49,339 nucleotides of DNA. Source: Thermoplasmatales archaeon. Its GTDB lineage: Archaea; Thermoplasmatota; Thermoplasmata; Methanomassiliicoccales; Methanomethylophilaceae. The DNA lies in contig JAAYZC010000052.1 of NCBI GenBank assembly GCA_012515075.1, forward strand, positions 1-49,339, given 5' to 3'. The translations under genes were made by a program, and so were the position numbers. Below, one piece after another: positions 1 through 49,339 of the stretch (the first letter of the stretch is position 1; each line of letters opens with the position of its first letter). The notes beneath the pieces were generated by a model. That model saw nothing but the letters and a program-made list of their open reading frames with translations. It did not search any database and was not told where the DNA came from.

Positions 1-1
1 G

Positions 2-703
2 TACGAGTACGGCCAGACCCCCGAGTTCGGCGGATCCACCGACAAGGCCGCCACCGCCCAGTACACCTACGCCTTCACCGGCTGGGACCCCGAGGTCTCC
101 CAGGTCACCGGCGACGCCGCCTACACGGCACAGTACTCCTCGACGGTCAACGTCTACACCGTGACCTGGAACGTCGACGGCACGGCTTCGATCTCCAGAG
201 TGGCATACGGGGAGATGCCTGCATACGGGGGAACGCCTGAAAAGGCCCAGGATCACATGTACACCTACACCTTCGCCGGCTGGTCTCCGGAGCGGTCCGC
301 CGTCTCCGGTCCCGCCACCTACGTGGCTGTGTTCGATGCCGAGCCCCGTTCCTACAACGTCACTCTGGTGACCAACGGAGGAACCGTGGGTTCCGGAGCG
401 GTGACGACCTACACCTACGGAACGGGAGTCCAGCTGCCTTCCGACGTCATCAGGGACGGATACGCCTTCGCCGGCTGGTACGCCAGCGCCTCTCTGACGG
501 GTTCCGAGGTGAACTCGATATCAGAGTCCGAGTTCGGCGACAGGACATACTACGCCGCATGGGTGGCCGACTCTGGCGGGGATACACCCCCCGCATCCAC
601 AGGAGACAACGACCTGGGAAGATACGTGGGTCTGGTCCTCAGAGCCCTGCTGGTCATCTTCGCGGTGTTCGGTGTGGGCTACCTCATATACAGGTTCAGG
701 TGA
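2..703 (+). CDS. InlB B-repeat (Listeria/Bacteroides repeat) surface protein, 3' part
   Basis: Reading frame open from the left edge of the window, so the start lies outside. The visible 233 residues carry at least three copies of a tandem module of the type YTVTW...YG..P.Y.G.P.KA....YTYTFAGW.P....V.G.ATY.A.Y, the InlB B-repeat / Listeria-Bacteroides repeat family, in which FAGW-type motifs recur. A final membrane helix (about 21 residues beginning at VGLVLRALL) followed by YRFR should anchor the protein with the repeats outside the cell. Such repeat proteins are adhesin-like and are common in gut archaea. Partner and ligand are unknown. It converges on rsmA with 27 nt between the stops. Confidence 0.85.
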   Translation, partial: YEYGQTPEFGGSTDKAATAQYTYAFTGWDPEVSQVTGDAAYTAQYSSTVNVYTVTWNVDGTASISRVAYGEMPAYGGTPEKAQDHMYTYTFAGWSPERSAVSGPATYVAVFDAEPRSYNVTLVTNGGTVGSGAVTTYTYGTGVQLPSDVIRDGYAFAGWYASASLTGSEVNSISESEFGDRTYYAAWVADSGGDTPPASTGDNDLGRYVGLVLRALLVIFAVFGVGYLIYRFR

Positions 704-730
704 AGGAAGCGGATGAAGGGGGAGCGCCCG

Positions 731-1522
731 TCATTCCTTCGACCGAAGGAAGACGGCGTCGGCGAGCTCTCCGATCTCGGCGGGCCGGAGCATCTCTATC
801 CTCTCATCGGCGTAAGGCAGACCCTCTGCACGGGACACGAGACCCGCGGTCCTGAGAGACGTGCCTATCTTCTTCCTCCTGTGGTTGAATGCGGCCTCGG
901 TGACCCGGAAGAAGGTGTCCTCGTCAAGAATATCGAAGGGCGCAGGACGGGGGACGATCTCCACAAGGGCGGAGTCGACCTTCGGCCTGGGCTTGAACCT
1001 GGATGCGGGAACCGTCTCGAGTATCCTGCATTCGGCCCTGTAGAACAGGTTGACGGTCAGTCGGGAGTACTCGGGACTGCCCACGTCGGCGTTCATCCTC
1101 TCGGCGAACTCCTTCTGCACCATGACGACCGCTTTCCTGAAATCGCATCCCAGGAGTTTGAAGATGATCGGCGTCGAAACGCTGTACGGAAGGTTGCTGA
1201 CGAAGACATCGAAGGGGGGGAAAGGGATCCTGACGGCATCTCCGCGTATCAGCTTCAGGCGGTCCCCGTAACGTCCCTCTATGAACTCGGCGAGGGTGTC
1301 GTCGAGCTCTATGCAGGCGAGGTCATCCGAGGCCTCCAGGAGCCTTTCCGTGAGGATGCCCAGCCCTGGTCCGACCTCGAGGACCCTGTCGCCCTTCTCT
1401 ATCTCCGCGAAGGCCACGTGCCGGTCGGCAACGCGTGTGTCGGTCAGGAAGTTCTGGCCTTTGCTCCTTTTCGGAACTATGCCCGTCTCGGACATGAGTC
1501 TCGAGGTCTCGCCGCGGCTCAT
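731..1522 (-). CDS. rsmA: Ribosomal RNA adenine dimethylase RsmA/KsgA/Dim1
   Basis: 263-residue SAM-dependent enzyme that dimethylates the two adjacent adenines in the 3' terminal hairpin of 16S rRNA, a late step of small-subunit maturation. Visible motifs: QNFL at residues 23-26, SAM loop EVGPGLG at 49-55, and the catalytic NLPY at 110-113 followed by SVSTPI. Length is normal for the archaeal family. The start codon overlaps the DUF655 stop as ATGA (1519-1522). It is the last gene of the operon that also carries Rio1 and a Dim2-like KH protein, whose eukaryotic counterparts act in the same maturation step. Confidence 0.96.
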   Translation of the reverse strand: MSRGETSRLMSETGIVPKRSKGQNFLTDTRVADRHVAFAEIEKGDRVLEVGPGLGILTERLLEASDDLACIELDDTLAEFIEGRYGDRLKLIRGDAVRIPFPPFDVFVSNLPYSVSTPIIFKLLGCDFRKAVVMVQKEFAERMNADVGSPEYSRLTVNLFYRAECRILETVPASRFKPRPKVDSALVEIVPRPAPFDILDEDTFFRVTEAAFNHRRKKIGTSLRTAGLVSRAEGLPYADERIEMLRPAEIGELADAVFLRSKE

Positions 1523-2070
1523 CTCGACACGAAAATGTAGTGCTTCCTATCGGGATCGGTGATCTCGAGCACTATGCGCGCGGCTATGAGCTTCTCGGGG
1601 GTCTTAAGGACGGGCACCCTCCTTGTCAGATCGGCGAAGTCCTTGAATTCGCCCTTCTTCCTCTCCTCGATGATGGCGCTCATGGTCTTCTTGCCGAGTC
1701 CCGGGAGCTCTTCCAGCAGGTGCTTGCGCACGGAGATGGGCTGGGCCTCGTTGTAGAACCTGACGAACCTGTCCTGATGGGCCATGACGATGTCCACCGC
1801 CACGTATTCCAGTTCGGCGAGGGCCGAGTTGGTCAGATCGCCGGGGCCGACGCGTCTCTTGACATGGTCTATCTGCAGGCGCTTGGCGGGATCCTTGCCT
1901 ATGTACGTGCGGTCGCCTATGTTGATGACGGCATTGGTTTTAGGTACCAGTTCGAAGAGCTTGAACTCCTCCTCCCCCACTGCGTAGCAGAGAGGTTCCC
2001 TCTTTCCGAAACTGCCTCCCCCGGGCATGCCCTGAGGTAAATAATCTAGAATATACGCGTACTCCTCCAC
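1519..2070 (-). CDS. DUF655 family archaeal protein (helix-hairpin-helix)
   Basis: Archaeal DUF655 protein of about 183 residues. The N-terminal EEYAYILDYLPQG and a C-terminal helix-hairpin-helix segment (LPGLGKKTMSAII) point to nucleic-acid binding. The middle part resembles a small OB-like domain. The gene is normally found next to rpoF and rsmA in Euryarchaeota, as here. Start choice: the GTG at 2076 sits inside the Shine-Dalgarno GGAGGTG, so the GTG at 2070, 5 nt after that site, is preferred. Function is not established; the neighbourhood suggests rRNA or tRNA work. Confidence 0.85.
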   Translation of the reverse strand: MEEYAYILDYLPQGMPGGGSFGKREPLCYAVGEEEFKLFELVPKTNAVINIGDRTYIGKDPAKRLQIDHVKRRVGPGDLTNSALAELEYVAVDIVMAHQDRFVRFYNEAQPISVRKHLLEELPGLGKKTMSAIIEERKKGEFKDFADLTRRVPVLKTPEKLIAARIVLEITDPDRKHYIFVSR

Positions 2071-2092
2071 AGTCACACCTCCGGGCCGAAGC

Positions 2093-2410
2093 TCAGATGT
2101 ACTTACCGACTATTTGGATTATCTGTTCGACCTTGGCCGGTTCGAGGTTCAGCCTCTCCTTGGCGAGGATCGCACGGATGTCCTCGGGGTACTGAGGAAG
2201 GAGGTCCGCTATCTTGTATGCGACGGCATCCGTTATGTCGGGGGAGACCTTGACCTCTTTGGCCAAGGCCTCTGCATCCTCGACGGAGAGCGCGCATACT
2301 GCCTGGGCGTGGTCCCTGGAGGCCTTCTGGGTGACTAGGAGTTCCCTCTTCTCGCCTTCTGCGGTGAGGAGGTCTCTGACCTCCGCCAAACTGACGTATC
2401 TCTCGGACAT
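2093..2410 (-). CDS. rpoF: DNA-directed RNA polymerase subunit F (Rpb4-like)
   Basis: 105-residue archaeal RpoF. It forms the RNA polymerase stalk with RpoE (Rpb7) and contributes to open complex formation, RNA binding and termination. Recognised by overall sequence (N-terminal V.LAEV.DLL followed by the HRDC-like C-terminal part with LLPQYPEDIRAILAKER) and by its standard place between L21e and DUF655. It follows L21e by 27 nt and precedes DUF655 by 22 nt. Length is normal. Confidence 0.95.
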   Translation of the reverse strand: MSERYVSLAEVRDLLTAEGEKRELLVTQKASRDHAQAVCALSVEDAEALAKEVKVSPDITDAVAYKIADLLPQYPEDIRAILAKERLNLEPAKVEQIIQIVGKYI

Positions 2411-2437
2411 ATGCGCTCACTCTCCAATGTTATGGTT

Positions 2438-2731
2438 TCAGCTGTTGTTCTTCACGAGGTGCTCGGGGCGGGCCACGACCATCTTGGTCTTGTTACCGTC
2501 CTTGACGCTTACCTCGAAGGCCGTGCCCCTTCTTCCCACGACGACTCCCGTGAGTCCGTGGAACCTGGAGAACGGCATCCCCTTGTGTTCGCTGGGGTCG
2601 ATTATTATGTTGACCTTCTCACCGGACTCGAATTCCTGGAGCCCTTTGGTTATGGGAGAGAGGCCGCGTGCCCTGGGTTTCTTCTTCAGGACGTTACGCG
2701 TCTTTGTTCTGGTTCCTCTGGATGCCTGCAT
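2438..2731 (-). CDS. rpl21e: 50S ribosomal protein L21e
   Basis: 97-residue basic protein of the large ribosomal subunit, found only in archaea and eukaryotes. The N-terminal ASRGTRTKTRNVLKKKPR and the central FHGLTGVVVGRRGTAFEV are typical of L21e. Follows Pus10 by 2 nt on the minus strand, so the two are co-transcribed and probably translationally coupled. No oddity in length or sequence. Confidence 0.97.
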   Translation of the reverse strand: MQASRGTRTKTRNVLKKKPRARGLSPITKGLQEFESGEKVNIIIDPSEHKGMPFSRFHGLTGVVVGRRGTAFEVSVKDGNKTKMVVARPEHLVKNNS

Positions 2732-2733
2732 TG

Positions 2734-3969
2734 TTAATCCCTCATTGGTTCTCGGTCGTTTATCGCCAAGACGTCAAGGACCTCCACACGGCACTGCATG
2801 CCGAGGGCCTCGGAGAAATTCGGTACGCTGCGGCCGTCATCGCCGGATACGAACTCCTTAACATATGTTCCGGATTCCGTCTCCAACGTGAGTTCGAAGG
2901 TATCGTCCTCGCACGCGCCCACCTCGACCCAGAAGATCCTCCTCTTCCTAACCAGGTCCGCACGGCGGTGCTCGACCCTTTGTGGAGTCCTCTGATCGAT
3001 AGGGGTGTCCTTGAATGACAAGGCGACCTTATCTAATCTTTCTTTATTAACTTTACCCTCTGCCCTGACCCTTACGCTGTATGTCTTGGTCGGGGTGGCG
3101 GTCTTGGTCCTCTGGACCTCATCCCTCGGCACGAAGCGCAGGAAGCGGTACTGGGCGAGCTCGGATACGTTCGCCTGTCTCTCCAGCTCGTCCAGGTCGA
3201 TGTCCCTCAGGCGGGGGGAGGAGATCTCCAGCACGAAAGGCCGGCCGTCGCCGAGCATGCAGGCGTCTATGTCCTCGCGCCCCATGCCATGGAAGAAATG
3301 CTCCTTGCCTCCGGTCATCTCCAGGGCTATGTCTCCTATGATCTCCTGGACGGAGGTCTGGTACATCTTCCCGGTGTCCCCGCACCTGGCGCATCCGCGG
3401 CCCTTGCAGGCGCGGCAGGGCCAGATGGTCTGGGGGATCTCCCTGCTGAGTTTGTTGTAGCGTCCGGCTATGAACACCGGGGCTATGTCCAGCTCCACAT
3501 CCGCGAAGCGGGTGTCGATGCAGGCCACCACCTGCGGGCTCTTGAACTCCACCGCCCTGTGTATGAGGGGGAGGGCGAGCTTGCCTATCTCCCGGTTCAG
3601 CTCTGTCTTTATGGACTCGGGGGTTTCGAGGCCGAAGCGCTCCCATATATCCTTCTCCCTGCTGACGACCGAGGGCTCCACCCTGCAGCCCACCAGGAAG
3701 TTGTCGGACTCCACTCCGTTGACGGCGTCGGCCACAGCCTCCGCAAAGCGGGGCATCATATCGAACACGTTCTCGCAAAGCGGGCACATCTCCGGTGCTG
3801 CCGCGGCACACCCTTCCTCTTCGAGCGCCCGGCGTATCGCGGCGCCGCGGTCGTCGTTGGTCATGCCGGTGCCGACCTTTCCGAACATCCTTCCCAGGCA
3901 GTGGTCGCAGAGCCCCATGCCCGCAAGCGGGCGGGCCTTCCCTATGATATCGATGATCCAATCGTCCAT
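2734..3969 (-). CDS. pus10: tRNA pseudouridine synthase Pus10
   Basis: 411-residue archaeal Pus10, which makes pseudouridine 54 and/or 55 in the tRNA T-loop; archaea use it in place of TruB for tRNA. The N-terminal THUMP-associated zinc region has Cys pairs at residues 21/24 and 62/65, and a CRACKGRGCARC stretch lies near residue 190. The catalytic aspartate lies in REDIDACMLG (about 231-240). The GTG at 3978 is part of the Shine-Dalgarno TGAGGTG, so the ATG at 3969, 6 nt downstream, is taken as the start. Pairs with L21e as in many archaea. Confidence 0.94.
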   Translation of the reverse strand: MDDWIIDIIGKARPLAGMGLCDHCLGRMFGKVGTGMTNDDRGAAIRRALEEEGCAAAAPEMCPLCENVFDMMPRFAEAVADAVNGVESDNFLVGCRVEPSVVSREKDIWERFGLETPESIKTELNREIGKLALPLIHRAVEFKSPQVVACIDTRFADVELDIAPVFIAGRYNKLSREIPQTIWPCRACKGRGCARCGDTGKMYQTSVQEIIGDIALEMTGGKEHFFHGMGREDIDACMLGDGRPFVLEISSPRLRDIDLDELERQANVSELAQYRFLRFVPRDEVQRTKTATPTKTYSVRVRAEGKVNKERLDKVALSFKDTPIDQRTPQRVEHRRADLVRKRRIFWVEVGACEDDTFELTLETESGTYVKEFVSGDDGRSVPNFSEALGMQCRVEVLDVLAINDREPMRD

Positions 3970-3979
3970 GTTAAGCACC

Positions 3980-4525
3980 TCAGAGGTCGAAACCCATCTC
4001 CGCTATCCTCAGCTTGGGGCGTTGGCTCTCCAGATAGTGGTACACGGTGGAGTGCTCGCTGCCGTTCAGTATGAGCTCTATGGCGTGCTTGGCCACGGGC
4101 AGGCTGACGGAGTTCCCGATCAGGGCCACGGTGTTCCCGTAGACCGTCATACTGCACCTGGTCAGTTCCTCTATTATGGAGCGGGTCTTCCCGTCCTTGC
4201 CTATCAGACGGCCCCTTATCCTGGTCAGCTGGTTGCTCCGGTCTCCCACGAACTCCTTCAGGTCCACGACCTCGAGGTATTCGTCGTCCTCGAAAAGACG
4301 GCAGGCCTTGTCGGGGGAGAACCCCCGCCCCACTGCCTTTACCACGTCCATTATCTTGAGTGCCATGAGCGGGTCCGTGCCGTTGGCCTCGTCATGCATG
4401 ACCACCTCTCCTTCGGTGTCTATATCCAATTTGATGCCGGATATCTTCTGGAGCATCTTCTTGGTCTCTCCCTTGACGCCTATCAGCGTGCCGACCCTGT
4501 CCTGGGGTATCCTTATGGACCTCAT
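3980..4525 (-). CDS. KH-domain RNA-binding protein, Dim2/Pno1-like
   Basis: 181 residues with two KH folds. The first has the loop IGVKGE (residues 15-20), the second IGKDGKT in GRLIGKDGKTRSIIEE. This is the archaeal Pno1/Dim2-like family, which binds the 3' region of 16S rRNA during small-subunit maturation. The start overlaps the rio1 stop as ATGA (4522-4525), and the stop is 10 nt before pus10. The arrangement Rio1-Dim2 with RsmA in the same operon fits a shared role at the 3' end of 16S rRNA. Confidence 0.92.
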   Translation of the reverse strand: MRSIRIPQDRVGTLIGVKGETKKMLQKISGIKLDIDTEGEVVMHDEANGTDPLMALKIMDVVKAVGRGFSPDKACRLFEDDEYLEVVDLKEFVGDRSNQLTRIRGRLIGKDGKTRSIIEELTRCSMTVYGNTVALIGNSVSLPVAKHAIELILNGSEHSTVYHYLESQRPKLRIAEMGFDL

Positions 4526-5322
4526 TCCTCATCCTCTCCGTCATCGTCGTCGCTGCCGTTTATCGTCTCTTCCAGGACCTTGGCGGCATCTATAATTTCC
4601 GCTCCTCTGTTTCCGAAGAAACGGTTCACGTTCCTTATGTCCCTCTCAAGGAGGTCCCTGGCGTTGTGGAAGTCCGCGGTCATGGCCTGTCCGCAGTCTA
4701 TAAGCACGGGTTGGCCGTCCTGGACCAGCACGTTGTACTCGCTCAGGTCCCCATGCACCAGGTGGGCGTCCCTGTAGCCGTCTATTATGAAGGAAAGGAC
4801 CTCGTCGTACATGTCCGTCGGGTCCTCCAGGATCACGTCCTTCAACTGGGGGGACGGGCCGTTATCGTCCCCTATGAACTCCATCAGCAGGCAGTTCTTG
4901 TCGAAGGCTATGGGTTCGGGCACAGGTATGTCGGCCTCGAAGTATCTCTGCAGGTTCCTGTACTCCTTGTTGGTCCAGGCGTATATCATCTTCCTGCGGT
5001 TTCCCGTGACGCCTTTGAATCTCGGATCGCCCTCTATGTATCCGGAGATCCTCTTGAATGTGGAGGTGGAGGTCCTGAAGATCTTCAGGGCCAGGCCCTC
5101 CCCGTCCTCGTCCGTGGCGTAGAAGACGTTCCCCTCCTTGCCGGTGGATATGGGGTAGTGGACGGATTCTATAAGCCCTCCCGTCATCATGTCGTATATG
5201 ACGAGCAGGGTCTGTTTGTCGAACACCTCGCCTTCCGTCTGGCGCTCGTCGCCGGTGCGGTCGGTCTTGAGAGCGTCCACGCGCCTCTCCAGATAGGAGT
5301 AGACCTCATCGTACGAAGCCAT
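4522..5322 (-). CDS. rio1: Serine/threonine protein kinase Rio1
   Basis: 266-residue atypical RIO kinase/ATPase that acts in late small-subunit ribosome maturation. ATP loop STGKEGNVF near residues 59-67, lysine in ALKIFR, catalytic loop HGDLSEYN and metal-binding IDCGQ (family usually ID[VF]SQ or similar). The C-terminus is strongly acidic (SDDDDGEDEE). Length matches archaeal Rio1. It lies 15 nt after aIF1A and overlaps the KH gene by 4 nt, as in many archaeal genomes. Confidence 0.96.
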   Translation of the reverse strand: MASYDEVYSYLERRVDALKTDRTGDERQTEGEVFDKQTLLVIYDMMTGGLIESVHYPISTGKEGNVFYATDEDGEGLALKIFRTSTSTFKRISGYIEGDPRFKGVTGNRRKMIYAWTNKEYRNLQRYFEADIPVPEPIAFDKNCLLMEFIGDDNGPSPQLKDVILEDPTDMYDEVLSFIIDGYRDAHLVHGDLSEYNVLVQDGQPVLIDCGQAMTADFHNARDLLERDIRNVNRFFGNRGAEIIDAAKVLEETINGSDDDDGEDEE

Positions 5323-5337
5323 GTGCTCTCTGCCTGC

Positions 5338-5667
5338 TCAGAATATGTCCAGGTTCTTGGGCACCCTGTTCCTCTTGCTGAGGTTGACCGCCTGGGTCTT
5401 GGTGTACCTGAACCTTACGTCGCATTTGTCGGGCTGGAAGTCCCATATGGAGATGATCAGGAGGTCCCCCTCCCTTATCCACATCCTCTTCTTGATCTTG
5501 CCGGGGATGCGTCCCATGCGGGAGACACCGTCCTCGCACATCACTTTTATCTTGGAGGCTCCGAGCAGCTGATCAGCTATCCCGAACATCTCTCCTTCCT
5601 TTATGTTGGGGAGGCGTACGCGTGTTACGTCCTCCTCCATACTCTCGAATGGCTGACCGTCTGTCAT
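5338..5667 (-). CDS. eif1A: Translation initiation factor aIF-1A
   Basis: 109-residue OB-fold initiation factor, homologue of eIF1A and IF1, which binds the A site of the small subunit and supports scanning or start selection. Core signature RVRLPNIKEGEMFGIADQ, then MGRIPGKIKKRMWIREGDLL. The frame is open up to 5730, but the ATG at 5667 gives the family length and follows a GGGAG site with 7 nt spacing. The upstream codons overlap the promoter. First gene of the eight-gene translation operon. Confidence 0.95.
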   Translation of the reverse strand: MTDGQPFESMEEDVTRVRLPNIKEGEMFGIADQLLGASKIKVMCEDGVSRMGRIPGKIKKRMWIREGDLLIISIWDFQPDKCDVRFRYTKTQAVNLSKRNRVPKNLDIF

Positions 5668-5706
5668 GATTCTGCTCCCTGTGCCCCTCCAATGGAACAA
5701 CCCTGG

Positions 5707-5715
5707 TATTAATAG
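5707..5715 (-). promoter_or_regulatory. TATA box for the aIF1A-rsmA operon
   Basis: Minus-strand CTATTAATA preceded by AAA lies 44 nt upstream of the aIF1A start. A transcript beginning about 27 nt downstream would have a 15-20 nt leader that includes the GGGAG ribosome site. Confidence 0.5.
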
Positions 5716-5737
5716 TTTCCCTTGTTCCATTATGGAT

Positions 5738-5755
5738 GCGGCCGACAGGGGCCGC
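5738..5755 (-). terminator. Hairpin between tRNA-Glu and aIF1A
   Basis: Perfect 6-bp stem GCGGCC/GGCCGC with a 6-nt loop, 28 nt past the tRNA-Glu 3' end. It could end or help process the tRNA transcript. It has no clear T tract, so the assignment is weak. Confidence 0.25.
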
Positions 5756-5782
5756 CAGCGGCGGGATGTGATTGGAAAGGAG

Positions 5783-5855
5783 TGCTCATGCCGGGATTCG
5801 AACCCGGGTGTCGGCCTCGAAAGGGCCGAATGATTGGCCGCTACACTACATGAGC
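5783..5855 (-). tRNA. tRNA-Glu (anticodon TTC)
   Basis: Complete cloverleaf on the minus strand: acceptor GCTCATG/CATGAGC, anticodon stem CGGCC/GGCCG enclosing loop CTTTCGA (anticodon TTC), T arm CCGGG-TTCGAAT-CCCGG, discriminator A. The CCA end is not encoded. No intron. TATA box centred 30 nt upstream of the 5' end. Confidence 0.96.
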
Positions 5856-5881
5856 CTTCGGGGCATCCATACTTGATTTGG

Positions 5882-5889
5882 TTAAAATA
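5882..5889 (-). promoter_or_regulatory. TATA box for tRNA-Glu
   Basis: Minus-strand TATTTTAA preceded by AAAAC (BRE-like) and centred about 30 nt upstream of the tRNA-Glu 5' end. Confidence 0.6.
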
Positions 5890-5942
5890 GTTTTACCCTC
5901 GACGGGACCCTTCGCGCACCATCGGGGAGCAGTGATGGCATC

Positions 5943-7403
5943 TCATACCTCGTCCGAGGTCCGCCGGGGCCCGTCCTTGGCGAACAGGGATATAAGGAAC
6001 GCCAGCACGGCCATTCCCGTCGCGGCCAGGAAAGCGGGCCCGAAACCGGGGAACAGGGGGTGGACGGCCAGGGCGACTCCCGCGGCGGTTATGGAGGACA
6101 CGAACACTAGCTGCATTATGCTGACCCCCAGCGAACTGCCGGCCTGCCTGAACGTGTTGATGAGGCCCGACACCTGCCCGTCCTCCCCCTCCTTGATATG
6201 AGAGAAAGCCAGGTTGGTGGAGGCGACCAGGGCCATGCCGACCCCCACACCCATCACGAACAGCGAGGCCAGCACGAGCCAGATCTCGGAGTTCTGATCC
6301 AGGCGGCTCAGCATGAAGAAGCCCAGTGCGGCCACGAGGCATCCGGCCGATATAAGCGGCCGGTTCCTGCCCGTCCTGTCAGCCACCTTCCCCACGAAGG
6401 GGCTGACGGCCAGCATGCCCAGGGAGTTCGCTATCATTATGATTCCCACCAGGGCCACGCCGTATTCGAGCTGGGAGTATCCCATCACGTACTCCAGGTA
6501 GTAGGGGACCAGCAGATAGCTGCCCGCCATCGCCCCGAAAAGCGACAGGCAGGCCAGGTTAGCCGATATTATGCTGCGGTTCCTGATCAGGGAAGGTGGG
6601 ACTATCGGGTCCGAGGACCTCCTCTCCCATAGGAAGAGGCCCGCCGCGGCAAGAACGGTCAGGGCGACCAGGCCGATGCCGGCGGCCGAGCCCCATCCCA
6701 TGTCCCCGCCCCGGTTGAGGTAGAGTATGAACGAGAAAAGCATCACGAACAGCAGAAGGGCCCCGAAAGCATCTATGCCCTTTCTCTCCGACGGTGTCTC
6801 CACGCCGGACATGGCCCGTGAGGAGAGGAGGATGCAGAATATGCCGATGGGCACATTGATGAAGAATATGTACGACCAGTCGAAGTGTGTGAGTATGCCT
6901 CCGACGGCGGGCCCGCAGGCCGTTCCCAGGGCCGCCGCGAGGGAGACCTTGCTCATGGCCAGGCCGCGGTTCCTCTTCAGATAGGATGAGACCATGGCCA
7001 TGCTCATGCCCATGGCCATGCCGGCTCCCAGGCCCTGCACGGCCCGCATGGCGATGACGAGGCCGATGGATTTGAAGGAGGGCATCAGTCCGGTCAGCCC
7101 GATGACCAGCGAGGTGAATGTGAATATGGCTATGCCGAGGATGAAGACCCTCTTGTACCCCACGTTGGTGCCGATCTTCCCCCAGAGCATGACGAAGGAG
7201 CACACAGTCAGTGTGTAGGCGAGCAGGATCCAGGATATGGTGCCGGTGTCCGTCGAGCCGCTGCCGAAGAAGTATTCCGCCATCGAGGGCAGGGCCACGC
7301 TGACGATGGTGGCGTCCAAGGAGGTCATGAACATACCTAGGACTATGGAGGCCACGATCAGCCTCTCCTTTGAGTCGGACGCAGATTTGACATCGCTACC
7401 CAT
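5943..7403 (-). CDS. MFS multidrug exporter, DHA2 (14-helix) family
   Basis: 486-residue integral membrane transporter. The N-terminal MTSLDATIVSVALPSM is the classic DHA2/EmrB-QacA motif at the first helix, and GKIGTNVGYKRVF is the loop 2-3 motif A. About 14 hydrophobic segments can be seen, spread over the whole length. Likely a proton-coupled drug or metabolite exporter; the substrate cannot be read from sequence. No Shine-Dalgarno precedes the ATG, and a TATA box lies 30 nt upstream inside the end of the previous gene, so the mRNA is probably leaderless and separately transcribed. Confidence 0.92.
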   Translation of the reverse strand: MGSDVKSASDSKERLIVASIVLGMFMTSLDATIVSVALPSMAEYFFGSGSTDTGTISWILLAYTLTVCSFVMLWGKIGTNVGYKRVFILGIAIFTFTSLVIGLTGLMPSFKSIGLVIAMRAVQGLGAGMAMGMSMAMVSSYLKRNRGLAMSKVSLAAALGTACGPAVGGILTHFDWSYIFFINVPIGIFCILLSSRAMSGVETPSERKGIDAFGALLLFVMLFSFILYLNRGGDMGWGSAAGIGLVALTVLAAAGLFLWERRSSDPIVPPSLIRNRSIISANLACLSLFGAMAGSYLLVPYYLEYVMGYSQLEYGVALVGIIMIANSLGMLAVSPFVGKVADRTGRNRPLISAGCLVAALGFFMLSRLDQNSEIWLVLASLFVMGVGVGMALVASTNLAFSHIKEGEDGQVSGLINTFRQAGSSLGVSIMQLVFVSSITAAGVALAVHPLFPGFGPAFLAATGMAVLAFLISLFAKDGPRRTSDEV

Positions 7404-7429
7404 GATGCGACGCCGTAAGCTTTATCGGA

Positions 7430-7437
7430 TTAAAAAA
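7430..7437 (-). promoter_or_regulatory. TATA box for the MFS gene, overlapping the upstream stop codon
   Basis: Minus-strand TTTTTTAA centred about 30 nt before the MFS ATG. The same bases encode the last codon and TAA stop of the preceding HAD-like gene. Confidence 0.45.
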
Positions 7438-8593
7438 CAGCGGTGCGCCCGCCTGCCCCATCCCGGGAGGGCGGACCTCCGTACCCCTGCGGCCGCAGGA
7501 CCCTGCGGCGGTACTCGCCACTCTTCGAGGAGATTTCGTCCACGTTGTCCCTGTCGACGATGAACACCTCCGGCAGCCTGCGGGGGTTGGCGGACAGCAT
7601 GGCATCCATCAGATGGCGGTCCGGGCAGTCCTTCTCCCTCAGGGTCGCGCGGTCCCAGCAGGATATTAGGTCGTAGACGGCCTCTATCCCTTCGTTGTAG
7701 AACTCCTGCACGAGCACGGCGGCGACGGTGCTGTCCTTGGCCATGACCGCGACGTTGCATCCCCTCACCGCGGATTCCGTGCCGTTGAAAGACATGGCGA
7801 GCCCGTTGCTGTCCCTGACGAGGTCCAGGGCCCGGTAGTCGGTGGAGTCCCCTCCTATGCAGGCCGTCGAGTCCAGGTCTATCTCCGTCTTCCTCCTTAT
7901 CTCCAGCAGGGAGTAGGCCTTCTCATCCTCCCCCATGGTGGAGACCGAGTTGACGATATCGCCCGCATCCATGCGGGGAAGCCTGTCCGCGAGAATCCTG
8001 TCCAGCACGCTCACTATATTCACATCTCCGGGATCCATCTCCATGGGGGTGTGCGGGGAGTACTCTGTCTTGGGGATCCTCAGAGCGGTTATCTCGGCGG
8101 CCATGTCCCTGAGCTCCTTGGCCTCCTGCCTTCTAATTTCGCAGGAGTCGAACTCCACCTTCGTGCAGCTCACGTTGCCCATAGGGAAGTCTATCGCGTC
8201 GCAGACGTTCATCATATGGTGCTCGTAGGAGGTTGTGGCCAGGAAGGTCGGTAGCAGGCCGTAGACGTACCTGACGGCCGTGGCGGCCCCCGGCATGAGG
8301 GCGAGGTCCTCCTTGAAGAACCCGTACACATCGTGGTCCGTGGCTCCGAAGGCCTTCAGGAAGGGTGCAGCGAACTTCGACACGTTGCCCGCCTGACTGT
8401 CGTTCCTGCCAAGAAGGTGGGCCGTAAGGTCGTCGTATCTAGAGACCGTGTCGTAGAAGCGGTCCCCGTTCCTGATGTACCTGGTGCAGAGGCCCCTCAG
8501 GCTGTCGTTCCTGCTTATAAGGCCGTGGCAGTTGCAGACCAGCTGCTTGTCCAGGGTCAGACCCATCTCTTCGAAGGGGTCGTATTCCGCCAT
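7430..8593 (-). CDS. HAD-superfamily-like archaeal protein (COG4030/EhaR-like) with altered motif I
   Basis: 387 residues. The pattern resembles the archaeal COG4030/EhaR group of HAD phosphohydrolases: GDRFYDTVSRYDDL near 43-56, PFLKAFGAT, MPGAATAVRYV, then motif II-like TTSYEHHMMNV, and an intact motif IV-like GGDSTDYRALDLVRDSNG. In motif I, where the family has a DxEG-type sequence, this protein has NCHG (residues 21-24): the nucleophile Asp position is Asn and the second acidic position is His. It may therefore be inactive as a phosphatase or use another chemistry. It follows the formyltransferase gene by 1 nt (GAGGGGAT ribosome site). The substrate is unknown, and the family assignment is from memory of the motif pattern. 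Confidence 0.55.
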   Translation of the reverse strand: MAEYDPFEEMGLTLDKQLVCNCHGLISRNDSLRGLCTRYIRNGDRFYDTVSRYDDLTAHLLGRNDSQAGNVSKFAAPFLKAFGATDHDVYGFFKEDLALMPGAATAVRYVYGLLPTFLATTSYEHHMMNVCDAIDFPMGNVSCTKVEFDSCEIRRQEAKELRDMAAEITALRIPKTEYSPHTPMEMDPGDVNIVSVLDRILADRLPRMDAGDIVNSVSTMGEDEKAYSLLEIRRKTEIDLDSTACIGGDSTDYRALDLVRDSNGLAMSFNGTESAVRGCNVAVMAKDSTVAAVLVQEFYNEGIEAVYDLISCWDRATLREKDCPDRHLMDAMLSANPRRLPEVFIVDRDNVDEISSKSGEYRRRVLRPQGYGGPPSRDGAGGRTAVF

Positions 8594-8594
8594 C

Positions 8595-9419
8595 TCATCC
8601 CCTCAGCGCCGCGTCAACCTGCGCGGAGAGGTCCCGGGGCCCGTCAACGGCCAGGTCCCCGCGGTAGAGCCTCTTCCCCTTTATGCGAGCCTTACCCTCC
8701 GCGAACTCCCTTATCGTCTCCACGATAAGGGGCAGCTCCCTCCTGGATCCGTCCTCCCTTATCCTCCTGAAGAGGGGCTCTTCCGTGCCCTCTTCCGCGG
8801 CTATCTCGTCCAGGCCGCGGGTCCGGAGCTTCTCCTCCATGCCGGCCCACAGTATATCGTATCCCCCTCCGCGTATCGGGAAGCTGCAGTACGTCAGGGG
8901 CTCGCCCCGGTCCCATTCGGGAGTGCAGATGTGCATCATCGCCCCCTGTCTGTCCGCTCTCTCCTCTATGAGCTTCCATATGACCTCCTGCCAGGTCCCC
9001 TTGGGTCCGTCCGGCAGGGCGGGGTGCAGGTTCAGCATGTCGTACCGCCGACAGGTCTCGTCGTCCATCCACAGCATGTATCCTGCCAGTATGCCCAGGT
9101 CCATGTCTTGGGCGGAGGTCAGTCTCCTGAGCTCGGTGCCGTACTCGTCACGCCAGGCCCTCTGATCCGAATCCCATAGATCCGGCCTGAAGCCCTTCCA
9201 GGACAGAGTGATCAGGGGGATCCCGTACCCTTCCACCATATCGAAGAACAACCTGCGCTGTTCCTTCCGAGGGTTGGGCTCCTCGGTGTTGTCCCAGTTG
9301 CAGAAAACGAAGGAGATTTCAACGTCAAGGGATCCTCTGCCCCTCTCTTCCATGACCGCTCTGAGGAGGTCGCGGGAGCCTGGTCCGCGTCCGCTGGAGA
9401 ACCATCCTATCTTCAACAT
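8595..9419 (-). CDS. Formyltransferase-family protein (PurN/GART-like fold)
   Basis: 274 residues. The N-terminal MLKIGWFSSGRGPGSRDLL resembles the opening of glycinamide ribonucleotide formyltransferases, the catalytic segment is present as LNLHPALPDG (N-x-H-P, near residues 145-152), and the downstream MMHICTPEWDRGEPL matches the conserved H..T.E.D.G region. Longer than PurN (about 200) because of a C-terminal extension of some 70 residues. The true substrate is uncertain; it could be a nucleotide-sugar or other amino substrate. First gene of a two-gene unit with the HAD-like protein. Confidence 0.7.
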   Translation of the reverse strand: MLKIGWFSSGRGPGSRDLLRAVMEERGRGSLDVEISFVFCNWDNTEEPNPRKEQRRLFFDMVEGYGIPLITLSWKGFRPDLWDSDQRAWRDEYGTELRRLTSAQDMDLGILAGYMLWMDDETCRRYDMLNLHPALPDGPKGTWQEVIWKLIEERADRQGAMMHICTPEWDRGEPLTYCSFPIRGGGYDILWAGMEEKLRTRGLDEIAAEEGTEEPLFRRIREDGSRRELPLIVETIREFAEGKARIKGKRLYRGDLAVDGPRDLSAQVDAALRG

Positions 9420-9451
9420 GATACGCCCCGGCTATGCTCTTTTCAGTATAT

Positions 9452-9856
9452 TTACGCGTCGAATATGACGGTCAGTCCCGGTACCTCGGGGTGGACCGAC
9501 AGCATATGGTATGTGATCGCCTTGATCTCGGTCTTGGCTCTGTGCTTGGTCCTGTCAAGGGGCTCGCCGCGGGCCTCGCAGACGACCCTGTCGCCTTCGA
9601 AGGAGACGTCGAACACACGGAACACCATGCCCTCCGAGTCCTGCACGAACAGGACCTCGGACAGGAAGGAGTACAGCCTCTCCTCCCAGTCCCCGCCCTC
9701 GGCCTCGATGCGCACCGTTACCTTCTCCTCCACGAGGGAGGCGTCGACCATCTGATCGATCAATGCGTAGGCGGCGTTCCCGAAGCACTCTTCCAGCGTC
9801 CCCCCGGTGCATCTGACCATAACGTCCGCGGTGTGGTCCACGAGCTCGTATCTCAT
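9452..9856 (-). CDS. Archease, activator of RNA ligase RtcB
   Basis: 134 residues. MRYELVDHTADVMVR is the archease signature (DHTADv), and the C-terminal KAITYHMLSV is also typical. Archease helps RtcB form its guanylate intermediate and makes tRNA splicing ligation multiple-turnover. RtcB is not in this window. The frame is open for 186 more codons upstream, but the ATG at 9856 gives the normal length, and a TATA box (minus CTTTAAC, 9878-9884) lies 25 nt before it. Confidence 0.93.
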   Translation of the reverse strand: MRYELVDHTADVMVRCTGGTLEECFGNAAYALIDQMVDASLVEEKVTVRIEAEGGDWEERLYSFLSEVLFVQDSEGMVFRVFDVSFEGDRVVCEARGEPLDRTKHRAKTEIKAITYHMLSVHPEVPGLTVIFDA

Positions 9857-9905
9857 GGAGGCCCCATGCACCTGCTGGTTAAAGGAACTGCCGTCGTGTG
9901 ACAAA

Positions 9906-9914
9906 TTCTTAATA
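9906..9914 (+). promoter_or_regulatory. TATA box for aspartate dehydrogenase
   Basis: TTCTTAATA centred 28 nt before the ATG at 9938. The 81-nt gap to archease is therefore a divergent promoter region with one TATA element for each gene. Confidence 0.5.
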
Positions 9915-9937
9915 CAATCCGTGCCGTGCGGAGGGAT

Positions 9938-10744
9938 ATGCGTATCACGATCGTCGGTTGCGGGTCCATAGGCACCACATTGGCACATGCCGCGGACAAC
10001 ATGAACGAGGTAAAGAGGATCTACCTCTTGGACAAGGACAGGCACCTTGCGGATATGCTCGCATCCCAGCTGAAGAAGGCCATAGTCATAGATTCGGTGG
10101 AGGAGGAGCTCTACCACTGCGACCTGGTCATAGAGGCGGCCTCTCAGGAGGCGGCCAGGCAGATTCTTCCGGCGGTCGTGTCCAGAGGCGTGGACATGAT
10201 GATAATGTCCGTGGGCGCCCTGGTGGAGGACGAGTTCCGGAACAGCATACTGGAGAAGGCCAAGACATACGAGTCCAGGGTGTTCATACCCTCGGGGGCG
10301 GTCTGCGGCACGGACGGGCTGAGGGCGGCATCCCTCGAGAGCCTGGACCGTGTGGAGCTCGTGACGACCAAGGGGCCCAAGAGCCTGGAGGACGTCCCGT
10401 ACCTCATAGAGCACGGAATAATCGTGGAAGACCTCAAGGAGGTCACCACGGTGTACTCAGGTCCGGCCAGGGAGGCTGTGGCGCTCTTCCCCAGGAACGT
10501 GAACGTGGCCGCCACCGTGAGCCTGCTGGGGGTGGGCTTCGACAGGACACTGGTGACGATCGTGGTGGATCCGGAGGCTCACAGCAACTCACACGAGCTG
10601 AGGGTCACGGGGGCCTTCGGGGAGATGACCTGCCATACCTACAACGTGCCGGCTCCGGACAACCCCAAGACGTCCCATCTGGCGGCCCTGTCGGCGATCT
10701 CCGCCCTCAAGCGCATAATCAGGAACGAATGGGTCGGGATCTGA
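9938..10744 (+). CDS. nadX: L-aspartate dehydrogenase
   Basis: 268 residues. NAD(P)-binding Rossmann start MRITIVGCGSIGTTLA, then the family's DLVIEAASQEA, PSGAVCGTDGL and the C-terminal PDNPKTSHLAALSAI region. It oxidises aspartate to iminoaspartate, the first step of de novo NAD synthesis in archaea that lack aspartate oxidase; the quinolinate synthase partner is not in this window. The GTG at 9926 is open in frame, but the ATG at 9938 begins the Rossmann strand and has a GGAGG just before it. Confidence 0.9.
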   Translation: MRITIVGCGSIGTTLAHAADNMNEVKRIYLLDKDRHLADMLASQLKKAIVIDSVEEELYHCDLVIEAASQEAARQILPAVVSRGVDMMIMSVGALVEDEFRNSILEKAKTYESRVFIPSGAVCGTDGLRAASLESLDRVELVTTKGPKSLEDVPYLIEHGIIVEDLKEVTTVYSGPAREAVALFPRNVNVAATVSLLGVGFDRTLVTIVVDPEAHSNSHELRVTGAFGEMTCHTYNVPAPDNPKTSHLAALSAISALKRIIRNEWVGI

Positions 10745-10746
10745 GT

Positions 10747-10765
10747 CCCGGGAAGTTCTCCCGGG
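10747..10765 (+). terminator. Hairpin after aspartate dehydrogenase
   Basis: Perfect 7-bp stem CCCGGGA/TCCCGGG with a 5-nt loop, 3 nt after the stop and directly before the TATA box of the next gene. No long T tract follows. It may separate the two transcripts. Confidence 0.35.
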
Positions 10766-10766
10766 G

Positions 10767-10776
10767 AAACATATTT
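10767..10776 (+). promoter_or_regulatory. TATA box for the M24 peptidase
   Basis: AAACATATTT, about 30 nt before the ATG at 10803, with no Shine-Dalgarno in between. Suggests a leaderless transcript. Confidence 0.45.
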
Positions 10777-10802
10777 CTCGGTACCGCGCCCTAACCGCAG
10801 GC

Positions 10803-11891
10803 ATGATGACTTCCAGGGCCGAAAGGCTCATATCCAACGCTACCGGCCTAGACGCCGTGGTCATAGTCAACGGCGGGGAGCCGTTCCTCGACTCGACATT
10901 CTGGTATCTCACGGAGCAGACCTCGGGCTCCTTCGAGGGCGCGGCCGCCATCGTGACGAAGGACGGACTCACAGTCCTGGTGAGCACCCTGGAGGAGGAG
11001 ACGGCCCGTTCGGGAATGGGAGAGGTCGCAGTGTACCGTGACCGCTCCGAGAAGGAGAAGCTCATCCGGGAGGCCCTGAAAGGGGCCCGGAGGGTTGGTT
11101 TCAACACCGGGGCCGCATCCTACGCCTCGGTGACGGGCTTCATGAAGATGGCCGGGGACATCGAGGTCGTCGATGCCACGAACAGCATAGCCGCCACCGT
11201 GTCCGTCAAGGACGAGAAGGAGATCGCGGCCACCCGGGAGGCCTGCAGGATATCCTCGACGGTCGCCCGCGAGATCCCGGAGTATCTTTTCGAGGGAGTG
11301 ACCGAGAAGGAGGTCGCGGCCAGGATGGAGAACCGCATGCGGGAGCTGGGCGGTACGGGCCTGGCCTTCGAGACCATAGCGGCATTCGGGCCCAACTCTT
11401 CCAAGCCGCACCATTCCCCCACCGACCGCAGGCTCGGAAAGGGCGACACGGCCCTTTTCGACTTCGGAACCAAGTATGAAATGTACTGCTCGGACATGAC
11501 CCGGACAGTGTTCTTCGGAGACCCTCCAGATGTTTTGATCAGGGCTTACGACGTGGTAAGGAGGGCGCAGCTGGCCGGTCTTGAGCACTATTATGACGGG
11601 GCGCCCGCCAAGGACGCCGACATCGCCGCCAGGGAGCTCATCGACTCCACGGAGTTCAAGGGGCGCTTCATACACTCCTACGGACACGGGATAGGCATGG
11701 ATGTCCACCAGGCCATCTCGGTGTATCCGAAATCTGAGCAGATCCTGAGGGCGGGGAACGTGGTCTCCGCCGAGCCCGGCATATACCTGCCGGGAGTGGG
11801 CGGCATAAGGATAGAGGACACCTGCCTGATAACCCGGGACGGCGTGGAGGTCCTGACAGACTTCGATCGCGGGTTAACCGTGATCAGGTGA
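10803..11891 (+). CDS. M24 family aminopeptidase, Xaa-Pro dipeptidase-like
   Basis: 362 residues with a creatinase-type N-terminal domain (about 1-125) and a pita-bread catalytic domain. The five metal ligands are visible: Asp in ALFDFGTK, Asp in CSDMTRT, His in GHGIGMDVH, Glu in SAEPGIYL and Glu in GIRIEDTC. Expected to cleave N-terminal X-Pro bonds in peptides, in the cytoplasm, with two metal ions. Two ATGs stand in tandem at 10803 and 10806. Its last 18 nt overlap the convergent cyclophilin-like gene. Confidence 0.92.
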   Translation: MMTSRAERLISNATGLDAVVIVNGGEPFLDSTFWYLTEQTSGSFEGAAAIVTKDGLTVLVSTLEEETARSGMGEVAVYRDRSEKEKLIREALKGARRVGFNTGAASYASVTGFMKMAGDIEVVDATNSIAATVSVKDEKEIAATREACRISSTVAREIPEYLFEGVTEKEVAARMENRMRELGGTGLAFETIAAFGPNSSKPHHSPTDRRLGKGDTALFDFGTKYEMYCSDMTRTVFFGDPPDVLIRAYDVVRRAQLAGLEHYYDGAPAKDADIAARELIDSTEFKGRFIHSYGHGIGMDVHQAISVYPKSEQILRAGNVVSAEPGIYLPGVGGIRIEDTCLITRDGVEVLTDFDRGLTVIR

Positions 11892-12269
11892 TCGGAAAGC
11901 GCGTTCCAGAACGATCCTGGAGCGGTCCCCGGCATCCTCCAGGCGGGAGAGTTCGCCGAGGACCTTCCCTATCCGTATCACGGGGTAGGGGGAGACGGGG
12001 CGTCCGTCCTCCCCGCTGAGGGGAGTGGGACCGAAGAAGATGCAGAGGGCGCGGGCTTTGGGCCAGTAGGCTATGTCGCCCGCTTCGAGCACCGTGACGA
12101 GGTCCCCGGCCATGGAGACGTCCAGGGGCATCTCGAAGTATATCTCGGACCCCAGCATGTTTGTGGTGGCGGTGAAGGGAAGGGAGAGCCAGATGGCGTT
12201 GGAGATGTCGGATCCGTCAATCTCGGCCTCGAAGGTGTCTAACCTGGTCCTGACGATCAGCCTGCTCAT
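11874..12269 (-). CDS. Cyclophilin-like fold protein (PF04126 type)
   Basis: 131 residues resembling the archaeal cyclophilin-like family (TM1367 type): early segment about inducing a small beta-barrel, GSEIYFEMPL, and the conserved AGDIAYWPKARALCIFFGPTP. Members lack proven peptidyl-prolyl isomerase activity, and their role is not known. The start is set by GGGAGG 7 nt before the ATG. It follows ilvC by 19 nt on the same strand, so it is probably in the ilvB-ilvC unit. Confidence 0.75.
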   Translation of the reverse strand: MSRLIVRTRLDTFEAEIDGSDISNAIWLSLPFTATTNMLGSEIYFEMPLDVSMAGDLVTVLEAGDIAYWPKARALCIFFGPTPLSGEDGRPVSPYPVIRIGKVLGELSRLEDAGDRSRIVLERAFRSPDHG

Positions 12270-12288
12270 TCCGGCCCTCCCGTTTGTC

Positions 12289-13278
12289 TCACTGCCTCTT
12301 CCTCTCGAACAGCGCCCTTATCTCCCGGCCGGTGGTCTCGAGAAGGAGCGCGGATTCCTCGGCCTCCATCCTCTTGAGCTCCTTAAGGCCGTTGTTCCAC
12401 TCCGCCCTCCACTCGTCCTTGAACTTCCCGGACTCTATGTCATCGAGGACGGACCTCATACCTGCGTAGGACTCGGGGGTTATGACCCTGTCCCTCCGGG
12501 TGAGTCCGCCGTACTCGGCGGTGTTGGAGACCACGTACCACATCTTCTCGAAACCGCCTGCGTTTATCAGGTCGGTTATGAGCTTCGTCTCATGGAGCAC
12601 CTCGAAGTACGCCATCTCCGGCGGGTATCCGGCTTCCACGAGGGTTTGGAACCCAGCCTTTATCATCGCGGTGAGTCCGCCGCAGAGGACGGCCTGCTCT
12701 CCGAAGAGATCGGTCTTGGTCTCGTTGTCGAAGGTGGTCTCGAAGACCCCGGCACGGGTGGCGCCGAGACCCTTGGCCAGGGCCAAGGCGATATTCTTGG
12801 CGTTGCCGGTGGCGTCGCGGTGGACGCAGACCAGGGCGGGCACGCCGAAACCTTCCAGGAACACGAGCCTCTCCATGTCACCGGGGGCCTTGGGGGCCAT
12901 CATTATGACGTCCACGCCTTCCGGGGGCTCGATGAGACCGTAGGTTATGGCGAAACCGTGGGCGAACTCGAGAGCCGCCCCCTTCTTCAGGTTGGGCTCC
13001 ACGTATCTCTTGTATATGTCGGGCTGGACCTCGTCCGGGAGGAGCATGAGCACCACGTCGGCCCCCTTTACCGCGTCCGGTATGTCGGCGACTTTGAGAC
13101 CGTCCTCCTTCGCCTTGTTCCAGGATTTCCCATCCTTCCTGACCCCGACCGTCACGTCGAGACCGGAGTCGTGGAAACAGAGGGCCTGCGCCCTCCCCTG
13201 GGCACCATAGCCCAGAACCGCTACCTTCTTGTCCTTGAGGACGTTTATGTCAACGTCCGAATCGTGATAGATGTGCAT
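12289..13278 (-). CDS. ilvC: Ketol-acid reductoisomerase (class I)
   Basis: 329 residues. Converts acetolactate or acetohydroxybutyrate to the dihydroxy acid in valine and isoleucine synthesis. NADPH fold VAVLGYGAQGRAQA (about 18-31), active-site histidine in FAHGF, metal ligands in DLFGEQAVLCGG and in LHETKLITDLI, serine in SNTAEYGG. One unusual patch: the common MAPKGPGH.VR reads MAPKAPGDMER here. Follows ilvB by 72 nt; ribosome site AAGGTG upstream of the ATG. Confidence 0.96.
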   Translation of the reverse strand: MHIYHDSDVDINVLKDKKVAVLGYGAQGRAQALCFHDSGLDVTVGVRKDGKSWNKAKEDGLKVADIPDAVKGADVVLMLLPDEVQPDIYKRYVEPNLKKGAALEFAHGFAITYGLIEPPEGVDVIMMAPKAPGDMERLVFLEGFGVPALVCVHRDATGNAKNIALALAKGLGATRAGVFETTFDNETKTDLFGEQAVLCGGLTAMIKAGFQTLVEAGYPPEMAYFEVLHETKLITDLINAGGFEKMWYVVSNTAEYGGLTRRDRVITPESYAGMRSVLDDIESGKFKDEWRAEWNNGLKELKRMEAEESALLLETTGREIRALFERKRQ

Positions 13279-13350
13279 TAGGTTACACCTTCTTCTCCTT
13301 GTTCATTTTCTGCTATCTTTAATACCTATCCCTCCGACCCTTCAGGGACG

Positions 13351-15012
13351 TCAGAACACGCAGCGTCCTCTGACCATCGGTATGGTCGGGTTCGACGGCA
13401 GCATCGGCAGGCAGTCCTCCTCGGGATCCACCATGATCTCGACTATGCAGGCCTTGCCGCATTCCCGGGCCCTTATCAGGGATTCCCGTATCTCCGAGGG
13501 GCGGTCGACCCTTATGCCTTCTGCGCCGAACGACTCGGCCAGCTTGACGAAGTCGGGATCGGCCCTGAGCTTGGTGCCACAGTAGTGTTCGTTCCAGAAC
13601 AGCTTCTGCCATTGCTTGACCATTCCCAGCCAGCCGTTGTTCAGCAGGCATATGGTGACCGGGAGGTCCTCCGAGACCGCGGTGGCCAGTTCCTGGACCA
13701 CCATCAGCAGGCCTCCGTCGCCGGTTATGGTCATGACGTTCTTTTCCGGCAGGGCGGCCTTGACGCCGAGCGCCGAAGGGAGGCCGAAACCCATTGTGCC
13801 GAAGCTTCCGGAGGATATGAGCTGCCTGGGGCGTTTTATCCTAAGGTAGTGCATAGCCCACATCTGGTTCTGGCCGACGTCCGTGGTTATCACGGTGTCG
13901 TCGTCGATCAGTGCGTTTATCTCGCTCATGACCCTCTGGGGTATGATGGGGGTAGAGTCGTCCGAGCAGGTGCAGTCGCACCTGGATCTGAGCTCGGCTA
14001 TCCTCGCCCGCCATTCCGGGCGGTCATCAGACGTCAGGCACTGGAGTATCGCATCGAGTCCCTTCTTCGCGTCGCAGAGTATGTTGACCGAGGTGTTGTC
14101 GTGTTTGTCGAAGACCGCACTGTCGATGTCGATCTGGATGACTCTGCAGCAGGATCCCATGCGGGTATGGGCGCTGTACGTCCTGTCGGAGAACTTGCTG
14201 CCGATGGCTATGACCAGGTCGGTCTCCTTCATGGCCGTGAGGCTGCGGACCCTCCCGTGCATACCCAGCGGACCCAGGTAGAGCGGGTGTTCGTAAGGCA
14301 TGATGCCTATGCCCATGAGCGGGGTGACGACGGGCGCCCCTATGAGCTCGGCCAGTTTTATGACCTCCTCGGAGCATCCCGAGCTTATCGCCCCTCCTCC
14401 CGCCAGTATGACCGGTCTTCTCGATTCCCTTATCCAGGAGACCGCGCGGTATATCTGCGAGAGGTCGTCGAACCTCTCCTTGGGGCTGTAGTCCTGGTAC
14501 AGCAGGGACTCGTCGATCTCCGCGTTCATCTGGTCGACCGGCAGGTCTATGTGGACAGGCCCCGGCCGCCCCTCCTGGCAGAGCTTCCAGCCCTGCGTTA
14601 TCGCGAACGGCAGCTGGTTCAGGTCCAGGACGCGATAGTTGTACTTGGTGACGGGCATCATCAGGCTGAAGGCATCCACCTCCTGGAACGCCCCGAGCCC
14701 CATCGATCCCGTGCCGACCTGCCCCGTTAGGGCGATCATGGGTATCGAATCGGCATAAGCGGTGCCGACGCCGGTGACCAGGTTCGTGGCACCGGGGCCG
14801 CTGGTGGCCAGGCAGACGCCGGGCCTGCCGGTGGCCCTGGCATATCCGTCAGCCATGTGGGCCGCGCACTGCTCGTGACGTGTAAGGATGTGCCTTACGG
14901 AAGAGCCGAGAATTTCATCGTAAATGGGTATTACCGCTCCGCCGGGGTAACCGAACATTGTCTCGACCCCCTTGTCCTCCAACATCTTGAGAAGTGCTCT
15001 TGATCCTTTCAT
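13351..15012 (-). CDS. ilvB: Acetolactate synthase, catalytic subunit
   Basis: 553 residues. ThDP- and FAD-dependent synthesis of acetolactate from pyruvate. Visible: FGYPGGAVIPIYD, catalytic Glu in TRHEQCAAHMADGYAR, PGATNLVTG, and the ThDP-binding GDGG...LLNNGWLG. Start at the ATG at 15012 (AAGGT site 7 nt upstream) rather than the upstream open frame. The regulatory subunit gene ilvN, usually next to ilvB, is absent: ilvC follows directly. Confidence 0.95.
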   Translation of the reverse strand: MKGSRALLKMLEDKGVETMFGYPGGAVIPIYDEILGSSVRHILTRHEQCAAHMADGYARATGRPGVCLATSGPGATNLVTGVGTAYADSIPMIALTGQVGTGSMGLGAFQEVDAFSLMMPVTKYNYRVLDLNQLPFAITQGWKLCQEGRPGPVHIDLPVDQMNAEIDESLLYQDYSPKERFDDLSQIYRAVSWIRESRRPVILAGGGAISSGCSEEVIKLAELIGAPVVTPLMGIGIMPYEHPLYLGPLGMHGRVRSLTAMKETDLVIAIGSKFSDRTYSAHTRMGSCCRVIQIDIDSAVFDKHDNTSVNILCDAKKGLDAILQCLTSDDRPEWRARIAELRSRCDCTCSDDSTPIIPQRVMSEINALIDDDTVITTDVGQNQMWAMHYLRIKRPRQLISSGSFGTMGFGLPSALGVKAALPEKNVMTITGDGGLLMVVQELATAVSEDLPVTICLLNNGWLGMVKQWQKLFWNEHYCGTKLRADPDFVKLAESFGAEGIRVDRPSEIRESLIRARECGKACIVEIMVDPEEDCLPMLPSNPTIPMVRGRCVF

Positions 15013-15044
15013 AGAGATACCTTCGCGTGCTCGTATGGGGTCGC

Positions 15045-15054
15045 GGTAAATAAG
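15045..15054 (-). promoter_or_regulatory. TATA box for ilvB
   Basis: Minus-strand CTTATTTACC centred about 37 nt before the ilvB ATG. It allows a short leader of about 10 nt that still includes the AAGGT site. Confidence 0.45.
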
Positions 15055-15127
15055 CGTTGGTACACCCAGCATTTAGGCAGCCCGAACGTTGCTCTGGGGA
15101 TGTGGGGGGCGGGCGTCGGCGCACGGT

Positions 15128-15140
15128 AAACATATTTTAT
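15128..15140 (+). promoter_or_regulatory. TATA box for gap-pgk
   Basis: AAACATATTTTAT lies 45 nt before the gap ATG. The predicted leader of about 20 nt carries GGGGAT as ribosome site. Confidence 0.5.
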
Positions 15141-15180
15141 GGGGAGGCCGTATCTACCTACGGAAACAGGGGATTGACCT

Positions 15181-16197
15181 ATGTCGAAGGTGAAAGTCGG
15201 GATAAACGGTTACGGTACCATCGGGAAGAGAGTGGCAACGGCGGTCTGTGCGCAGGACGACATGGAAGTGGTCGGCGTCACCAAGACCAGGCCCAACTAC
15301 GAGGCCAAGGTCGCCATGGACAAAGGCCTCGACGTCTATGTCCCCGATTCGAGCGTAAAGGCCTTCGCTGACGCTGGCATGCCGGCGGCGGGAACCCTGA
15401 GGGACCTGTACGGGGAGGCGGACATCATCGTGGACTGCACTCCCGGAAACGTCGGAGCACAATACAGGGAGGAGTATGCCGATGCCGGGGTCAAAGCGAT
15501 ATTCCAGGGCGGGGAGGACCACAGCCTCACCGGCATATCCTTCAACTCCACAGCCAACTACAGGGAGTCCTGGGGAGTCCAGTTCTCCCGCGTGGTGTCC
15601 TGCAACACGACCGGGATAATAAGGACCCTGTACCCCATCGACAGGAGGTTCAGGGTGCAGAAGGCCTTCGTCACCCTGGTCAGGAGGGCGGCGGACCCAG
15701 GGGACAGCAAAGGCGGCCCAATAAACGGCCTGGAGCCCTCGGTGGACCTGCCCACCCACCACGGCCCGGACGTGCAGAGCATAATGCCCTGGATGGACGT
15801 GAGCACGATGGCCATAAAAGCCTCGACCACCCTTATGCACGTTCACACGGTGGCCGCCCAGCTGGAGAGGGAAGTCTCCACCGAGGACGTCCTCGAGGTC
15901 ATGAAGGCCTCCCCCAGGGTGAGGCTGGTCAGAAACGGGAGCGGGATAAAATCCACCGCGGAGATCATGGAGCTCTCCAGGGATCTGGGCAGGTCCAGGG
16001 GGGACATGTACGAGATAGTCGTCTGGGAGGACGGCGTCCGTGCGGTCGGCAACATGCTGTACTATTATCAGGCGGTCCATCAGGAGAGCGACGTCATACC
16101 TGAGAACGTGGACTGCATAAGGTCCATGTGCAAGCTCGAGGAGGACGCGCGGGAGTCAGTCAGGAAGACGAACAAGGCCATGGGCATACCGAACTAA
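15181..16197 (+). CDS. gap: Glyceraldehyde-3-phosphate dehydrogenase, archaeal type II
   Basis: 338 residues of the archaeal tetrameric phosphorylating enzyme, acting in gluconeogenesis and glycolysis. Rossmann start VKVGINGYGTIGKRVA, catalytic cysteine C141 in VSCNTTGIIRTL, and the archaeal LPTHHGPDVQ segment. It is followed after 1 nt by pgk, so the two consecutive triose steps are co-transcribed. Confidence 0.97.
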   Translation: MSKVKVGINGYGTIGKRVATAVCAQDDMEVVGVTKTRPNYEAKVAMDKGLDVYVPDSSVKAFADAGMPAAGTLRDLYGEADIIVDCTPGNVGAQYREEYADAGVKAIFQGGEDHSLTGISFNSTANYRESWGVQFSRVVSCNTTGIIRTLYPIDRRFRVQKAFVTLVRRAADPGDSKGGPINGLEPSVDLPTHHGPDVQSIMPWMDVSTMAIKASTTLMHVHTVAAQLEREVSTEDVLEVMKASPRVRLVRNGSGIKSTAEIMELSRDLGRSRGDMYEIVVWEDGVRAVGNMLYYYQAVHQESDVIPENVDCIRSMCKLEEDARESVRKTNKAMGIPN

Positions 16198-16198
16198 G

Positions 16199-17443
16199 GT
16201 GAGTCATACGAAGGACTTCTGCACGCTCGAGGATTTCAACTTCAGAGACAGGACCGTCCTGCTGAGGGTGGACATAAACTGTCCTCTGGACAAAGGCACC
16301 CTGGAGATAATCAACGATTCCAGGATAAGGCGCATAGTCCCGACCGTCAGGGAGCTCATGGGCAAGAGGGCCAAGGTGGTCATGCTGGCCCACCAGAGCA
16401 GGAAGGGCAAGTGGGACTTCATATGCCTGGAGCAGCATGCCAGGCTGCTGTCCCGCAACCTCAACGCCCCGGTTAGGTATGTGGACGACATACTGGGGGA
16501 CAGGGCCCTGTCAGCCATAAGGGAGCTCAGACCCGGGGAGGTCCTCCTGCTGGGCAACGTGAGGGAGCTGGACTACGAGTCCGAGGAGAAGGACATGGAC
16601 GAGCACTCCGAGTCGGAGCTGGTCAGGACGCTGGCGCCGATGATCGATTTCTATGTATGCGACGCATTCGGGGCGGCCCACCGCTCCCAGTGCTCTCTGG
16701 TCGGATTCCCGGCCAAGGTCCCGTCGGCGTCCGGCAGGCTGATGACGAAGGAGATATTCGCCCTCAGGGCGGTCTTCGAGACCCCCAAGCGCCCCTCGGT
16801 GTTCATATTGGGAGGGGCCAAGTTCGGGGAGGTGTCCGCCATGATAGACCACGTGCTGGGATCCGGGACAGCGGACACCGTTATACTGGCCGGGCTCGCA
16901 GGCAACGCCTTCCTTCTCGCCAGGGGCGTGGACATAGGCGAGGCGAGCTCCGCGGTCCTCAAGGACGAGCTGACTCCAGAAAACCTGAAGGCGGCCCGGG
17001 AGGTGCTTCAGAAGTACGGTCACAGGGTGTTGCTGCCCGTCGATGTGGCCGTCGAGAGGCAGGGGGGGAGAGTGAGCGTTCTTATCGGGGACATGCCCAC
17101 TCCGGAGCCCGCTCTGGACATAGGCGACGACTCGGCCGAGAAGTTCAGGAAGGTCCTGCTTTCGGCCAAGACGACATTCATGTCGGGGCCCGCGGGCATG
17201 TACGAGAAGCCCGGGTTCGAAGTGGGCACGAAGATAATGATGGGCGCCATGATCGACAGTAAGAGCCAGTCCGTCATAGGAGGCGGCCATACAGTGGGGG
17301 CGGCGGACATGTTCGACTTCACGGACAGGTTCTCCTACGTCAGCACCGGCGGCGGGGCCCTGGAGACGTTCCTCCTGGGGGGGTCCCTTCCCGTGGTGGA
17401 GGCCCTCAAACACTCCCGCAGGGTGTTCTTCGACAGAAAATGA
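16199..17443 (+). CDS. pgk: Phosphoglycerate kinase
   Basis: 414 residues. Converts 1,3-bisphosphoglycerate and ADP to 3-phosphoglycerate and ATP. LLRVDINCPL near residues 21-30, LAHQSRKG, GGAKFGEV, MSGPAGMYEKPGF and the nucleotide-binding STGGGALE are all present. GTG start one base after the gap stop, with no spaced Shine-Dalgarno, so translation probably depends on coupling to gap. Converges on dapL, with a short GGGG...CCCC hairpin in the 24-nt gap. Confidence 0.96.
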   Translation: MSHTKDFCTLEDFNFRDRTVLLRVDINCPLDKGTLEIINDSRIRRIVPTVRELMGKRAKVVMLAHQSRKGKWDFICLEQHARLLSRNLNAPVRYVDDILGDRALSAIRELRPGEVLLLGNVRELDYESEEKDMDEHSESELVRTLAPMIDFYVCDAFGAAHRSQCSLVGFPAKVPSASGRLMTKEIFALRAVFETPKRPSVFILGGAKFGEVSAMIDHVLGSGTADTVILAGLAGNAFLLARGVDIGEASSAVLKDELTPENLKAAREVLQKYGHRVLLPVDVAVERQGGRVSVLIGDMPTPEPALDIGDDSAEKFRKVLLSAKTTFMSGPAGMYEKPGFEVGTKIMMGAMIDSKSQSVIGGGHTVGAADMFDFTDRFSYVSTGGGALETFLLGGSLPVVEALKHSRRVFFDRK

Positions 17444-17467
17444 TAAAGGGGTTTAGGCCCCGGCCGG

Positions 17468-18631
17468 TCAGACGTGGCCCCGCTTAATGCGGTCCAGGGC
17501 CTCTCTTATCCTCTCAACGGGTTCGGTGACCGTCATGCGGATGTACCCTTCGGCGGATTCGCCGAAGCCCGTGCCGGGGGTGACCACTATGCCCAGATCC
17601 AGCATCTTCTCGGTGAACCTCTCCGAGGACATGCCGCAGTTGAACCATACGTAGAATGTTCCCCGCGGCATCTTTACGTTGAAACCCAGTTCCCGGAGGC
17701 CCTCCACCAGTACCTTCCTCCTCTCGGCGTAGACCGCCATGTTCCGGGACACGGCATCAGGCAGTCTCCGCCCGTCGTACATGCGGAGGGCGGCTATGCC
17801 GGCCTTCTGTGTGAATATGGGTGCGCCCGAATCGGTCTGACCCTTGCATTTCTTGAGTCCGGCCACCAGGTCGGGGTTGCCCACGGCGTATCCCAGCCTG
17901 TACCCCGTCATGTTGAATGTCTTGGAGAACGAGCCGAACTCTATGGCGTTGGGCCCCGCCTCCAGGACCGACGGCCCCAAGTAACCGTCGTAGCACATCT
18001 CCGAGTAGGCGTTATCGTAGCAGAGTATCGTGTCCGTATCCTCGCACCAGTCGTGCACCCGCTTCAGGTATGCCAGGTCGCAGGTGGCGCCGGTGGGGTT
18101 GTTAGGATAGTTGATGTAGAGCATCCTGGCGTCCGTGGGGCACTCGTCCACGTCCAGAAGCCAGTCCTTCTCCTCTCTGAGGGGGATTTTCACGCAGCGG
18201 GCCTCGTTGAACAGGGTGCCTGCACCGGAGTAGACAGGGTATCCGGGGCTAGGAGCTATTATGAGCTCCCCCGGGTTCACGAAGGCCTGGGCTATATTGA
18301 ATATCCCCTCCTTCGAGCCTATCGTGACGCAGACCTGGGTGTCCGGGTCGATATCGAGGCCGAACCTCTTTCCGTACCATTCGGCGACGGCTACCCTGAG
18401 GTCCCTCTCGCCCGCTGACGAGGAGTACTTCTGGTAGTCATTGACGCTCACGGCCTCCCGCAGGGCCTCCACGATCGGCTCCGGAGTTGGTAGGTCCGGG
18501 TCCCCTATGCCGAAATCTATGATGTCGAGGCCCTCTGCTCTCTTCTTGGCGGTAAGCTCCTCCAGCCTGACGAAGAGGTACGGGGGCAGCTTCTGCAGCC
18601 TATCCGAGTATGTGTATCTCTTTAGTGCCAT
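17468..18631 (-). CDS. dapL: LL-diaminopimelate aminotransferase
   Basis: 387-residue PLP fold-type I aminotransferase. RLQKLPPYLF, FGIGDPDLPTPEPIVEAL, INYPNNPTGA and the PLP lysine in SFSKTFNMTGYRLGYA match the archaeal/bacterial DapL group that makes LL-diaminopimelate straight from tetrahydrodipicolinate and glutamate. This bypasses the succinylated or acetylated intermediates. Last gene of the lysine operon, 4 nt after dapF; the context strongly supports this function over other class I aminotransferases. Confidence 0.92.
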   Translation of the reverse strand: MALKRYTYSDRLQKLPPYLFVRLEELTAKKRAEGLDIIDFGIGDPDLPTPEPIVEALREAVSVNDYQKYSSSAGERDLRVAVAEWYGKRFGLDIDPDTQVCVTIGSKEGIFNIAQAFVNPGELIIAPSPGYPVYSGAGTLFNEARCVKIPLREEKDWLLDVDECPTDARMLYINYPNNPTGATCDLAYLKRVHDWCEDTDTILCYDNAYSEMCYDGYLGPSVLEAGPNAIEFGSFSKTFNMTGYRLGYAVGNPDLVAGLKKCKGQTDSGAPIFTQKAGIAALRMYDGRRLPDAVSRNMAVYAERRKVLVEGLRELGFNVKMPRGTFYVWFNCGMSSERFTEKMLDLGIVVTPGTGFGESAEGYIRMTVTEPVERIREALDRIKRGHV

Positions 18632-18635
18632 TTTA

Positions 18636-19469
18636 TCACACAGCGATGTTTCCTTCGAAGACGCGCTCGGCGGGCCCCTCCATCAGGACGTATCTCAGCT
18701 CCCTGTCCACGGTTATCCTGAGCCAGCCTCCTGGGAGGCGCACCTCCACGGGCGTGTTGTACTGGATCATCCCGCTCAGGGCGGCCGCGGTAGCCGCGGC
18801 GCAGGCCCCCGTGCCGCAGGCGAGGGTCCATCCGGCGCCCCTCTCGTAGACCTTTATCTCCATCCTTCCGTCCCGTACCTGGGCGAACTCCACGTTGGTC
18901 TTCTTCGGGAAGGCGCAGTGACTCTCCAGTATCGGACCCAGTCTGCGGACCTCGTCTTCCGATAGCTCGTCAAAGGTCACGAAGTGCGGGTTACCCATGG
19001 ACACGGCCGTCCCGGTGAGAGACACGTGTCCGGCGACCAGCGGGTTGGACACGAAGGTCCCCTTGTCGTTCATGGGTATCAGCGCGCAGTCAAGTATGGG
19101 CGCCCCCATGTTTATCCTCACGGACACGACCCGGGCATCCTTCACCGTCAGAGTGGCCTCCATGTTGCCCGATAGGGTGTGTATAGAGAACTGGGTCCTG
19201 TTCACCAAGCCGAAGTCGAAGGCGTGCTTGGCGACGCATCTTATCCCGTTGCCGCACATCTCCGCCTCGGTTCCGTCGGCGTTTATTATGCGCATGGTTA
19301 TCTCCGCGCCCTCCTCCCCCGGCATTATGTAGAGCACACCATCGGCGCCTATGCCGAAGTTCCTGTCGCAGACGCGCCTGCACCACTCCCCATCGATCCC
19401 CAGGGAGCCGTCGTGGCCATCCAGCAGTACGAAGTCGTTTCCCAGTCCATGATACTTCCAGAACCTCAT
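18636..19469 (-). CDS. dapF: Diaminopimelate epimerase
   Basis: 277 residues. Interconverts LL- and meso-diaminopimelate without cofactor, using two cysteines: one in MCGNGIRC and one in ACGTGACAA, both present. MRFWKYHGLGNDFVLLD is the usual N-terminus, and the ATG at 19469 overlaps the lysA stop as ATGA. Length is normal. Its substrate comes from DapL and its product goes to LysA, both encoded next to it. Confidence 0.96.
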   Translation of the reverse strand: MRFWKYHGLGNDFVLLDGHDGSLGIDGEWCRRVCDRNFGIGADGVLYIMPGEEGAEITMRIINADGTEAEMCGNGIRCVAKHAFDFGLVNRTQFSIHTLSGNMEATLTVKDARVVSVRINMGAPILDCALIPMNDKGTFVSNPLVAGHVSLTGTAVSMGNPHFVTFDELSEDEVRRLGPILESHCAFPKKTNVEFAQVRDGRMEIKVYERGAGWTLACGTGACAAATAAALSGMIQYNTPVEVRLPGGWLRITVDRELRYVLMEGPAERVFEGNIAV

Positions 19470-20737
19470 CTCTCCAGCCTCCCTGGTACGATCTGATGCC
19501 TCCACAGGTCCTCCATGTTCTCGGCCTCCCTTATCAGCTCGGCGCGGCCTTCGTTCACCAGCACCTCCCCGCAAAGAGGACGGGAGTTGTAGCGGCTCGA
19601 CATCGAGAACCCGTATGCGCCGGCATCGTACACCGCAATCAGGTCCCCCTCCTCGGGATCAGGAAGCACACGGTCATGTGCCAGATAATCCCCGGTCTCG
19701 CAAACCGGACCCACGATGTCGTATCTGCCGGTGCAGGCCCGGTTGAATTTGTTCGCTATGGCCACATGATGATATGAATCATAGAAGGCCGGACGGACGA
19801 GGGTGTTGAACCCCGCGTCGACCCCAACGTACTTCTTGGTACCGGCGTCCTTGACGTCCACGCATCTGGTGAGGAGTATCGTGCTGTCGCAGACTATGTA
19901 CCTGCCAGGTTCCACGATCAGCCTGGACACTTCCGACTCCTCGGCTATCATGTCGGTCAGGGTCATGGAGAGCTCTTCCACGTCCATCTCCTCTTCGTTG
20001 GGCTTGTAGGGAACGCCTATGCCTCCGCCCATGTCTATGAACTCCAGGCCGACGCCTATGGCATCGCTTACGGCATTGGATGTGTCTATCAGGATCTGCA
20101 TCAGGTCTATGAACGGCTCCACCGTCTGGCCTCCGGATCCGATGTGGGCGTGTATGCCCCTTATGTCGAACCCCAGGTCGTTCGCCCTAATGTATGCGTT
20201 GAGGACCTCGTTCATCGGTATGCCGAACTTGGATCCCTTGTTGCCGGTGATGACCTTGGCCCCATGGCCAGAACCCACTCCGGGGGTTATGCGGATCGAA
20301 ACCTTCTGCTCGGAGGCGTTCGGGCAGAGCTCTGCCAGACGCTCCATCTCGGAGAAGGAGTCTATGTTTATCATGACGCCCGTCTCGGCGACCTCCCTGA
20401 GCTCCTGGTCTCCCACGTTCACGCCGGTGAAGATTATCCTGTCCGGCGAGTACCCCGCCCGCAGGCAGGTGAGGACCTCCCCTATGGACACAGCATCGAT
20501 GCCGCTGCCCTCCTGCTCCAATATCCTAAGTACGGCCAGATTGGTGTTGGCCTTGCAGGCGTAGTGTATGTCGGTCTCCATGTGCCTGTTGAAGGCCTCC
20601 CAGATCCTGCGGTAGTTCTCCCTGAGTATGCTCTCGTCGGTGACGTACACGGGAGTTCCGAACTCGTCGGCGATGTCGCACGCATGCATTCCGCCGAAGA
20701 CCATCCGGCCGCCGTCGTTGTCGAAATCCCTCATCAT
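19466..20737 (-). CDS. lysA: Diaminopimelate decarboxylase
   Basis: 423 residues. Final lysine step, meso-diaminopimelate to lysine. PLP lysine in HYACKANTNLAVL, HAHIGSGGQ, EPGRYIV and the substrate-binding CETGDYLA are visible. The frame is open upstream of 20737, but that segment is antisense-like; the ATG at 20737 overlaps the lysC stop (ATGA), and a second ATG lies directly after it. Length is as expected for the family. Confidence 0.96.
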   Translation of the reverse strand: MMRDFDNDGGRMVFGGMHACDIADEFGTPVYVTDESILRENYRRIWEAFNRHMETDIHYACKANTNLAVLRILEQEGSGIDAVSIGEVLTCLRAGYSPDRIIFTGVNVGDQELREVAETGVMINIDSFSEMERLAELCPNASEQKVSIRITPGVGSGHGAKVITGNKGSKFGIPMNEVLNAYIRANDLGFDIRGIHAHIGSGGQTVEPFIDLMQILIDTSNAVSDAIGVGLEFIDMGGGIGVPYKPNEEEMDVEELSMTLTDMIAEESEVSRLIVEPGRYIVCDSTILLTRCVDVKDAGTKKYVGVDAGFNTLVRPAFYDSYHHVAIANKFNRACTGRYDIVGPVCETGDYLAHDRVLPDPEEGDLIAVYDAGAYGFSMSSRYNSRPLCGEVLVNEGRAELIREAENMEDLWRHQIVPGRLER

Positions 20738-22092
20738 GCCGCCCCCACATACCTGTCGTGAAGCTTCCTTACGACATCCATCATCCGGTCCATGGGAACC
20801 ACGAAGTTCAGGGACACGTCCGAGGCGCCCTCGGAAATCATCTCCACATTGGCCTCCGCATCCTTCACCACGGAGAATATGTCGCCGGAGACCCCGCACT
20901 TGTTCAGCAGGTTGTCCCCCACGGCGCATATCAGGGCCACGTTGCTCTTGACGTCTATCCTCTCTATGTCCGCCGCGTGCAGGGTGTTGAGCTTCATCAG
21001 GGTCTGCTTCACGTCGAGGTTGTGTACGAGCAGGGCTATGGTGGACAGCGAGGTGGATATGGCGTAGACTATGACGTTTATCTCCGCTATCTTCTCGATT
21101 ATCCTGGCCACCATCGCCGGCCTGTACGCTATCTCCGCGGAGCTGACGGTTATTATGGACAGGTCGGTCTTGACGGCCACGGACCTAAGCAGGTCGTTCC
21201 TGGGCTTCCTCAGATGATGTATGAGGGTCCCAGGCTCCTCTGGCTTGAAGGAGTTCCTCACCTTCAGGGGTATATGCTTCATCCTTACTGGCTCTATGGT
21301 GCGGGGGTGCAGGACCTTGGCCCCGAAGTAGGCCAGCTCCGCCGCCTCGCCGAAGTTCATCTCGTCCACCTTCACCGCGTCGGGTATGATCCTGGGATCG
21401 GCGGACATGAAACCGTCGACGTCGGTCCATATCTCCAGCATGTCCGCGTCGAGGGCATTGGCGACGATCGCCGCCGAGTAGTCTGATCCTCCCCTGCCGA
21501 AGGTCAGAGGCCGCCCCTCCTTCTCGATGCCGTAGAAGCCGGTTATCACGGGCACGGTTCCCGAGTCGAACAGCGGCTTGACGTTTATAGTCATCCCGCT
21601 GGCCGTGCCAAGCAGGTCCGCGCACCCCGACTGGGGCTTCCCGACGGCCACTATGCCCGCCATCTCGGAGGTCAGGGCCACGGCCTTGTAGCCCATCTTG
21701 TTAAGGAGGTGCGCCAGCAGCAGCGAGGAGAAGCGCTCCCCCTGGGACACCACGGCGTCCTTGAAGTAAGGGTCCTTCCTGGCATCAGGTCTGTTCAGGA
21801 GATCTGCGAACGAGTTGATGCGCTCCCTGAACTCCGCCATGAAGAGGGCCAGCGTCTTGTCGTCGAAGAGCTGCTTGGCCACGTCCTCATGCTTCTTCTC
21901 AAAAGAGGCCAGGGCATCGTCGGCCTTGAGATTGGGGTCGTCGACGATGCTCTCGAGGAAATTCGTTATCCCCGACATGGCCGATACCACCACGGCCTTC
22001 GAGCCTTCTCCGTTCACAATTATATTCGCTACTCTGGTAAGAGCCTCGGGGGACCCAACGCTGGTTCCCCCGAACTTCAGAACCGTGATCAT
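20734..22092 (-). CDS. lysC: Aspartate kinase
   Basis: 452 residues. Phosphorylates aspartate, the first step to lysine, threonine and methionine. N-terminal KFGGTSVGS, GRGGSDYSAAIVA in the kinase domain (about 1-290), followed by two ACT-type domains (about 300-452) that normally bind lysine or threonine for feedback control. The start overlaps the dapB stop as ATGA. Being inside a lysine operon, it is probably the lysine-sensitive isozyme; that is inference. Confidence 0.95.
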   Translation of the reverse strand: MITVLKFGGTSVGSPEALTRVANIIVNGEGSKAVVVSAMSGITNFLESIVDDPNLKADDALASFEKKHEDVAKQLFDDKTLALFMAEFRERINSFADLLNRPDARKDPYFKDAVVSQGERFSSLLLAHLLNKMGYKAVALTSEMAGIVAVGKPQSGCADLLGTASGMTINVKPLFDSGTVPVITGFYGIEKEGRPLTFGRGGSDYSAAIVANALDADMLEIWTDVDGFMSADPRIIPDAVKVDEMNFGEAAELAYFGAKVLHPRTIEPVRMKHIPLKVRNSFKPEEPGTLIHHLRKPRNDLLRSVAVKTDLSIITVSSAEIAYRPAMVARIIEKIAEINVIVYAISTSLSTIALLVHNLDVKQTLMKLNTLHAADIERIDVKSNVALICAVGDNLLNKCGVSGDIFSVVKDAEANVEMISEGASDVSLNFVVPMDRMMDVVRKLHDRYVGAA

Positions 22093-22865
22093 AAACCAAG
22101 CACCTCATCCATACTGTGGACCTTCCCGTCGCGCCTGTCATCCATCCATCTGATGGATTCAAGGCATCCTCTTGCCAAGGCCTCCCGGGACACGGTCCTG
22201 TGTGTCAACTCTATCATTTCCATGTTCTTAGCGAGGATCACGGTGTGATCCCCGATTATATCCCCGGCCCGGAGGGCATGGACGCCGATCTCCCTCTTGC
22301 GCGGGCCGGTGGCCCCTTCTCTGCTGTAGACCACGTCCTCTATGCCGGTGGACGACTGCAGTCTCCTCACGGTCTCGGCCGTCGTCCCGGAGGGCGCATC
22401 CCTCTTGGCGCTGTGGTGGGCCTCTATGATTTCTATGTCGTAATCCGGAAGGTGTCTCGCGAGTATCTCGCTAACCTTCCAGAAAACGTTCATGCCCGTG
22501 GCGAAATTGGCTGAGACCAGTGCCGACGTGCCGCACCTCTCAACCTCCGACTCCATCCTGGACAGGGCTTCGGCCCCTACCGCCGTGGTGCCTACTATAA
22601 GGTTCGCCCCGGTGGACGGTATCTCGGACACGATCCCGGTCGCGGCCTCGGGGGTGGTGAGGTCCACGTAGATGCAGTCCTCATCCAGGAGGTCACGGAG
22701 GGATCCCGGGCCCGAGGTCCTGACCCCGGGAGCGATCTCCCTTCCGACATGACCTCCGCCTTCCGAGACCACGGCGCCCCTCAGAGTAAGGTCATCGGAT
22801 CCGGTGACCAGGTCGCAGACCATGCTCCCCAGCTTTCCGGTGGCCCCTCCGACGACTACGTCCAA
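22089..22865 (-). CDS. dapB: 4-hydroxy-tetrahydrodipicolinate reductase
   Basis: 258 residues. NAD(P)-binding VVVGGATGKLGSMV, DLTTPEA, catalytic EAHHSAKRDAPSGT and GDHTVIL are present. The start is a TTG at 22865: no ATG or GTG exists in frame near the beginning of the Rossmann strand, and GGGGGTG lies 7 nt upstream. A much longer open frame continues upstream but only through the dapA coding region. Sits 14 nt after dapA. Confidence 0.93.
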   Translation of the reverse strand: MDVVVGGATGKLGSMVCDLVTGSDDLTLRGAVVSEGGGHVGREIAPGVRTSGPGSLRDLLDEDCIYVDLTTPEAATGIVSEIPSTGANLIVGTTAVGAEALSRMESEVERCGTSALVSANFATGMNVFWKVSEILARHLPDYDIEIIEAHHSAKRDAPSGTTAETVRRLQSSTGIEDVVYSREGATGPRKREIGVHALRAGDIIGDHTVILAKNMEMIELTHRTVSREALARGCLESIRWMDDRRDGKVHSMDEVLGL

Positions 22866-22879
22866 CGCCTCGCACCCCC

Positions 22880-23752
22880 TTAGATAAGCCCCAGTCCCTT
22901 CAGCACGGGGTCCACTTCGAGCCTGCCCGAATCGGACAGCGGCGTCAGGGGGAGCCTGGGGACTCCGTTGCCGTAACCCATCCTCATCATGGTGTACTTT
23001 ATGGGTATGGGGTTCGACTCGCAGAACAGGCAGCTGAAGAGGGGCGCCAGCTTGTAGTGTATGGTGGCCGCCTCTATGTAGCGCTCGTTCCTGCTGAGGG
23101 CCACCATGTCGGAGACCAGCTTCGGGCAGCAGTTGGATGCCACGGATATGGTCCCGGACGCCCCGAGTGCCATCATCGGGAAGGTGAGGGAATCCTCGCC
23201 GGACAGCACCTCGAAGTCCCGGGGCTTGTTGGCCAGTATCCTCTGGACCTGCTCCAGGTTCCCACTGGCCTCCTTGATCGCAGCAATCCCCTGCACGGCC
23301 GCCAGCCTCAGCGTGGTCTCCGCCGCCATGTTGGACCCGGTCCTCCCGGGCACGTTGTAGACCACAAGAGGGATGTCGATGGCGTCGCAGATGGCCTTGA
23401 AGTGTTGGAATATGCCCTCCTGCGTGGGCTTGTTGTAGTAGGGAGATATGGACAGTATCCCGTCCGCGCCCAGGTCCGCGGCCTTCTTGCTGAGCATCAC
23501 AGCCTCCGCCGTGGAGTTGCTCCCCGCCCCGGCCAGTATCCTGGCCTTGCGTGCCTGGTCTATCACTATCTTCACCACTTCCACGTGCTCGTCGTGCGAT
23601 AGGGTGGCGGACTCCCCGGTGGACCCGCAGGGCACCAGGGTGGTGACCCCGTTCTCCTCCTGGAAATCGACCAGTCTCCTGAGGCATTCCTCGTCTATCG
23701 AACCGTCCTTCTTGAAGGGCGTTATCAGTGCCGTTGCCGTTCCTGCAAACAT
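22880..23752 (-). CDS. dapA: 4-hydroxy-tetrahydrodipicolinate synthase
   Basis: 290-residue class I aldolase condensing pyruvate with aspartate semialdehyde. GSTGESATL, YNVPGRTGSNM with the catalytic tyrosine, and the Schiff-base lysine in AAIKEASGNL are visible. It begins directly at the lrp stop (TAA-ATG adjacency), with GGGGGG a few bases upstream. First enzyme gene of the operon behind its regulator. Confidence 0.96.
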   Translation of the reverse strand: MFAGTATALITPFKKDGSIDEECLRRLVDFQEENGVTTLVPCGSTGESATLSHDEHVEVVKIVIDQARKARILAGAGSNSTAEAVMLSKKAADLGADGILSISPYYNKPTQEGIFQHFKAICDAIDIPLVVYNVPGRTGSNMAAETTLRLAAVQGIAAIKEASGNLEQVQRILANKPRDFEVLSGEDSLTFPMMALGASGTISVASNCCPKLVSDMVALSRNERYIEAATIHYKLAPLFSCLFCESNPIPIKYTMMRMGYGNGVPRLPLTPLSDSGRLEVDPVLKGLGLI

Positions 23753-24193
23753 TTACATCCCCCCGAAGTGCTCTTTCAGGATGAGACGTGTACGCGTACT
23801 CAGTATATTGTCGTAATGGCGGACGCGCTCGATGATATCGTTAAGGTGCTGGGAGGACTCGACATCCACGATGGCTATTATGTCCTGGTCGCCGGTGACC
23901 TCGAAGACCTCGGTGACCCCGTCGTAGCTGGCCAGCTCCCGTGCTATCTCCTGGGTGTCCGTGTTCACGTCAATCCGGACCTCCACAAGCGCCTTGACGT
24001 TCTTGGAGCTCGTCTTTATCGTGAATCCGCGTATGATTCCCTCCTCGGTCATCCTGTGCACCCTGCTGCGGACCGTGCCCTCGGAGACTCCCAGGCGGCT
24101 CGCTATTTCGACGAACGGGCACCTCGAATCCCTCCTCATTATCTCGATGATGCGCTTGTCTAGATTGTCTATCACGTTGATCACGATCCTCAT
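23753..24193 (-). CDS. Lrp/AsnC family transcription regulator, probable lysine-operon regulator
   Basis: 146 residues: winged helix-turn-helix (about 8-60, with LGVSEGTVRSRVHRMTEEGII) and a C-terminal RAM effector domain containing VFEVTGDQDIIAIVDV. The gene heads the lysine operon, the same arrangement as LysM of Sulfolobus, so control by lysine or another amino acid is likely, though not shown by sequence. The ATG has no clear Shine-Dalgarno; internal GTG codons at 24184 and 24175 are alternative starts. Confidence 0.88.
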   Translation of the reverse strand: MRIVINVIDNLDKRIIEIMRRDSRCPFVEIASRLGVSEGTVRSRVHRMTEEGIIRGFTIKTSSKNVKALVEVRIDVNTDTQEIARELASYDGVTEVFEVTGDQDIIAIVDVESSQHLNDIIERVRHYDNILSTRTRLILKEHFGGM

Positions 24194-24226
24194 TAACAGA
24201 TTTCGTAATGATGTTGGCGATAAACA

Positions 24227-24244
24227 TAGTCGTACTATTTATAT
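24227..24244 (-). promoter_or_regulatory. Promoter and possible operator of the lysine operon
   Basis: Minus-strand TATA box ATATAAAT (24237-24244) about 47 nt before the lrp start. Directly downstream and touching it is a short palindrome TAGT-ACG-ACTA (24227-24237), placed where a repressor would block transcription. Autoregulation by the Lrp-type protein is inferred. Confidence 0.4.
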
Positions 24245-24280
24245 CCTTATAATTTGTGGAAGGGATTAACGGAAAACGAT

Positions 24281-24314
24281 AAAAAAGGTCGGCGCCGGAA
24301 CATCACCGGCGCCG
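24281..24314 (-). terminator. Intrinsic-type terminator of mscS
   Basis: Perfect 9-bp stem CGGCGCCGG/CCGGCGCCG (24290-24298 with 24306-24314), followed on the minus strand by a six-T run (24281-24286). It lies 60 nt after the mscS stop and shields the lysine operon promoter from read-through. Confidence 0.65.
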
Positions 24315-24373
24315 TTTTCGCACCCCGCGTCTCCCAGCGCGTTCCGTCGGGAGACGCCGGAGACGCAAAGGTC

Positions 24374-25942
24374 TCACTCGTTCCCGGCTTCGTGCCTGTA
24401 TATGTGCACGTCACGCTGCGGGAAGGGAACGTTTATGCCGTTGGCCTTGAACTTCTCGAATATCGCCCAGCGGAGCTGCCCCGCTATGAACGCGTAGTCC
24501 TCGAACTCGTCCACGTAGATTGCGAGCCTCAGCTCCACGGAGGAGTCCAGGAAGCCGGTGACGCGGGTAGAGGGTTTATCGAAACTACCGTCCTTCAACA
24601 CGTGCGGGTGCTCGAGGGCGGCCTCCATCATGAGGTCCTGGGCCCTCTTCAGATCGGTGTCGTAGGCGACGTTCATGTACACCAGGGTGCGGTATGCCCG
24701 GTTCTCCCCTGTCATGTTTATTATGCGGGAGGAGGTGACCATGTTGTTCGGCAGGCAGAACAACTCTGCGTTCTCCCAGTTCTCGAACTGGCTGTTCATC
24801 ATGCCCACCTTGCGCACCCGGAGCATGGCCGCATCGGTGCCCAGGCGTATCATGTCCCCCGGTTTGAACGGGCGGGTTATGAGAAGCGTGACGCCGCTGA
24901 AGAACTGCTGGAGCATGCTCTGGGCGCCAAGTGATACTGCCAGACCCGCTATGCCCGCCCCGGTTATTATGGCGTAGAGGTTGAAGCCCAGGGTGGCCAG
25001 TATCGCCGCCACCGCGATGGTCGCGATCCCTATCTTACCCAGCATCTTGAAGAGGGGTATGAGGGATTCGTCGATCCCCTTGAGGTCCACGTTCTTGGCC
25101 AGATCGCTGAGCAGGAACCTTATGACGACTCTGTAGAGGCGCCATGCCACGAGGGCTCCTATCATTATGAACATGACGGCAGAAACGGTCTGGGACACGC
25201 TCACCAGATACTCGCCGCCCCCTCCGATCCTGAGACAGAGAGTGACCCCCGAGAGGACCACGAACAGGAGTATCAGATTACCGACGCTCTCCACGATTTC
25301 GGCCCTCCTCTCCTTCCTCCTGAAAGGCACATGCAGCACCAGCGGCAGTACCACGTAGCTCACGATGAGCCCGGCCAGTATGCATATTGCGAAGGATATG
25401 GCCGCGGTCCAAAGCGGTTCGTTGAAGGGGGCGGGCAGAGGGTTCTCCCATACCCCCATTATCCTGTTGTAGGCGCTTCCCGACGATAGCGAGGACGAGA
25501 CTTTGACCTGCAGTTCATCCTCTATGATCACGAAGGTCTTGTCGTCGGGGTCCACAACCTTGAACGACATCATCAGGTTGTCAGTGGTGTCCCTGCTGTA
25601 AGGGTCGGCGTGCAAGGTCAGGGTTATGTCCTCATGTTCACCCGGGTTCACGACAATCATGGTCTTGTCGAGGGAGGATTCGACGTGGCCGTCGTCGACC
25701 ATGGCCGAGATGTAAACCACGCGCACCTCGGTTTCTTCGGTGGCCTTGTCCAGGATGTTGAATACCACTATGTGGGCGGTGGACGTGCCACCGGCCTTCA
25801 CCTCCAGGTAATCCAGGTTGTAGATTATGCTGATATCGGACTCCTCTGCGGACCCATCTGAAGGTTCCGAGAATGCGGCAGTGAGCATCGATGCCGCTAG
25901 GAGCACCGACAAGAGGATGAAGGTCAGGTCGCGGGGTCTCAT
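24374..25942 (-). CDS. Mechanosensitive channel, MscS family, with extracellular N-terminal domain
   Basis: 522 residues. A signal-like helix (about 6-24), then about 130 residues of likely extracellular beta-rich sequence resembling an alpha-galactosidase-NEW3/CARDB-like domain, then several membrane helices and a typical MscS core: pore helix AGLAVSLGAQSMLQQFFSG, then RPFKPGDMI and VRKVGMMNSQFENWENAELFCLPN. Acts as a tension-gated safety valve. The frame stays open to 26617 only because it runs antisense through the next gene. The ATG at 25942 lies 30 nt from a TATA box shared with the divergent gene. Confidence 0.88.
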   Translation of the reverse strand: MRPRDLTFILLSVLLAASMLTAAFSEPSDGSAEESDISIIYNLDYLEVKAGGTSTAHIVVFNILDKATEETEVRVVYISAMVDDGHVESSLDKTMIVVNPGEHEDITLTLHADPYSRDTTDNLMMSFKVVDPDDKTFVIIEDELQVKVSSSLSSGSAYNRIMGVWENPLPAPFNEPLWTAAISFAICILAGLIVSYVVLPLVLHVPFRRKERRAEIVESVGNLILLFVVLSGVTLCLRIGGGGEYLVSVSQTVSAVMFIMIGALVAWRLYRVVIRFLLSDLAKNVDLKGIDESLIPLFKMLGKIGIATIAVAAILATLGFNLYAIITGAGIAGLAVSLGAQSMLQQFFSGVTLLITRPFKPGDMIRLGTDAAMLRVRKVGMMNSQFENWENAELFCLPNNMVTSSRIINMTGENRAYRTLVYMNVAYDTDLKRAQDLMMEAALEHPHVLKDGSFDKPSTRVTGFLDSSVELRLAIYVDEFEDYAFIAGQLRWAIFEKFKANGINVPFPQRDVHIYRHEAGNE

Positions 25943-25966
25943 CCTCTTTCCCGATACAGTGGCCCC

Positions 25967-25978
25967 ATAAAATAATAT
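25967..25978. promoter_or_regulatory. Shared bidirectional TATA element between mscS and A24 peptidase
   Basis: ATAAAATAATAT is the only AT-rich stretch in the 57-nt gap. Its centre is about 30 nt from the mscS ATG on one side and 27 nt from the peptidase ATG on the other, so both divergent genes could be read from it as leaderless mRNAs. Confidence 0.5.
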
Positions 25979-25999
25979 CCCAAACGCGGTATCCTTGTC

Positions 26000-26866
26000 A
26001 TGGAAGCTCAGTCGGTCCTCTCCCTCACGGGATTCGCCGTGATGTCGGTGCTGCTGATCCCGGCCTGCATCAGCGATTGGAGGGAGAGGGAGGCGGACGA
26101 CAGGATATGGGCCGCCGCCGGAGCCTTCGGGATCGGGTCTATGGTGTGCCATTCCCTGCTGGCAGGACCCAGGATAGAGCATCTGATGATGGCCGCGGGG
26201 TCCGCGATGATACTGGCGGACATACTCTGGGAAAGGGACTTGCCCATGGCCGCGGAGGCGGCCTTCTATTCGGTTATGACGGTGCTCTTCGCCGTACCTC
26301 TGTTGTTCTTCCGGGACGATCCGGTAGTACTGGATTTCCTCGTCGTGCCGGTCTGCTACATCCTTTTCGCAGCTCTGTTCTACTCGGGAGCGGTCGTCGG
26401 AGGGGCCGACGTCAAATGCCTGATAACGCTGTCCATGGTCTTCCAGAACTACCCATCCTTTCTCGTGTTCCCCCTGATCGATGTGCCGTCCGGCCCCATC
26501 TCGATGATACTCATCTTCCCTCTGGCGGTGTTCCTGTTCGCAGCCCTGGCCTCCGCACTGGTCGCGGCGGCCCTGACCGCCAGGAACGCCGTACGGGGGG
26601 ACATCCACCGCAGGCACATGTTCGGCGGTATCAGGATGACTGTGGAGCGGGCCCGTTCGGCCAAAGTCTGGCCGGTGCAGGACGCCGAAGGGGGCGGAAC
26701 GGTTCCAAGGAGGGTGTCCGACGGGGACCCAGGGCCCGTTTACGACCGGCTGGAGGCGGCCGGCGTGTCCGAGGTGTGGACAACCCCGATGGTCCCTTTC
26801 CTCATACCGATAACCGTCTCTTTCCTGTCGGTGTCGCTGCTGGGGAATCCGGTCTTCCTCATATGA
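26000..26866 (+). CDS. A24 family prepilin peptidase (archaeal preflagellin/prepilin type)
   Basis: 288-residue membrane protein with several hydrophobic helices. The two catalytic aspartates of the A24 family are visible: D26 in ACISDWRERE and D137 in GGADVKCL (the GxGD-type motif, here GGAD). It should cleave class III signal peptides of type IV pilin-like or archaellin-like proteins at the cytoplasmic membrane face. A hydrophilic insert (about 205-260) precedes a last membrane helix. Its end overlaps the convergent radical SAM gene by 8 nt. No pilin gene is in the window. Confidence 0.85.
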   Translation: MEAQSVLSLTGFAVMSVLLIPACISDWREREADDRIWAAAGAFGIGSMVCHSLLAGPRIEHLMMAAGSAMILADILWERDLPMAAEAAFYSVMTVLFAVPLLFFRDDPVVLDFLVVPVCYILFAALFYSGAVVGGADVKCLITLSMVFQNYPSFLVFPLIDVPSGPISMILIFPLAVFLFAALASALVAAALTARNAVRGDIHRRHMFGGIRMTVERARSAKVWPVQDAEGGGTVPRRVSDGDPGPVYDRLEAAGVSEVWTTPMVPFLIPITVSFLSVSLLGNPVFLI

Positions 26867-27872
26867 TTATGTTGAGGGCCTTCCTGCAGTTGCTGCACCT
26901 GGTCCCGTCCAGTCCCACAATGTCCACCATGTATCCGAGCCTCTTTATGACGACGTTACCGCATTCGGGGCAGTACGTGTCGGCCGCACCCTGGTTCAGC
27001 ACGTTGCCCACGTACACATAGCTGAGGCCCGCTTCGAAGGCCAGGTCCTGGGCCCGCATGAGGGTCTCCACGGGGGTCCACTGGATGTCGGTGAGCTCGT
27101 TGTCCGGATGGAACCTCGTGAAGTGGACGGGGACCTCCCCGGAAAGCTCGTCCCTCACCCATTCGGAGAAGCGGGTCAGCTCATCCTCCGAGTCGTTGTA
27201 CCCCGGTATAACGAGGTAGGTGAGTTCCAGATGCACCTTCTCCTCGTGAACGGTCTTCGCCGAGGACAGGACGTCCTCCAGGTGCGCCCCGCAGACCTTC
27301 ATGTAGAATCCGTCGGTGAATCCTTTGACATCTATGTTCATGGCCGAGGACACCTTGCAGAGGTCCCTGAGGGGTCCCTCCTCCGCTAGCCCGTTGGTGA
27401 CCAGGACGCAGGTAAGGTCCGGATCGCATTCCGCCACGTCCATGATGTACTCGTACCATATCATCGGCTCGTTGTAGGTGAAAGCTATGGCGTCCATCCT
27501 CTCGCTGCGGCAGAGGCCCACCAGCTCCTCGGGGGACTCGTAAGTCGTGCGTTTCTTCCCCGACGGGGACATCGATATGGCGTAGTTCTGGCAGTGTTTG
27601 CAGAACATGTTGCATCCGATCCCGCCCACGGAGAATATGCGGCTCCTGGGACGGAAGTTGTACAGGGGCTTCTTCTCTATGGGGTCCACGCATATGGAGG
27701 ACACCTTGCCGTAGGAGTAGGCCACGAGGATGTCCGCGTCCCCCCTCCTCGATCCGCATCTGCCGTACCCGTCCACGGGTATCCTGCAACGGTGGGGGCA
27801 GAGCCCGCAGGAGTAGGAATCCTCCTCCCTGGTGTAATATGCAGCCTCCTTCCTGGGATTAATACTCGCCAT
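26859..27872 (-). CDS. Radical SAM protein, AmmeMemoRadiSam/PflA-like family
   Basis: 337 residues. Radical SAM cluster motif in GCNMFCKHCQ (CxxxCxxC, about residues 87-94), preceded by a Cys-rich N-terminus (CGLCPHRCRI...GRCGSR) and followed by a C-terminal zinc-ribbon-like set CPECG and CSNCRK. This is the COG1180 group known as AmmeMemoRadiSam, common in archaea; its partner proteins AmmeMemo1/2 are not seen here. The reaction is unknown. It overlaps the end of thiL by 14 nt and is probably co-transcribed with it. Confidence 0.88.
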   Translation of the reverse strand: MASINPRKEAAYYTREEDSYSCGLCPHRCRIPVDGYGRCGSRRGDADILVAYSYGKVSSICVDPIEKKPLYNFRPRSRIFSVGGIGCNMFCKHCQNYAISMSPSGKKRTTYESPEELVGLCRSERMDAIAFTYNEPMIWYEYIMDVAECDPDLTCVLVTNGLAEEGPLRDLCKVSSAMNIDVKGFTDGFYMKVCGAHLEDVLSSAKTVHEEKVHLELTYLVIPGYNDSEDELTRFSEWVRDELSGEVPVHFTRFHPDNELTDIQWTPVETLMRAQDLAFEAGLSYVYVGNVLNQGAADTYCPECGNVVIKRLGYMVDIVGLDGTRCSNCRKALNIII

Positions 27873-28791
27873 CTTCCATCCTCACCCTCTTTTCGCCATC
27901 CAGAAGGTATGGCCCGTCGTCGTTGGTCACTATGCCGATGATCGTGAACTGCAGCCCCCTCTCATACAGGCGGTCCACCATGTCCTTCCTGAAAGTGAAC
28001 ATCAGCTCGTATTCCCCTCCCCAGTAGAGCATCATCCTCTTCTTCGGTATGCCGACCTTCCGGCTGACCCTATCCACCCCGTCGCCCTCGGGGAGGAACT
28101 CCCACTGTATGTCCATGCCGACGCGGCTGCACGCGCACACGGCCCCCGCCGCCACGGCCAGACCGTCTGACAGGTCTATGCAGGACGTCACCGCCCCGGA
28201 AAAGGACAGTTCCAGACCCTCCTTTATCCTCGGAACCGGAACGTAAAGAGAGAACGTCGAGTCATCCTCCAATCCGTCCTTCAGCGCGAAGTATCCGGCG
28301 GCGGCCGACCCCAGGGCCCCGGTCACGGCGACTATGTCTCCGGGGGCGGCGCCGTACCTTGTCAGCGGAGGCCTGCCGTCGGTGGTGCCCAGGGCCGTTC
28401 CGGCCACCACGCCCGGTCCCTCCTTGGTGTCACCGCCTATTATGTGGGTCTCGCAGAACTCGGCGCACTGGTCGGCGCCACTCACGAGATCGTAGAGGTC
28501 CGACTCGTCGCAATCCCCCGGAAGGGCGGCCGCTATCAGAACCCCCAGTGGTCTGGCGCCCATGCTGGCTATGTCGCTCAGGTTCACAGCGGCGGCCGTC
28601 CATCCGAACTGCTCGAAACTCATGCCCCGGGGGAAGTGCCTTTCGAATGTGATGAGGTCCGTGCATACCAGGACGTCCCTGCCGTCCACCTCGACGGCAT
28701 CGTCTCCAGGGCCGTGACGCCCGCAGGGACGGATCACCCTCGCCAGATTGGCCACAAGGGCACGCTCGCCTACTTCTCTGAGAGAGGCCAT
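27859..28791 (-). CDS. thiL: Thiamine-monophosphate kinase
   Basis: 310 residues. Makes thiamine diphosphate from thiamine monophosphate and ATP. HGPGDDAVEV, TDLITFERHFPRGM, NLSDIASMGARPLG, the GGDTKEGP segment and CIDLSDGLA are typical ThiL motifs. A GTG/ATG-open extension runs to 28917, but the ATG at 28791 gives normal length and sits 28 nt from a TATA box, so the mRNA is probably leaderless. Confidence 0.93.
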   Translation of the reverse strand: MASLREVGERALVANLARVIRPCGRHGPGDDAVEVDGRDVLVCTDLITFERHFPRGMSFEQFGWTAAAVNLSDIASMGARPLGVLIAAALPGDCDESDLYDLVSGADQCAEFCETHIIGGDTKEGPGVVAGTALGTTDGRPPLTRYGAAPGDIVAVTGALGSAAAGYFALKDGLEDDSTFSLYVPVPRIKEGLELSFSGAVTSCIDLSDGLAVAAGAVCACSRVGMDIQWEFLPEGDGVDRVSRKVGIPKKRMMLYWGGEYELMFTFRKDMVDRLYERGLQFTIIGIVTNDDGPYLLDGEKRVRMEDGEY

Positions 28792-28814
28792 ATGACGGCC
28801 AATCGCGTGCGACG

Positions 28815-28823
28815 TTCTTAAAA
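28815..28823 (-). promoter_or_regulatory. TATA box for thiL
   Basis: Minus-strand TTTTAAGAA centred 28 nt before the thiL ATG, with no Shine-Dalgarno between. Confidence 0.5.
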
Positions 28824-28871
28824 CCCTCTCTCCCGTCCGTCTATTACCTCGCGCGGCCTGAGTGGACAAAC

Positions 28872-28881
28872 CCTTAATTAG
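28872..28881 (+). promoter_or_regulatory. TATA box for the LarA-HdrD fusion gene
   Basis: CTTAATTAG-type element about 40 nt before the ATG at 28916. A leader of roughly 13 nt would include GGCGGT just before the start. Confidence 0.4.
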
Positions 28882-28915
28882 CAGACCTCTGATTCCGTTA
28901 GGCTTGGCGGTAAAC

Positions 28916-31255
28916 ATGATCGTAGACCTGAAGTACGGCAGGGATGGAGTTCAGAAGATCGAAGTCCCCGATGAGAACTACATCGGCACCTTCTATCCCA
29001 AGGAAGTCGAGTGCAGACCTGCGAAAGAGCTCATAGGCGAGGCCTTGGAAGACCCCATAGGATACAGTTCTCTCGCAGACTTCCTGAAGGGAGGCAAGGA
29101 CATCGTCTTCATAGTGAACGACGGAACACGCCCCACCCCGACCGCTAAGGTGCTGGACGCTCTGTCCGAGAGGATGGACCTGAGGTCCGCCCGGTACCTT
29201 ATAGCCACGGGCACACACAGGGACATGACCGAGGAGGAGTACGACAACGTCTTCGGCTCCCACTACGGTGAGCTGAAGGACAGGATCATAGCCCACGACG
29301 CTAAGAAGTCCGAATGCGTTTATCTGGGTGATTCCAAGAACGGCACCCCGATGGAGGTCAACAGGATAGCGGTGGACGCGGACCGCCTGGTGATAATAAC
29401 CAGCGTCGAACCGCATTACTTCGCCGGATACACCGGGGGGAGGAAGTCGTTCCTTCCCGGAGTGGCCTCATTCAGGACCATAGAGGCCAACCACAGGATG
29501 GCCATGTGCATGGAGGCACAGTCCCTGGTCCTGGAGGGTAACCCGGTACACGAGGACATGATGGATGCCCTCGAGGTGGTCAAGGACAAGGAGATATTCT
29601 CAATACAGATGGTGCTGGACAGGCACCAGAACATCTACAAGGTGGCGGCGGGCAAGCTGAACCCCGCCTTCGAAAGGGCCGTGGTCTGGGCCAACGAGGT
29701 CTTCTCGGTGCCGATACCCGAGAAGGCCGACATAGTGATATCCGTGGCGCCCTACCCAATGGATGTGGACCTCTATCAGTCCCAGAAGGCGCTGGACAAC
29801 GGGAAGTGGGCCCTGAAGGAGGGCGGAAGGATAATAATGGTGTCCAAGTGCCGGGAGGGCATAGGGCATCCCACGTTCCTCGATCAGCTTTCCTGCTCTA
29901 GGGACCCATGTCGGGTTCTGGAGAATCTCAGGGAGGAGTACAAGCTGGGATACCACAAGGCGGCCAAGATGGCGGAGATCGCGACCTGGGCCGAGATATG
30001 GTCGGTGACAGATCTGGACCCCGGGATACTCGAGCGCGCCAACATAAGGCCGTTCCCCTCGGTGGCCGAAGCCCTGGACGAGGCCCTGCGTCAGATACCC
30101 GGCGGCAAGGTCATAGTGCTCATGGACGGCAGCGTGACCATACCCCGGGTTGACGGCAGCACCTTCAGGACCGATCGTCTAGAGGCCGTCAGGAACGCCG
30201 TCAACGTCTGCACCATGTGCGGTTTCTGCAAGAGCGTGTGCCCCTCGTTCAAGGCGATCGGATGGGATTCGGCCCTTTCAAGAGGACGCATAATACTGAC
30301 CTACGGGCTTCTCAACGGGGACATACAGCCCGACGATTCGGTCATGGAGAACATGTATACCTGCACAACCTGTGCCGACTGCGTGAGGAGGTGTCCATCC
30401 AAGGTCGACATAGTCGGCATCATAGAGACCTGCCGCGCGGACCTCGTCAAGAACGGTCACATTCTCCCCAAGCATAAGGAGATAGCCGAGAACGTGATGA
30501 CCGTCGGCAACCCCTTCGGCGAGAAGAAGTCGGTCTCGGAGACGATCGGGAGGGCCCCCAGGAAGGCCAAGGTGGCGTATTTCGCCGGCTGCACCGCAAC
30601 CTACAGGGCCAAGAAGACCTCCGCGGCCACCCTCTCCATACTGGACAAGCTGGGTGTGGACTACACCACGCTCGACGAGACATGCTGCGGGTCCGTCCTC
30701 CAGAGGATAGGCTGGGACAACGACGATGTCGTGAAGCAGATGAGGAAGAACGTGGACGCAATAAAGGCGCTTGGCGTCGAGACCCTGGTCCTCTCCTGCG
30801 CCGGCTGCTACAGGATGTTCAAGCACGAGTACCCCAAGTACGTCGAGGTGCCCTTCGAGGTGCTGCACATCTCCGAGTTCCTGGCAGGCCAGGAGCTGAA
30901 CCTCAGGCCCCTCAGGAAGGTTGCGACCTACCACGACCCCTGTCATCTGGGGAGGCACTGCAATGTCTACGATGCGCCCCGTCAGGTCATAGCCAAGATC
31001 CCCGAGCTCACGTTCAGGGAGATGGAGTACTGCCGCGAGCTGAGCCACTGCTGCGGAGGGGGCGGAGGCGTAAGGTCCGCTTTCCCGGAGGCGTCGAAGA
31101 AGATCGCGGAGACCAGGATGGAGGAGGCGGCATTCGCCGACATGATCATAACGACCTGTCCGTTCTGCGTCAGCAACCTGGAACTCGGAAAGGGCGGCTC
31201 CAAGGTGGAGGTCGTGGATCTCGTCGAGCTGATCGACAGCCTGCTGCTGCCATGA
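28916..31255 (+). CDS. Fusion protein: LarA-like nickel-pincer racemase domain + HdrD/GlcF-like iron-sulfur domain
   Basis: 779 residues. Residues 1 to about 410 match LarA (lactate racemase superfamily, DUF2088). Counterparts of the L. plantarum LarA residues are visible: D69/R72 in NDGTRP, H101 in TGTHRD, H167 in EPHYFAG, the cofactor-bound lysine K177 in GGRKSFLPG, Ni ligand H193 in ANHRM, and Q288/K291 in YQSQKAL. Residues about 428-500 hold two 4Fe-4S motifs (C432-435-438-442 and C483-486-489-493). Two CCG domains follow, with the full Cys sets C559/C590-591/C628/C631 and C676/C712-713/C748/C751, as in HdrD, GlcF and LldE. The start at 28916 (GGCGGT upstream) is preferred over a GTG at 28862 that lies before the TATA box. 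Cofactor-making LarB/C/E genes are not here. Substrate and electron partner are unknown. Confidence 0.85.
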   Translation: MIVDLKYGRDGVQKIEVPDENYIGTFYPKEVECRPAKELIGEALEDPIGYSSLADFLKGGKDIVFIVNDGTRPTPTAKVLDALSERMDLRSARYLIATGTHRDMTEEEYDNVFGSHYGELKDRIIAHDAKKSECVYLGDSKNGTPMEVNRIAVDADRLVIITSVEPHYFAGYTGGRKSFLPGVASFRTIEANHRMAMCMEAQSLVLEGNPVHEDMMDALEVVKDKEIFSIQMVLDRHQNIYKVAAGKLNPAFERAVVWANEVFSVPIPEKADIVISVAPYPMDVDLYQSQKALDNGKWALKEGGRIIMVSKCREGIGHPTFLDQLSCSRDPCRVLENLREEYKLGYHKAAKMAEIATWAEIWSVTDLDPGILERANIRPFPSVAEALDEALRQIPGGKVIVLMDGSVTIPRVDGSTFRTDRLEAVRNAVNVCTMCGFCKSVCPSFKAIGWDSALSRGRIILTYGLLNGDIQPDDSVMENMYTCTTCADCVRRCPSKVDIVGIIETCRADLVKNGHILPKHKEIAENVMTVGNPFGEKKSVSETIGRAPRKAKVAYFAGCTATYRAKKTSAATLSILDKLGVDYTTLDETCCGSVLQRIGWDNDDVVKQMRKNVDAIKALGVETLVLSCAGCYRMFKHEYPKYVEVPFEVLHISEFLAGQELNLRPLRKVATYHDPCHLGRHCNVYDAPRQVIAKIPELTFREMEYCRELSHCCGGGGGVRSAFPEASKKIAETRMEEAAFADMIITTCPFCVSNLELGKGGSKVEVVDLVELIDSLLLP

Positions 31256-32052
31256 GGACCGAGTTCGGCGGCCGTTGCGTAGAGTACGACCGGCCCAGGA
31301 TCATGGGCATACTCAACGTGACCCCCGATTCGTTCTCCGACGGAGGTGTTCTCATGGACGTACGCTCAGCCGTACGTCGTGCGTTCGAGATAGAGGACCA
31401 GGGGGCCGACGTCCTCGATATCGGCGGCGAGTCCACACGTCCGGGCAGCTCGCCCGTGGGTGCGGCGGAGGAGATGCGCAGGATTATCCCGTTGCTCAGG
31501 GAGGTGGCCCCGTCCATAGGGATACCGGTGTCGGTCGACACCATGAAGACCGAAGTGGCGGCGGCCTGTCTGGAAGCGGGCGCTCACATCATAAACGACG
31601 TTAACGGCCTCCGTGCGGAGGGCATGGCGGAGCTGGCCGCTTCCTCCGGGGCCCCCGTGGTCATAGTGCACGTTCACGGGAACCCGGGGACGACCCACTC
31701 GTCCTGCATGGAGGGCGACGCCGTCGGAACCGTGTCGGCGTTCCTGAAGGAGAGGGCCGAGGCCGCCATGGACGCCGGCATACGCAGGGACCGCATAATA
31801 CTGGATCCCGGCATAGGTTTCGGCAAGACCCCGGATCAGAACATCGAGATACTGCAGAGCTCCTCTCTGTTCTCACATGGATTCCCGGTCCTTTCGGGCT
31901 CCTCTAGGAAAAGGTTCCTCGGGACGCTCTTCCCGGGTATGGACAGGGAGTTGGCCAGCGTCAGGGCGGCCCGTATGGCGGTGGATTCGGGAGCGGCCAT
32001 GGTCCGCGTCCACGATGTAGCGCTCACGCGCCGTGTTTTACGAACCATGTGA
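31252..32052 (+). CDS. folP: Dihydropteroate synthase-like protein
   Basis: 266-residue TIM barrel. MGILNVTPDSFSDGG, DIGGESTRPGSSP, NDVNGLR, DPGIGFGKT and GSSRKRFLG are the classical DHPS motifs, so the pterin site and phosphate-binding SRK are complete. It would join a pterin diphosphate to an aminobenzoate-type substrate for folate or methanopterin-like cofactors. The start overlaps the stop of the LarA fusion gene (ATGA, 31252-31255), so translation is coupled. The last 29 nt overlap the convergent zinc-ribbon gene. Confidence 0.92.
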   Translation: MRTEFGGRCVEYDRPRIMGILNVTPDSFSDGGVLMDVRSAVRRAFEIEDQGADVLDIGGESTRPGSSPVGAAEEMRRIIPLLREVAPSIGIPVSVDTMKTEVAAACLEAGAHIINDVNGLRAEGMAELAASSGAPVVIVHVHGNPGTTHSSCMEGDAVGTVSAFLKERAEAAMDAGIRRDRIILDPGIGFGKTPDQNIEILQSSSLFSHGFPVLSGSSRKRFLGTLFPGMDRELASVRAARMAVDSGAAMVRVHDVALTRRVLRTM

Positions 32053-32239
32053 GCAGGGCGATGGCGATGACCGAGACGACGGCGAACGCCGCGAACAGAT
32101 AGTCCCCGCGGGATTCCCTGGCCCGCTCCCTCCTGTAGTCGTCCCTGCACTCCTCCGAGCAGAACTCGTCTCCCGCAGGGAGCGGATCGTCGCAGTTCCT
32201 GCAGTGGGAATGTTCGGGGAGCCTAGCTGTCGCAGCCAT
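32024..32239 (-). CDS. DUF2116 zinc-ribbon membrane protein
   Basis: 71 residues. N-terminal zinc site HCRNCDDPLPAGDEFCSEEC (residues 12-31; two CxxC-type pairs), charged linker RRERARESR, then one C-terminal membrane helix (AAFAVVSVIAIALLTWFV). DUF2116-type archaeal proteins have no known function. It is divergent from the ubiquitin-like operon, 100 nt away. The fold is a ribbon rather than a RING, so it is not called an E3. Confidence 0.8.
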   Translation of the reverse strand: MAATARLPEHSHCRNCDDPLPAGDEFCSEECRDDYRRERARESRGDYLFAAFAVVSVIAIALLTWFVKHGA

Positions 32240-32309
32240 GGTACGACATGAGGCTGGGGGTACTTAACCGTTGAGCGGGGAGGCGGATTATTTATTTTCC
32301 ACTGCCCAA

Positions 32310-32318
32310 TTTAAATAT
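32310..32318 (+). promoter_or_regulatory. TATA box for the ubiquitin-like operon
   Basis: TTTAAATAT centred 26 nt before the E1 ATG at 32340, with no ribosome site between. A leaderless transcript covering all four genes is likely. A second AT-rich stretch (TTATTTATTTT) lies at 32288-32298. Confidence 0.55.
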
Positions 32319-32339
32319 GATCAAGTTCTCTTTCCCGGC

Positions 32340-33116
32340 ATGAGGATCCGCCCTTCCGACAGGGACCGTTTCGACAGGATGAGGAGGGTGGAATGGATGG
32401 ATATGGAGTCAGTGCAGCTCAGGAGATGCCTGATGGTCGGAGCCGGCGCCCTGGGCAACGAGGTCCTGAAGTGCCTGGTGCTATCCGGGTTCCGGGACAT
32501 AACAGTCGTGGACATGGATGAAATCGTTCCGTCCAACCTAAGCAGATGCCTTTTCTTCAGAGAGGAGGATGTAGGAAGGGCCCCAAAGGCGCAGGTGCTC
32601 GCGGAACGGGCCTCATCCCTCGATTCCGCTGTGACCATAAGGCCGGTGGTATCCAGGATACAGGATGCAGAGGATTGGGACTTCGACATCGTGCTCGGGT
32701 GTCTGGACAACATATCCGCCAGACTGCACGTGAACTCCCACGCCAGATATCACGGCGCACCCTATGTGGACGGTGCCACGGACGGCCTGTCGGGAAAAGT
32801 CCACACGGTGCTCCGGGACGGACCCTGCCTGCAGTGCGCCATGAACCGCAGCCACATGAAGGTTCTGGAGAGGAGGTACACCTGCACCGGCAGGGAGGCC
32901 ACTTTGTACTCCCGCCCTCTGGCCGCGGAGATAACCACCACTTCGGTGGTGGCGGCCATGGAGGTCAGGGAGGCCCTCAAGATCGCTTCCGGCAGGGAGG
33001 ACCTCTGCGTAAGAGAGGTGATGTACTACGACGGGATGTCCGGCTCCATCGAGAAGGTGGAGCTGGATGTAGACCCGGGATGTCCCAACCACGGGGACCG
33101 GGAGGCAATAGCATGA
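32340..33116 (+). CDS. E1-like ubiquitin-activating enzyme (ThiF/MoeB/UBA superfamily)
   Basis: 258 residues, one adenylation domain. ATP loop VGAGALGNEV (33-42); D58/D60 in VVDMDEIV; SNLSR (65-69); K83; CLDNISARLHVN (121-132); GATDGLSGKV (145-154). CxxC at C163/C166 pairs with C248/H251 (CPNH) as a likely zinc site, the last ligand changed from the usual Cys. C182 in RRYTCTGRE sits where UBA3/SAE2-type E1s place the thioester cysteine (FPxCT). Expected to adenylate the tail of the neighbouring Ubl and pass it to the E2. The longer frame to 32271 crosses the promoter and is rejected. The stop overlaps the Ubl start (ATGA). Confidence 0.9.
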   Translation: MRIRPSDRDRFDRMRRVEWMDMESVQLRRCLMVGAGALGNEVLKCLVLSGFRDITVVDMDEIVPSNLSRCLFFREEDVGRAPKAQVLAERASSLDSAVTIRPVVSRIQDAEDWDFDIVLGCLDNISARLHVNSHARYHGAPYVDGATDGLSGKVHTVLRDGPCLQCAMNRSHMKVLERRYTCTGREATLYSRPLAAEITTTSVVAAMEVREALKIASGREDLCVREVMYYDGMSGSIEKVELDVDPGCPNHGDREAIA

Positions 33117-33367
33117 CGGTCAGGATAACTGTGAAGAACATAGCGGCGAACGCAACCATGAGGATGGAGGTGGAGCCCCAGGAGACGATGGCAGACGTGA
33201 TCCAATGCGCCGCAGAGTATTGGAGCAAGGATTCGGGAGCGTACATCCTCAAGAAGGGGAAGACGATGCTCCGCGGAGACAGGACCGCAGAGGAGACGGG
33301 CCTGGTGAACGATGACGTGCTGGAACTGATACCCGATCCCGAAGGCGGGGGCAATGGGACTGCCTAA
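33113..33367 (+). CDS. Ubiquitin-like beta-grasp modifier protein with internal diglycine
   Basis: 84 residues. N-terminal strand pair VRITVKNIAANATMRMEV, a helix TMADVIQCAAEYW, then YILKKGKTMLRGDRTAEETG and DDVLELIPDPEGGG: the layout of ubiquitin and of YukD-like and bacterial operon Ubls. The tail is GGGNGTA: three glycines (78-80) followed by four residues, so trimming would be needed to expose a terminal glycine, as for eukaryotic and Caldiarchaeum pro-ubiquitin. The last 14 nt overlap the E2 gene. It is placed between E1 and E2, which supports the role. Confidence 0.85.
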   Translation: MTVRITVKNIAANATMRMEVEPQETMADVIQCAAEYWSKDSGAYILKKGKTMLRGDRTAEETGLVNDDVLELIPDPEGGGNGTA

Positions 33368-33833
33368 GCAGGTCCTCGTGAGGAGGATCAACAACGAGCT
33401 CGGGCAGTGCTCCGAATATCTGGAAGCGGACCTTCCGGCGATACCCGAGGACGCCCGCTTCCCGCTGGAGATCCGCATAGACCTGGTCAACCATCCGGCC
33501 TATGTGTCCGAGGATCGCATGTCGAGGAAGCACGCCTGCAGGCTGATAATATCCGAGGAGTACCCTTTCAGGAAGCCCGAGGCTAGATGGATCACACCGA
33601 TATTCCATCCCAACATAATGATGCCCGAGGACGGAGGGTATGTCTGCCTGAGGACCCTTGACGACTGGTCTTTCGGATCCAGCATGCTGGCCTTCGTCAA
33701 GAGCCTTGAGCACCTCATAGGTGACCCCCGTCCCAAGAACCCCTTCGGAACCGAATCCTGCCTGGCGGCATCCAGGTTCTTCTCCGACAACCCCCTGGGG
33801 ATGGAGATGTCCGTAAGCTACGGGGGGCGCTGA
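33354..33833 (+). CDS. E2-like ubiquitin-conjugating enzyme (UBC fold)
   Basis: 159 residues, the normal size of a single UBC domain. Strand EIRIDLVNHPAY, then YPFRKPEARWITPIFHPNI with the HPN motif (85-87), catalytic C98 in GGYVCLRTLDDW, the tryptophan W105, and SMLAFVKSLEHLIGDP followed by NPF...AASRFF, all in the E2 order. It would take the Ubl from the E1 and attach it to target lysines. The start overlaps the Ubl gene, using GAAGGCGGGG there as ribosome site; the stop overlaps the JAMM start as TGATG. The protein ends in YGGR. Confidence 0.9.
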   Translation: MGLPKQVLVRRINNELGQCSEYLEADLPAIPEDARFPLEIRIDLVNHPAYVSEDRMSRKHACRLIISEEYPFRKPEARWITPIFHPNIMMPEDGGYVCLRTLDDWSFGSSMLAFVKSLEHLIGDPRPKNPFGTESCLAASRFFSDNPLGMEMSVSYGGR

Positions 33834-34342
33834 TGCCCAAGGTGATATCCGCGGCCGGAGAACCTCCGCGGGCGAGGAGGAGAACGGTCGCGGCGGCATC
33901 GCTGTTCGTTTCGGAGGACGCCCTGAACGATATGATATACCACGCGGAAGCCGGCCTGATTGATAAGAAGGAGGTCATGGGGCTGATGATTGGGATGTTC
34001 TACAATGACGGCTCCGGGACCTACGCGGAGGTCACCGGCACGGCCACATCCGATCTCATAGCAAGCAGCACCAGCGTCAGGTTCGACGGCGGGTCCCTGG
34101 AGCCCCTCTTCGATTCCCTGGACGAGATGGAGGAAAACCAATCGGTGGTTGGATGGTATCATTCGCATCCGGGGTTCGGCTGTTTCATGTCCGAGACGGA
34201 TGTGAGGACGCAGGATGGCATATTCGGCGGAGGGACGGGATTCGCGATAGTGATAGATCCCGTAAGAATGGAGATAAAGGCCTTCGACAGCACGCCCCGC
34301 GCGCCGAAGGAGGTCCAGATGATCGTCATGGGCGGGGATTGA
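33833..34342 (+). CDS. JAMM/MPN+ metalloprotease, Rpn11-like deubiquitinase
   Basis: 169 residues. Complete JAMM site: E47 in KKEVMGLMIG, H110/H112 in VVGWYHSHPGFGC, S120, D123 in FMSETDVRTQ. The stretch VVGWYHSHPGFGC followed by (W/F)xS..D..TQ is the pattern of eukaryotic Rpn11 and Csn5, closer than the generic bacterial JAB. A zinc isopeptidase is expected, able to mature the Ubl tail and remove it from targets. Translated through a TGATG overlap with the E2. It ends with no gap before the convergent hexuloisomerase gene. Confidence 0.92.
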   Translation: MPKVISAAGEPPRARRRTVAAASLFVSEDALNDMIYHAEAGLIDKKEVMGLMIGMFYNDGSGTYAEVTGTATSDLIASSTSVRFDGGSLEPLFDSLDEMEENQSVVGWYHSHPGFGCFMSETDVRTQDGIFGGGTGFAIVIDPVRMEIKAFDSTPRAPKEVQMIVMGGD

Positions 34343-34894
34343 TCAGACCCATATGGCATGCCTGTTGCGCATGTCGATCTCGGTAACGCCCAGCCTCTCC
34401 ATCATTGACGGTACCATCGCGTCGAAGAACAGCATGACCGCGTCCTCGAAGACGGTGCCCAGGGGGGCCAGCTCGTGTCTCTCCTCATCATCCGCTATCT
34501 TAAGGGTTATCACGGTGTCCGAAGCCTTGGCGAGCTTGCTGCCGCCCCTCGAGGTTATCGTGACCACATGGGAGCCGAGGCGACGGGCGATCTGCGCCGT
34601 CTGAGTGCCCGAGACGGTCTCTCCCCTGTTGGAGATTATGATGGTGAGGTCGTCCCTGCCTATTATGGGGGTGGTCATGTCACCGACGAAATGCACATCC
34701 AACCCCATCTGGACCAGACGTACCGAGAACAGCTGACCCACCAGTCCGGATCTCCCCGAACCGTACACGAAGATCTTCTTCTTGCTCAGGATGAGGGATA
34801 TGAGCCTCTCTTCAGACTCGGAATCTATGGACCCTATCGCATCGCGGGTACGCTGCAGAAGGAAGTCCACGGATCCTCTGTCCAAATCATTCAC
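34343..34894 (-). CDS. hxlB: 6-phospho-3-hexuloisomerase (SIS domain)
   Basis: 183 residues with one sugar isomerase fold: FVYGSGRSGLVGQLFSVRL, HFVGDMTTPIIG, ISNRGET and the C-terminal GTVFEDAVMLFFDA are typical of PHI. In archaea PHI works with hexulose-phosphate synthase in the reversed ribulose monophosphate route to supply pentoses. The synthase is not in this window. It overlaps the upstream TIM-barrel gene by 8 nt. Confidence 0.9.
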   Translation of the reverse strand: MNDLDRGSVDFLLQRTRDAIGSIDSESEERLISLILSKKKIFVYGSGRSGLVGQLFSVRLVQMGLDVHFVGDMTTPIIGRDDLTIIISNRGETVSGTQTAQIARRLGSHVVTITSRGGSKLAKASDTVITLKIADDEERHELAPLGTVFEDAVMLFFDAMVPSMMERLGVTEIDMRNRHAIWV

Positions 34895-35936
34895 CGCCGG
34901 AGGGGACGCTGTCGGCCTCCTCCTTCTTCTTGGCCTTCAGGGCCTTGGTGGCCCTTTTCGTGAGGACCCTTTCATGTATCACCCTCATGTAGACCGCGTC
35001 ATGCTCCAGAAGAGGGGAACCGGATATCACGGTGGCCTCGGGCTTCATCTCCGTCAGAGCCTCAGCCAGAGGTTCGAACCTCAGATCGCCCTTCTTTATC
35101 GGTGTGAGTTTCCTCTCGTTCCCGTCCGCGTGCTCCACACCGGCGAATGCGGTGTATACCCTGCCGCCGGCGCAGTACGGTTCCACCTGTCCGAGGACGT
35201 CCATGAAGTCCTCCTGTTCCATCAGGGAGCCGTTTGTGCGGGCGTGAAGATGGGGGAAGTTGATCACCGGCACCAGTCCGTCTATGGAATCGCACAGTTC
35301 CAGGATCTGATCCAGGGAGCCGAAGACGTTCTGATGGCCGGAGACCTCTATGCCCAGACGGGTTTCGATGCCCGCCTCCTGCCACCAGTCCATGAGCGCC
35401 TCCAGGTTCTCGGATATGTTCGCATCCGTCTCCTCCTTGGAGAGGGATCCTCCGTAAAGGCCCAGACTGGTGACCACGATATCGCCTCCGAGAGCGTTGA
35501 CCATCCGTCCGGCGTGCCTTATGCTGTCGAAGCAGATGCCCGTTATTTCGCTGTTGGAGCCCAGGTCCATGTAGTACGGGGTGTGCATGGACAGGCTGAC
35601 GTCCAGCCTGCGTGCCATCTTCCCGATGTCGTAGAGGTCCCCGAAGGATTCCGAGATGCCGGAAGGCATCCAGACGAGAACATCATCCTCCATGATGGGC
35701 TCGTCCGTGTCGCAGACAGGCTCATCGTCCCTTATGATCTCAATCACGAACCTATCCTGGATATCCTTTATGGTGAGCCCGACATCCTCTTCCTCAGGAT
35801 ATCCCATTATGGTGCCGGCTCTGACCATCTGTATCTCCAGAGCGGTGAGGCTGAGGTTGTGTACGTCCTCGATTCCGTCTTTGAGGGTGCGTCCTTTGCA
35901 CGAAAGGGGGATGCCAGCGGGGCCGAATCTGATCAT
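34887..35936 (-). CDS. TIM-barrel protein of the AP endonuclease 2 / sugar isomerase family
   Basis: 349 residues. The start MIRFGPAGIPLSCKG, SLSMHTPYYMDLGS, GIEVSGHQNVFGS and INFPHLHARTNG give the metal-binding His/Glu pattern of the endonuclease IV-like xylose isomerase fold common in archaea. An insert (about 50-90) of acidic residues is unusual. The lysine-rich C-terminus may be disordered. Whether it is a DNA repair nuclease or a sugar isomerase cannot be decided; the overlap with hxlB leans to sugar chemistry. Confidence 0.75.
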   Translation of the reverse strand: MIRFGPAGIPLSCKGRTLKDGIEDVHNLSLTALEIQMVRAGTIMGYPEEEDVGLTIKDIQDRFVIEIIRDDEPVCDTDEPIMEDDVLVWMPSGISESFGDLYDIGKMARRLDVSLSMHTPYYMDLGSNSEITGICFDSIRHAGRMVNALGGDIVVTSLGLYGGSLSKEETDANISENLEALMDWWQEAGIETRLGIEVSGHQNVFGSLDQILELCDSIDGLVPVINFPHLHARTNGSLMEQEDFMDVLGQVEPYCAGGRVYTAFAGVEHADGNERKLTPIKKGDLRFEPLAEALTEMKPEATVISGSPLLEHDAVYMRVIHERVLTKRATKALKAKKKEEADSVPSGGE

Positions 35937-35969
35937 ATTGGGTTCACCGGGTCGGCTATTGCGTAAACC

Positions 35970-35982
35970 TTATTTAAATTAT
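35970..35982 (-). promoter_or_regulatory. TATA box for the TIM-barrel/hxlB unit
   Basis: Minus-strand ATAATTTAAATAA, centred 40 nt upstream of the start at 35936. A leader of about 13 nt would include GGTGAA. Confidence 0.5.
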
Positions 35983-36049
35983 CCATTATACGGGACGGTA
36001 TCTCGGGGGTGTGCGGTGACATGGGCGCGCAGCATAGTCCTGTGCATAA

Positions 36050-36058
36050 TTTTATAAA
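36050..36058 (+). promoter_or_regulatory. TATA box for the L18e-L13-S9-RpoN operon
   Basis: TTTTATAAA, 52 nt before the L18e ATG. The predicted 25-nt leader carries GGGAGAG as ribosome site. Typical strong archaeal promoter. Confidence 0.6.
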
Positions 36059-36105
36059 CAACCTCTCCATTGGTCGGTTAACCCAATGTCGGGAGAGTCA
36101 GAAAA

Positions 36106-36468
36106 ATGAACGGACGTTCCAAAACGAATCCTGGTCTCATCGCCCTTGTACAGGACCTGAAGGCGATCGGGAGAGAGAACGGATCTGCTATCTGGCGAGA
36201 CATAGCGCTGAGGCTGGAGAAGCCCCGGCGCAACTGGGCTGAGACCAATCTCAGCAAACTCGAAAGGTATGCCCAGGACGGGGACGTGATAGTCGTCCCC
36301 GGAAAGGTCCTGGCAGCAGGCACGATTAGCAAGAAGATAACCGTCGCGGCCTACGGCTTCTCCGAAGCTTCGCAGGCGGCCATACAGGTGGCCGGCGGAA
36401 GGACGATGACAATACGTGAGCTCGCGGCGGAGAACCCCAAGGGTTCCAACGTCAGGATACTGAGGTGA
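36106..36468 (+). CDS. rpl18e: 50S ribosomal protein L18e
   Basis: 120 residues, archaeal/eukaryotic large-subunit protein. KTNPGLIALVQDLK, WRDIALRLEKPRRNWAETNLSKLERYA and VPGKVLAAG are diagnostic. It heads the conserved cluster L18e-L13-S9-RpoN, in standard archaeal order. The stop is 5 nt before the L13 start. Length is normal. Confidence 0.97.
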   Translation: MNGRSKTNPGLIALVQDLKAIGRENGSAIWRDIALRLEKPRRNWAETNLSKLERYAQDGDVIVVPGKVLAAGTISKKITVAAYGFSEASQAAIQVAGGRTMTIRELAAENPKGSNVRILR

Positions 36469-36473
36469 TCCGA

Positions 36474-36899
36474 ATGGTTACTATAATCGACGGGAAAGGA
36501 CTCATCCACGGAAGGCTTGCGGGAATCGTCGCCAAGAGGATCATGGACGGCGAGGACGTCGTCGTGGTCAACTCCGAATCGATAATCATCACCGGGGAGA
36601 GGGAGATGATATTCGGGGAATTCAAGGCAAAGGTCGACCGCGGGGACGCGACGAAGAGGAAAGGACCCTTCTACCCCCGCAGGGCGGATCTCATGTTCAA
36701 GAGGTGCGTCAGGGGAATGATCCCCTGGAAGAGCACCAGCGGGAGAGAGGCGTACAGGAGGCTCCACGTCTTCGTGGGGGTCCCGAAGCAGTTCGCGGAC
36801 GTCCAGATGGAGAGACCCGAATACGCGGTCAGAGAGATTACCGGTAAATACACAACCCTGGGAGCCGTAGCCAAATTCCTGGGTTCCAACGTGAGGTGA
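36474..36899 (+). CDS. rpl13: 50S ribosomal protein L13 (uL13)
   Basis: 141 residues. IIDGKGLIHGRLAGIVAKR and the central KRKGPFYPRRADLMFKRCVRGMIPWK match archaeal uL13. A GTG at 36465 is in frame but is part of the ribosome site GAGGTGATC; the ATG at 36474 is preferred. It is 4 nt upstream of S9. Confidence 0.97.
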   Translation: MVTIIDGKGLIHGRLAGIVAKRIMDGEDVVVVNSESIIITGEREMIFGEFKAKVDRGDATKRKGPFYPRRADLMFKRCVRGMIPWKSTSGREAYRRLHVFVGVPKQFADVQMERPEYAVREITGKYTTLGAVAKFLGSNVR

Positions 36900-36903
36900 T
36901 CCC

Positions 36904-37302
36904 ATGGAGTGCGTCAACACAAGCGGAAAGAGGAAGACGGCGATCGCCAGGGCGGTCGTGAAGGAAGGTACCGGCAAGGTCATCGTCAACAAGGTCCCTA
37001 TAGACATATACGGACCCGAACTCGCGAGGCTCAAGATAAAGGAGCCTCTGGGCCTGGCGCCCGAGATGGCGGCGAAGGTCGATATCAGCGTCACCGTGAA
37101 CGGCGGCGGGGTCATGGGGCAGGCGACCGCGGTAAGGACCGCGATAGCCAGGGGCCTCGTGGACTATTACAAGGACGAAGAGCTCGAGGCTATGTTCAGA
37201 GCCTACGACAGGACCCTCATCATCAACGATGACAGAAGGAAGCTGCCGAAGAACCCTCTGGGACACGGTGCTCGTGCCAAGAAGCAGAAGTCTTACCGTT
37301 GA
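36904..37302 (+). CDS. rps9: 30S ribosomal protein S9 (uS9)
   Basis: 132 residues. N-terminal TSGKRKTAIARAVVKEGTGK, YYKDEELEAMFRAYDRTLI and the basic C-terminus GHGARAKKQKSYR, whose final arginine reaches the P-site tRNA. All are typical. GAGGTGATG spacing connects it to RpoN 9 nt downstream. Confidence 0.97.
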   Translation: MECVNTSGKRKTAIARAVVKEGTGKVIVNKVPIDIYGPELARLKIKEPLGLAPEMAAKVDISVTVNGGGVMGQATAVRTAIARGLVDYYKDEELEAMFRAYDRTLIINDDRRKLPKNPLGHGARAKKQKSYR

Positions 37303-37311
37303 GGTGATGGA

Positions 37312-37503
37312 ATGATCATACCTGTGAGATGTTTCACCTGCGGAAAAGTCGTCGGAAGCGCCTACCCCGAATACGTCAGGCGCGTAGGTATGGGGGAGGA
37401 TCCTCAGAAGGTCCTCGACGATCTCGGTCTCGACAGGTACTGCTGCCGCAGGATGATAATATCCCATGCGGATCTCATAGGGGAGATCGCCCCCCTCGGA
37501 TAA
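37312..37503 (+). CDS. rpoN: DNA-directed RNA polymerase subunit N (Rpb10-like)
   Basis: 63 residues. Zinc-binding CFTCGK near the N-terminus and the adjacent cysteine pair in RYCCRRMI, the atypical zinc bundle of Rpb10. N-terminus [15 protein letters not shown] is invariant in archaea. It is the last protein gene of the operon; tRNA-Pro(GGG) follows after 27 nt. Confidence 0.97.
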
Positions 37504-37530
37504 ACCTCTTAAACAAAACACATTAACAAT

Positions 37531-37606
37531 GGGCCCGTGGGGTAGCTTGGTATCCTTCTTGCTTGGGGTGCAAGTAACTCCAGTTCAAATCTGGGCGGGC
37601 CCACCA
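37531..37606 (+). tRNA. tRNA-Pro (anticodon GGG), CCA encoded
   Basis: Acceptor GGGCCCG/CGGGCCC, anticodon stem CTTGC/GCAAG with loop TTGGGGT (anticodon GGG), T arm CTCCAG-TTCAAAT-CTGGG, discriminator A at 37603 and an encoded CCA (37604-37606). A CTTAAAC element lies about 22 nt upstream, so it may be transcribed alone or with RpoN. Confidence 0.95.
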
Positions 37607-38301
37607 GTCCCCTTCATATCGCTTTATCCGATACCTTCCAAGATGTCATCTGTCTAAGATTTTGGGGCGACGCCCCGTCTCGGTACGCGTACCTGGCACG
37701 GTGACGCGCCTCCATCACGTCTCGTGGGAGGGGGCCCGGCCGCGAGTACACGCGGGGAGCGCCGTTACCGACACAAGGTTAAGTAATCTCAGAATCCTCC
37801 GACAATCCCTGTCCACGACGCGTTTCGGGGCCAGGATCCGGACGCCTGCGCAGATGCCCGCACAGCCCTCCGATCATTTTGCCCTCGGCGTAGGGCGGCC
37901 ACACTTCCCCCGTTCGGCGAATCGCGCATCGGAGGCGTCTCGCCGACGGACTTTCCGGGACACCATGCGGAGGGAATGCCGAATGTATATTCGTCTGCAT
38001 CCGCAACCCCTGCCACAGCCAGATGGCCGGGTCCCTGGAGAAGAAACCGGCTTCCGATGTTTCCAATAGCCATTCCGCGGGTACGGAGCCTGGGGCTGCT
38101 GCAAGCCAGTATGCGAGATGCGTGATCCCGATGTCGTCGTTTTCATGGTATGCAAACTCGGCTGTCCCGTGATCAGGTGTCGACATCCGGAGAACCCGGG
38201 GATGGAAGATCCTGTCGGGAAGCCGGACGGGGCTTTCAGGGAGATCATCTGTTGAATGTAGATGAGGGTGCTCGATCCGAGATTCAGGATGAAGTTAGCA
38301 A

Positions 38302-38312
38302 CCCCCCCCCCC
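38302..38312. repeat. Homopolymer run of 11 C
   Basis: Uninterrupted C11 on the plus strand (G11 on the minus), the longest homopolymer I noticed in the window. Such runs are prone to slippage and also to sequencing error. Confidence 0.9.
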
Positions 38313-38327
38313 GAGGCGCGGTCGCTC

Positions 38328-38354
38328 CCTGCAGGGCCCTCCGCAGGCCTTTTT
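38328..38354 (+). terminator. Terminator-like hairpin with T5
   Basis: CCTGC (38328-38332) pairs with GCAGG (38343-38347), with partial inner pairing, and is followed by five T (38350-38354). It points to a plus-strand transcript ending here, either read-through from tRNA-Pro(GGG) or an unrecognised RNA. Confidence 0.35.
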
Positions 38355-38370
38355 CACCCCAGAGGGAACA

Positions 38371-38379
38371 GTTTAATAC
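38371..38379 (+). promoter_or_regulatory. TATA box for the hypothetical gene at 38400
   Basis: GTTTAATAC centred about 26 nt before the GTG at 38400. Another AT-rich stretch follows at 38382-38395. Confidence 0.4.
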
Positions 38380-38399
38380 CGACATATTGATTTAACAGT

Positions 38400-38714
38400 G
38401 TGATAAGGAACCCTGTGGACTTCAACGAACTTCTAATGCGGATAAGGAACGGCGAGATCGAATACCTGGAAACGGATGAGAAATTCGGCCCGAAGGAGTG
38501 GAGGGTCGCCAAGTACCATCTGAAGGACGGAGAGATCGAAAGGACGGTATTCGCCTACGATTTCGGAAAGTGCTGTATCCTGCCGGACGAAGGAGAGACA
38601 CTGGGAGCCAAACTCGAGAGGTTCGAGAGCATGGGCGTATGGTCCCTGAAAGAGGTCCCGGTGCAGAACAGCGAAAGGGTCGGGGTTCGCATAGTGTTGA
38701 AAGAACTGTTCTGA
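38400..38714 (+). CDS. Hypothetical protein, 104 residues
   Basis: I do not recognise a family. It is a soluble, charged protein, alternating strands and helices, with DFNELLMRIRNGEIEYLETDE at the start and no membrane segment or motif. Codon use is like that of nearby genes, with AGG arginines. Two start codons compete: GTG at 38400, at leaderless distance from the TATA box, and GTG at 38415, which follows AAGGA by 5 nt. Single-gene unit, convergent with the zinc-ribbon gene. Confidence 0.65.
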   Translation: MIRNPVDFNELLMRIRNGEIEYLETDEKFGPKEWRVAKYHLKDGEIERTVFAYDFGKCCILPDEGETLGAKLERFESMGVWSLKEVPVQNSERVGVRIVLKELF

Positions 38715-38754
38715 TGCATTTAAGCCGTTTTCCGGCACGGCCCCCTGGGGGGCG

Positions 38755-38943
38755 TCACAAGGAAGCGACCAGCACTACGGCGGCCATCACAAACAATCCC
38801 ACTACGACCACGTACTTCATAACCACGCAGGCGCATAGCCTCCTCGCCGGTCTGCCGTCTACCAGCAAAGCCATTCCGCAACGCCTGCAGTAAGGGGAAC
38901 CGTCAGGGTTCTCTACGCCACAACAGGGACACTGCACGCTCAT
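38755..38943 (-). CDS. Small zinc-ribbon membrane protein
   Basis: 62 residues. Zinc ribbon CPCCGVENPDGSPYCRRCG (residues 5-23) followed by one hydrophobic helix (VVMKYVVVVGLFVMAAVVLVASL). Similar ribbon-plus-helix proteins are frequent in archaea and of unknown function. The ATG at 38943 has a TATA element (ATATATTCA) 28 nt upstream; an ATG at 38985 is also open but lies upstream of that TATA box. Confidence 0.65.
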   Translation of the reverse strand: MSVQCPCCGVENPDGSPYCRRCGMALLVDGRPARRLCACVVMKYVVVVGLFVMAAVVLVASL

Positions 38944-38966
38944 TGTATTCCTGGTAGGCCTTAGGT

Positions 38967-38975
38967 TGAATATAT
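38967..38975 (-). promoter_or_regulatory. TATA box for the small zinc-ribbon gene
   Basis: Minus-strand ATATATTCA centred 28 nt before the ATG at 38943. Confidence 0.4.
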
Positions 38976-39022
38976 TGTTCACCATTTTATAAATGTTATA
39001 TATGGTCTGATGATCCTCCGGA

Positions 39023-40069
39023 TCACCATGAGTATCTGAAGGAGAAGAGGCAGCCCCAGTACATGTCGATGTAGCGGGGCCGGGTCAGAGAAGCCCACGC
39101 GCCCGAAAGGTACACGTATCCACGGGAGAAAGGTTTCACCGCCCGGTTCATCTCCTCATCAGTCCAGGACGCCATCCTGCGATGGAAGTTCATGAACCTG
39201 GGCGATGACAGCGGCGAACGCGCCCACCATCTTTCGTATCTTCTCGGATCCCCACCGATGACAGCCTCCGCCGCCCTCCTGCCTGACACCAGTGCGGTTC
39301 TGAGGCCTCCGAAGGAGACGGGGTTGGCCATTCCCGCGGAATCACCCGCAAGCAACGCGTTCCCTTCGACGATCCTGCCGACGCCCCCTATCGGTATCAT
39401 CCTGCCTCCTTTGAAAACATATCCCGTCTCCTGATGGCTTCCACGGGTGGCTCCGGTGCAGGTCATGCTTCCACAGGGGAACTCCCACATGTACCCGCCT
39501 CTGTATCTCTCTCCGACCCTGAAGACGAAACCGTCGGGCGGGTCGCGGTCCACTATGTACTCCGTGGCCGGGACGACCTCGGCGGCGGAGGTCCCGAACA
39601 GGTCCTTGCGGACAACCGAGTTGGCACCGTCCGCTCCTATGACGTATCGGCACACGATCTCCTCGCCCGACGACATGCGGGCCGTGTACCCTCTGCCGTT
39701 CCGCGTTATGCCGGCGACCCTTCCTGAAACGAAACTGGCACCGGACTCCACCGCCCGGCCCCGGATCCCGGTCAGGAAAGCCGGTCTGTCCAGTATGTAA
39801 CCTTCGGTCCCCAGGCGTATCTCGGTCCCGTCAGGCCACACAATATCCAAACTGCTTATCTCGTTGAGCACCGGGTCCGGTTCCAAGGGACGGATCTCCC
39901 TGAACGCCGCCCTGCTGATACCTGCGCCGCAGGTGCGGTGGTAGCGCCGGTACGCTTCCCCTTCGAGACGGTCCGCGACCACCACATCCAGCCGGCTCTG
40001 CGATGACAGGAAGAAAGCCGCGGACAATCCTGCCGGACCCGCACCGACCACAAGGACATCGCAATCCAT
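39023..40069 (-). CDS. FAD-dependent oxidoreductase, geranylgeranyl reductase family
   Basis: 348 residues. Dinucleotide fold CDVLVVGAGPAGLSAAFFLSS at the N-terminus, catalytic-region RTCGAGIS, YVIGADGANSVVR, and the second FAD motif NALLAGDSAGMANPVSFGG. This is the geranylgeranyl reductase-like flavoprotein group that, in archaea, saturates the isoprenoid chains of membrane lipids; other members act on other substrates. It is shorter than the typical archaeal lipid GGR (about 390-410). It is downstream of the acetyltransferase by 77 nt on the same strand. Confidence 0.8.
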   Translation of the reverse strand: MDCDVLVVGAGPAGLSAAFFLSSQSRLDVVVADRLEGEAYRRYHRTCGAGISRAAFREIRPLEPDPVLNEISSLDIVWPDGTEIRLGTEGYILDRPAFLTGIRGRAVESGASFVSGRVAGITRNGRGYTARMSSGEEIVCRYVIGADGANSVVRKDLFGTSAAEVVPATEYIVDRDPPDGFVFRVGERYRGGYMWEFPCGSMTCTGATRGSHQETGYVFKGGRMIPIGGVGRIVEGNALLAGDSAGMANPVSFGGLRTALVSGRRAAEAVIGGDPRRYERWWARSPLSSPRFMNFHRRMASWTDEEMNRAVKPFSRGYVYLSGAWASLTRPRYIDMYWGCLFSFRYSW

Positions 40070-40146
40070 GCTCCCGGAATCCCCCTCAGGGATATTACGG
40101 TTCCCCCCATCCGTAGCCGGGCCATCGTCAGACGGGAGGGGGCGGT

Positions 40147-40989
40147 TCAGCCCAGTTCGAAGGTCGTTATTCCGAACACATTGTCCCAGCGGATGTCGGG
40201 ACGCTTCCCGGTGTACATCCTGGCGGTGGAGAAGACGTGCTTCATGCCCAGTTTCTCAACCAGCATCTTGGCCTCCTGGTTCTCGTTCATCACATCCAGA
40301 TAGATGTCCTCTCCCCTCAGGCCCTCTGCCAGTCCGCATACCAGATCGTATGCGATATGCCGGTTGTCGCAGAACAGCGGGCCTATCTTGTAGCCCTCCA
40401 AGCATTCCCTCACGACTCCGAAACCGCGGACGACTCCCGCCTCAAGATACACCAGGGAACGATAGGAATTCCTTATCCAGGGTTCCAGGAAAGATTCCCG
40501 GGGGGCCGGGAAGTGCAACCTGTCGTACATGCAGACGTCCTCGAAGGGCACGGTGTCCGCCTCTGCCAGGTTGCCGAGGTGCCCCATCAGGGCGAGGTCC
40601 CGGCCGCAGTAGCGGCGGTTGTTGCCGTGGAGCTTGAAGTCCCTCTTCATGTAGTTCTCCATCTGCGATGGAACCCCGTCGAGTCCGATGTTCCTCCCCG
40701 GGTTCATGTCGAAGACGCGATTCCAGAGTTCGCGACCGTTGCCGCGGTGCCTGTGGCCAGGTTTGACCACGTAGAATCCCACGAATGAGAAATCCGATCC
40801 TGGGTAGTTGACGAAGCTCAGGGTACTGACCGTCCTGCCCTCCTCATCGATGCCCAACCAGAATCCTCTGGGATCACAGGCATAGAAACTCTCCGCATCG
40901 TACAGTCCCGGGTTCCAACCTTCGGACCTCGCGGCCTCGATCAGGATGTCCATTTCGTGCCTCTCGGCATTTCTGACTTCCGATAGCAA
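40147..40989 (-). CDS. GNAT family N-acetyltransferase, two-domain
   Basis: 280 residues. The N-terminal GNAT domain shows AARSEGWNPGLYDAESFYACDP, SFVGFYVVKPGHRHRGNGRELW (acetyl-CoA loop). The C-terminal half resembles the second GNAT-like domain of the same family, ending in ARMYTG. Substrate unknown. Start: a TTG at 40989 follows GGAGG by 7 nt and gives the usual family N-terminus; the ATG at 41034 overlaps a TATA-like element and is rejected, and the ATG at 40953 is a shorter option. Confidence 0.8.
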   Translation of the reverse strand: MLSEVRNAERHEMDILIEAARSEGWNPGLYDAESFYACDPRGFWLGIDEEGRTVSTLSFVNYPGSDFSFVGFYVVKPGHRHRGNGRELWNRVFDMNPGRNIGLDGVPSQMENYMKRDFKLHGNNRRYCGRDLALMGHLGNLAEADTVPFEDVCMYDRLHFPAPRESFLEPWIRNSYRSLVYLEAGVVRGFGVVRECLEGYKIGPLFCDNRHIAYDLVCGLAEGLRGEDIYLDVMNENQEAKMLVEKLGMKHVFSTARMYTGKRPDIRWDNVFGITTFELG

Positions 40990-41002
40990 TAACTCGCCTC
41001 CT

Positions 41003-41014
41003 TGGGCCCGCCCG
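41003..41014 (-). repeat. 12-nt copy of the tRNA-Pro 3' end (possible att remnant)
   Basis: Minus-strand CGGGCGGGCCCA is identical to the last 12 nt of tRNA-Pro(TGG) at 43152-43163 and in the same orientation. The two copies flank the DUF2075 gene. Twelve GC-rich bases can match by chance, so this is only suggestive of an integration footprint. Confidence 0.45.
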
Positions 41015-41127
41015 TGAGAGCGGTATATTACCATCCGTGTATGTACTATTAAAGGCTCAGGGGTCGGAGGGACCAGAACACCGCACGAAGGGCACCCGGG
41101 CTCCGGATACGTCATGCTACAGACCAA

Positions 41128-43017
41128 TCAGACGCCCCTATCCCGGAAACCCTCTATTCTTCTTCCAAGGTATTCCCCGAGTCCGGGCCGGGTGCAGTAC
41201 ACGTAGCAACCCTTCATCCCCCTGCTCATAAGGGTGCGGTAGGTGTTCCTGATCAAGCGGTCCGCGACCCTCTCGGCCTCCTCCCTGTCGGGGTGAGCCT
41301 TGTGCAGGCCTCTGAGGGACTGGTCCGTCCTTGCACGTTTCGTATGGTCTGTGCAGACGGCTCCGTCCCTGTAGTCCATGTCGTCCCCGATGATTACCCC
41401 GACATAGTCGAATTCCAATCCCTGGCACGTGTGTATGCATCCAGCCTCCCTGACAGAATAGGGGTCTATGGCCCAGGTGCCCGTGTTCCCGAGGTTCCAG
41501 CTCATCCTGAAACCGGTTCCGGGTATGGATATGTCGCACACATCGGGGTCGTTCTTTCCTTCCGATATCCAATCCCAACAGTACCCCGCCACCATACGGG
41601 AGCGGTTGTCCGCGTTAAGCCTCTCGATCTCCGCGCGAAGCTCGTTCGGATCGTCGAAGAGGCGGACGTCATAGCCCGTGCCGTGAGTGCTGTCGAAGTT
41701 GGCCGTCTCCCTTATCTGCAGAACGTCGTCCAGCCAGGACAGGTACCCGTCGGACCCGTCGCATCTGAACTGGGAGGTCAGATCGTAGTCCTGCACAGAA
41801 GAGCCGAGATCCCCGGCCCATCTGCGTATCTCCTCCTCGGTGCCTATGTCCTTTAGCATAACCCTCTGGTCCTCGTCGATGAAGAAGACCGAGAGTCTGG
41901 AGGCGTTGATTATCTCCTTGACCTGGTTCTCACCCAGATTGCCGAAGAGCCCACTCTTACTGTTGAGGCGGTGGGCCTCGTCCACTATCAGGACGTCGAA
42001 CATGTCGCGTGCGCATTCCGTGAAGCTGCCGGAACCTCTGAAGAGGGCGTCTGTCCTGCTATTGGACAGAGTGCCCTTCAGCTTGGCGGAATACACGTTC
42101 CTGGGTGCGCTGTTCTTCGATACGTACGTGCACGCGAGTCCGCGGGACGTTAGTTCGACCAGCAGGTTTACGGCGACCACCGATTTGCCGGTGCCCGGTC
42201 CCCCGCGCACTATGATCGTCCTCTTGTCTTCGGCGGTGTTCACGGTGTTGGACGCATGCAGAACGGACTCGTACACGACCTTCTGCTCGTCTATCATGGT
42301 GAATTCGGGATTCCCCCTTATCATCGAGGAGAGACAGTCCTGCAGGGACTTGGAAGGTCTGAGACTTCCGCTGTCGATCTCGAATATCGTCTTCCCGCTG
42401 TCACCGTACTTTATGTACCTTTTTATGAAGTCGCGCAACTTCAGAGCATCGTGTTTGAGGAAGACCGGGGCTTTCTTCAGATATTCCGTGTATATCCCGT
42501 CTGTGAGCGGGTCGCTCTCCCTCGCCCGGTAGTTGTGGAGGTAGGCGCAGGGCGAAAGGACGATCCGTCCATCCTGCACCCTCCGGTTGAAATCCTGCAG
42601 GAGCTGCACGTAAGACCATGCCTGGTAGGAAGGATGGGCCGTCTCCCTCATGCTGCCGCCAAGCAGGGTGCGGACTATGGCATCCTTGTCCGGGACCTTC
42701 TCGACGGAATCCCACTGTTTGAGCTCCACTACCACCGCGGATTCCCGGTCCTCCTCTGTTCTGCCGGATATGATCATGTCCACCCTTTTCGACGTGTAGG
42801 GTATGTTGTATTCGACCGATACGCCCACGTCATCGGGTATCTGGGGATCGTACAGCACCTCGCTCATGTAGTGGAGGGAGCTCTGCCAGGAACGCATCTC
42901 CCCGCTCCCCGTGCACCTCCCCATCTTCTCGAACAAGGAATCCCTGATCTTCTCGTCGATGACGCCGGTGAGGGTGTCCTGCGTGAACCCAGTCTTCGTG
43001 CTCGAATATACGATCAT
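41128..43017 (-). CDS. DUF2075 ATPase/helicase with PD-(D/E)xK nuclease-like N-terminus
   Basis: 629 residues. The N-terminal part has a nuclease-like pattern: D80 in SKRVDMIIS and E98-x-K100 in AVVVELKQW, the spacing of PD-(D/E)xK enzymes. Walker A RGGPGTGKSVV (271-281), Walker B DVLIVDEAH (341-349), then an SF1-like C-terminal part containing TSQFRCDGSDGYL and HTCQGLEFDYVGVIIG. DUF2075 proteins occur in accessory and antiviral settings. A TATA-like element lies 28 nt before the ATG at 43017; no ribosome site. It is next to tRNA-Pro(TGG), with a tRNA 3' end copy beyond its stop. A role in defence is inferred. Confidence 0.82.
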   Translation of the reverse strand: MIVYSSTKTGFTQDTLTGVIDEKIRDSLFEKMGRCTGSGEMRSWQSSLHYMSEVLYDPQIPDDVGVSVEYNIPYTSKRVDMIISGRTEEDRESAVVVELKQWDSVEKVPDKDAIVRTLLGGSMRETAHPSYQAWSYVQLLQDFNRRVQDGRIVLSPCAYLHNYRARESDPLTDGIYTEYLKKAPVFLKHDALKLRDFIKRYIKYGDSGKTIFEIDSGSLRPSKSLQDCLSSMIRGNPEFTMIDEQKVVYESVLHASNTVNTAEDKRTIIVRGGPGTGKSVVAVNLLVELTSRGLACTYVSKNSAPRNVYSAKLKGTLSNSRTDALFRGSGSFTECARDMFDVLIVDEAHRLNSKSGLFGNLGENQVKEIINASRLSVFFIDEDQRVMLKDIGTEEEIRRWAGDLGSSVQDYDLTSQFRCDGSDGYLSWLDDVLQIRETANFDSTHGTGYDVRLFDDPNELRAEIERLNADNRSRMVAGYCWDWISEGKNDPDVCDISIPGTGFRMSWNLGNTGTWAIDPYSVREAGCIHTCQGLEFDYVGVIIGDDMDYRDGAVCTDHTKRARTDQSLRGLHKAHPDREEAERVADRLIRNTYRTLMSRGMKGCYVYCTRPGLGEYLGRRIEGFRDRGV

Positions 43018-43151
43018 CCGTCTCTGGGTATGCGTCGAGGATAGAAATCGATTGCCTTCCGGGACCGCCGGCGTGCGGCAGCCGAGGATCCGTGGCGGCA
43101 TGAGGTCCGGTCGCGTGTCTCAGCTTCCCAGCGGGAATCAACAGGAGTGAG

Positions 43152-43224
43152 TGGGCCCGCCCGGATTTGAACCGGAGTCAATGGCTCCCAAAGCCACAAG
43201 TATACCAAGCTAGCCCACGGGCCC
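43152..43224 (-). tRNA. tRNA-Pro (anticodon TGG)
   Basis: Acceptor GGGCCCG/CGGGCCC, anticodon stem GTGGC/GCCAT (one G-T pair) with loop TTTGGGA (anticodon TGG), T arm CTCCGG-TTCAAAT-CCGGG, discriminator A. CCA is not encoded, unlike the GGG isoacceptor in this window. A TATA box lies 27 nt upstream. Confidence 0.95.
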
Positions 43225-43246
43225 CCGACGGTGATTATCGGTGTAT

Positions 43247-43255
43247 GATTTAAAG
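43247..43255 (-). promoter_or_regulatory. TATA box for tRNA-Pro(TGG)
   Basis: Minus-strand CTTTAAATC, centred 27 nt before the tRNA 5' end and lying directly after the rdgB stop. Confidence 0.6.
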
Positions 43256-43262
43256 GATGCTG

Positions 43263-43820
43263 TCAGACCAGGAGCCTCTTGGCAAGCTCTTCCCTCAGGA
43301 GCCTGACGGCGTTCCCGCGGTGGGAGACGGCATCCTTCTCCTCGGGAGACAGCTCGGCGAAGGAGCTGACTCCGTCGTGGCTGAAGATGGGGTCGAAGCC
43401 GAATCCGCCCAGTCCCCTCTCCTCATGGAGGATGCTTCCCTCGGATATCCCCATGACGATGATGGTCTCCCCACCTATGTCGCACCCTATGCAGCATCCG
43501 AATCTGCCGCGTCTGTCCGTCTCCCCCTCCAGCAGCCTGAGTATCCCCCGGTTGCCGATCGTCTTCTGGGCGTAAGCCGACCATACGCCCGGGAACCCCC
43601 TCAGGGAGTCCACGAAGAGCCCGGAGTCGTCGATTATGAAGTCCCTGATCCCTCTGCTCCGTATCTCCTCCATGCCTTTGCGTACGACCTCCTCCAGGTC
43701 CGAGGTCTGTACCTCGTCGTAAGGCAGCCTGACGTGCTCGGTGTCTATGCCCAGTCCGCCGAGGGCCCGGCGGAACTCCTCCACCTTCCCCGGGTTGGAG
43801 GTTATTATCTTCAGTATCAT
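43263..43820 (-). CDS. rdgB: Non-canonical purine NTP pyrophosphatase (RdgB/Ham1)
   Basis: 185 residues. Hydrolyses ITP, dITP and XTP to monophosphates, protecting nucleic acids. TSNPGKVEEF, DDSGLFVDSL, GFGFDPIF and SHRGNAVR are all present. The ATG at 43820 overlaps the bud32 stop as ATGA; the longer frame upstream lies within bud32. The pairing with Bud32 is common in archaea. Confidence 0.95.
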   Translation of the reverse strand: MILKIITSNPGKVEEFRRALGGLGIDTEHVRLPYDEVQTSDLEEVVRKGMEEIRSRGIRDFIIDDSGLFVDSLRGFPGVWSAYAQKTIGNRGILRLLEGETDRRGRFGCCIGCDIGGETIIVMGISEGSILHEERGLGGFGFDPIFSHDGVSSFAELSPEEKDAVSHRGNAVRLLREELAKRLLV

Positions 43821-44440
43821 GTGTATCTTCCCCTGCTTTTTATGTCGTCCACCCTGTCCATTACCGCGTGTGCATCCTCCATGGAGCCCATGTACGAGTC
43901 CACCACGCTTCCGTAGGCATCGGCGATCTCCGAATGAGAGGATGCGAAGGCCCTTTCCAGGAGGTGCATGTCCACTCCCATCTCCTCGATGTCCACCCTC
44001 GTGGCGCCGAGGGAGAAATCGATGAGGCACATCTCGTCATCCGGTGTCAGTATCATGTTGGAGGTGGTGAGGTCGCCGTGGCATATCCCTGCCCCATGCA
44101 GACCGGCGACCGTCCTGCCGATCATGCGGCAGACCCGGTGTGCCATGCCGGGGGCGTCATCAAGTACGTCCCTGACCTTCCTGCCGCGGACGTATTCCAT
44201 GGTTATCCGGCATCCTCCGAGGTCCACGTCGTATATCACCGGGGTCCTGACACCGCTGCCCCTGGCATCCTTCGTGACGCGCACCTCGTTCCTGGTGCGG
44301 GAGGCTCTGAGGCGGGAGTCCAGGTCGGGGTGCCTGTAGGCCTTGGGCGGGCGCACCTTGCAGACGGCCCGTCTTCCGATGAATTCCGTCTCGTAGACCT
44401 CGGCCTCCGCGCCGACGGCCAACACCTCGCCGTATTCCAT
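43817..44440 (-). CDS. bud32: KEOPS complex kinase/ATPase Bud32
   Basis: 207 residues. Small atypical kinase that activates Kae1 in making the t6A modification at position 37 of ANN-decoding tRNAs. VGAEAEVYETEF, AVCKVRPPKAYRHPDLD, HGDLTTSNMIL and DFSLGA are the family motifs. Here it stands alone rather than fused to Kae1, as it is in many Euryarchaeota; Kae1 must be elsewhere. GGAGGAGC directly precedes the ATG. Confidence 0.94.
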   Translation of the reverse strand: MEYGEVLAVGAEAEVYETEFIGRRAVCKVRPPKAYRHPDLDSRLRASRTRNEVRVTKDARGSGVRTPVIYDVDLGGCRITMEYVRGRKVRDVLDDAPGMAHRVCRMIGRTVAGLHGAGICHGDLTTSNMILTPDDEMCLIDFSLGATRVDIEEMGVDMHLLERAFASSHSEIADAYGSVVDSYMGSMEDAHAVMDRVDDIKSRGRYT

Positions 44441-44461
44441 GCTCCTCCGATAACCTGCCTG

Positions 44462-44511
44462 GTAATATATTTTATACTATCCTGGTCGGTGATATATTTT
44501 ATACTTTCCTG
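44462..44511. repeat. Tandem duplication of a 23-nt TATA-containing promoter unit
   Basis: Two copies (44462-44484 and 44489-44511), 27 nt apart, differ at only two of 23 positions. Each contains ATATATTTTATACT and TCCTG. They lie between the divergent bud32 and AIM24-like genes. The second copy is well placed for both genes (about 49 nt before AIM24, 58 nt before bud32). Confidence 0.75.
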
Positions 44512-44546
44512 ATGATACCGTCGTGATAATCCACAGGAGGCTACCA

Positions 44547-45227
44547 ATGAGATACTCGATAACAGGTGACAACCTTCAGTTCGTAAATGTACAGCTGGAG
44601 CCGAACGAGGAGTTCTTCTCCAACGCAGGCGCCATGGCGTACATGACCGGCAACATGAGGATGGAAGCGAAGATGGAAGGCGGTCTTATGAGCGGTCTGA
44701 AGAGATCGCTCTCAGGAGCCTCCCTGTTCCTGGTGAAGTACTCCCCGCAGGGCGGATCCGCGGTGGTCGGCCTGGGTGGCGGCGTACCGGGAAAGATCTA
44801 CGACATAGACGTTGGAAAAGGAAGCTGGCTCGTACAGAAGACAGGATATCTGGGATCCCAGCCCACGGTCAAGGTGGAGATGGCCTTCCAGAAGAAGCTG
44901 GGTGCCATAATGTTCGGCGGCGAGGGGCTGGTCCTCCAGAAGCTGTCCGGCACGGGGACGGCGTTCATCTCCGCTTGCGGAGACTTCAACGTCGTGGAAC
45001 TCGCCCCCGGAGAGCAGTACAAGGTGTCCACCTCCAACGCGGTGGCATGGGAGGAGACGGTCTCCTATGACATCTCTGCGGCTGGAGGTATAAAGACGGC
45101 GATGTTCGGCGGCGAGGGCCTGTTCGTGACGACCCTAACCGGACCAGGCAAGATCGTTATACAGTCCATGACTCTGGCGGATCTGGCAGCATCTCTGGTG
45201 CCTTTCCTGCCCGACAGCAAGAAGTGA
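44547..45227 (+). CDS. AIM24/TIGR00266 family protein
   Basis: 226 residues rich in beta strands and glycine. MRYSITGDNLQFVNVQLEPNEE, EPNEEFFSNAGAMAYMTGN and the repeated MFGGEGL (twice, about residues 118 and 189) are typical of this widespread family of trimeric beta-barrel-like proteins. No enzymatic role is known; in yeast, Aim24 is mitochondrial. The ATG at 44547 follows CAGGAGG by 6 nt. It is followed after 9 nt by a membrane protein gene, with which it probably works. Confidence 0.88.
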   Translation: MRYSITGDNLQFVNVQLEPNEEFFSNAGAMAYMTGNMRMEAKMEGGLMSGLKRSLSGASLFLVKYSPQGGSAVVGLGGGVPGKIYDIDVGKGSWLVQKTGYLGSQPTVKVEMAFQKKLGAIMFGGEGLVLQKLSGTGTAFISACGDFNVVELAPGEQYKVSTSNAVAWEETVSYDISAAGGIKTAMFGGEGLFVTTLTGPGKIVIQSMTLADLAASLVPFLPDSKK

Positions 45228-45236
45228 GGTGTTATT

Positions 45237-45608
45237 ATGGCAGAAGCAAAGAATGTTAAGAAGGCGGGCACGAAGCTGAGCGCGGCGGGCCTGCTGCTGA
45301 TAGCCGTGGGCACGATCGCGGTGATAGCCGCGGTGGCCCTTTTCCTTTTCTACAACCCGGACGTACTCCAGAACCTGCTTTGGATACTGCTGATAGTGAT
45401 AGCGGCAATAGTCGTGATCGCCATCGTAGTATGGATCGCCATGGCTCTGCTGGCCATCCCCATGTACGCCATGAGGGGGGAGCAGTACCAGGAGAACGTC
45501 GATTACAGTCTCGACGATGTCGAGAGCGTGAAGGAGAAGGACAGCGCCAAGGAAGCGGAGGAAGAGGAGACCGCGGACAACGGTGATGACTACCCTGGCA
45601 GGATCTGA
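45237..45608 (+). CDS. Small membrane protein, two helices and acidic tail
   Basis: 123 residues. A basic N-terminus (AEAKNVKKAGTK), two hydrophobic helices (about 15-40 and 47-76), then an acidic soluble tail ending KEAEEEETADNGDDYPGRI. I do not recognise a family. GAGGTG precedes the ATG at 45237. Co-transcribed with the AIM24-like gene, suggesting a membrane partner for it. Confidence 0.75.
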   Translation: MAEAKNVKKAGTKLSAAGLLLIAVGTIAVIAAVALFLFYNPDVLQNLLWILLIVIAAIVVIAIVVWIAMALLAIPMYAMRGEQYQENVDYSLDDVESVKEKDSAKEAEEEETADNGDDYPGRI

Positions 45609-45623
45609 CCTGCCAATCAAACC

Positions 45624-45630
45624 CTTTATC
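45624..45630 (+). promoter_or_regulatory. TATA-like box for radB
   Basis: CTTTATC centred 27 nt before the GTG start at 45654, no ribosome site between. Confidence 0.4.
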
Positions 45631-45653
45631 AACCCCCTTCGCCTTTTTGCCGC

Positions 45654-46313
45654 GTGAACAGGATACCGACCTGCTGCGAGTCCTTCGATAAGCTATTGGG
45701 CGGGGGCATCGAAGGGGGAAGCGTTACCCTGCTTTACGGCGAGGCCGGGGCGGGCAAGACGAACATCTGCCTGCAGATGGCGTACAACATGGCCAAGACG
45801 GGGAAGAAGGTGGCCTATGTGGATGCTGAAGGGCTCTCCCCGGACCGCATATACCAGATTTTCACCGACCCCTCACACATGAAGAACCTGCTGGTGTTCC
45901 AGGTGCATAGCTTCGACGAGCAGTCCGACAGGGTGGACAAGATCGTGAGGTTGGCCGGGGCCAATGATTCGATAGGGCTGGTTATAGTCGACTCCTTCAC
46001 CATGTATTATCGTCTCAACCATGACGACCCCGCCGTCAGGAACGATTTCGTCAGGCAGACGGAGGCGCTTCTGGATCTGGCCAGGAAGAACGACATAGCC
46101 GTCCTGCTGACCTCCCAGGTGTACTCCAACATAAACACGGGTTCGGTGGAATTCCTGGGCGGTCACGCCCTGCATCACAACGCGAAGACCATAATACGCC
46201 TGGACAAGAGGAACAACGGTCGGCGCACAGCGGTAATAATAAAGCACCGCAGCCTCCCCGAGGGCAGGTCTGCGGATTACCGCATCATAGAGTGCGGCAT
46301 AGAGAGCGTTTAA
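45654..46313 (+). CDS. radB: DNA repair and recombination protein RadB
   Basis: 219 residues, the euryarchaeal RecA/RadA paralogue that lacks the N-terminal HhH domain and modulates RadA recombination. Walker A YGEAGAGKTN (about 29-38), YVDAEGLSPDRI, Walker B GLVIVDSF, and VLLTSQVYSN. GTG start, probably leaderless. Length is normal. Ends 4 nt inside the convergent prenyl synthase gene. Confidence 0.93.
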   Translation: MNRIPTCCESFDKLLGGGIEGGSVTLLYGEAGAGKTNICLQMAYNMAKTGKKVAYVDAEGLSPDRIYQIFTDPSHMKNLLVFQVHSFDEQSDRVDKIVRLAGANDSIGLVIVDSFTMYYRLNHDDPAVRNDFVRQTEALLDLARKNDIAVLLTSQVYSNINTGSVEFLGGHALHHNAKTIIRLDKRNNGRRTAVIIKHRSLPEGRSADYRIIECGIESV

Positions 46314-47314
46314 ACATCCCTGTCCACGGAGAAACGGGCCAGGGCGATCATGAAGTCCCTGTCCTCTCCGGGAGGCAGGAAGGCGATCTTCTCAACGGCC
46401 ATCCGGGCGTATTCGTCGGCCAGGTCCTTTGCGTACCCTATGCTTCCGGAATCCGTCATTATCCGCCTAGCGCGCTGGATCTCGTCCTCCGAGGCATCCT
46501 GTTTCCCGAGTATCGCCTTGAACTCCTCCAGGACCGCGGGGTCATCTATGCTCTTCAGGGCGTGGGTCACCATTACAGTGCTCTTGCCCTTGCGGATGTC
46601 GTTGCCCGCGGATTTGCCGGTCTTGGCCGGGTCCCCCATTATGCCCAGGTAGTCATCGAACATCTGGAATCCCACGCCAAGGAGCATGGCGTACTCGTGC
46701 ACGGCCTCGACCGTCCTCTCGTCGCCCCCTCCGCAGAGCGCCCCGCCCGCCGCTCCGGCGGCGAAGAGGACGCTGGTCTTGAGCCTGATGGTCTCTATGT
46801 ACTCCTCCATCGAGACTATCCTGCCCTCGTTGTCGATGTCCATCTGCTGTCCCCTGGCCAGGTCCCAGACTGCCTTCGTGACTATGCGCAGTATCGGCCT
46901 CAGGACGGAATCCGGGACGTCCAATGTGGAGATGATCTCGAAGGCCTTGGCGAACAGGGCATCCCCCGCCAGGACGGCGGTGGGCATGCCGTAGCCGACG
47001 TGAATGGTGGTCATGCCCCTGCGCTTCTCATCCCCGTCCATCAGGTCGTCGTGTATGAGCGTGAAGTTGTGTATGTACTCGATGGCGACGGCCAGGGGGA
47101 CGGCTTTGTCACGGTCCCCTCCGGCCGCGCCCGCCGAGGCGATGACCATGGCCGGGCGCATCCTCTTGCCTCCCGCATAGGGGTACTGGCGTGAGGCCTC
47201 CACGAGTTTAGCCGGTTCCTCGTCGCCGATGTAGCTTCTTATGGGTCCGTCGATCTCCGCGGACATCTTCTTCAGCACCTGTACTATATCAGTCAATGTA
47301 ATCCATCCATCCAT
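46310..47314 (-). CDS. Polyprenyl diphosphate synthase (GGPP/FPP synthase type)
   Basis: About 334 residues. Chain-elongating trans-prenyl synthase. GGKRMRP, the first Asp-rich motif DDLMDGD with RRG after it, and the second motif FDDYLGIMGD are visible. It builds C15-C20 chains for archaeal lipids. Start uncertain: ATG at 47314 overlaps fni by 22 nt without a spaced ribosome site, while TTG at 47296 overlaps the fni stop as TTGA and also gives a normal N-terminus. Operon with ipk and fni, which make its substrates. Confidence 0.9.
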   Translation of the reverse strand: MDGWITLTDIVQVLKKMSAEIDGPIRSYIGDEEPAKLVEASRQYPYAGGKRMRPAMVIASAGAAGGDRDKAVPLAVAIEYIHNFTLIHDDLMDGDEKRRGMTTIHVGYGMPTAVLAGDALFAKAFEIISTLDVPDSVLRPILRIVTKAVWDLARGQQMDIDNEGRIVSMEEYIETIRLKTSVLFAAGAAGGALCGGGDERTVEAVHEYAMLLGVGFQMFDDYLGIMGDPAKTGKSAGNDIRKGKSTVMVTHALKSIDDPAVLEEFKAILGKQDASEDEIQRARRIMTDSGSIGYAKDLADEYARMAVEKIAFLPPGEDRDFMIALARFSVDRDV

Positions 47315-48348
47315 TCCTTTGTGTCCCCCAGCAGTATGTATCCCGCCCGGGAGAGCTGTTCCACGTCCGCGGATCCGGTCAGCATCATCGCCACCCGGAT
47401 CTCCTCTCTTATGAGCATTAGCTTGTTCTTGACGGCCTCGGCGGACTCTGTCGCCTCTCTGAGAACGAGATTGGCTCCGCCTGCGCAGGCTGCCCCCATG
47501 GCTATGGAGCAAGCCGCGTGAAGTCCCGTGAGTATGCCTCCGCTGGCTATCATAGGCAGACCGACGTCGGCCATCCTCAGGGAGACGGGCGAGGGTATGC
47601 CCCAGTCCAGGAACGTGTCCCCGAGGCCGGTCCTGAGGCTGTCGTCGGTCTTCATCGCACGGTAGAGCTCCACGGCGGAGAAGCTCGTACCGCCCATCCC
47701 TGCTATGTCCAGGGCCAGGACCCCCGTTCCGCGCAGCCTCTGAGCGGTGCGGCGGGAAATGCCGGCTCCGGTCTCCTTGACCATCAGGGGGAACTCCCCC
47801 GCGAGTTCCCTTATTGCATCCAGGCATCCTCTGGATTTGGTGTCGCCCTCGGGTTGGACAACCTCCTGGAGGAAGTTCATATGCACGGCCATGACATCCG
47901 CGCCGATGAGGTCTCTGGCTATCCCGACCTTCTCTGCCGTGAAGCTTTCTTTGCCGTTCTGTGATATTAGCTGAGGGGCCCCTACGTTGCCTATGACCAG
48001 GGGGATGTCGTAATCCTTTATGACGGAGTAGCTGTCGGTGTCCAGACCCTCCACGGCGGCCCTCTGGCTGCCCACACCCATCCCTATCCCGAGCTCGGAG
48101 CAGGCCTCTGCGATGTTGGCGTTGATCCTCTTCGCCCCGGAGAAACCACCCGTGATGGCGGTGACGATGAACGGGAACTCCAACCTCTTCCCGAGGAAGC
48201 TCACCCCGGTGTCTATGTCGTCGGGATCCAGTTCCGGCAGTGCCTCATGTATCAGCCTGACATCGTCCCAGTAGCAATATCCGGGCGCGACCCTCTCGTT
48301 CAGGCATATCTCTATGTGATCGGCTTTTCTCTCTTTCATCTGTGTCAT
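47293..48348 (-). CDS. fni: Isopentenyl-diphosphate delta-isomerase, type 2 (FMN)
   Basis: 351 residues. FMN- and NADPH-requiring isomerase of IPP and DMAPP, the archaeal form. [10 protein letters not shown], the FMN-binding [37 protein letters not shown] and ASGGILTG are conserved. The ATG at 48348 overlaps the ipk stop (ATGA); the longer open frame upstream lies in ipk. A middle gene in the isoprenoid operon. Confidence 0.95.
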
Positions 48349-49124
48349 CGGATATCGCCTCTCGCAGTTGTGCATATGACCGTCTCCCCCTTCAGGAGGC
48401 TGCACAGTCTGTTCTCCACCGTGCCGTTCACCAGGACGCAGTCGCGACCCGGCCCGCACATCCTCAGCATGGTCTCCATCTTGGAGCAGACACCTCCTGT
48501 GACGTCAGCCACCGTGGTCTCCCGGGCGATGTTCGCAAGCCCTTCCGCCGTGACCTCGCATATCAGACCGGCATTCTTGTGGGTCTTGGGGTCCCTGTCG
48601 TAGAGTCCGTCCACATCCGAGACGAAAACCACCCTCTCGGGTTTGAATATGCCTGACAGGGCCTCCATTATCTGATCGCCTGAACATATGCCGAAACCCT
48701 TCCGGCGGTCCAGGACCACGTCCCCGAAGAGAACGGGCATTATGCCCAGTCCGTAGAGCCCCGTCAGGGCCTCGGAGTCGTTTATAAGCAACCTGCCATC
48801 ATCCATTACGAAGCACGACCCAGGAGCAACGGATACGGCGGGAATCCCCTTCTCCAGCATCTTCCCCACGACCATGGAGCTCAGCTCCCTGACGTCGTGC
48901 TGCACGCGTGCGACCGCAGGTATCTGGGTGTCATCGCAGAGACCGTCCTGCAGGGAGTGCTCCTTCGCAAGAACGTGTCCGAAGGAGCCCGCCCCGTGGA
49001 CGACCACGGCCCTCTGGCCCGAGCGCTTTATCTCGTCAAGGAGCCTGGATACGCGCTGTCCGTCGAAGGTGCGGTATCTGGACTTGTCCGTGATCACGCT
49101 GCCGCCCAGTTTGATGAGGATCAT
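48345..49124 (-). CDS. ipk: Isopentenyl phosphate kinase
   Basis: 259-residue amino acid kinase fold. [13 protein letters not shown], the catalytic-histidine loop [24 protein letters not shown] and TGGV.SKM identify IPK, the last kinase of the archaeal mevalonate route (isopentenyl phosphate to IPP). Followed immediately by fni and the prenyl synthase. The TATA box is 28 nt upstream and no good ribosome site is present, so the message is probably leaderless. Confidence 0.93.
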
Positions 49125-49146
49125 CTTCCCGATGATAGCGCTTCGG

Positions 49147-49156
49147 CATTAATACT
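49147..49156 (-). promoter_or_regulatory. TATA box for the isoprenoid operon
   Basis: Minus-strand AGTATTAATG centred 28 nt before the ipk ATG. Confidence 0.5.
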
Positions 49157-49222
49157 TTGTTTGTCCACACGGACCAGGGGTGTGCGGAGGCGAAGCTACA
49201 AGGATGGAATGGGAAAAGTGGT

Positions 49223-49339
<117 letters not shown>

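Follow-up and report, generated by a model that had tools for sequence, protein, structure and literature searches.

A vertically inherited operon for a probable ubiquitin-type conjugation pathway in Methanomassiliicoccales and its candidate RING E3 partner

Most of what has been characterised of archaeal ubiquitin systems comes from C. subterraneum, which is uncultured and was studied through synthetic genes; such systems have also been predicted in Asgard archaea. The window analysed here (the whole stretch of DNA, 49,339 nucleotides in length) comes from a genome of the order Methanomassiliicoccales, with relatives in the Methanomassiliicoccaceae, Candidatus Methanoplasma and the Methanomethylophilaceae. 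It carries an operon for an E1-like enzyme, a ubiquitin-like modifier (Ubl), an E2-like enzyme and a JAMM protease. The locus poses the question of whether these genes specify a ubiquitin-type conjugation cascade, whether such a cascade is a housekeeping or an antiviral one, and whether it acts with an E3 ligase. We put at about 0.78 the probability that they belong to a vertically inherited housekeeping E1-E2-RING-JAMM cascade of the ubiquitin type, present in Methanomassiliicoccales and other Thermoplasmata.

The operon and its proteins

The four genes lie on the plus strand at window positions 32340-34342 and are linked by short overlaps (Table 1). The sequence-only reading had described this arrangement, as well as the key catalytic residues of E1, E2 and JAMM, and the junctions and every residue named were found in the sequence. 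A chance origin is rejected on the basis of Pfam scores (ThiF 156, UQ_con 43 and JAB 53 bits) and the recurrence of the same gene order in about 40 loci. Neither an effector gene nor a RING gene is present within the operon. Genes for ribosomal proteins L18e, L13 and S9, identified by reading of frames, are close to it, and on the opposite strand, just 5′ of the E1 gene, is a gene for a DUF2116 protein, a small zinc protein whose C terminus is hydrophobic.

Table 1. Features of the conjugation locus, in window coordinates
Feature	Position	Strand	Basis
DUF2116 small zinc protein	32024-32239	-	
E1-like activating enzyme, 258 aa	32340-33116	+	Pfam ThiF 155.6 bits
Codon of putative E1 catalytic Cys, C182	32883-32885	+	assigned from sequence
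E1/Ubl junction, ATGA	33113-33116	+	read in sequence
Ubl modifier precursor, 84 aa	33113-33367	+	AlphaFold2 and Foldseek
Codons of conserved G78-G79, predicted mature C terminus (PDPEGG)	33344-33349	+	operon Ubl conservation; loss in relics
Five-residue extension GNGTA after Gly-Gly, predicted to be removed by JAMM	33350-33364	+	comparison of Ubl tails
E2-like conjugating enzyme, 159 aa	33354-33833	+	UQ_con, AlphaFold2, Foldseek
Ubl/E2 junction, 14-nt overlap	33354-33367	+	read in sequence
E2 H85-P86-N87	33606-33614	+	
E2 catalytic C98	33645-33647	+	
E2/JAMM junction, TGATG	33831-33835	+	read in sequence
Rpn11-like JAMM metalloprotease, 169 aa	33833-34342	+	JAB 53 bits, PDB match
JAMM motif	33971-34201	+	
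SIS-domain gene, convergent conserved neighbour, locus marker	34343-34894	-	adjoins operon in order-level loci

The E1 consists of one ThiF domain, the match to which ends at residue 249, and the C-terminal ubiquitin-fold domain is absent. In eukaryotic E1s that domain recruits the E2, and therefore E2 docking must differ here. The ATP-binding loop GAGALG (G34 to G39), D123, R128 and C182 are invariant over six families, with N124 the exception. In three loci (L037, L042 and L043) the DNxxxR motif has become DSxxxR. Four residues form a CxxC...CxxH set of zinc ligands (C163/C166/C248/H251). Relatives in the PDB are UBA7/UBA1/UBA3 and MoeB/ThiF, and NCBIfam matches to ThiF and UbaA fall below the cut-off. 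The MoeB/UbaA-like size, the zinc site and these matches would suit an enzyme of the SAMP/Urm1 kind, which activates its Ubl mainly for sulfur carrying or for E2-independent tagging, the E2 being accessory; Haloferax SAMPs are indeed conjugated without an E2 (PMC11354881). The pattern of gene loss described below makes this reading rather unlikely for the operon.

The tail of the window Ubl reads PDPEGG-GNGTA. It had been described as a Gly-Gly-Gly tail, and the glycines are present, but the conserved pair is G78-G79 and is followed by five residues instead of ending the protein; the window Ubl is thus a precursor. Of 116 non-redundant operon Ubls, 115 carry the motif PDP[EQ]GG, and the remaining one lies on a frameshifted contig; between 0 and about 13 residues come after the motif, and these differ in length and sequence between Ubls. 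The window Ubl has no Lys or Arg close to G79, R56 being the nearest. Ubiquitin-like Pfam matches are below threshold, and since a phmmer match to polyubiquitin (1e-5) is inflated by summed repeats, the fold assignment was made from a structure model. AlphaFold2 models of the Ubl and the E2 were built from alignments of 62 and 58 relatives, respectively. The Ubl model is a beta-grasp (pLDDT 85) for which Foldseek returns SUMO, NEDD8, ubiquitin and C. subterraneum ubiquitin at TM 0.75-0.80, the last at 0.80. The E2 model has a UBC fold (pLDDT 89; Foldseek E 1.7e-5, TM about 0.65) that lacks the C-terminal helix alpha-4. Both folds are those expected from the sequence-only reading, which thereby passes the structural test that it had set for itself. 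The E2 residues H85, P86, N87, C98 and W105 are invariant in operon loci.

The JAMM residues E47, H110, H112, S120 and D123 are invariant save in a few decayed relatives. The best PDB match is yeast RPN11 (E 5e-18), and others are C. subterraneum Rpn11 (6fjv, 2e-12) and CSN5 (4e-10); these values score similarity and not phylogeny. Together with the intact catalytic residues, they bear out the earlier label Rpn11-like. The score against the NCBIfam desampylase model is 41.8, with a cut-off of 130.

JAMM and Ubl tail appear to vary together. The HxH motif is lost from the JAMM in most of the g6 species that keep the E2 and in G066, a Methanoplasma, and in all seven loci with an HxH-less JAMM, which represent two lineages, the Ubl gene stops directly after the Gly-Gly codons. 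In loci with an active JAMM, 66 Ubls have an extension and 41 have none (Fisher p 0.002, uncorrected for relatedness and with two lineages involved). The count of seven true losses sets aside L029 (an X at the site), L208 (contig end) and L179 (frameshift); L063, L118, L119, L151 and L174 were judged active by eye. In the termite-gut Methanoplasma loci examined, Ubls have one residue past Gly-Gly, except only that of G066 (L132). Since loss of HxH is always found with a Ubl that ends at Gly-Gly, the data fit the JAMM as the putative Ubl maturation protease. CsRpn11 has been shown to mature pro-ubiquitin (PMC6043591).

In one genus a JAMM-derived protein persists without its metal site (L036, L037, L042, L043, L044 and L202). 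A tblastn search missed the JAMM at three loci belonging to one genus, where it survives as a degenerate remnant. In the genus of L036 and L202 the system seems to be in decay or shifting to another function.

Distribution, inheritance and loss

A survey across Methanomassiliicoccales, proposed with the sequence-only reading, finds the E2 in 97 of 147 species genomes and in 28 of 30 genera, with E1 and E2 co-occurring across genomes. The gene order E1-Ubl-E2-JAMM followed by the convergent SIS gene is fixed in about 40 loci from six families. This recurrence, with the folds, motifs and residues given above, supports the earlier claim of a complete Ubl-E1-E2-JAMM set. About twelve further Thermoplasmata families have the E2, most of those examined with the same four genes, some reordered. 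The phrase "in a euryarchaeon" undersold a system that is found order-wide and in further Thermoplasmata families. Along the gene trees the GTDB family label changes 13 times for E1, 12 for E2 and 9 for JAMM (minimum 11, 11 and 9; shuffled 22-25). Because synteny is fixed and the trees follow GTDB families, inheritance of the operon is vertical, as for a housekeeping part of the core genome. Contamination or a mobile origin is rejected in view of the order-wide synteny.

The sequence-only reading had left the pathway as possibly housekeeping or antiviral. Bacterial operons of the Bil, Bub or CBASS type also combine E1, E2, Ubl and JAB genes, and the PADLOC E1-E2 and BilD models weakly match the E1; PADLOC also gives a weak JAB match. 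However, PADLOC makes no confident assignment and gives no match for the Ubl or the E2, no E2 relative was found in the viral contigs scanned, the operon has no effector gene, and a patchy, horizontally moved defence-island context is not seen; vertical descent, fixed synteny and ribosomal-protein neighbours point to housekeeping. A defence module is rejected on these grounds and an antiviral role akin to those operons is very unlikely, so that the housekeeping half of the earlier suggestion is the one that survives.

Loss of the system can be followed at its old site. The convergent SIS gene, a constant neighbour that usually remains after loss of the operon and is probably outside the conjugation system, is still there in 12 of the 14 genomes searched in which no E2 was detected. 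The genus g9 (about 30 species) lacks E1 and E2, as do parts of other genera; with a Ubl profile, most g9 genomes yield a relic Ubl. Gly-Gly is intact in none of the 25 relic Ubls from genomes without E2 whose C terminus was read; their tails include PDPDSG, PDPFRD, PDPVLS, PDPNML, PDPEGFFK, PDPEAYF and LVHER. Flanks read in G072, G075, G077, G010 and G038 place the relic at the old site beside the SIS gene. In g6, E1 relics (G033 and G038) lack the GxGxxG loop or the catalytic Cys. Species from which the system has gone act as natural knockouts and show which of its parts belong together.

Gly-Gly is kept only alongside E1 and E2, as covalent attachment predicts. One could argue that the Ubl is mainly a non-covalent scaffold and conjugation vestigial, given that relics without Gly-Gly persist in most genomes of one genus and the fold thus has some use without conjugation. 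Against this, Gly-Gly is invariant wherever E1 and E2 are kept and gone from every relic read, which leaves the scaffold reading with very little probability. The same losses bear on the SAMP/Urm1-like reading: E1, Gly-Gly, E2 and the RING gene described below are kept and lost together, the E2 catalytic residues are invariant, and the complete relatives searched have other ThiF-family genes able to serve sulfur chemistry. A sulfur-carrier-only role is rejected on this evidence.

Variant loci were also observed. The relic, non-conjugating Ubls (L262, L263, L264, L266 and L308-L327) come from a genus that has lost E1, E2 and RING, most genomes of which have kept such a protein. In Thermoplasmata family f11 (L106:4011-4727 and L120:3589-4305) a Ubl is fused to an E2 whose catalytic Cys region is altered (GGDIHCEYL, GGVVKMEYI), and the surrounding 8 kb contains neither an E1 nor a JAMM nor a separate Ubl; the fusion looks like a retired, UEV-like E2. 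In families f29 and f32 (L116:2811-3878 and L117:2714-3847) a longer protein, which in L116 is a double zinc-ribbon plus DUF835 protein, has a Gly-Gly Ubl as its C-terminal domain, and a JAMM frame of 890 or 637 aa is followed by E1 in a different gene order. More eukaryote-like E2s are found in family f20 (L102, L103 and L104, in G160 and G170, genomes of 3.2 and 5.2 Mb), where one E1-E2-JAMM cluster has a RING-like frame adjoining and another locus a Ubl-like stretch fused to the E2. In Methanomassiliicoccales archaeon RumEn M2 (L179, L207) Ubl and E2 are apparently frameshifted, probably through sequencing error.

A RING protein beside the proteasome alpha gene

The pathway had been called E3-less. 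A zf-RING_2 screen of 20 genomes gave sub-threshold matches that adjoin the proteasome alpha gene, psmA, which was located in a separate search. In the window genome the RING gene is on another contig than the operon (C35, about 27199-27723, minus strand; L221:1264-1788) and is followed by the gene for RNase P protein Pop5, assigned by reading of the frame, and then by psmA. The 175-aa product has an N-terminal hydrophobic helix (Kyte-Doolittle maximum 2.4), a membrane helix being usual across relatives, and a CxxC...CxC...H..C...CPxC RING-like domain plus two zinc-ribbon-like motifs. The eight zinc ligands (C61 C64 C76 C78 H83 C86 C93 C96) are all invariant and, from sequence, in RING order. 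The domain scores 24.0 bits with zf-RING_2, under the cut-off of 27.3, and its profile matches RINGs of E3 ligases in the PDB at 5e-6 (RNF165, ARK2C, ZNRF3, Arkadia, gp78/AMFR and XIAP).

All 12 operon-bearing genomes inspected have the RING gene near psmA; the six inspected that lack the operon have kept Pop5-psmA and have no RING gene there. Order-wide, the profile finds it in 91 of 97 genomes with the E2 and 2 of 50 without (Fisher 2e-29); for genomes at least 90% complete the counts are 50/50 and 1/26. The six E2-bearing genomes without RING are 68-87% complete, and the two with RING and no E2 either lack the SIS gene or have it at the end of a contig, so that an assembly gap probably accounts for the missing operon. 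On the SIS-gene tree E2 presence changes six times, three of these on well-supported branches, and RING never changes in the opposite sense. A tree-corrected sign test of the association is not significant (p 0.25), the data being phylogenetically clumped with so few events that such a test cannot reach significance. Several E2-bearing families outside the order escape the RING profile, and in a class-wide search long zinc-ribbon proteins match at 1e-9 to 1e-17, matches looking specific only below about 1e-18. Because of these cross-matches the RING link is claimed only for the order and families f8, f16, f19 and f24.

Simple bacterial cascades can do without a separate E3. It is conceivable, and somewhat doubtful, that the cascade is real and E3-less, the RING being an unrelated proteasome-locus protein lost in the same lineages by coincidence; its gene lies outside the operon, its domain score is below the Pfam cut-off, and well-supported independent losses are few. 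Speaking for a functional link instead are the co-inheritance in near-complete genomes, the invariant ligands, top PDB matches that are E3 ligases, and, in the distant Thermoplasmata genome G170, a RING-like reading frame directly after E1-E2-JAMM. The psmA-linked RING protein is thus a likely E3 ligase, as judged from its sequence and inheritance, and the term E3-less is probably wrong.

Proposed pathway and comparison with known systems

For the E1-E2-RING-JAMM cascade favoured here, the chemistry can be sketched by analogy with the enzyme families. The JAMM would trim the Ubl precursor after G79, in the window removing GNGTA; the E1 would adenylate G79 with ATP and hold the Ubl as a thioester on C182; and the Ubl would pass to C98 of the E2. 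The RING protein, as the presumed E3, would guide E2~Ubl towards its targets, probably at the membrane, and the JAMM may also remove the tag. A likely fate of tagged proteins is the 20S proteasome, to which only two features point: the resemblance of the JAMM to Rpn11 and the siting of the RING gene. The 20S proteasome is present in 18 of 18 genomes tested, including those without the system, and therefore the proteasome cannot depend on the Ubl tag. More tentatively, the membrane-anchored RING at the psmA locus might send membrane-proximal proteins to the 20S proteasome within a complete E1-E2-RING E3-Rpn11 pathway; if true, membrane-protein quality control as known from eukaryotes would have a minimal counterpart in archaea other than Asgard archaea and Caldiarchaeum. 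In this archaeal group, the tagging of proteins in the eukaryotic manner may be commonplace and of long standing. The results extend the archaeal range known for E2, RING and Rpn11, which bears on whether the ubiquitin toolkit predates the Asgard-eukaryote line. As the order has cultured and human-gut members, conjugates could be sought in living cells.

One component has been noticed before. In the accessible text of Fort et al. (2015), a JAMM of M. luminyensis, WP_019177758, is named a PSMD14/Rpn11 orthologue, the only such archaeal match in that survey besides Caldiarchaeum; E1/E2 are mentioned there only for Caldiarchaeum, and the protein is treated as a lone proteasome-lid relative, without an E1-Ubl-E2 operon or RING (PMC4453063). 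This protein, from a cultured species of the order, very probably corresponds to the operon JAMM. Fuchs et al. (2018) describe prokaryotic "JAMM-3" proteins nearer to Rpn11/CSN5, some of them encoded in operons alongside homologues of Ub, E1 and E2 (PMC6043591); the operon JAMM family probably falls within this group, for which the main text names no organisms. Among Euryarchaeota, Grau-Bove et al. (2014) report one single-cell genome with UCH and RING genes (PMC4327156). In a literature search that was incomplete and did not extend to supplements, we found no published account of the operon or its RING partner in Methanomassiliicoccales; an earlier mention is possible, for example in "Cluster III" of PMC5654768.

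With the SAMP/UbaA/HvJAMM1 system of Haloferax volcanii the operon shares a Ubl with C-terminal Gly-Gly, a MoeB-like E1 and a JAMM, the desampylase in Haloferax. Haloferax has neither E2 nor RING, whereas an E2 is encoded in the operon, and the operon JAMM is closer to Rpn11 than to HvJAMM1, as its desampylase score indicates. The combination of E1, E2, Ubl and JAB follows the logic of the bacterial Bil/Bub/CBASS-type operons, but those are antiphage systems, and the present operon is chromosomal and vertical, its Ubl and E2 unmatched in PADLOC. A close parallel is the system of C. subterraneum (Ub, E1l, E2l, srfp RING E3 and CsRpn11), in which the E1/E2/RING cascade and Rpn11 have been reconstituted (PMC5654768; PMC6043591). 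Both have a Ub-fold modifier made as a precursor with residues past Gly-Gly, an E1, an E2 with a catalytic Cys, an Rpn11-like JAMM and a RING protein in the genome. They differ in that the operon E1 has 258 aa and no C-terminal ubiquitin-like domain, the JAMM gene is here part of the operon and shares its strand, the RING gene lies apart from it, beside psmA, its product often having a membrane helix, and the host belongs to the Thermoplasmatota.

Follow-up and report, generated by a model that had tools for sequence, protein, structure and literature searches.

A compact E1-Ubl-E2-JAMM operon of Methanomassiliicoccales and a RING-like candidate E3 encoded beside the proteasome alpha gene

Archaeal systems that combine E1, E2, RING and Rpn11 homologues are already known. 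For operons of the Caldiarchaeum type, in vitro work has shown conjugation by E1, E2 and a RING protein, processing of pro-ubiquitin by Rpn11 and deconjugation (PMC5654768, PMC6043591). Archaeal E2-bearing ubiquitin-like systems have so far been studied in uncultivated Aigarchaeota and Asgard archaea, and for Euryarchaeota a 2015 survey lists UCH and RING proteins in a single marine group II genome only (PMC4327156). Fuchs et al. 2018 (PMC6043591) describe a group of non-Aigarchaeal JAMMs (JAMM-3) that is nearer to Rpn11 and CSN5 than JAMM-1 and JAMM-2, already report operons with Ub, E1 and E2 homologues for JAMMs nearer Rpn11, and credit E3s only to Caldiarchaeum and Asgard. The pathway described here is a variant of the Caldiarchaeum/Asgard kind, all four operon proteins being homologous to those of Caldiarchaeum-type operons, and its JAMM likely belongs to the JAMM-3 group. 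In the open-access literature we found no description of the pathway in Methanomassiliicoccales, of a proteasome-linked RING-like protein or of lineages with a dead JAMM; open-access papers on ubiquitin in Methanomassiliicoccales or Methanomethylophilus concerned only genetic-code expansion and unrelated work.

The window, i.e. the whole stretch of 49,339 nucleotides that was analysed, belongs to a 79% complete genome assembly of 0.99 Mb from a Methanomassiliicoccales archaeon (phylum Thermoplasmatota), in which the operon lies on contig 42; archaeal genes for ribosomal proteins and RNA polymerase near the operon agree with this origin. Four overlapping genes on the plus strand encode, in this order, a compact E1, a ubiquitin-like modifier (Ubl), an E2 and a JAMM protein, whose start codon overlaps the stop codon of the E2 gene (TGATG at 33831-33835). 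The initial annotation had noted the JAMM and missed the complete operon of which it is a member.

The JAMM gene (33833-34342, +) encodes an Rpn11-like JAMM/MPN+ metalloprotease of 169 aa, as assigned from Pfam, PDB matches, predicted fold and tree. Both KEVMGLMIG and SVVGWYHSHPGFGCFMSETDVRTQ are present in the translated ORF, and the motif E...HSHP-x6-S-x2-D is intact with E47 (33971-33973), H110 (34160-34162), H112 (34166-34168), S120 (34190-34192) and D123 (34199-34201). In the profile search that had been proposed, Pfam JAB matched with 53.3 bits and an E-value of 2.8e-14, far beyond chance. Among PDB sequences, yeast and human Rpn11 match best (E-values of 5e-18 to 1e-16), followed by Caldiarchaeum Rpn11 (1.9e-12) and CSN5 (about 1e-9), and these matches span about 125 residues, covering the metal site and beyond. 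The predicted structure (pLDDT 82, pTM 0.80) has Rpn11, CsRpn11 and CSN5 as its nearest neighbours. The full motif in an MPN fold places the protein among the JAMM/MPN+ metalloproteases of the Rpn11/CSN5 type. The Rpn11/Csn5-type active site claimed from the sequence is thus borne out by the complete motif and by VVGWYHSHPGFGC, a run of 13 consecutive residues that is the same in human PSMD14, and the proposed match of EVMGLMIG to the Rpn11 glutamate region by an EVMGLM-G stretch common to the window protein and Rpn11/CSN5. Counted up to TQ, 17 of 23 residues are identical to human PSMD14. The wording that the similarity is "almost residue for residue" holds for the active site only, because overall identity to human Rpn11 is 35%. 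The protein stops directly past the MPN core, and the C-terminal region by which Rpn11 proper is anchored in the lid beside Rpn8 is absent.

The E1-like protein (32340-33116, +; 258 aa) has the ThiF fold (Pfam ThiF, 155 bits). Its start at ATG 32340 was picked from relatives, the mechanical ORF starting at TTG 32271. A GAGALG nucleotide loop, a CxxC...CxxH zinc site and the Cys within YTCTG (codon 32883-32885) are kept across intact loci, and no C-terminal ubiquitin-fold extension was found on the window protein. The score lies under every NCBIfam equivalog cut-off for ThiF, MoeB and UbaA (UbaA: 91.2 against 450 bits), and the top PDB matches are the adenylation domains of UBA7, UBA1 and UBA3. 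The E2 homologue (33354-33833, +; 159 aa) reaches 43.4 bits against Pfam UQ_con at a cut-off of 27; it carries an HPN motif (33606) and the catalytic Cys98 (codon 33645-33647), which is aligned with the Cys of PDB E2s (E-values of about 1e-8) and is kept in all E2s that were read.

The modifier itself (33113-33367, +; 84 aa) was recognised by predicted structure and Foldseek. Its C-terminus reads IPDPEGG-GNGTA, with the Gly-Gly pair at Gly78-Gly79, a predicted mature end at Gly79 (codon 33347-33349) and a tail of GNGTA. The AF2 model (pLDDT 87) matches ubiquitin, SUMO, NEDD8, Hub1 and the Caldiarchaeum Ub at a TM-score of about 0.8. As a single sequence the protein reaches Pfam ubiquitin only below threshold (E-value 0.13). 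A profile built from Thermoplasmata Ubls only (A4) reaches single ubiquitins weakly, at about 0.05, and attains about 1e-11 only with polyubiquitin chains, through the summing of their repeats; another profile (A2) is biased to ubiquitin because Aigarchaeal and Asgard ubiquitins were mixed in. For the kinship of the Ubl with ubiquitin, the match of the modelled fold is consequently the better evidence.

The neighbouring genes, named by inspection, served as synteny markers. A SIS-domain protein outside the pathway (34343-34894, -) is convergent with the operon and is followed by a TIM-barrel-type protein (34887-35936, -) and by a cluster for ribosomal L18e, L13 and S9 and the RNA polymerase subunit RpoN (36106-37503, +). 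On the other side, a 797-aa ORF (28862-31255, +) joins a LarA-like part and an Fe-S/CCG-domain part, also named by inspection; several relatives (L081, L189, L200, L201, L205) encode the two parts in separate ORFs that overlap or adjoin.

E2 is present in 97 of 147 Methanomassiliicoccales genomes, which cover all six families and 28 of the 30 genera; the corresponding figures are 98 of 300 for the class and 54 of 243 for the phylum. The JAMM accompanies the E2 almost everywhere. Across 40 loci drawn from many families, the genes hardly ever depart from the order E1-Ubl-E2-JAMM. The SIS gene lies directly 3' of the JAMM in nearly all Thermoplasmata loci read, and the downstream order SIS, TIM-barrel, L18e-L13-S9-RpoN is shared by Methanomassiliicoccales and several other Thermoplasmata families. 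Because gene order and flanking synteny are conserved, we regard this as an old housekeeping locus and not as a defence island or a recent import. Judged from these comparisons, the pathway goes back to the ancestor of Methanomassiliicoccales and probably to that of much of the class Thermoplasmata. All typical Thermoplasmata Ubls read end in PDPEGG (PDPQGG in part of one genus), and this invariance points to strict selection on the GG end. Tails of 1-15 residues past GG were found in 30 of 52 copies and none in the other 22; since many Ubls need no trimming, taking the modifier off is a likelier conserved job of the JAMM than processing it.

A few loci are organised differently. In L099, L101 and L103, from two other families, the Ubl forms the C-terminal end of a zinc-ribbon and DUF835 protein of 355-377 aa, the JAMM measures 629-884 aa and the E1 follows the JAMM. 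Two genomes placed in the class (G160 and G170; loci L087, L088, L090 and L091), of 3-5 Mb on a single contig, carry Helarchaeota-like sets of E1, E2 and JAMM, and G160 additionally has a Ubl-JAMM pair of the Thermoplasmata type. As these genomes are 81% complete and contain runs of N, their classification or assembly should be treated with caution.

For the phylogeny of the JAMM, a named panel was taken from 84,980 genomes, human Rpn11 serving as reference row, and its best matches came from Asgard, Caldarchaeum/Aigarchaeota, Thermoplasmata and a few cyanobacteria. Reference sequences of human PSMD14, CSN5 and BRCC36 were verified against the PDB, and maximum-likelihood trees were built, with AU tests on an alignment of 150 columns. 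The Thermoplasmata JAMMs form one clade (support 96/91), as do those of Aigarchaeota and Asgard (99/95) and Rpn11 with CSN5. A branch with 100/99 support separates the window protein, Rpn11, CSN5, BRCC36 and the Asgard/Aigarchaeal JAMMs from ten generic Prok-JAB proteins, among them a second JAB of the window's own genome (L219); long branches meet at this split, which leaves the exact attachment of the JAMM unsure. The placement among generic RadC or JAB-like proteins that would have spoken against the initial annotation did not appear in this tree, and the distance from HvJAMM-type enzymes is in line with the NCBIfam desampylase model, which gives 41.8 bits at a cut-off of 130.

The same annotation held that the protein bears on the origin of Rpn11, and this is supported in part. 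The JAMM does group with Rpn11, CSN5 and BRCC36, but a specifically close tie to eukaryotic Rpn11 did not emerge, as the AU tests rejected none of the three arrangements (p-AU 0.37 for eukaryotes with Thermoplasmata, 0.61 for eukaryotes with Asgard/Aigarchaeota and 0.44 for Thermoplasmata with Asgard/Aigarchaeota). The large clades are sound; an alignment of 150 columns cannot order eukaryotes, Asgard/Aigarchaeota and Thermoplasmata. The Thermoplasmata sequences broaden the sampling for the question of Rpn11 origin, which a domain as short as the JAMM does not settle.

Related gene sets were seen in other groups. In Calditenuaceae, a single ORF of 272-276 aa that matches both E2 and Ubl models (L166:4130-4960, L171:4139-4960, L179:4139-4960, L180:4142-4960) adjoins a JAMM that groups nearer the Thermoplasmata JAMMs, and Calditenuis fumarioli carries this second operon plus a Caldarchaeum-type JAMM (L131). 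Filamentous cyanobacteria of the genera Okeania (L144, L156, L172), Trichodesmium (L143) and Oscillatoria (L181) encode a JAMM with GWYHSHP adjoining an E2, in most loci also with E1 and Ubl; these JAMMs branch near those of Thermoplasmata with modest support.

A zf-RING_2 scan of whole genomes found no RING E3 within the E1-Ubl-E2-JAMM operon. The scan did yield a near-threshold match (24.0 bits, under the Pfam cut-off of 27.3) to a zinc protein encoded on contig 35 of the window's own genome (G000:C35:27194-27721, equal to L235:3194-3721; - strand), where its gene sits just upstream of that for proteasome alpha (psmA) and before RNase P POP5. The protein has an N-terminal hydrophobic segment, a RING-like CxxC-x11-CxC-x4-H-x2-C-x6-CxxC motif and zinc ribbons, and is probably membrane-anchored; in some genomes of family f5 one Cys ligand of the RING pattern is substituted. 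Neighbours of the gene in the window's family are RNase P POP5, psmA, SBDS, Rrp4 and Rrp41/42, and in other families it is co-directional with psmA at a distance of 1.5-5 kb. This position next to psmA suggests a link to protein breakdown. Subunits of the 20S proteasome were found in 12 of 12 genomes tested, whether the pathway was present or absent.

The distribution of this gene follows that of the operon. In 147 genomes of the order, a wide gap lies between strong matches, defined by an E-value below 1e-20 and coverage of the RING, and weak matches limited to the zinc ribbons. E2 and RING occur together in 91 genomes and are both absent from 48; six have E2 only, all of them at most 87% complete, and two have RING only. 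Among the 76 genomes that are at least 90% complete, 50 have both, none has E2 only, one has RING only and 25 have neither (Fisher 3e-19, a value that overstates the case because the genomes are related). The one exception at this completeness (G122) is also without the neighbouring TIM-barrel orthologue, so that a missing contig is the probable cause. Outside the order the RING model matches many E2-less genomes, where the matching protein is often large, at about 1500 aa, and since such paralogues confound co-occurrence at class level, only the order-level test was used. E2 and RING were lost jointly within genera g4, g6 and g20, throughout g9 and in g22; counted without a species tree, these losses amount to a minimum of three separate events and probably to five. 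In four E2-less genomes, two of them of genus g6, the RING gene is cleanly missing between an HdrA-like gene and POP5-psmA, with HdrA and psmA kept, and two E2-bearing genomes of g6 have it at this very site. As genetics by comparison, the case for the RING-like protein as the candidate E3 of the pathway is strong.

Losses of the pathway are also piecemeal. Four genomes of genus g6 (L080, L081, L082, L083) keep E1, Ubl and E2 together with a JAMM that has no HxH and has mostly lost the Glu region too; these dead JAMMs are still open, recognisable genes of 133-154 aa, and the Ubls of all four genomes end exactly at GG. E2-less genomes of g6 and g9 carry, between the zinc-ribbon and SIS genes, small relics derived from Ubl, E1 or JAMM (L200:4717-5360, L201:4286-4902, L202:3775-4394, L203:3541-4611, L204:3308-4401). 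Some are dead JAMMs, others degenerate E1s or Ubl-like proteins without Gly-Gly, and they may be reused or decaying. In another genome (G027) the interval at the operon site is empty. Genomes lacking both E2 and RING are not smaller (1.5-1.9 Mb), and the lineage can do without the pathway, as near-neighbour genomes that have none demonstrate. Lineages that lose it stepwise, the JAMM dying first in one genus and E1, E2 and RING going elsewhere, constitute natural controls.

Our main reading, to which we assign a probability of roughly 0.8, is that these genes form a minimal archaeal pathway for conjugation and deconjugation of a ubiquitin-like modifier, with the RING-like protein as E3, a system inherited from the ancestor of Methanomassiliicoccales and probably of much of Thermoplasmata. 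The genes, folds, intact catalytic residues, overlaps, synteny and joint losses with the RING gene come from the sequences themselves. We infer each chemical step, the E3 activity, the substrates and any link to proteasomal breakdown. The cycle proposed below follows from homology with the reconstituted Caldiarchaeum system. Where a tail such as GNGTA is present, the JAMM would trim it and expose PDPEGG. The compact E1 would adenylate the Gly-Gly end with ATP and form a thioester with it through its conserved Cys, the Ubl would be handed to Cys98 of the E2, and the E2 would attach it to lysines with the RING-like protein as E3, which might bring the reaction to the membrane or close to the proteasome; the JAMM would then take the Ubl off again. 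In eukaryotic E1 the C-terminal region recruits the E2. The window E1 is about 100 aa shorter than that of Caldiarchaeum and has no such region, so the hand-over presumably differs. Only tentatively do we extend this reading to a real ubiquitin-proteasome-like pathway in Methanomassiliicoccales, cultured methanogens among them, in which E1, E2 and a membrane-anchored RING E3 encoded in the proteasome operon would mark proteins with the PDPEGG modifier so that PAN/20S removes them, with recycling of the modifier by the Rpn11-like JAMM. If true, it would be a ubiquitin branch outside Asgard and Aigarchaeota whose coupling of E3 and proteasome is written into the genome organisation.

Several other explanations have to be weighed against the main reading. 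Archaeal SAMPs serve both sulfur transfer and protein modification in Haloferax, and as the compact E1 has the ThiF fold and these archaea hold other ThiF-family proteins, E1 and Ubl could be imagined to supply sulfur or to SAMPylate proteins without a true E2 cascade, with the JAMM as desampylase. This is improbable in view of the UQ_con E2 in every operon, whose HPN and Cys are conserved, of the large shortfalls of E1 and JAMM against the ThiF, MoeB, UbaA and desampylase cut-offs, of top structural matches of the Ubl that are of the ubiquitin and not the ThiS/MoaD type, and of the separate generic JAB in the same genome. Still less probable is a Bil-like or type II CBASS-like anti-phage module. 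Bacterial defence operons are likewise built from E1, E2, Ubl and JAB, and PADLOC gave weak matches of the window E1 to E1-E2 models; it gave none for Ubl and E2, however, and only weak ones of the JAMM to generic JAB models. Moreover, the locus is single-copy and lies in a ribosomal-gene synteny that is fixed over the order and beyond, its presence varies together with that of a gene in the proteasome/exosome operon, and it contains no nucleotidyltransferase or effector. The 13 residues shared with human Rpn11 might bring to mind a recent horizontal transfer of the JAMM from a eukaryote, which we consider practically negligible, being already contradicted by a Thermoplasmata clade (96/91) that excludes eukaryotes and by vertical synteny throughout the order, besides the low overall identity.

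A different doubt concerns the RING-like protein, which could be a zinc protein associated with the proteasome or RNase P, not an E3, and lost for some other reason shared with the operon. Its sub-threshold RING score, the RING-like paralogues that E2-less genomes of other orders carry and the non-independence of related genomes all speak for this. Nevertheless we hold it to be rather unlikely, given that the near-perfect co-occurrence recurs within genera g4, g6 and g20, that the RING gene is deleted precisely while psmA, POP5 and HdrA are retained, and that genomes without both are not reduced in size.

With the RING-like protein as E3, an E1-E2-JAMM operon that seemed to be without one gains a candidate. 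Some Methanomassiliicoccales can be grown, which makes archaeal ubiquitin-like tagging for protein breakdown directly testable. GluC cuts after the Glu of PDPEGG and would leave a Gly-Gly remnant on the modified lysine, which standard K-GG enrichment should catch.

Compared with haloarchaeal SAMP/UbaA/HvJAMM1, the Thermoplasmata system shares a Ubl, a ThiF-family E1 and a JAMM protease, but the haloarchaeal system has no E2, and the window E1 and JAMM fail the UbaA and desampylase models. Bacterial Bil and type II CBASS operons likewise bring together E1, E2, Ubl and JAB; they differ in their domain architectures, whereas the locus described here has no convincing PADLOC match and stands in housekeeping synteny. 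With eukaryotic Rpn11 (PSMD14) and CSN5, the window JAMM has in common the JAMM motif, the VVGWYHSHPGFGC and EVMGLM-G stretches and the MPN core fold, but it is a free-standing protein of 169 aa without the C-terminal lid- or signalosome-binding region. The closest likeness is to the operons of Caldiarchaeum subterraneum and Asgard archaea, which also cluster homologous Ubl, E1, E2 and Rpn11-like JAMM genes, with pro-Ubl tails after GG and a RING protein; processing and removal of the modifier by the JAMM are predicted for Thermoplasmata by this homology. In most Thermoplasmata loci the E1 measures 252-292 aa, in contrast to 383-407 aa in Aigarchaeota/Asgard, and a long E1 with a C-terminal ubiquitin-like domain was not found in those Thermoplasmata loci, only some Aigarchaeota/Asgard E1s matching the Ubl model. 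In Thermoplasmata the JAMM gene shares operon and strand with the other three genes but is divergent in the Caldiarchaeum/Asgard operons, and the Thermoplasmata modifier ends in PDPEGG and the JAMMs form a clade of their own. Finally, unlike in Caldiarchaeum/Asgard, the RING-like gene lies outside the operon with the proteasome alpha gene, and in comparison to the JAMM-3 report it provides a candidate E3 beyond these two groups.
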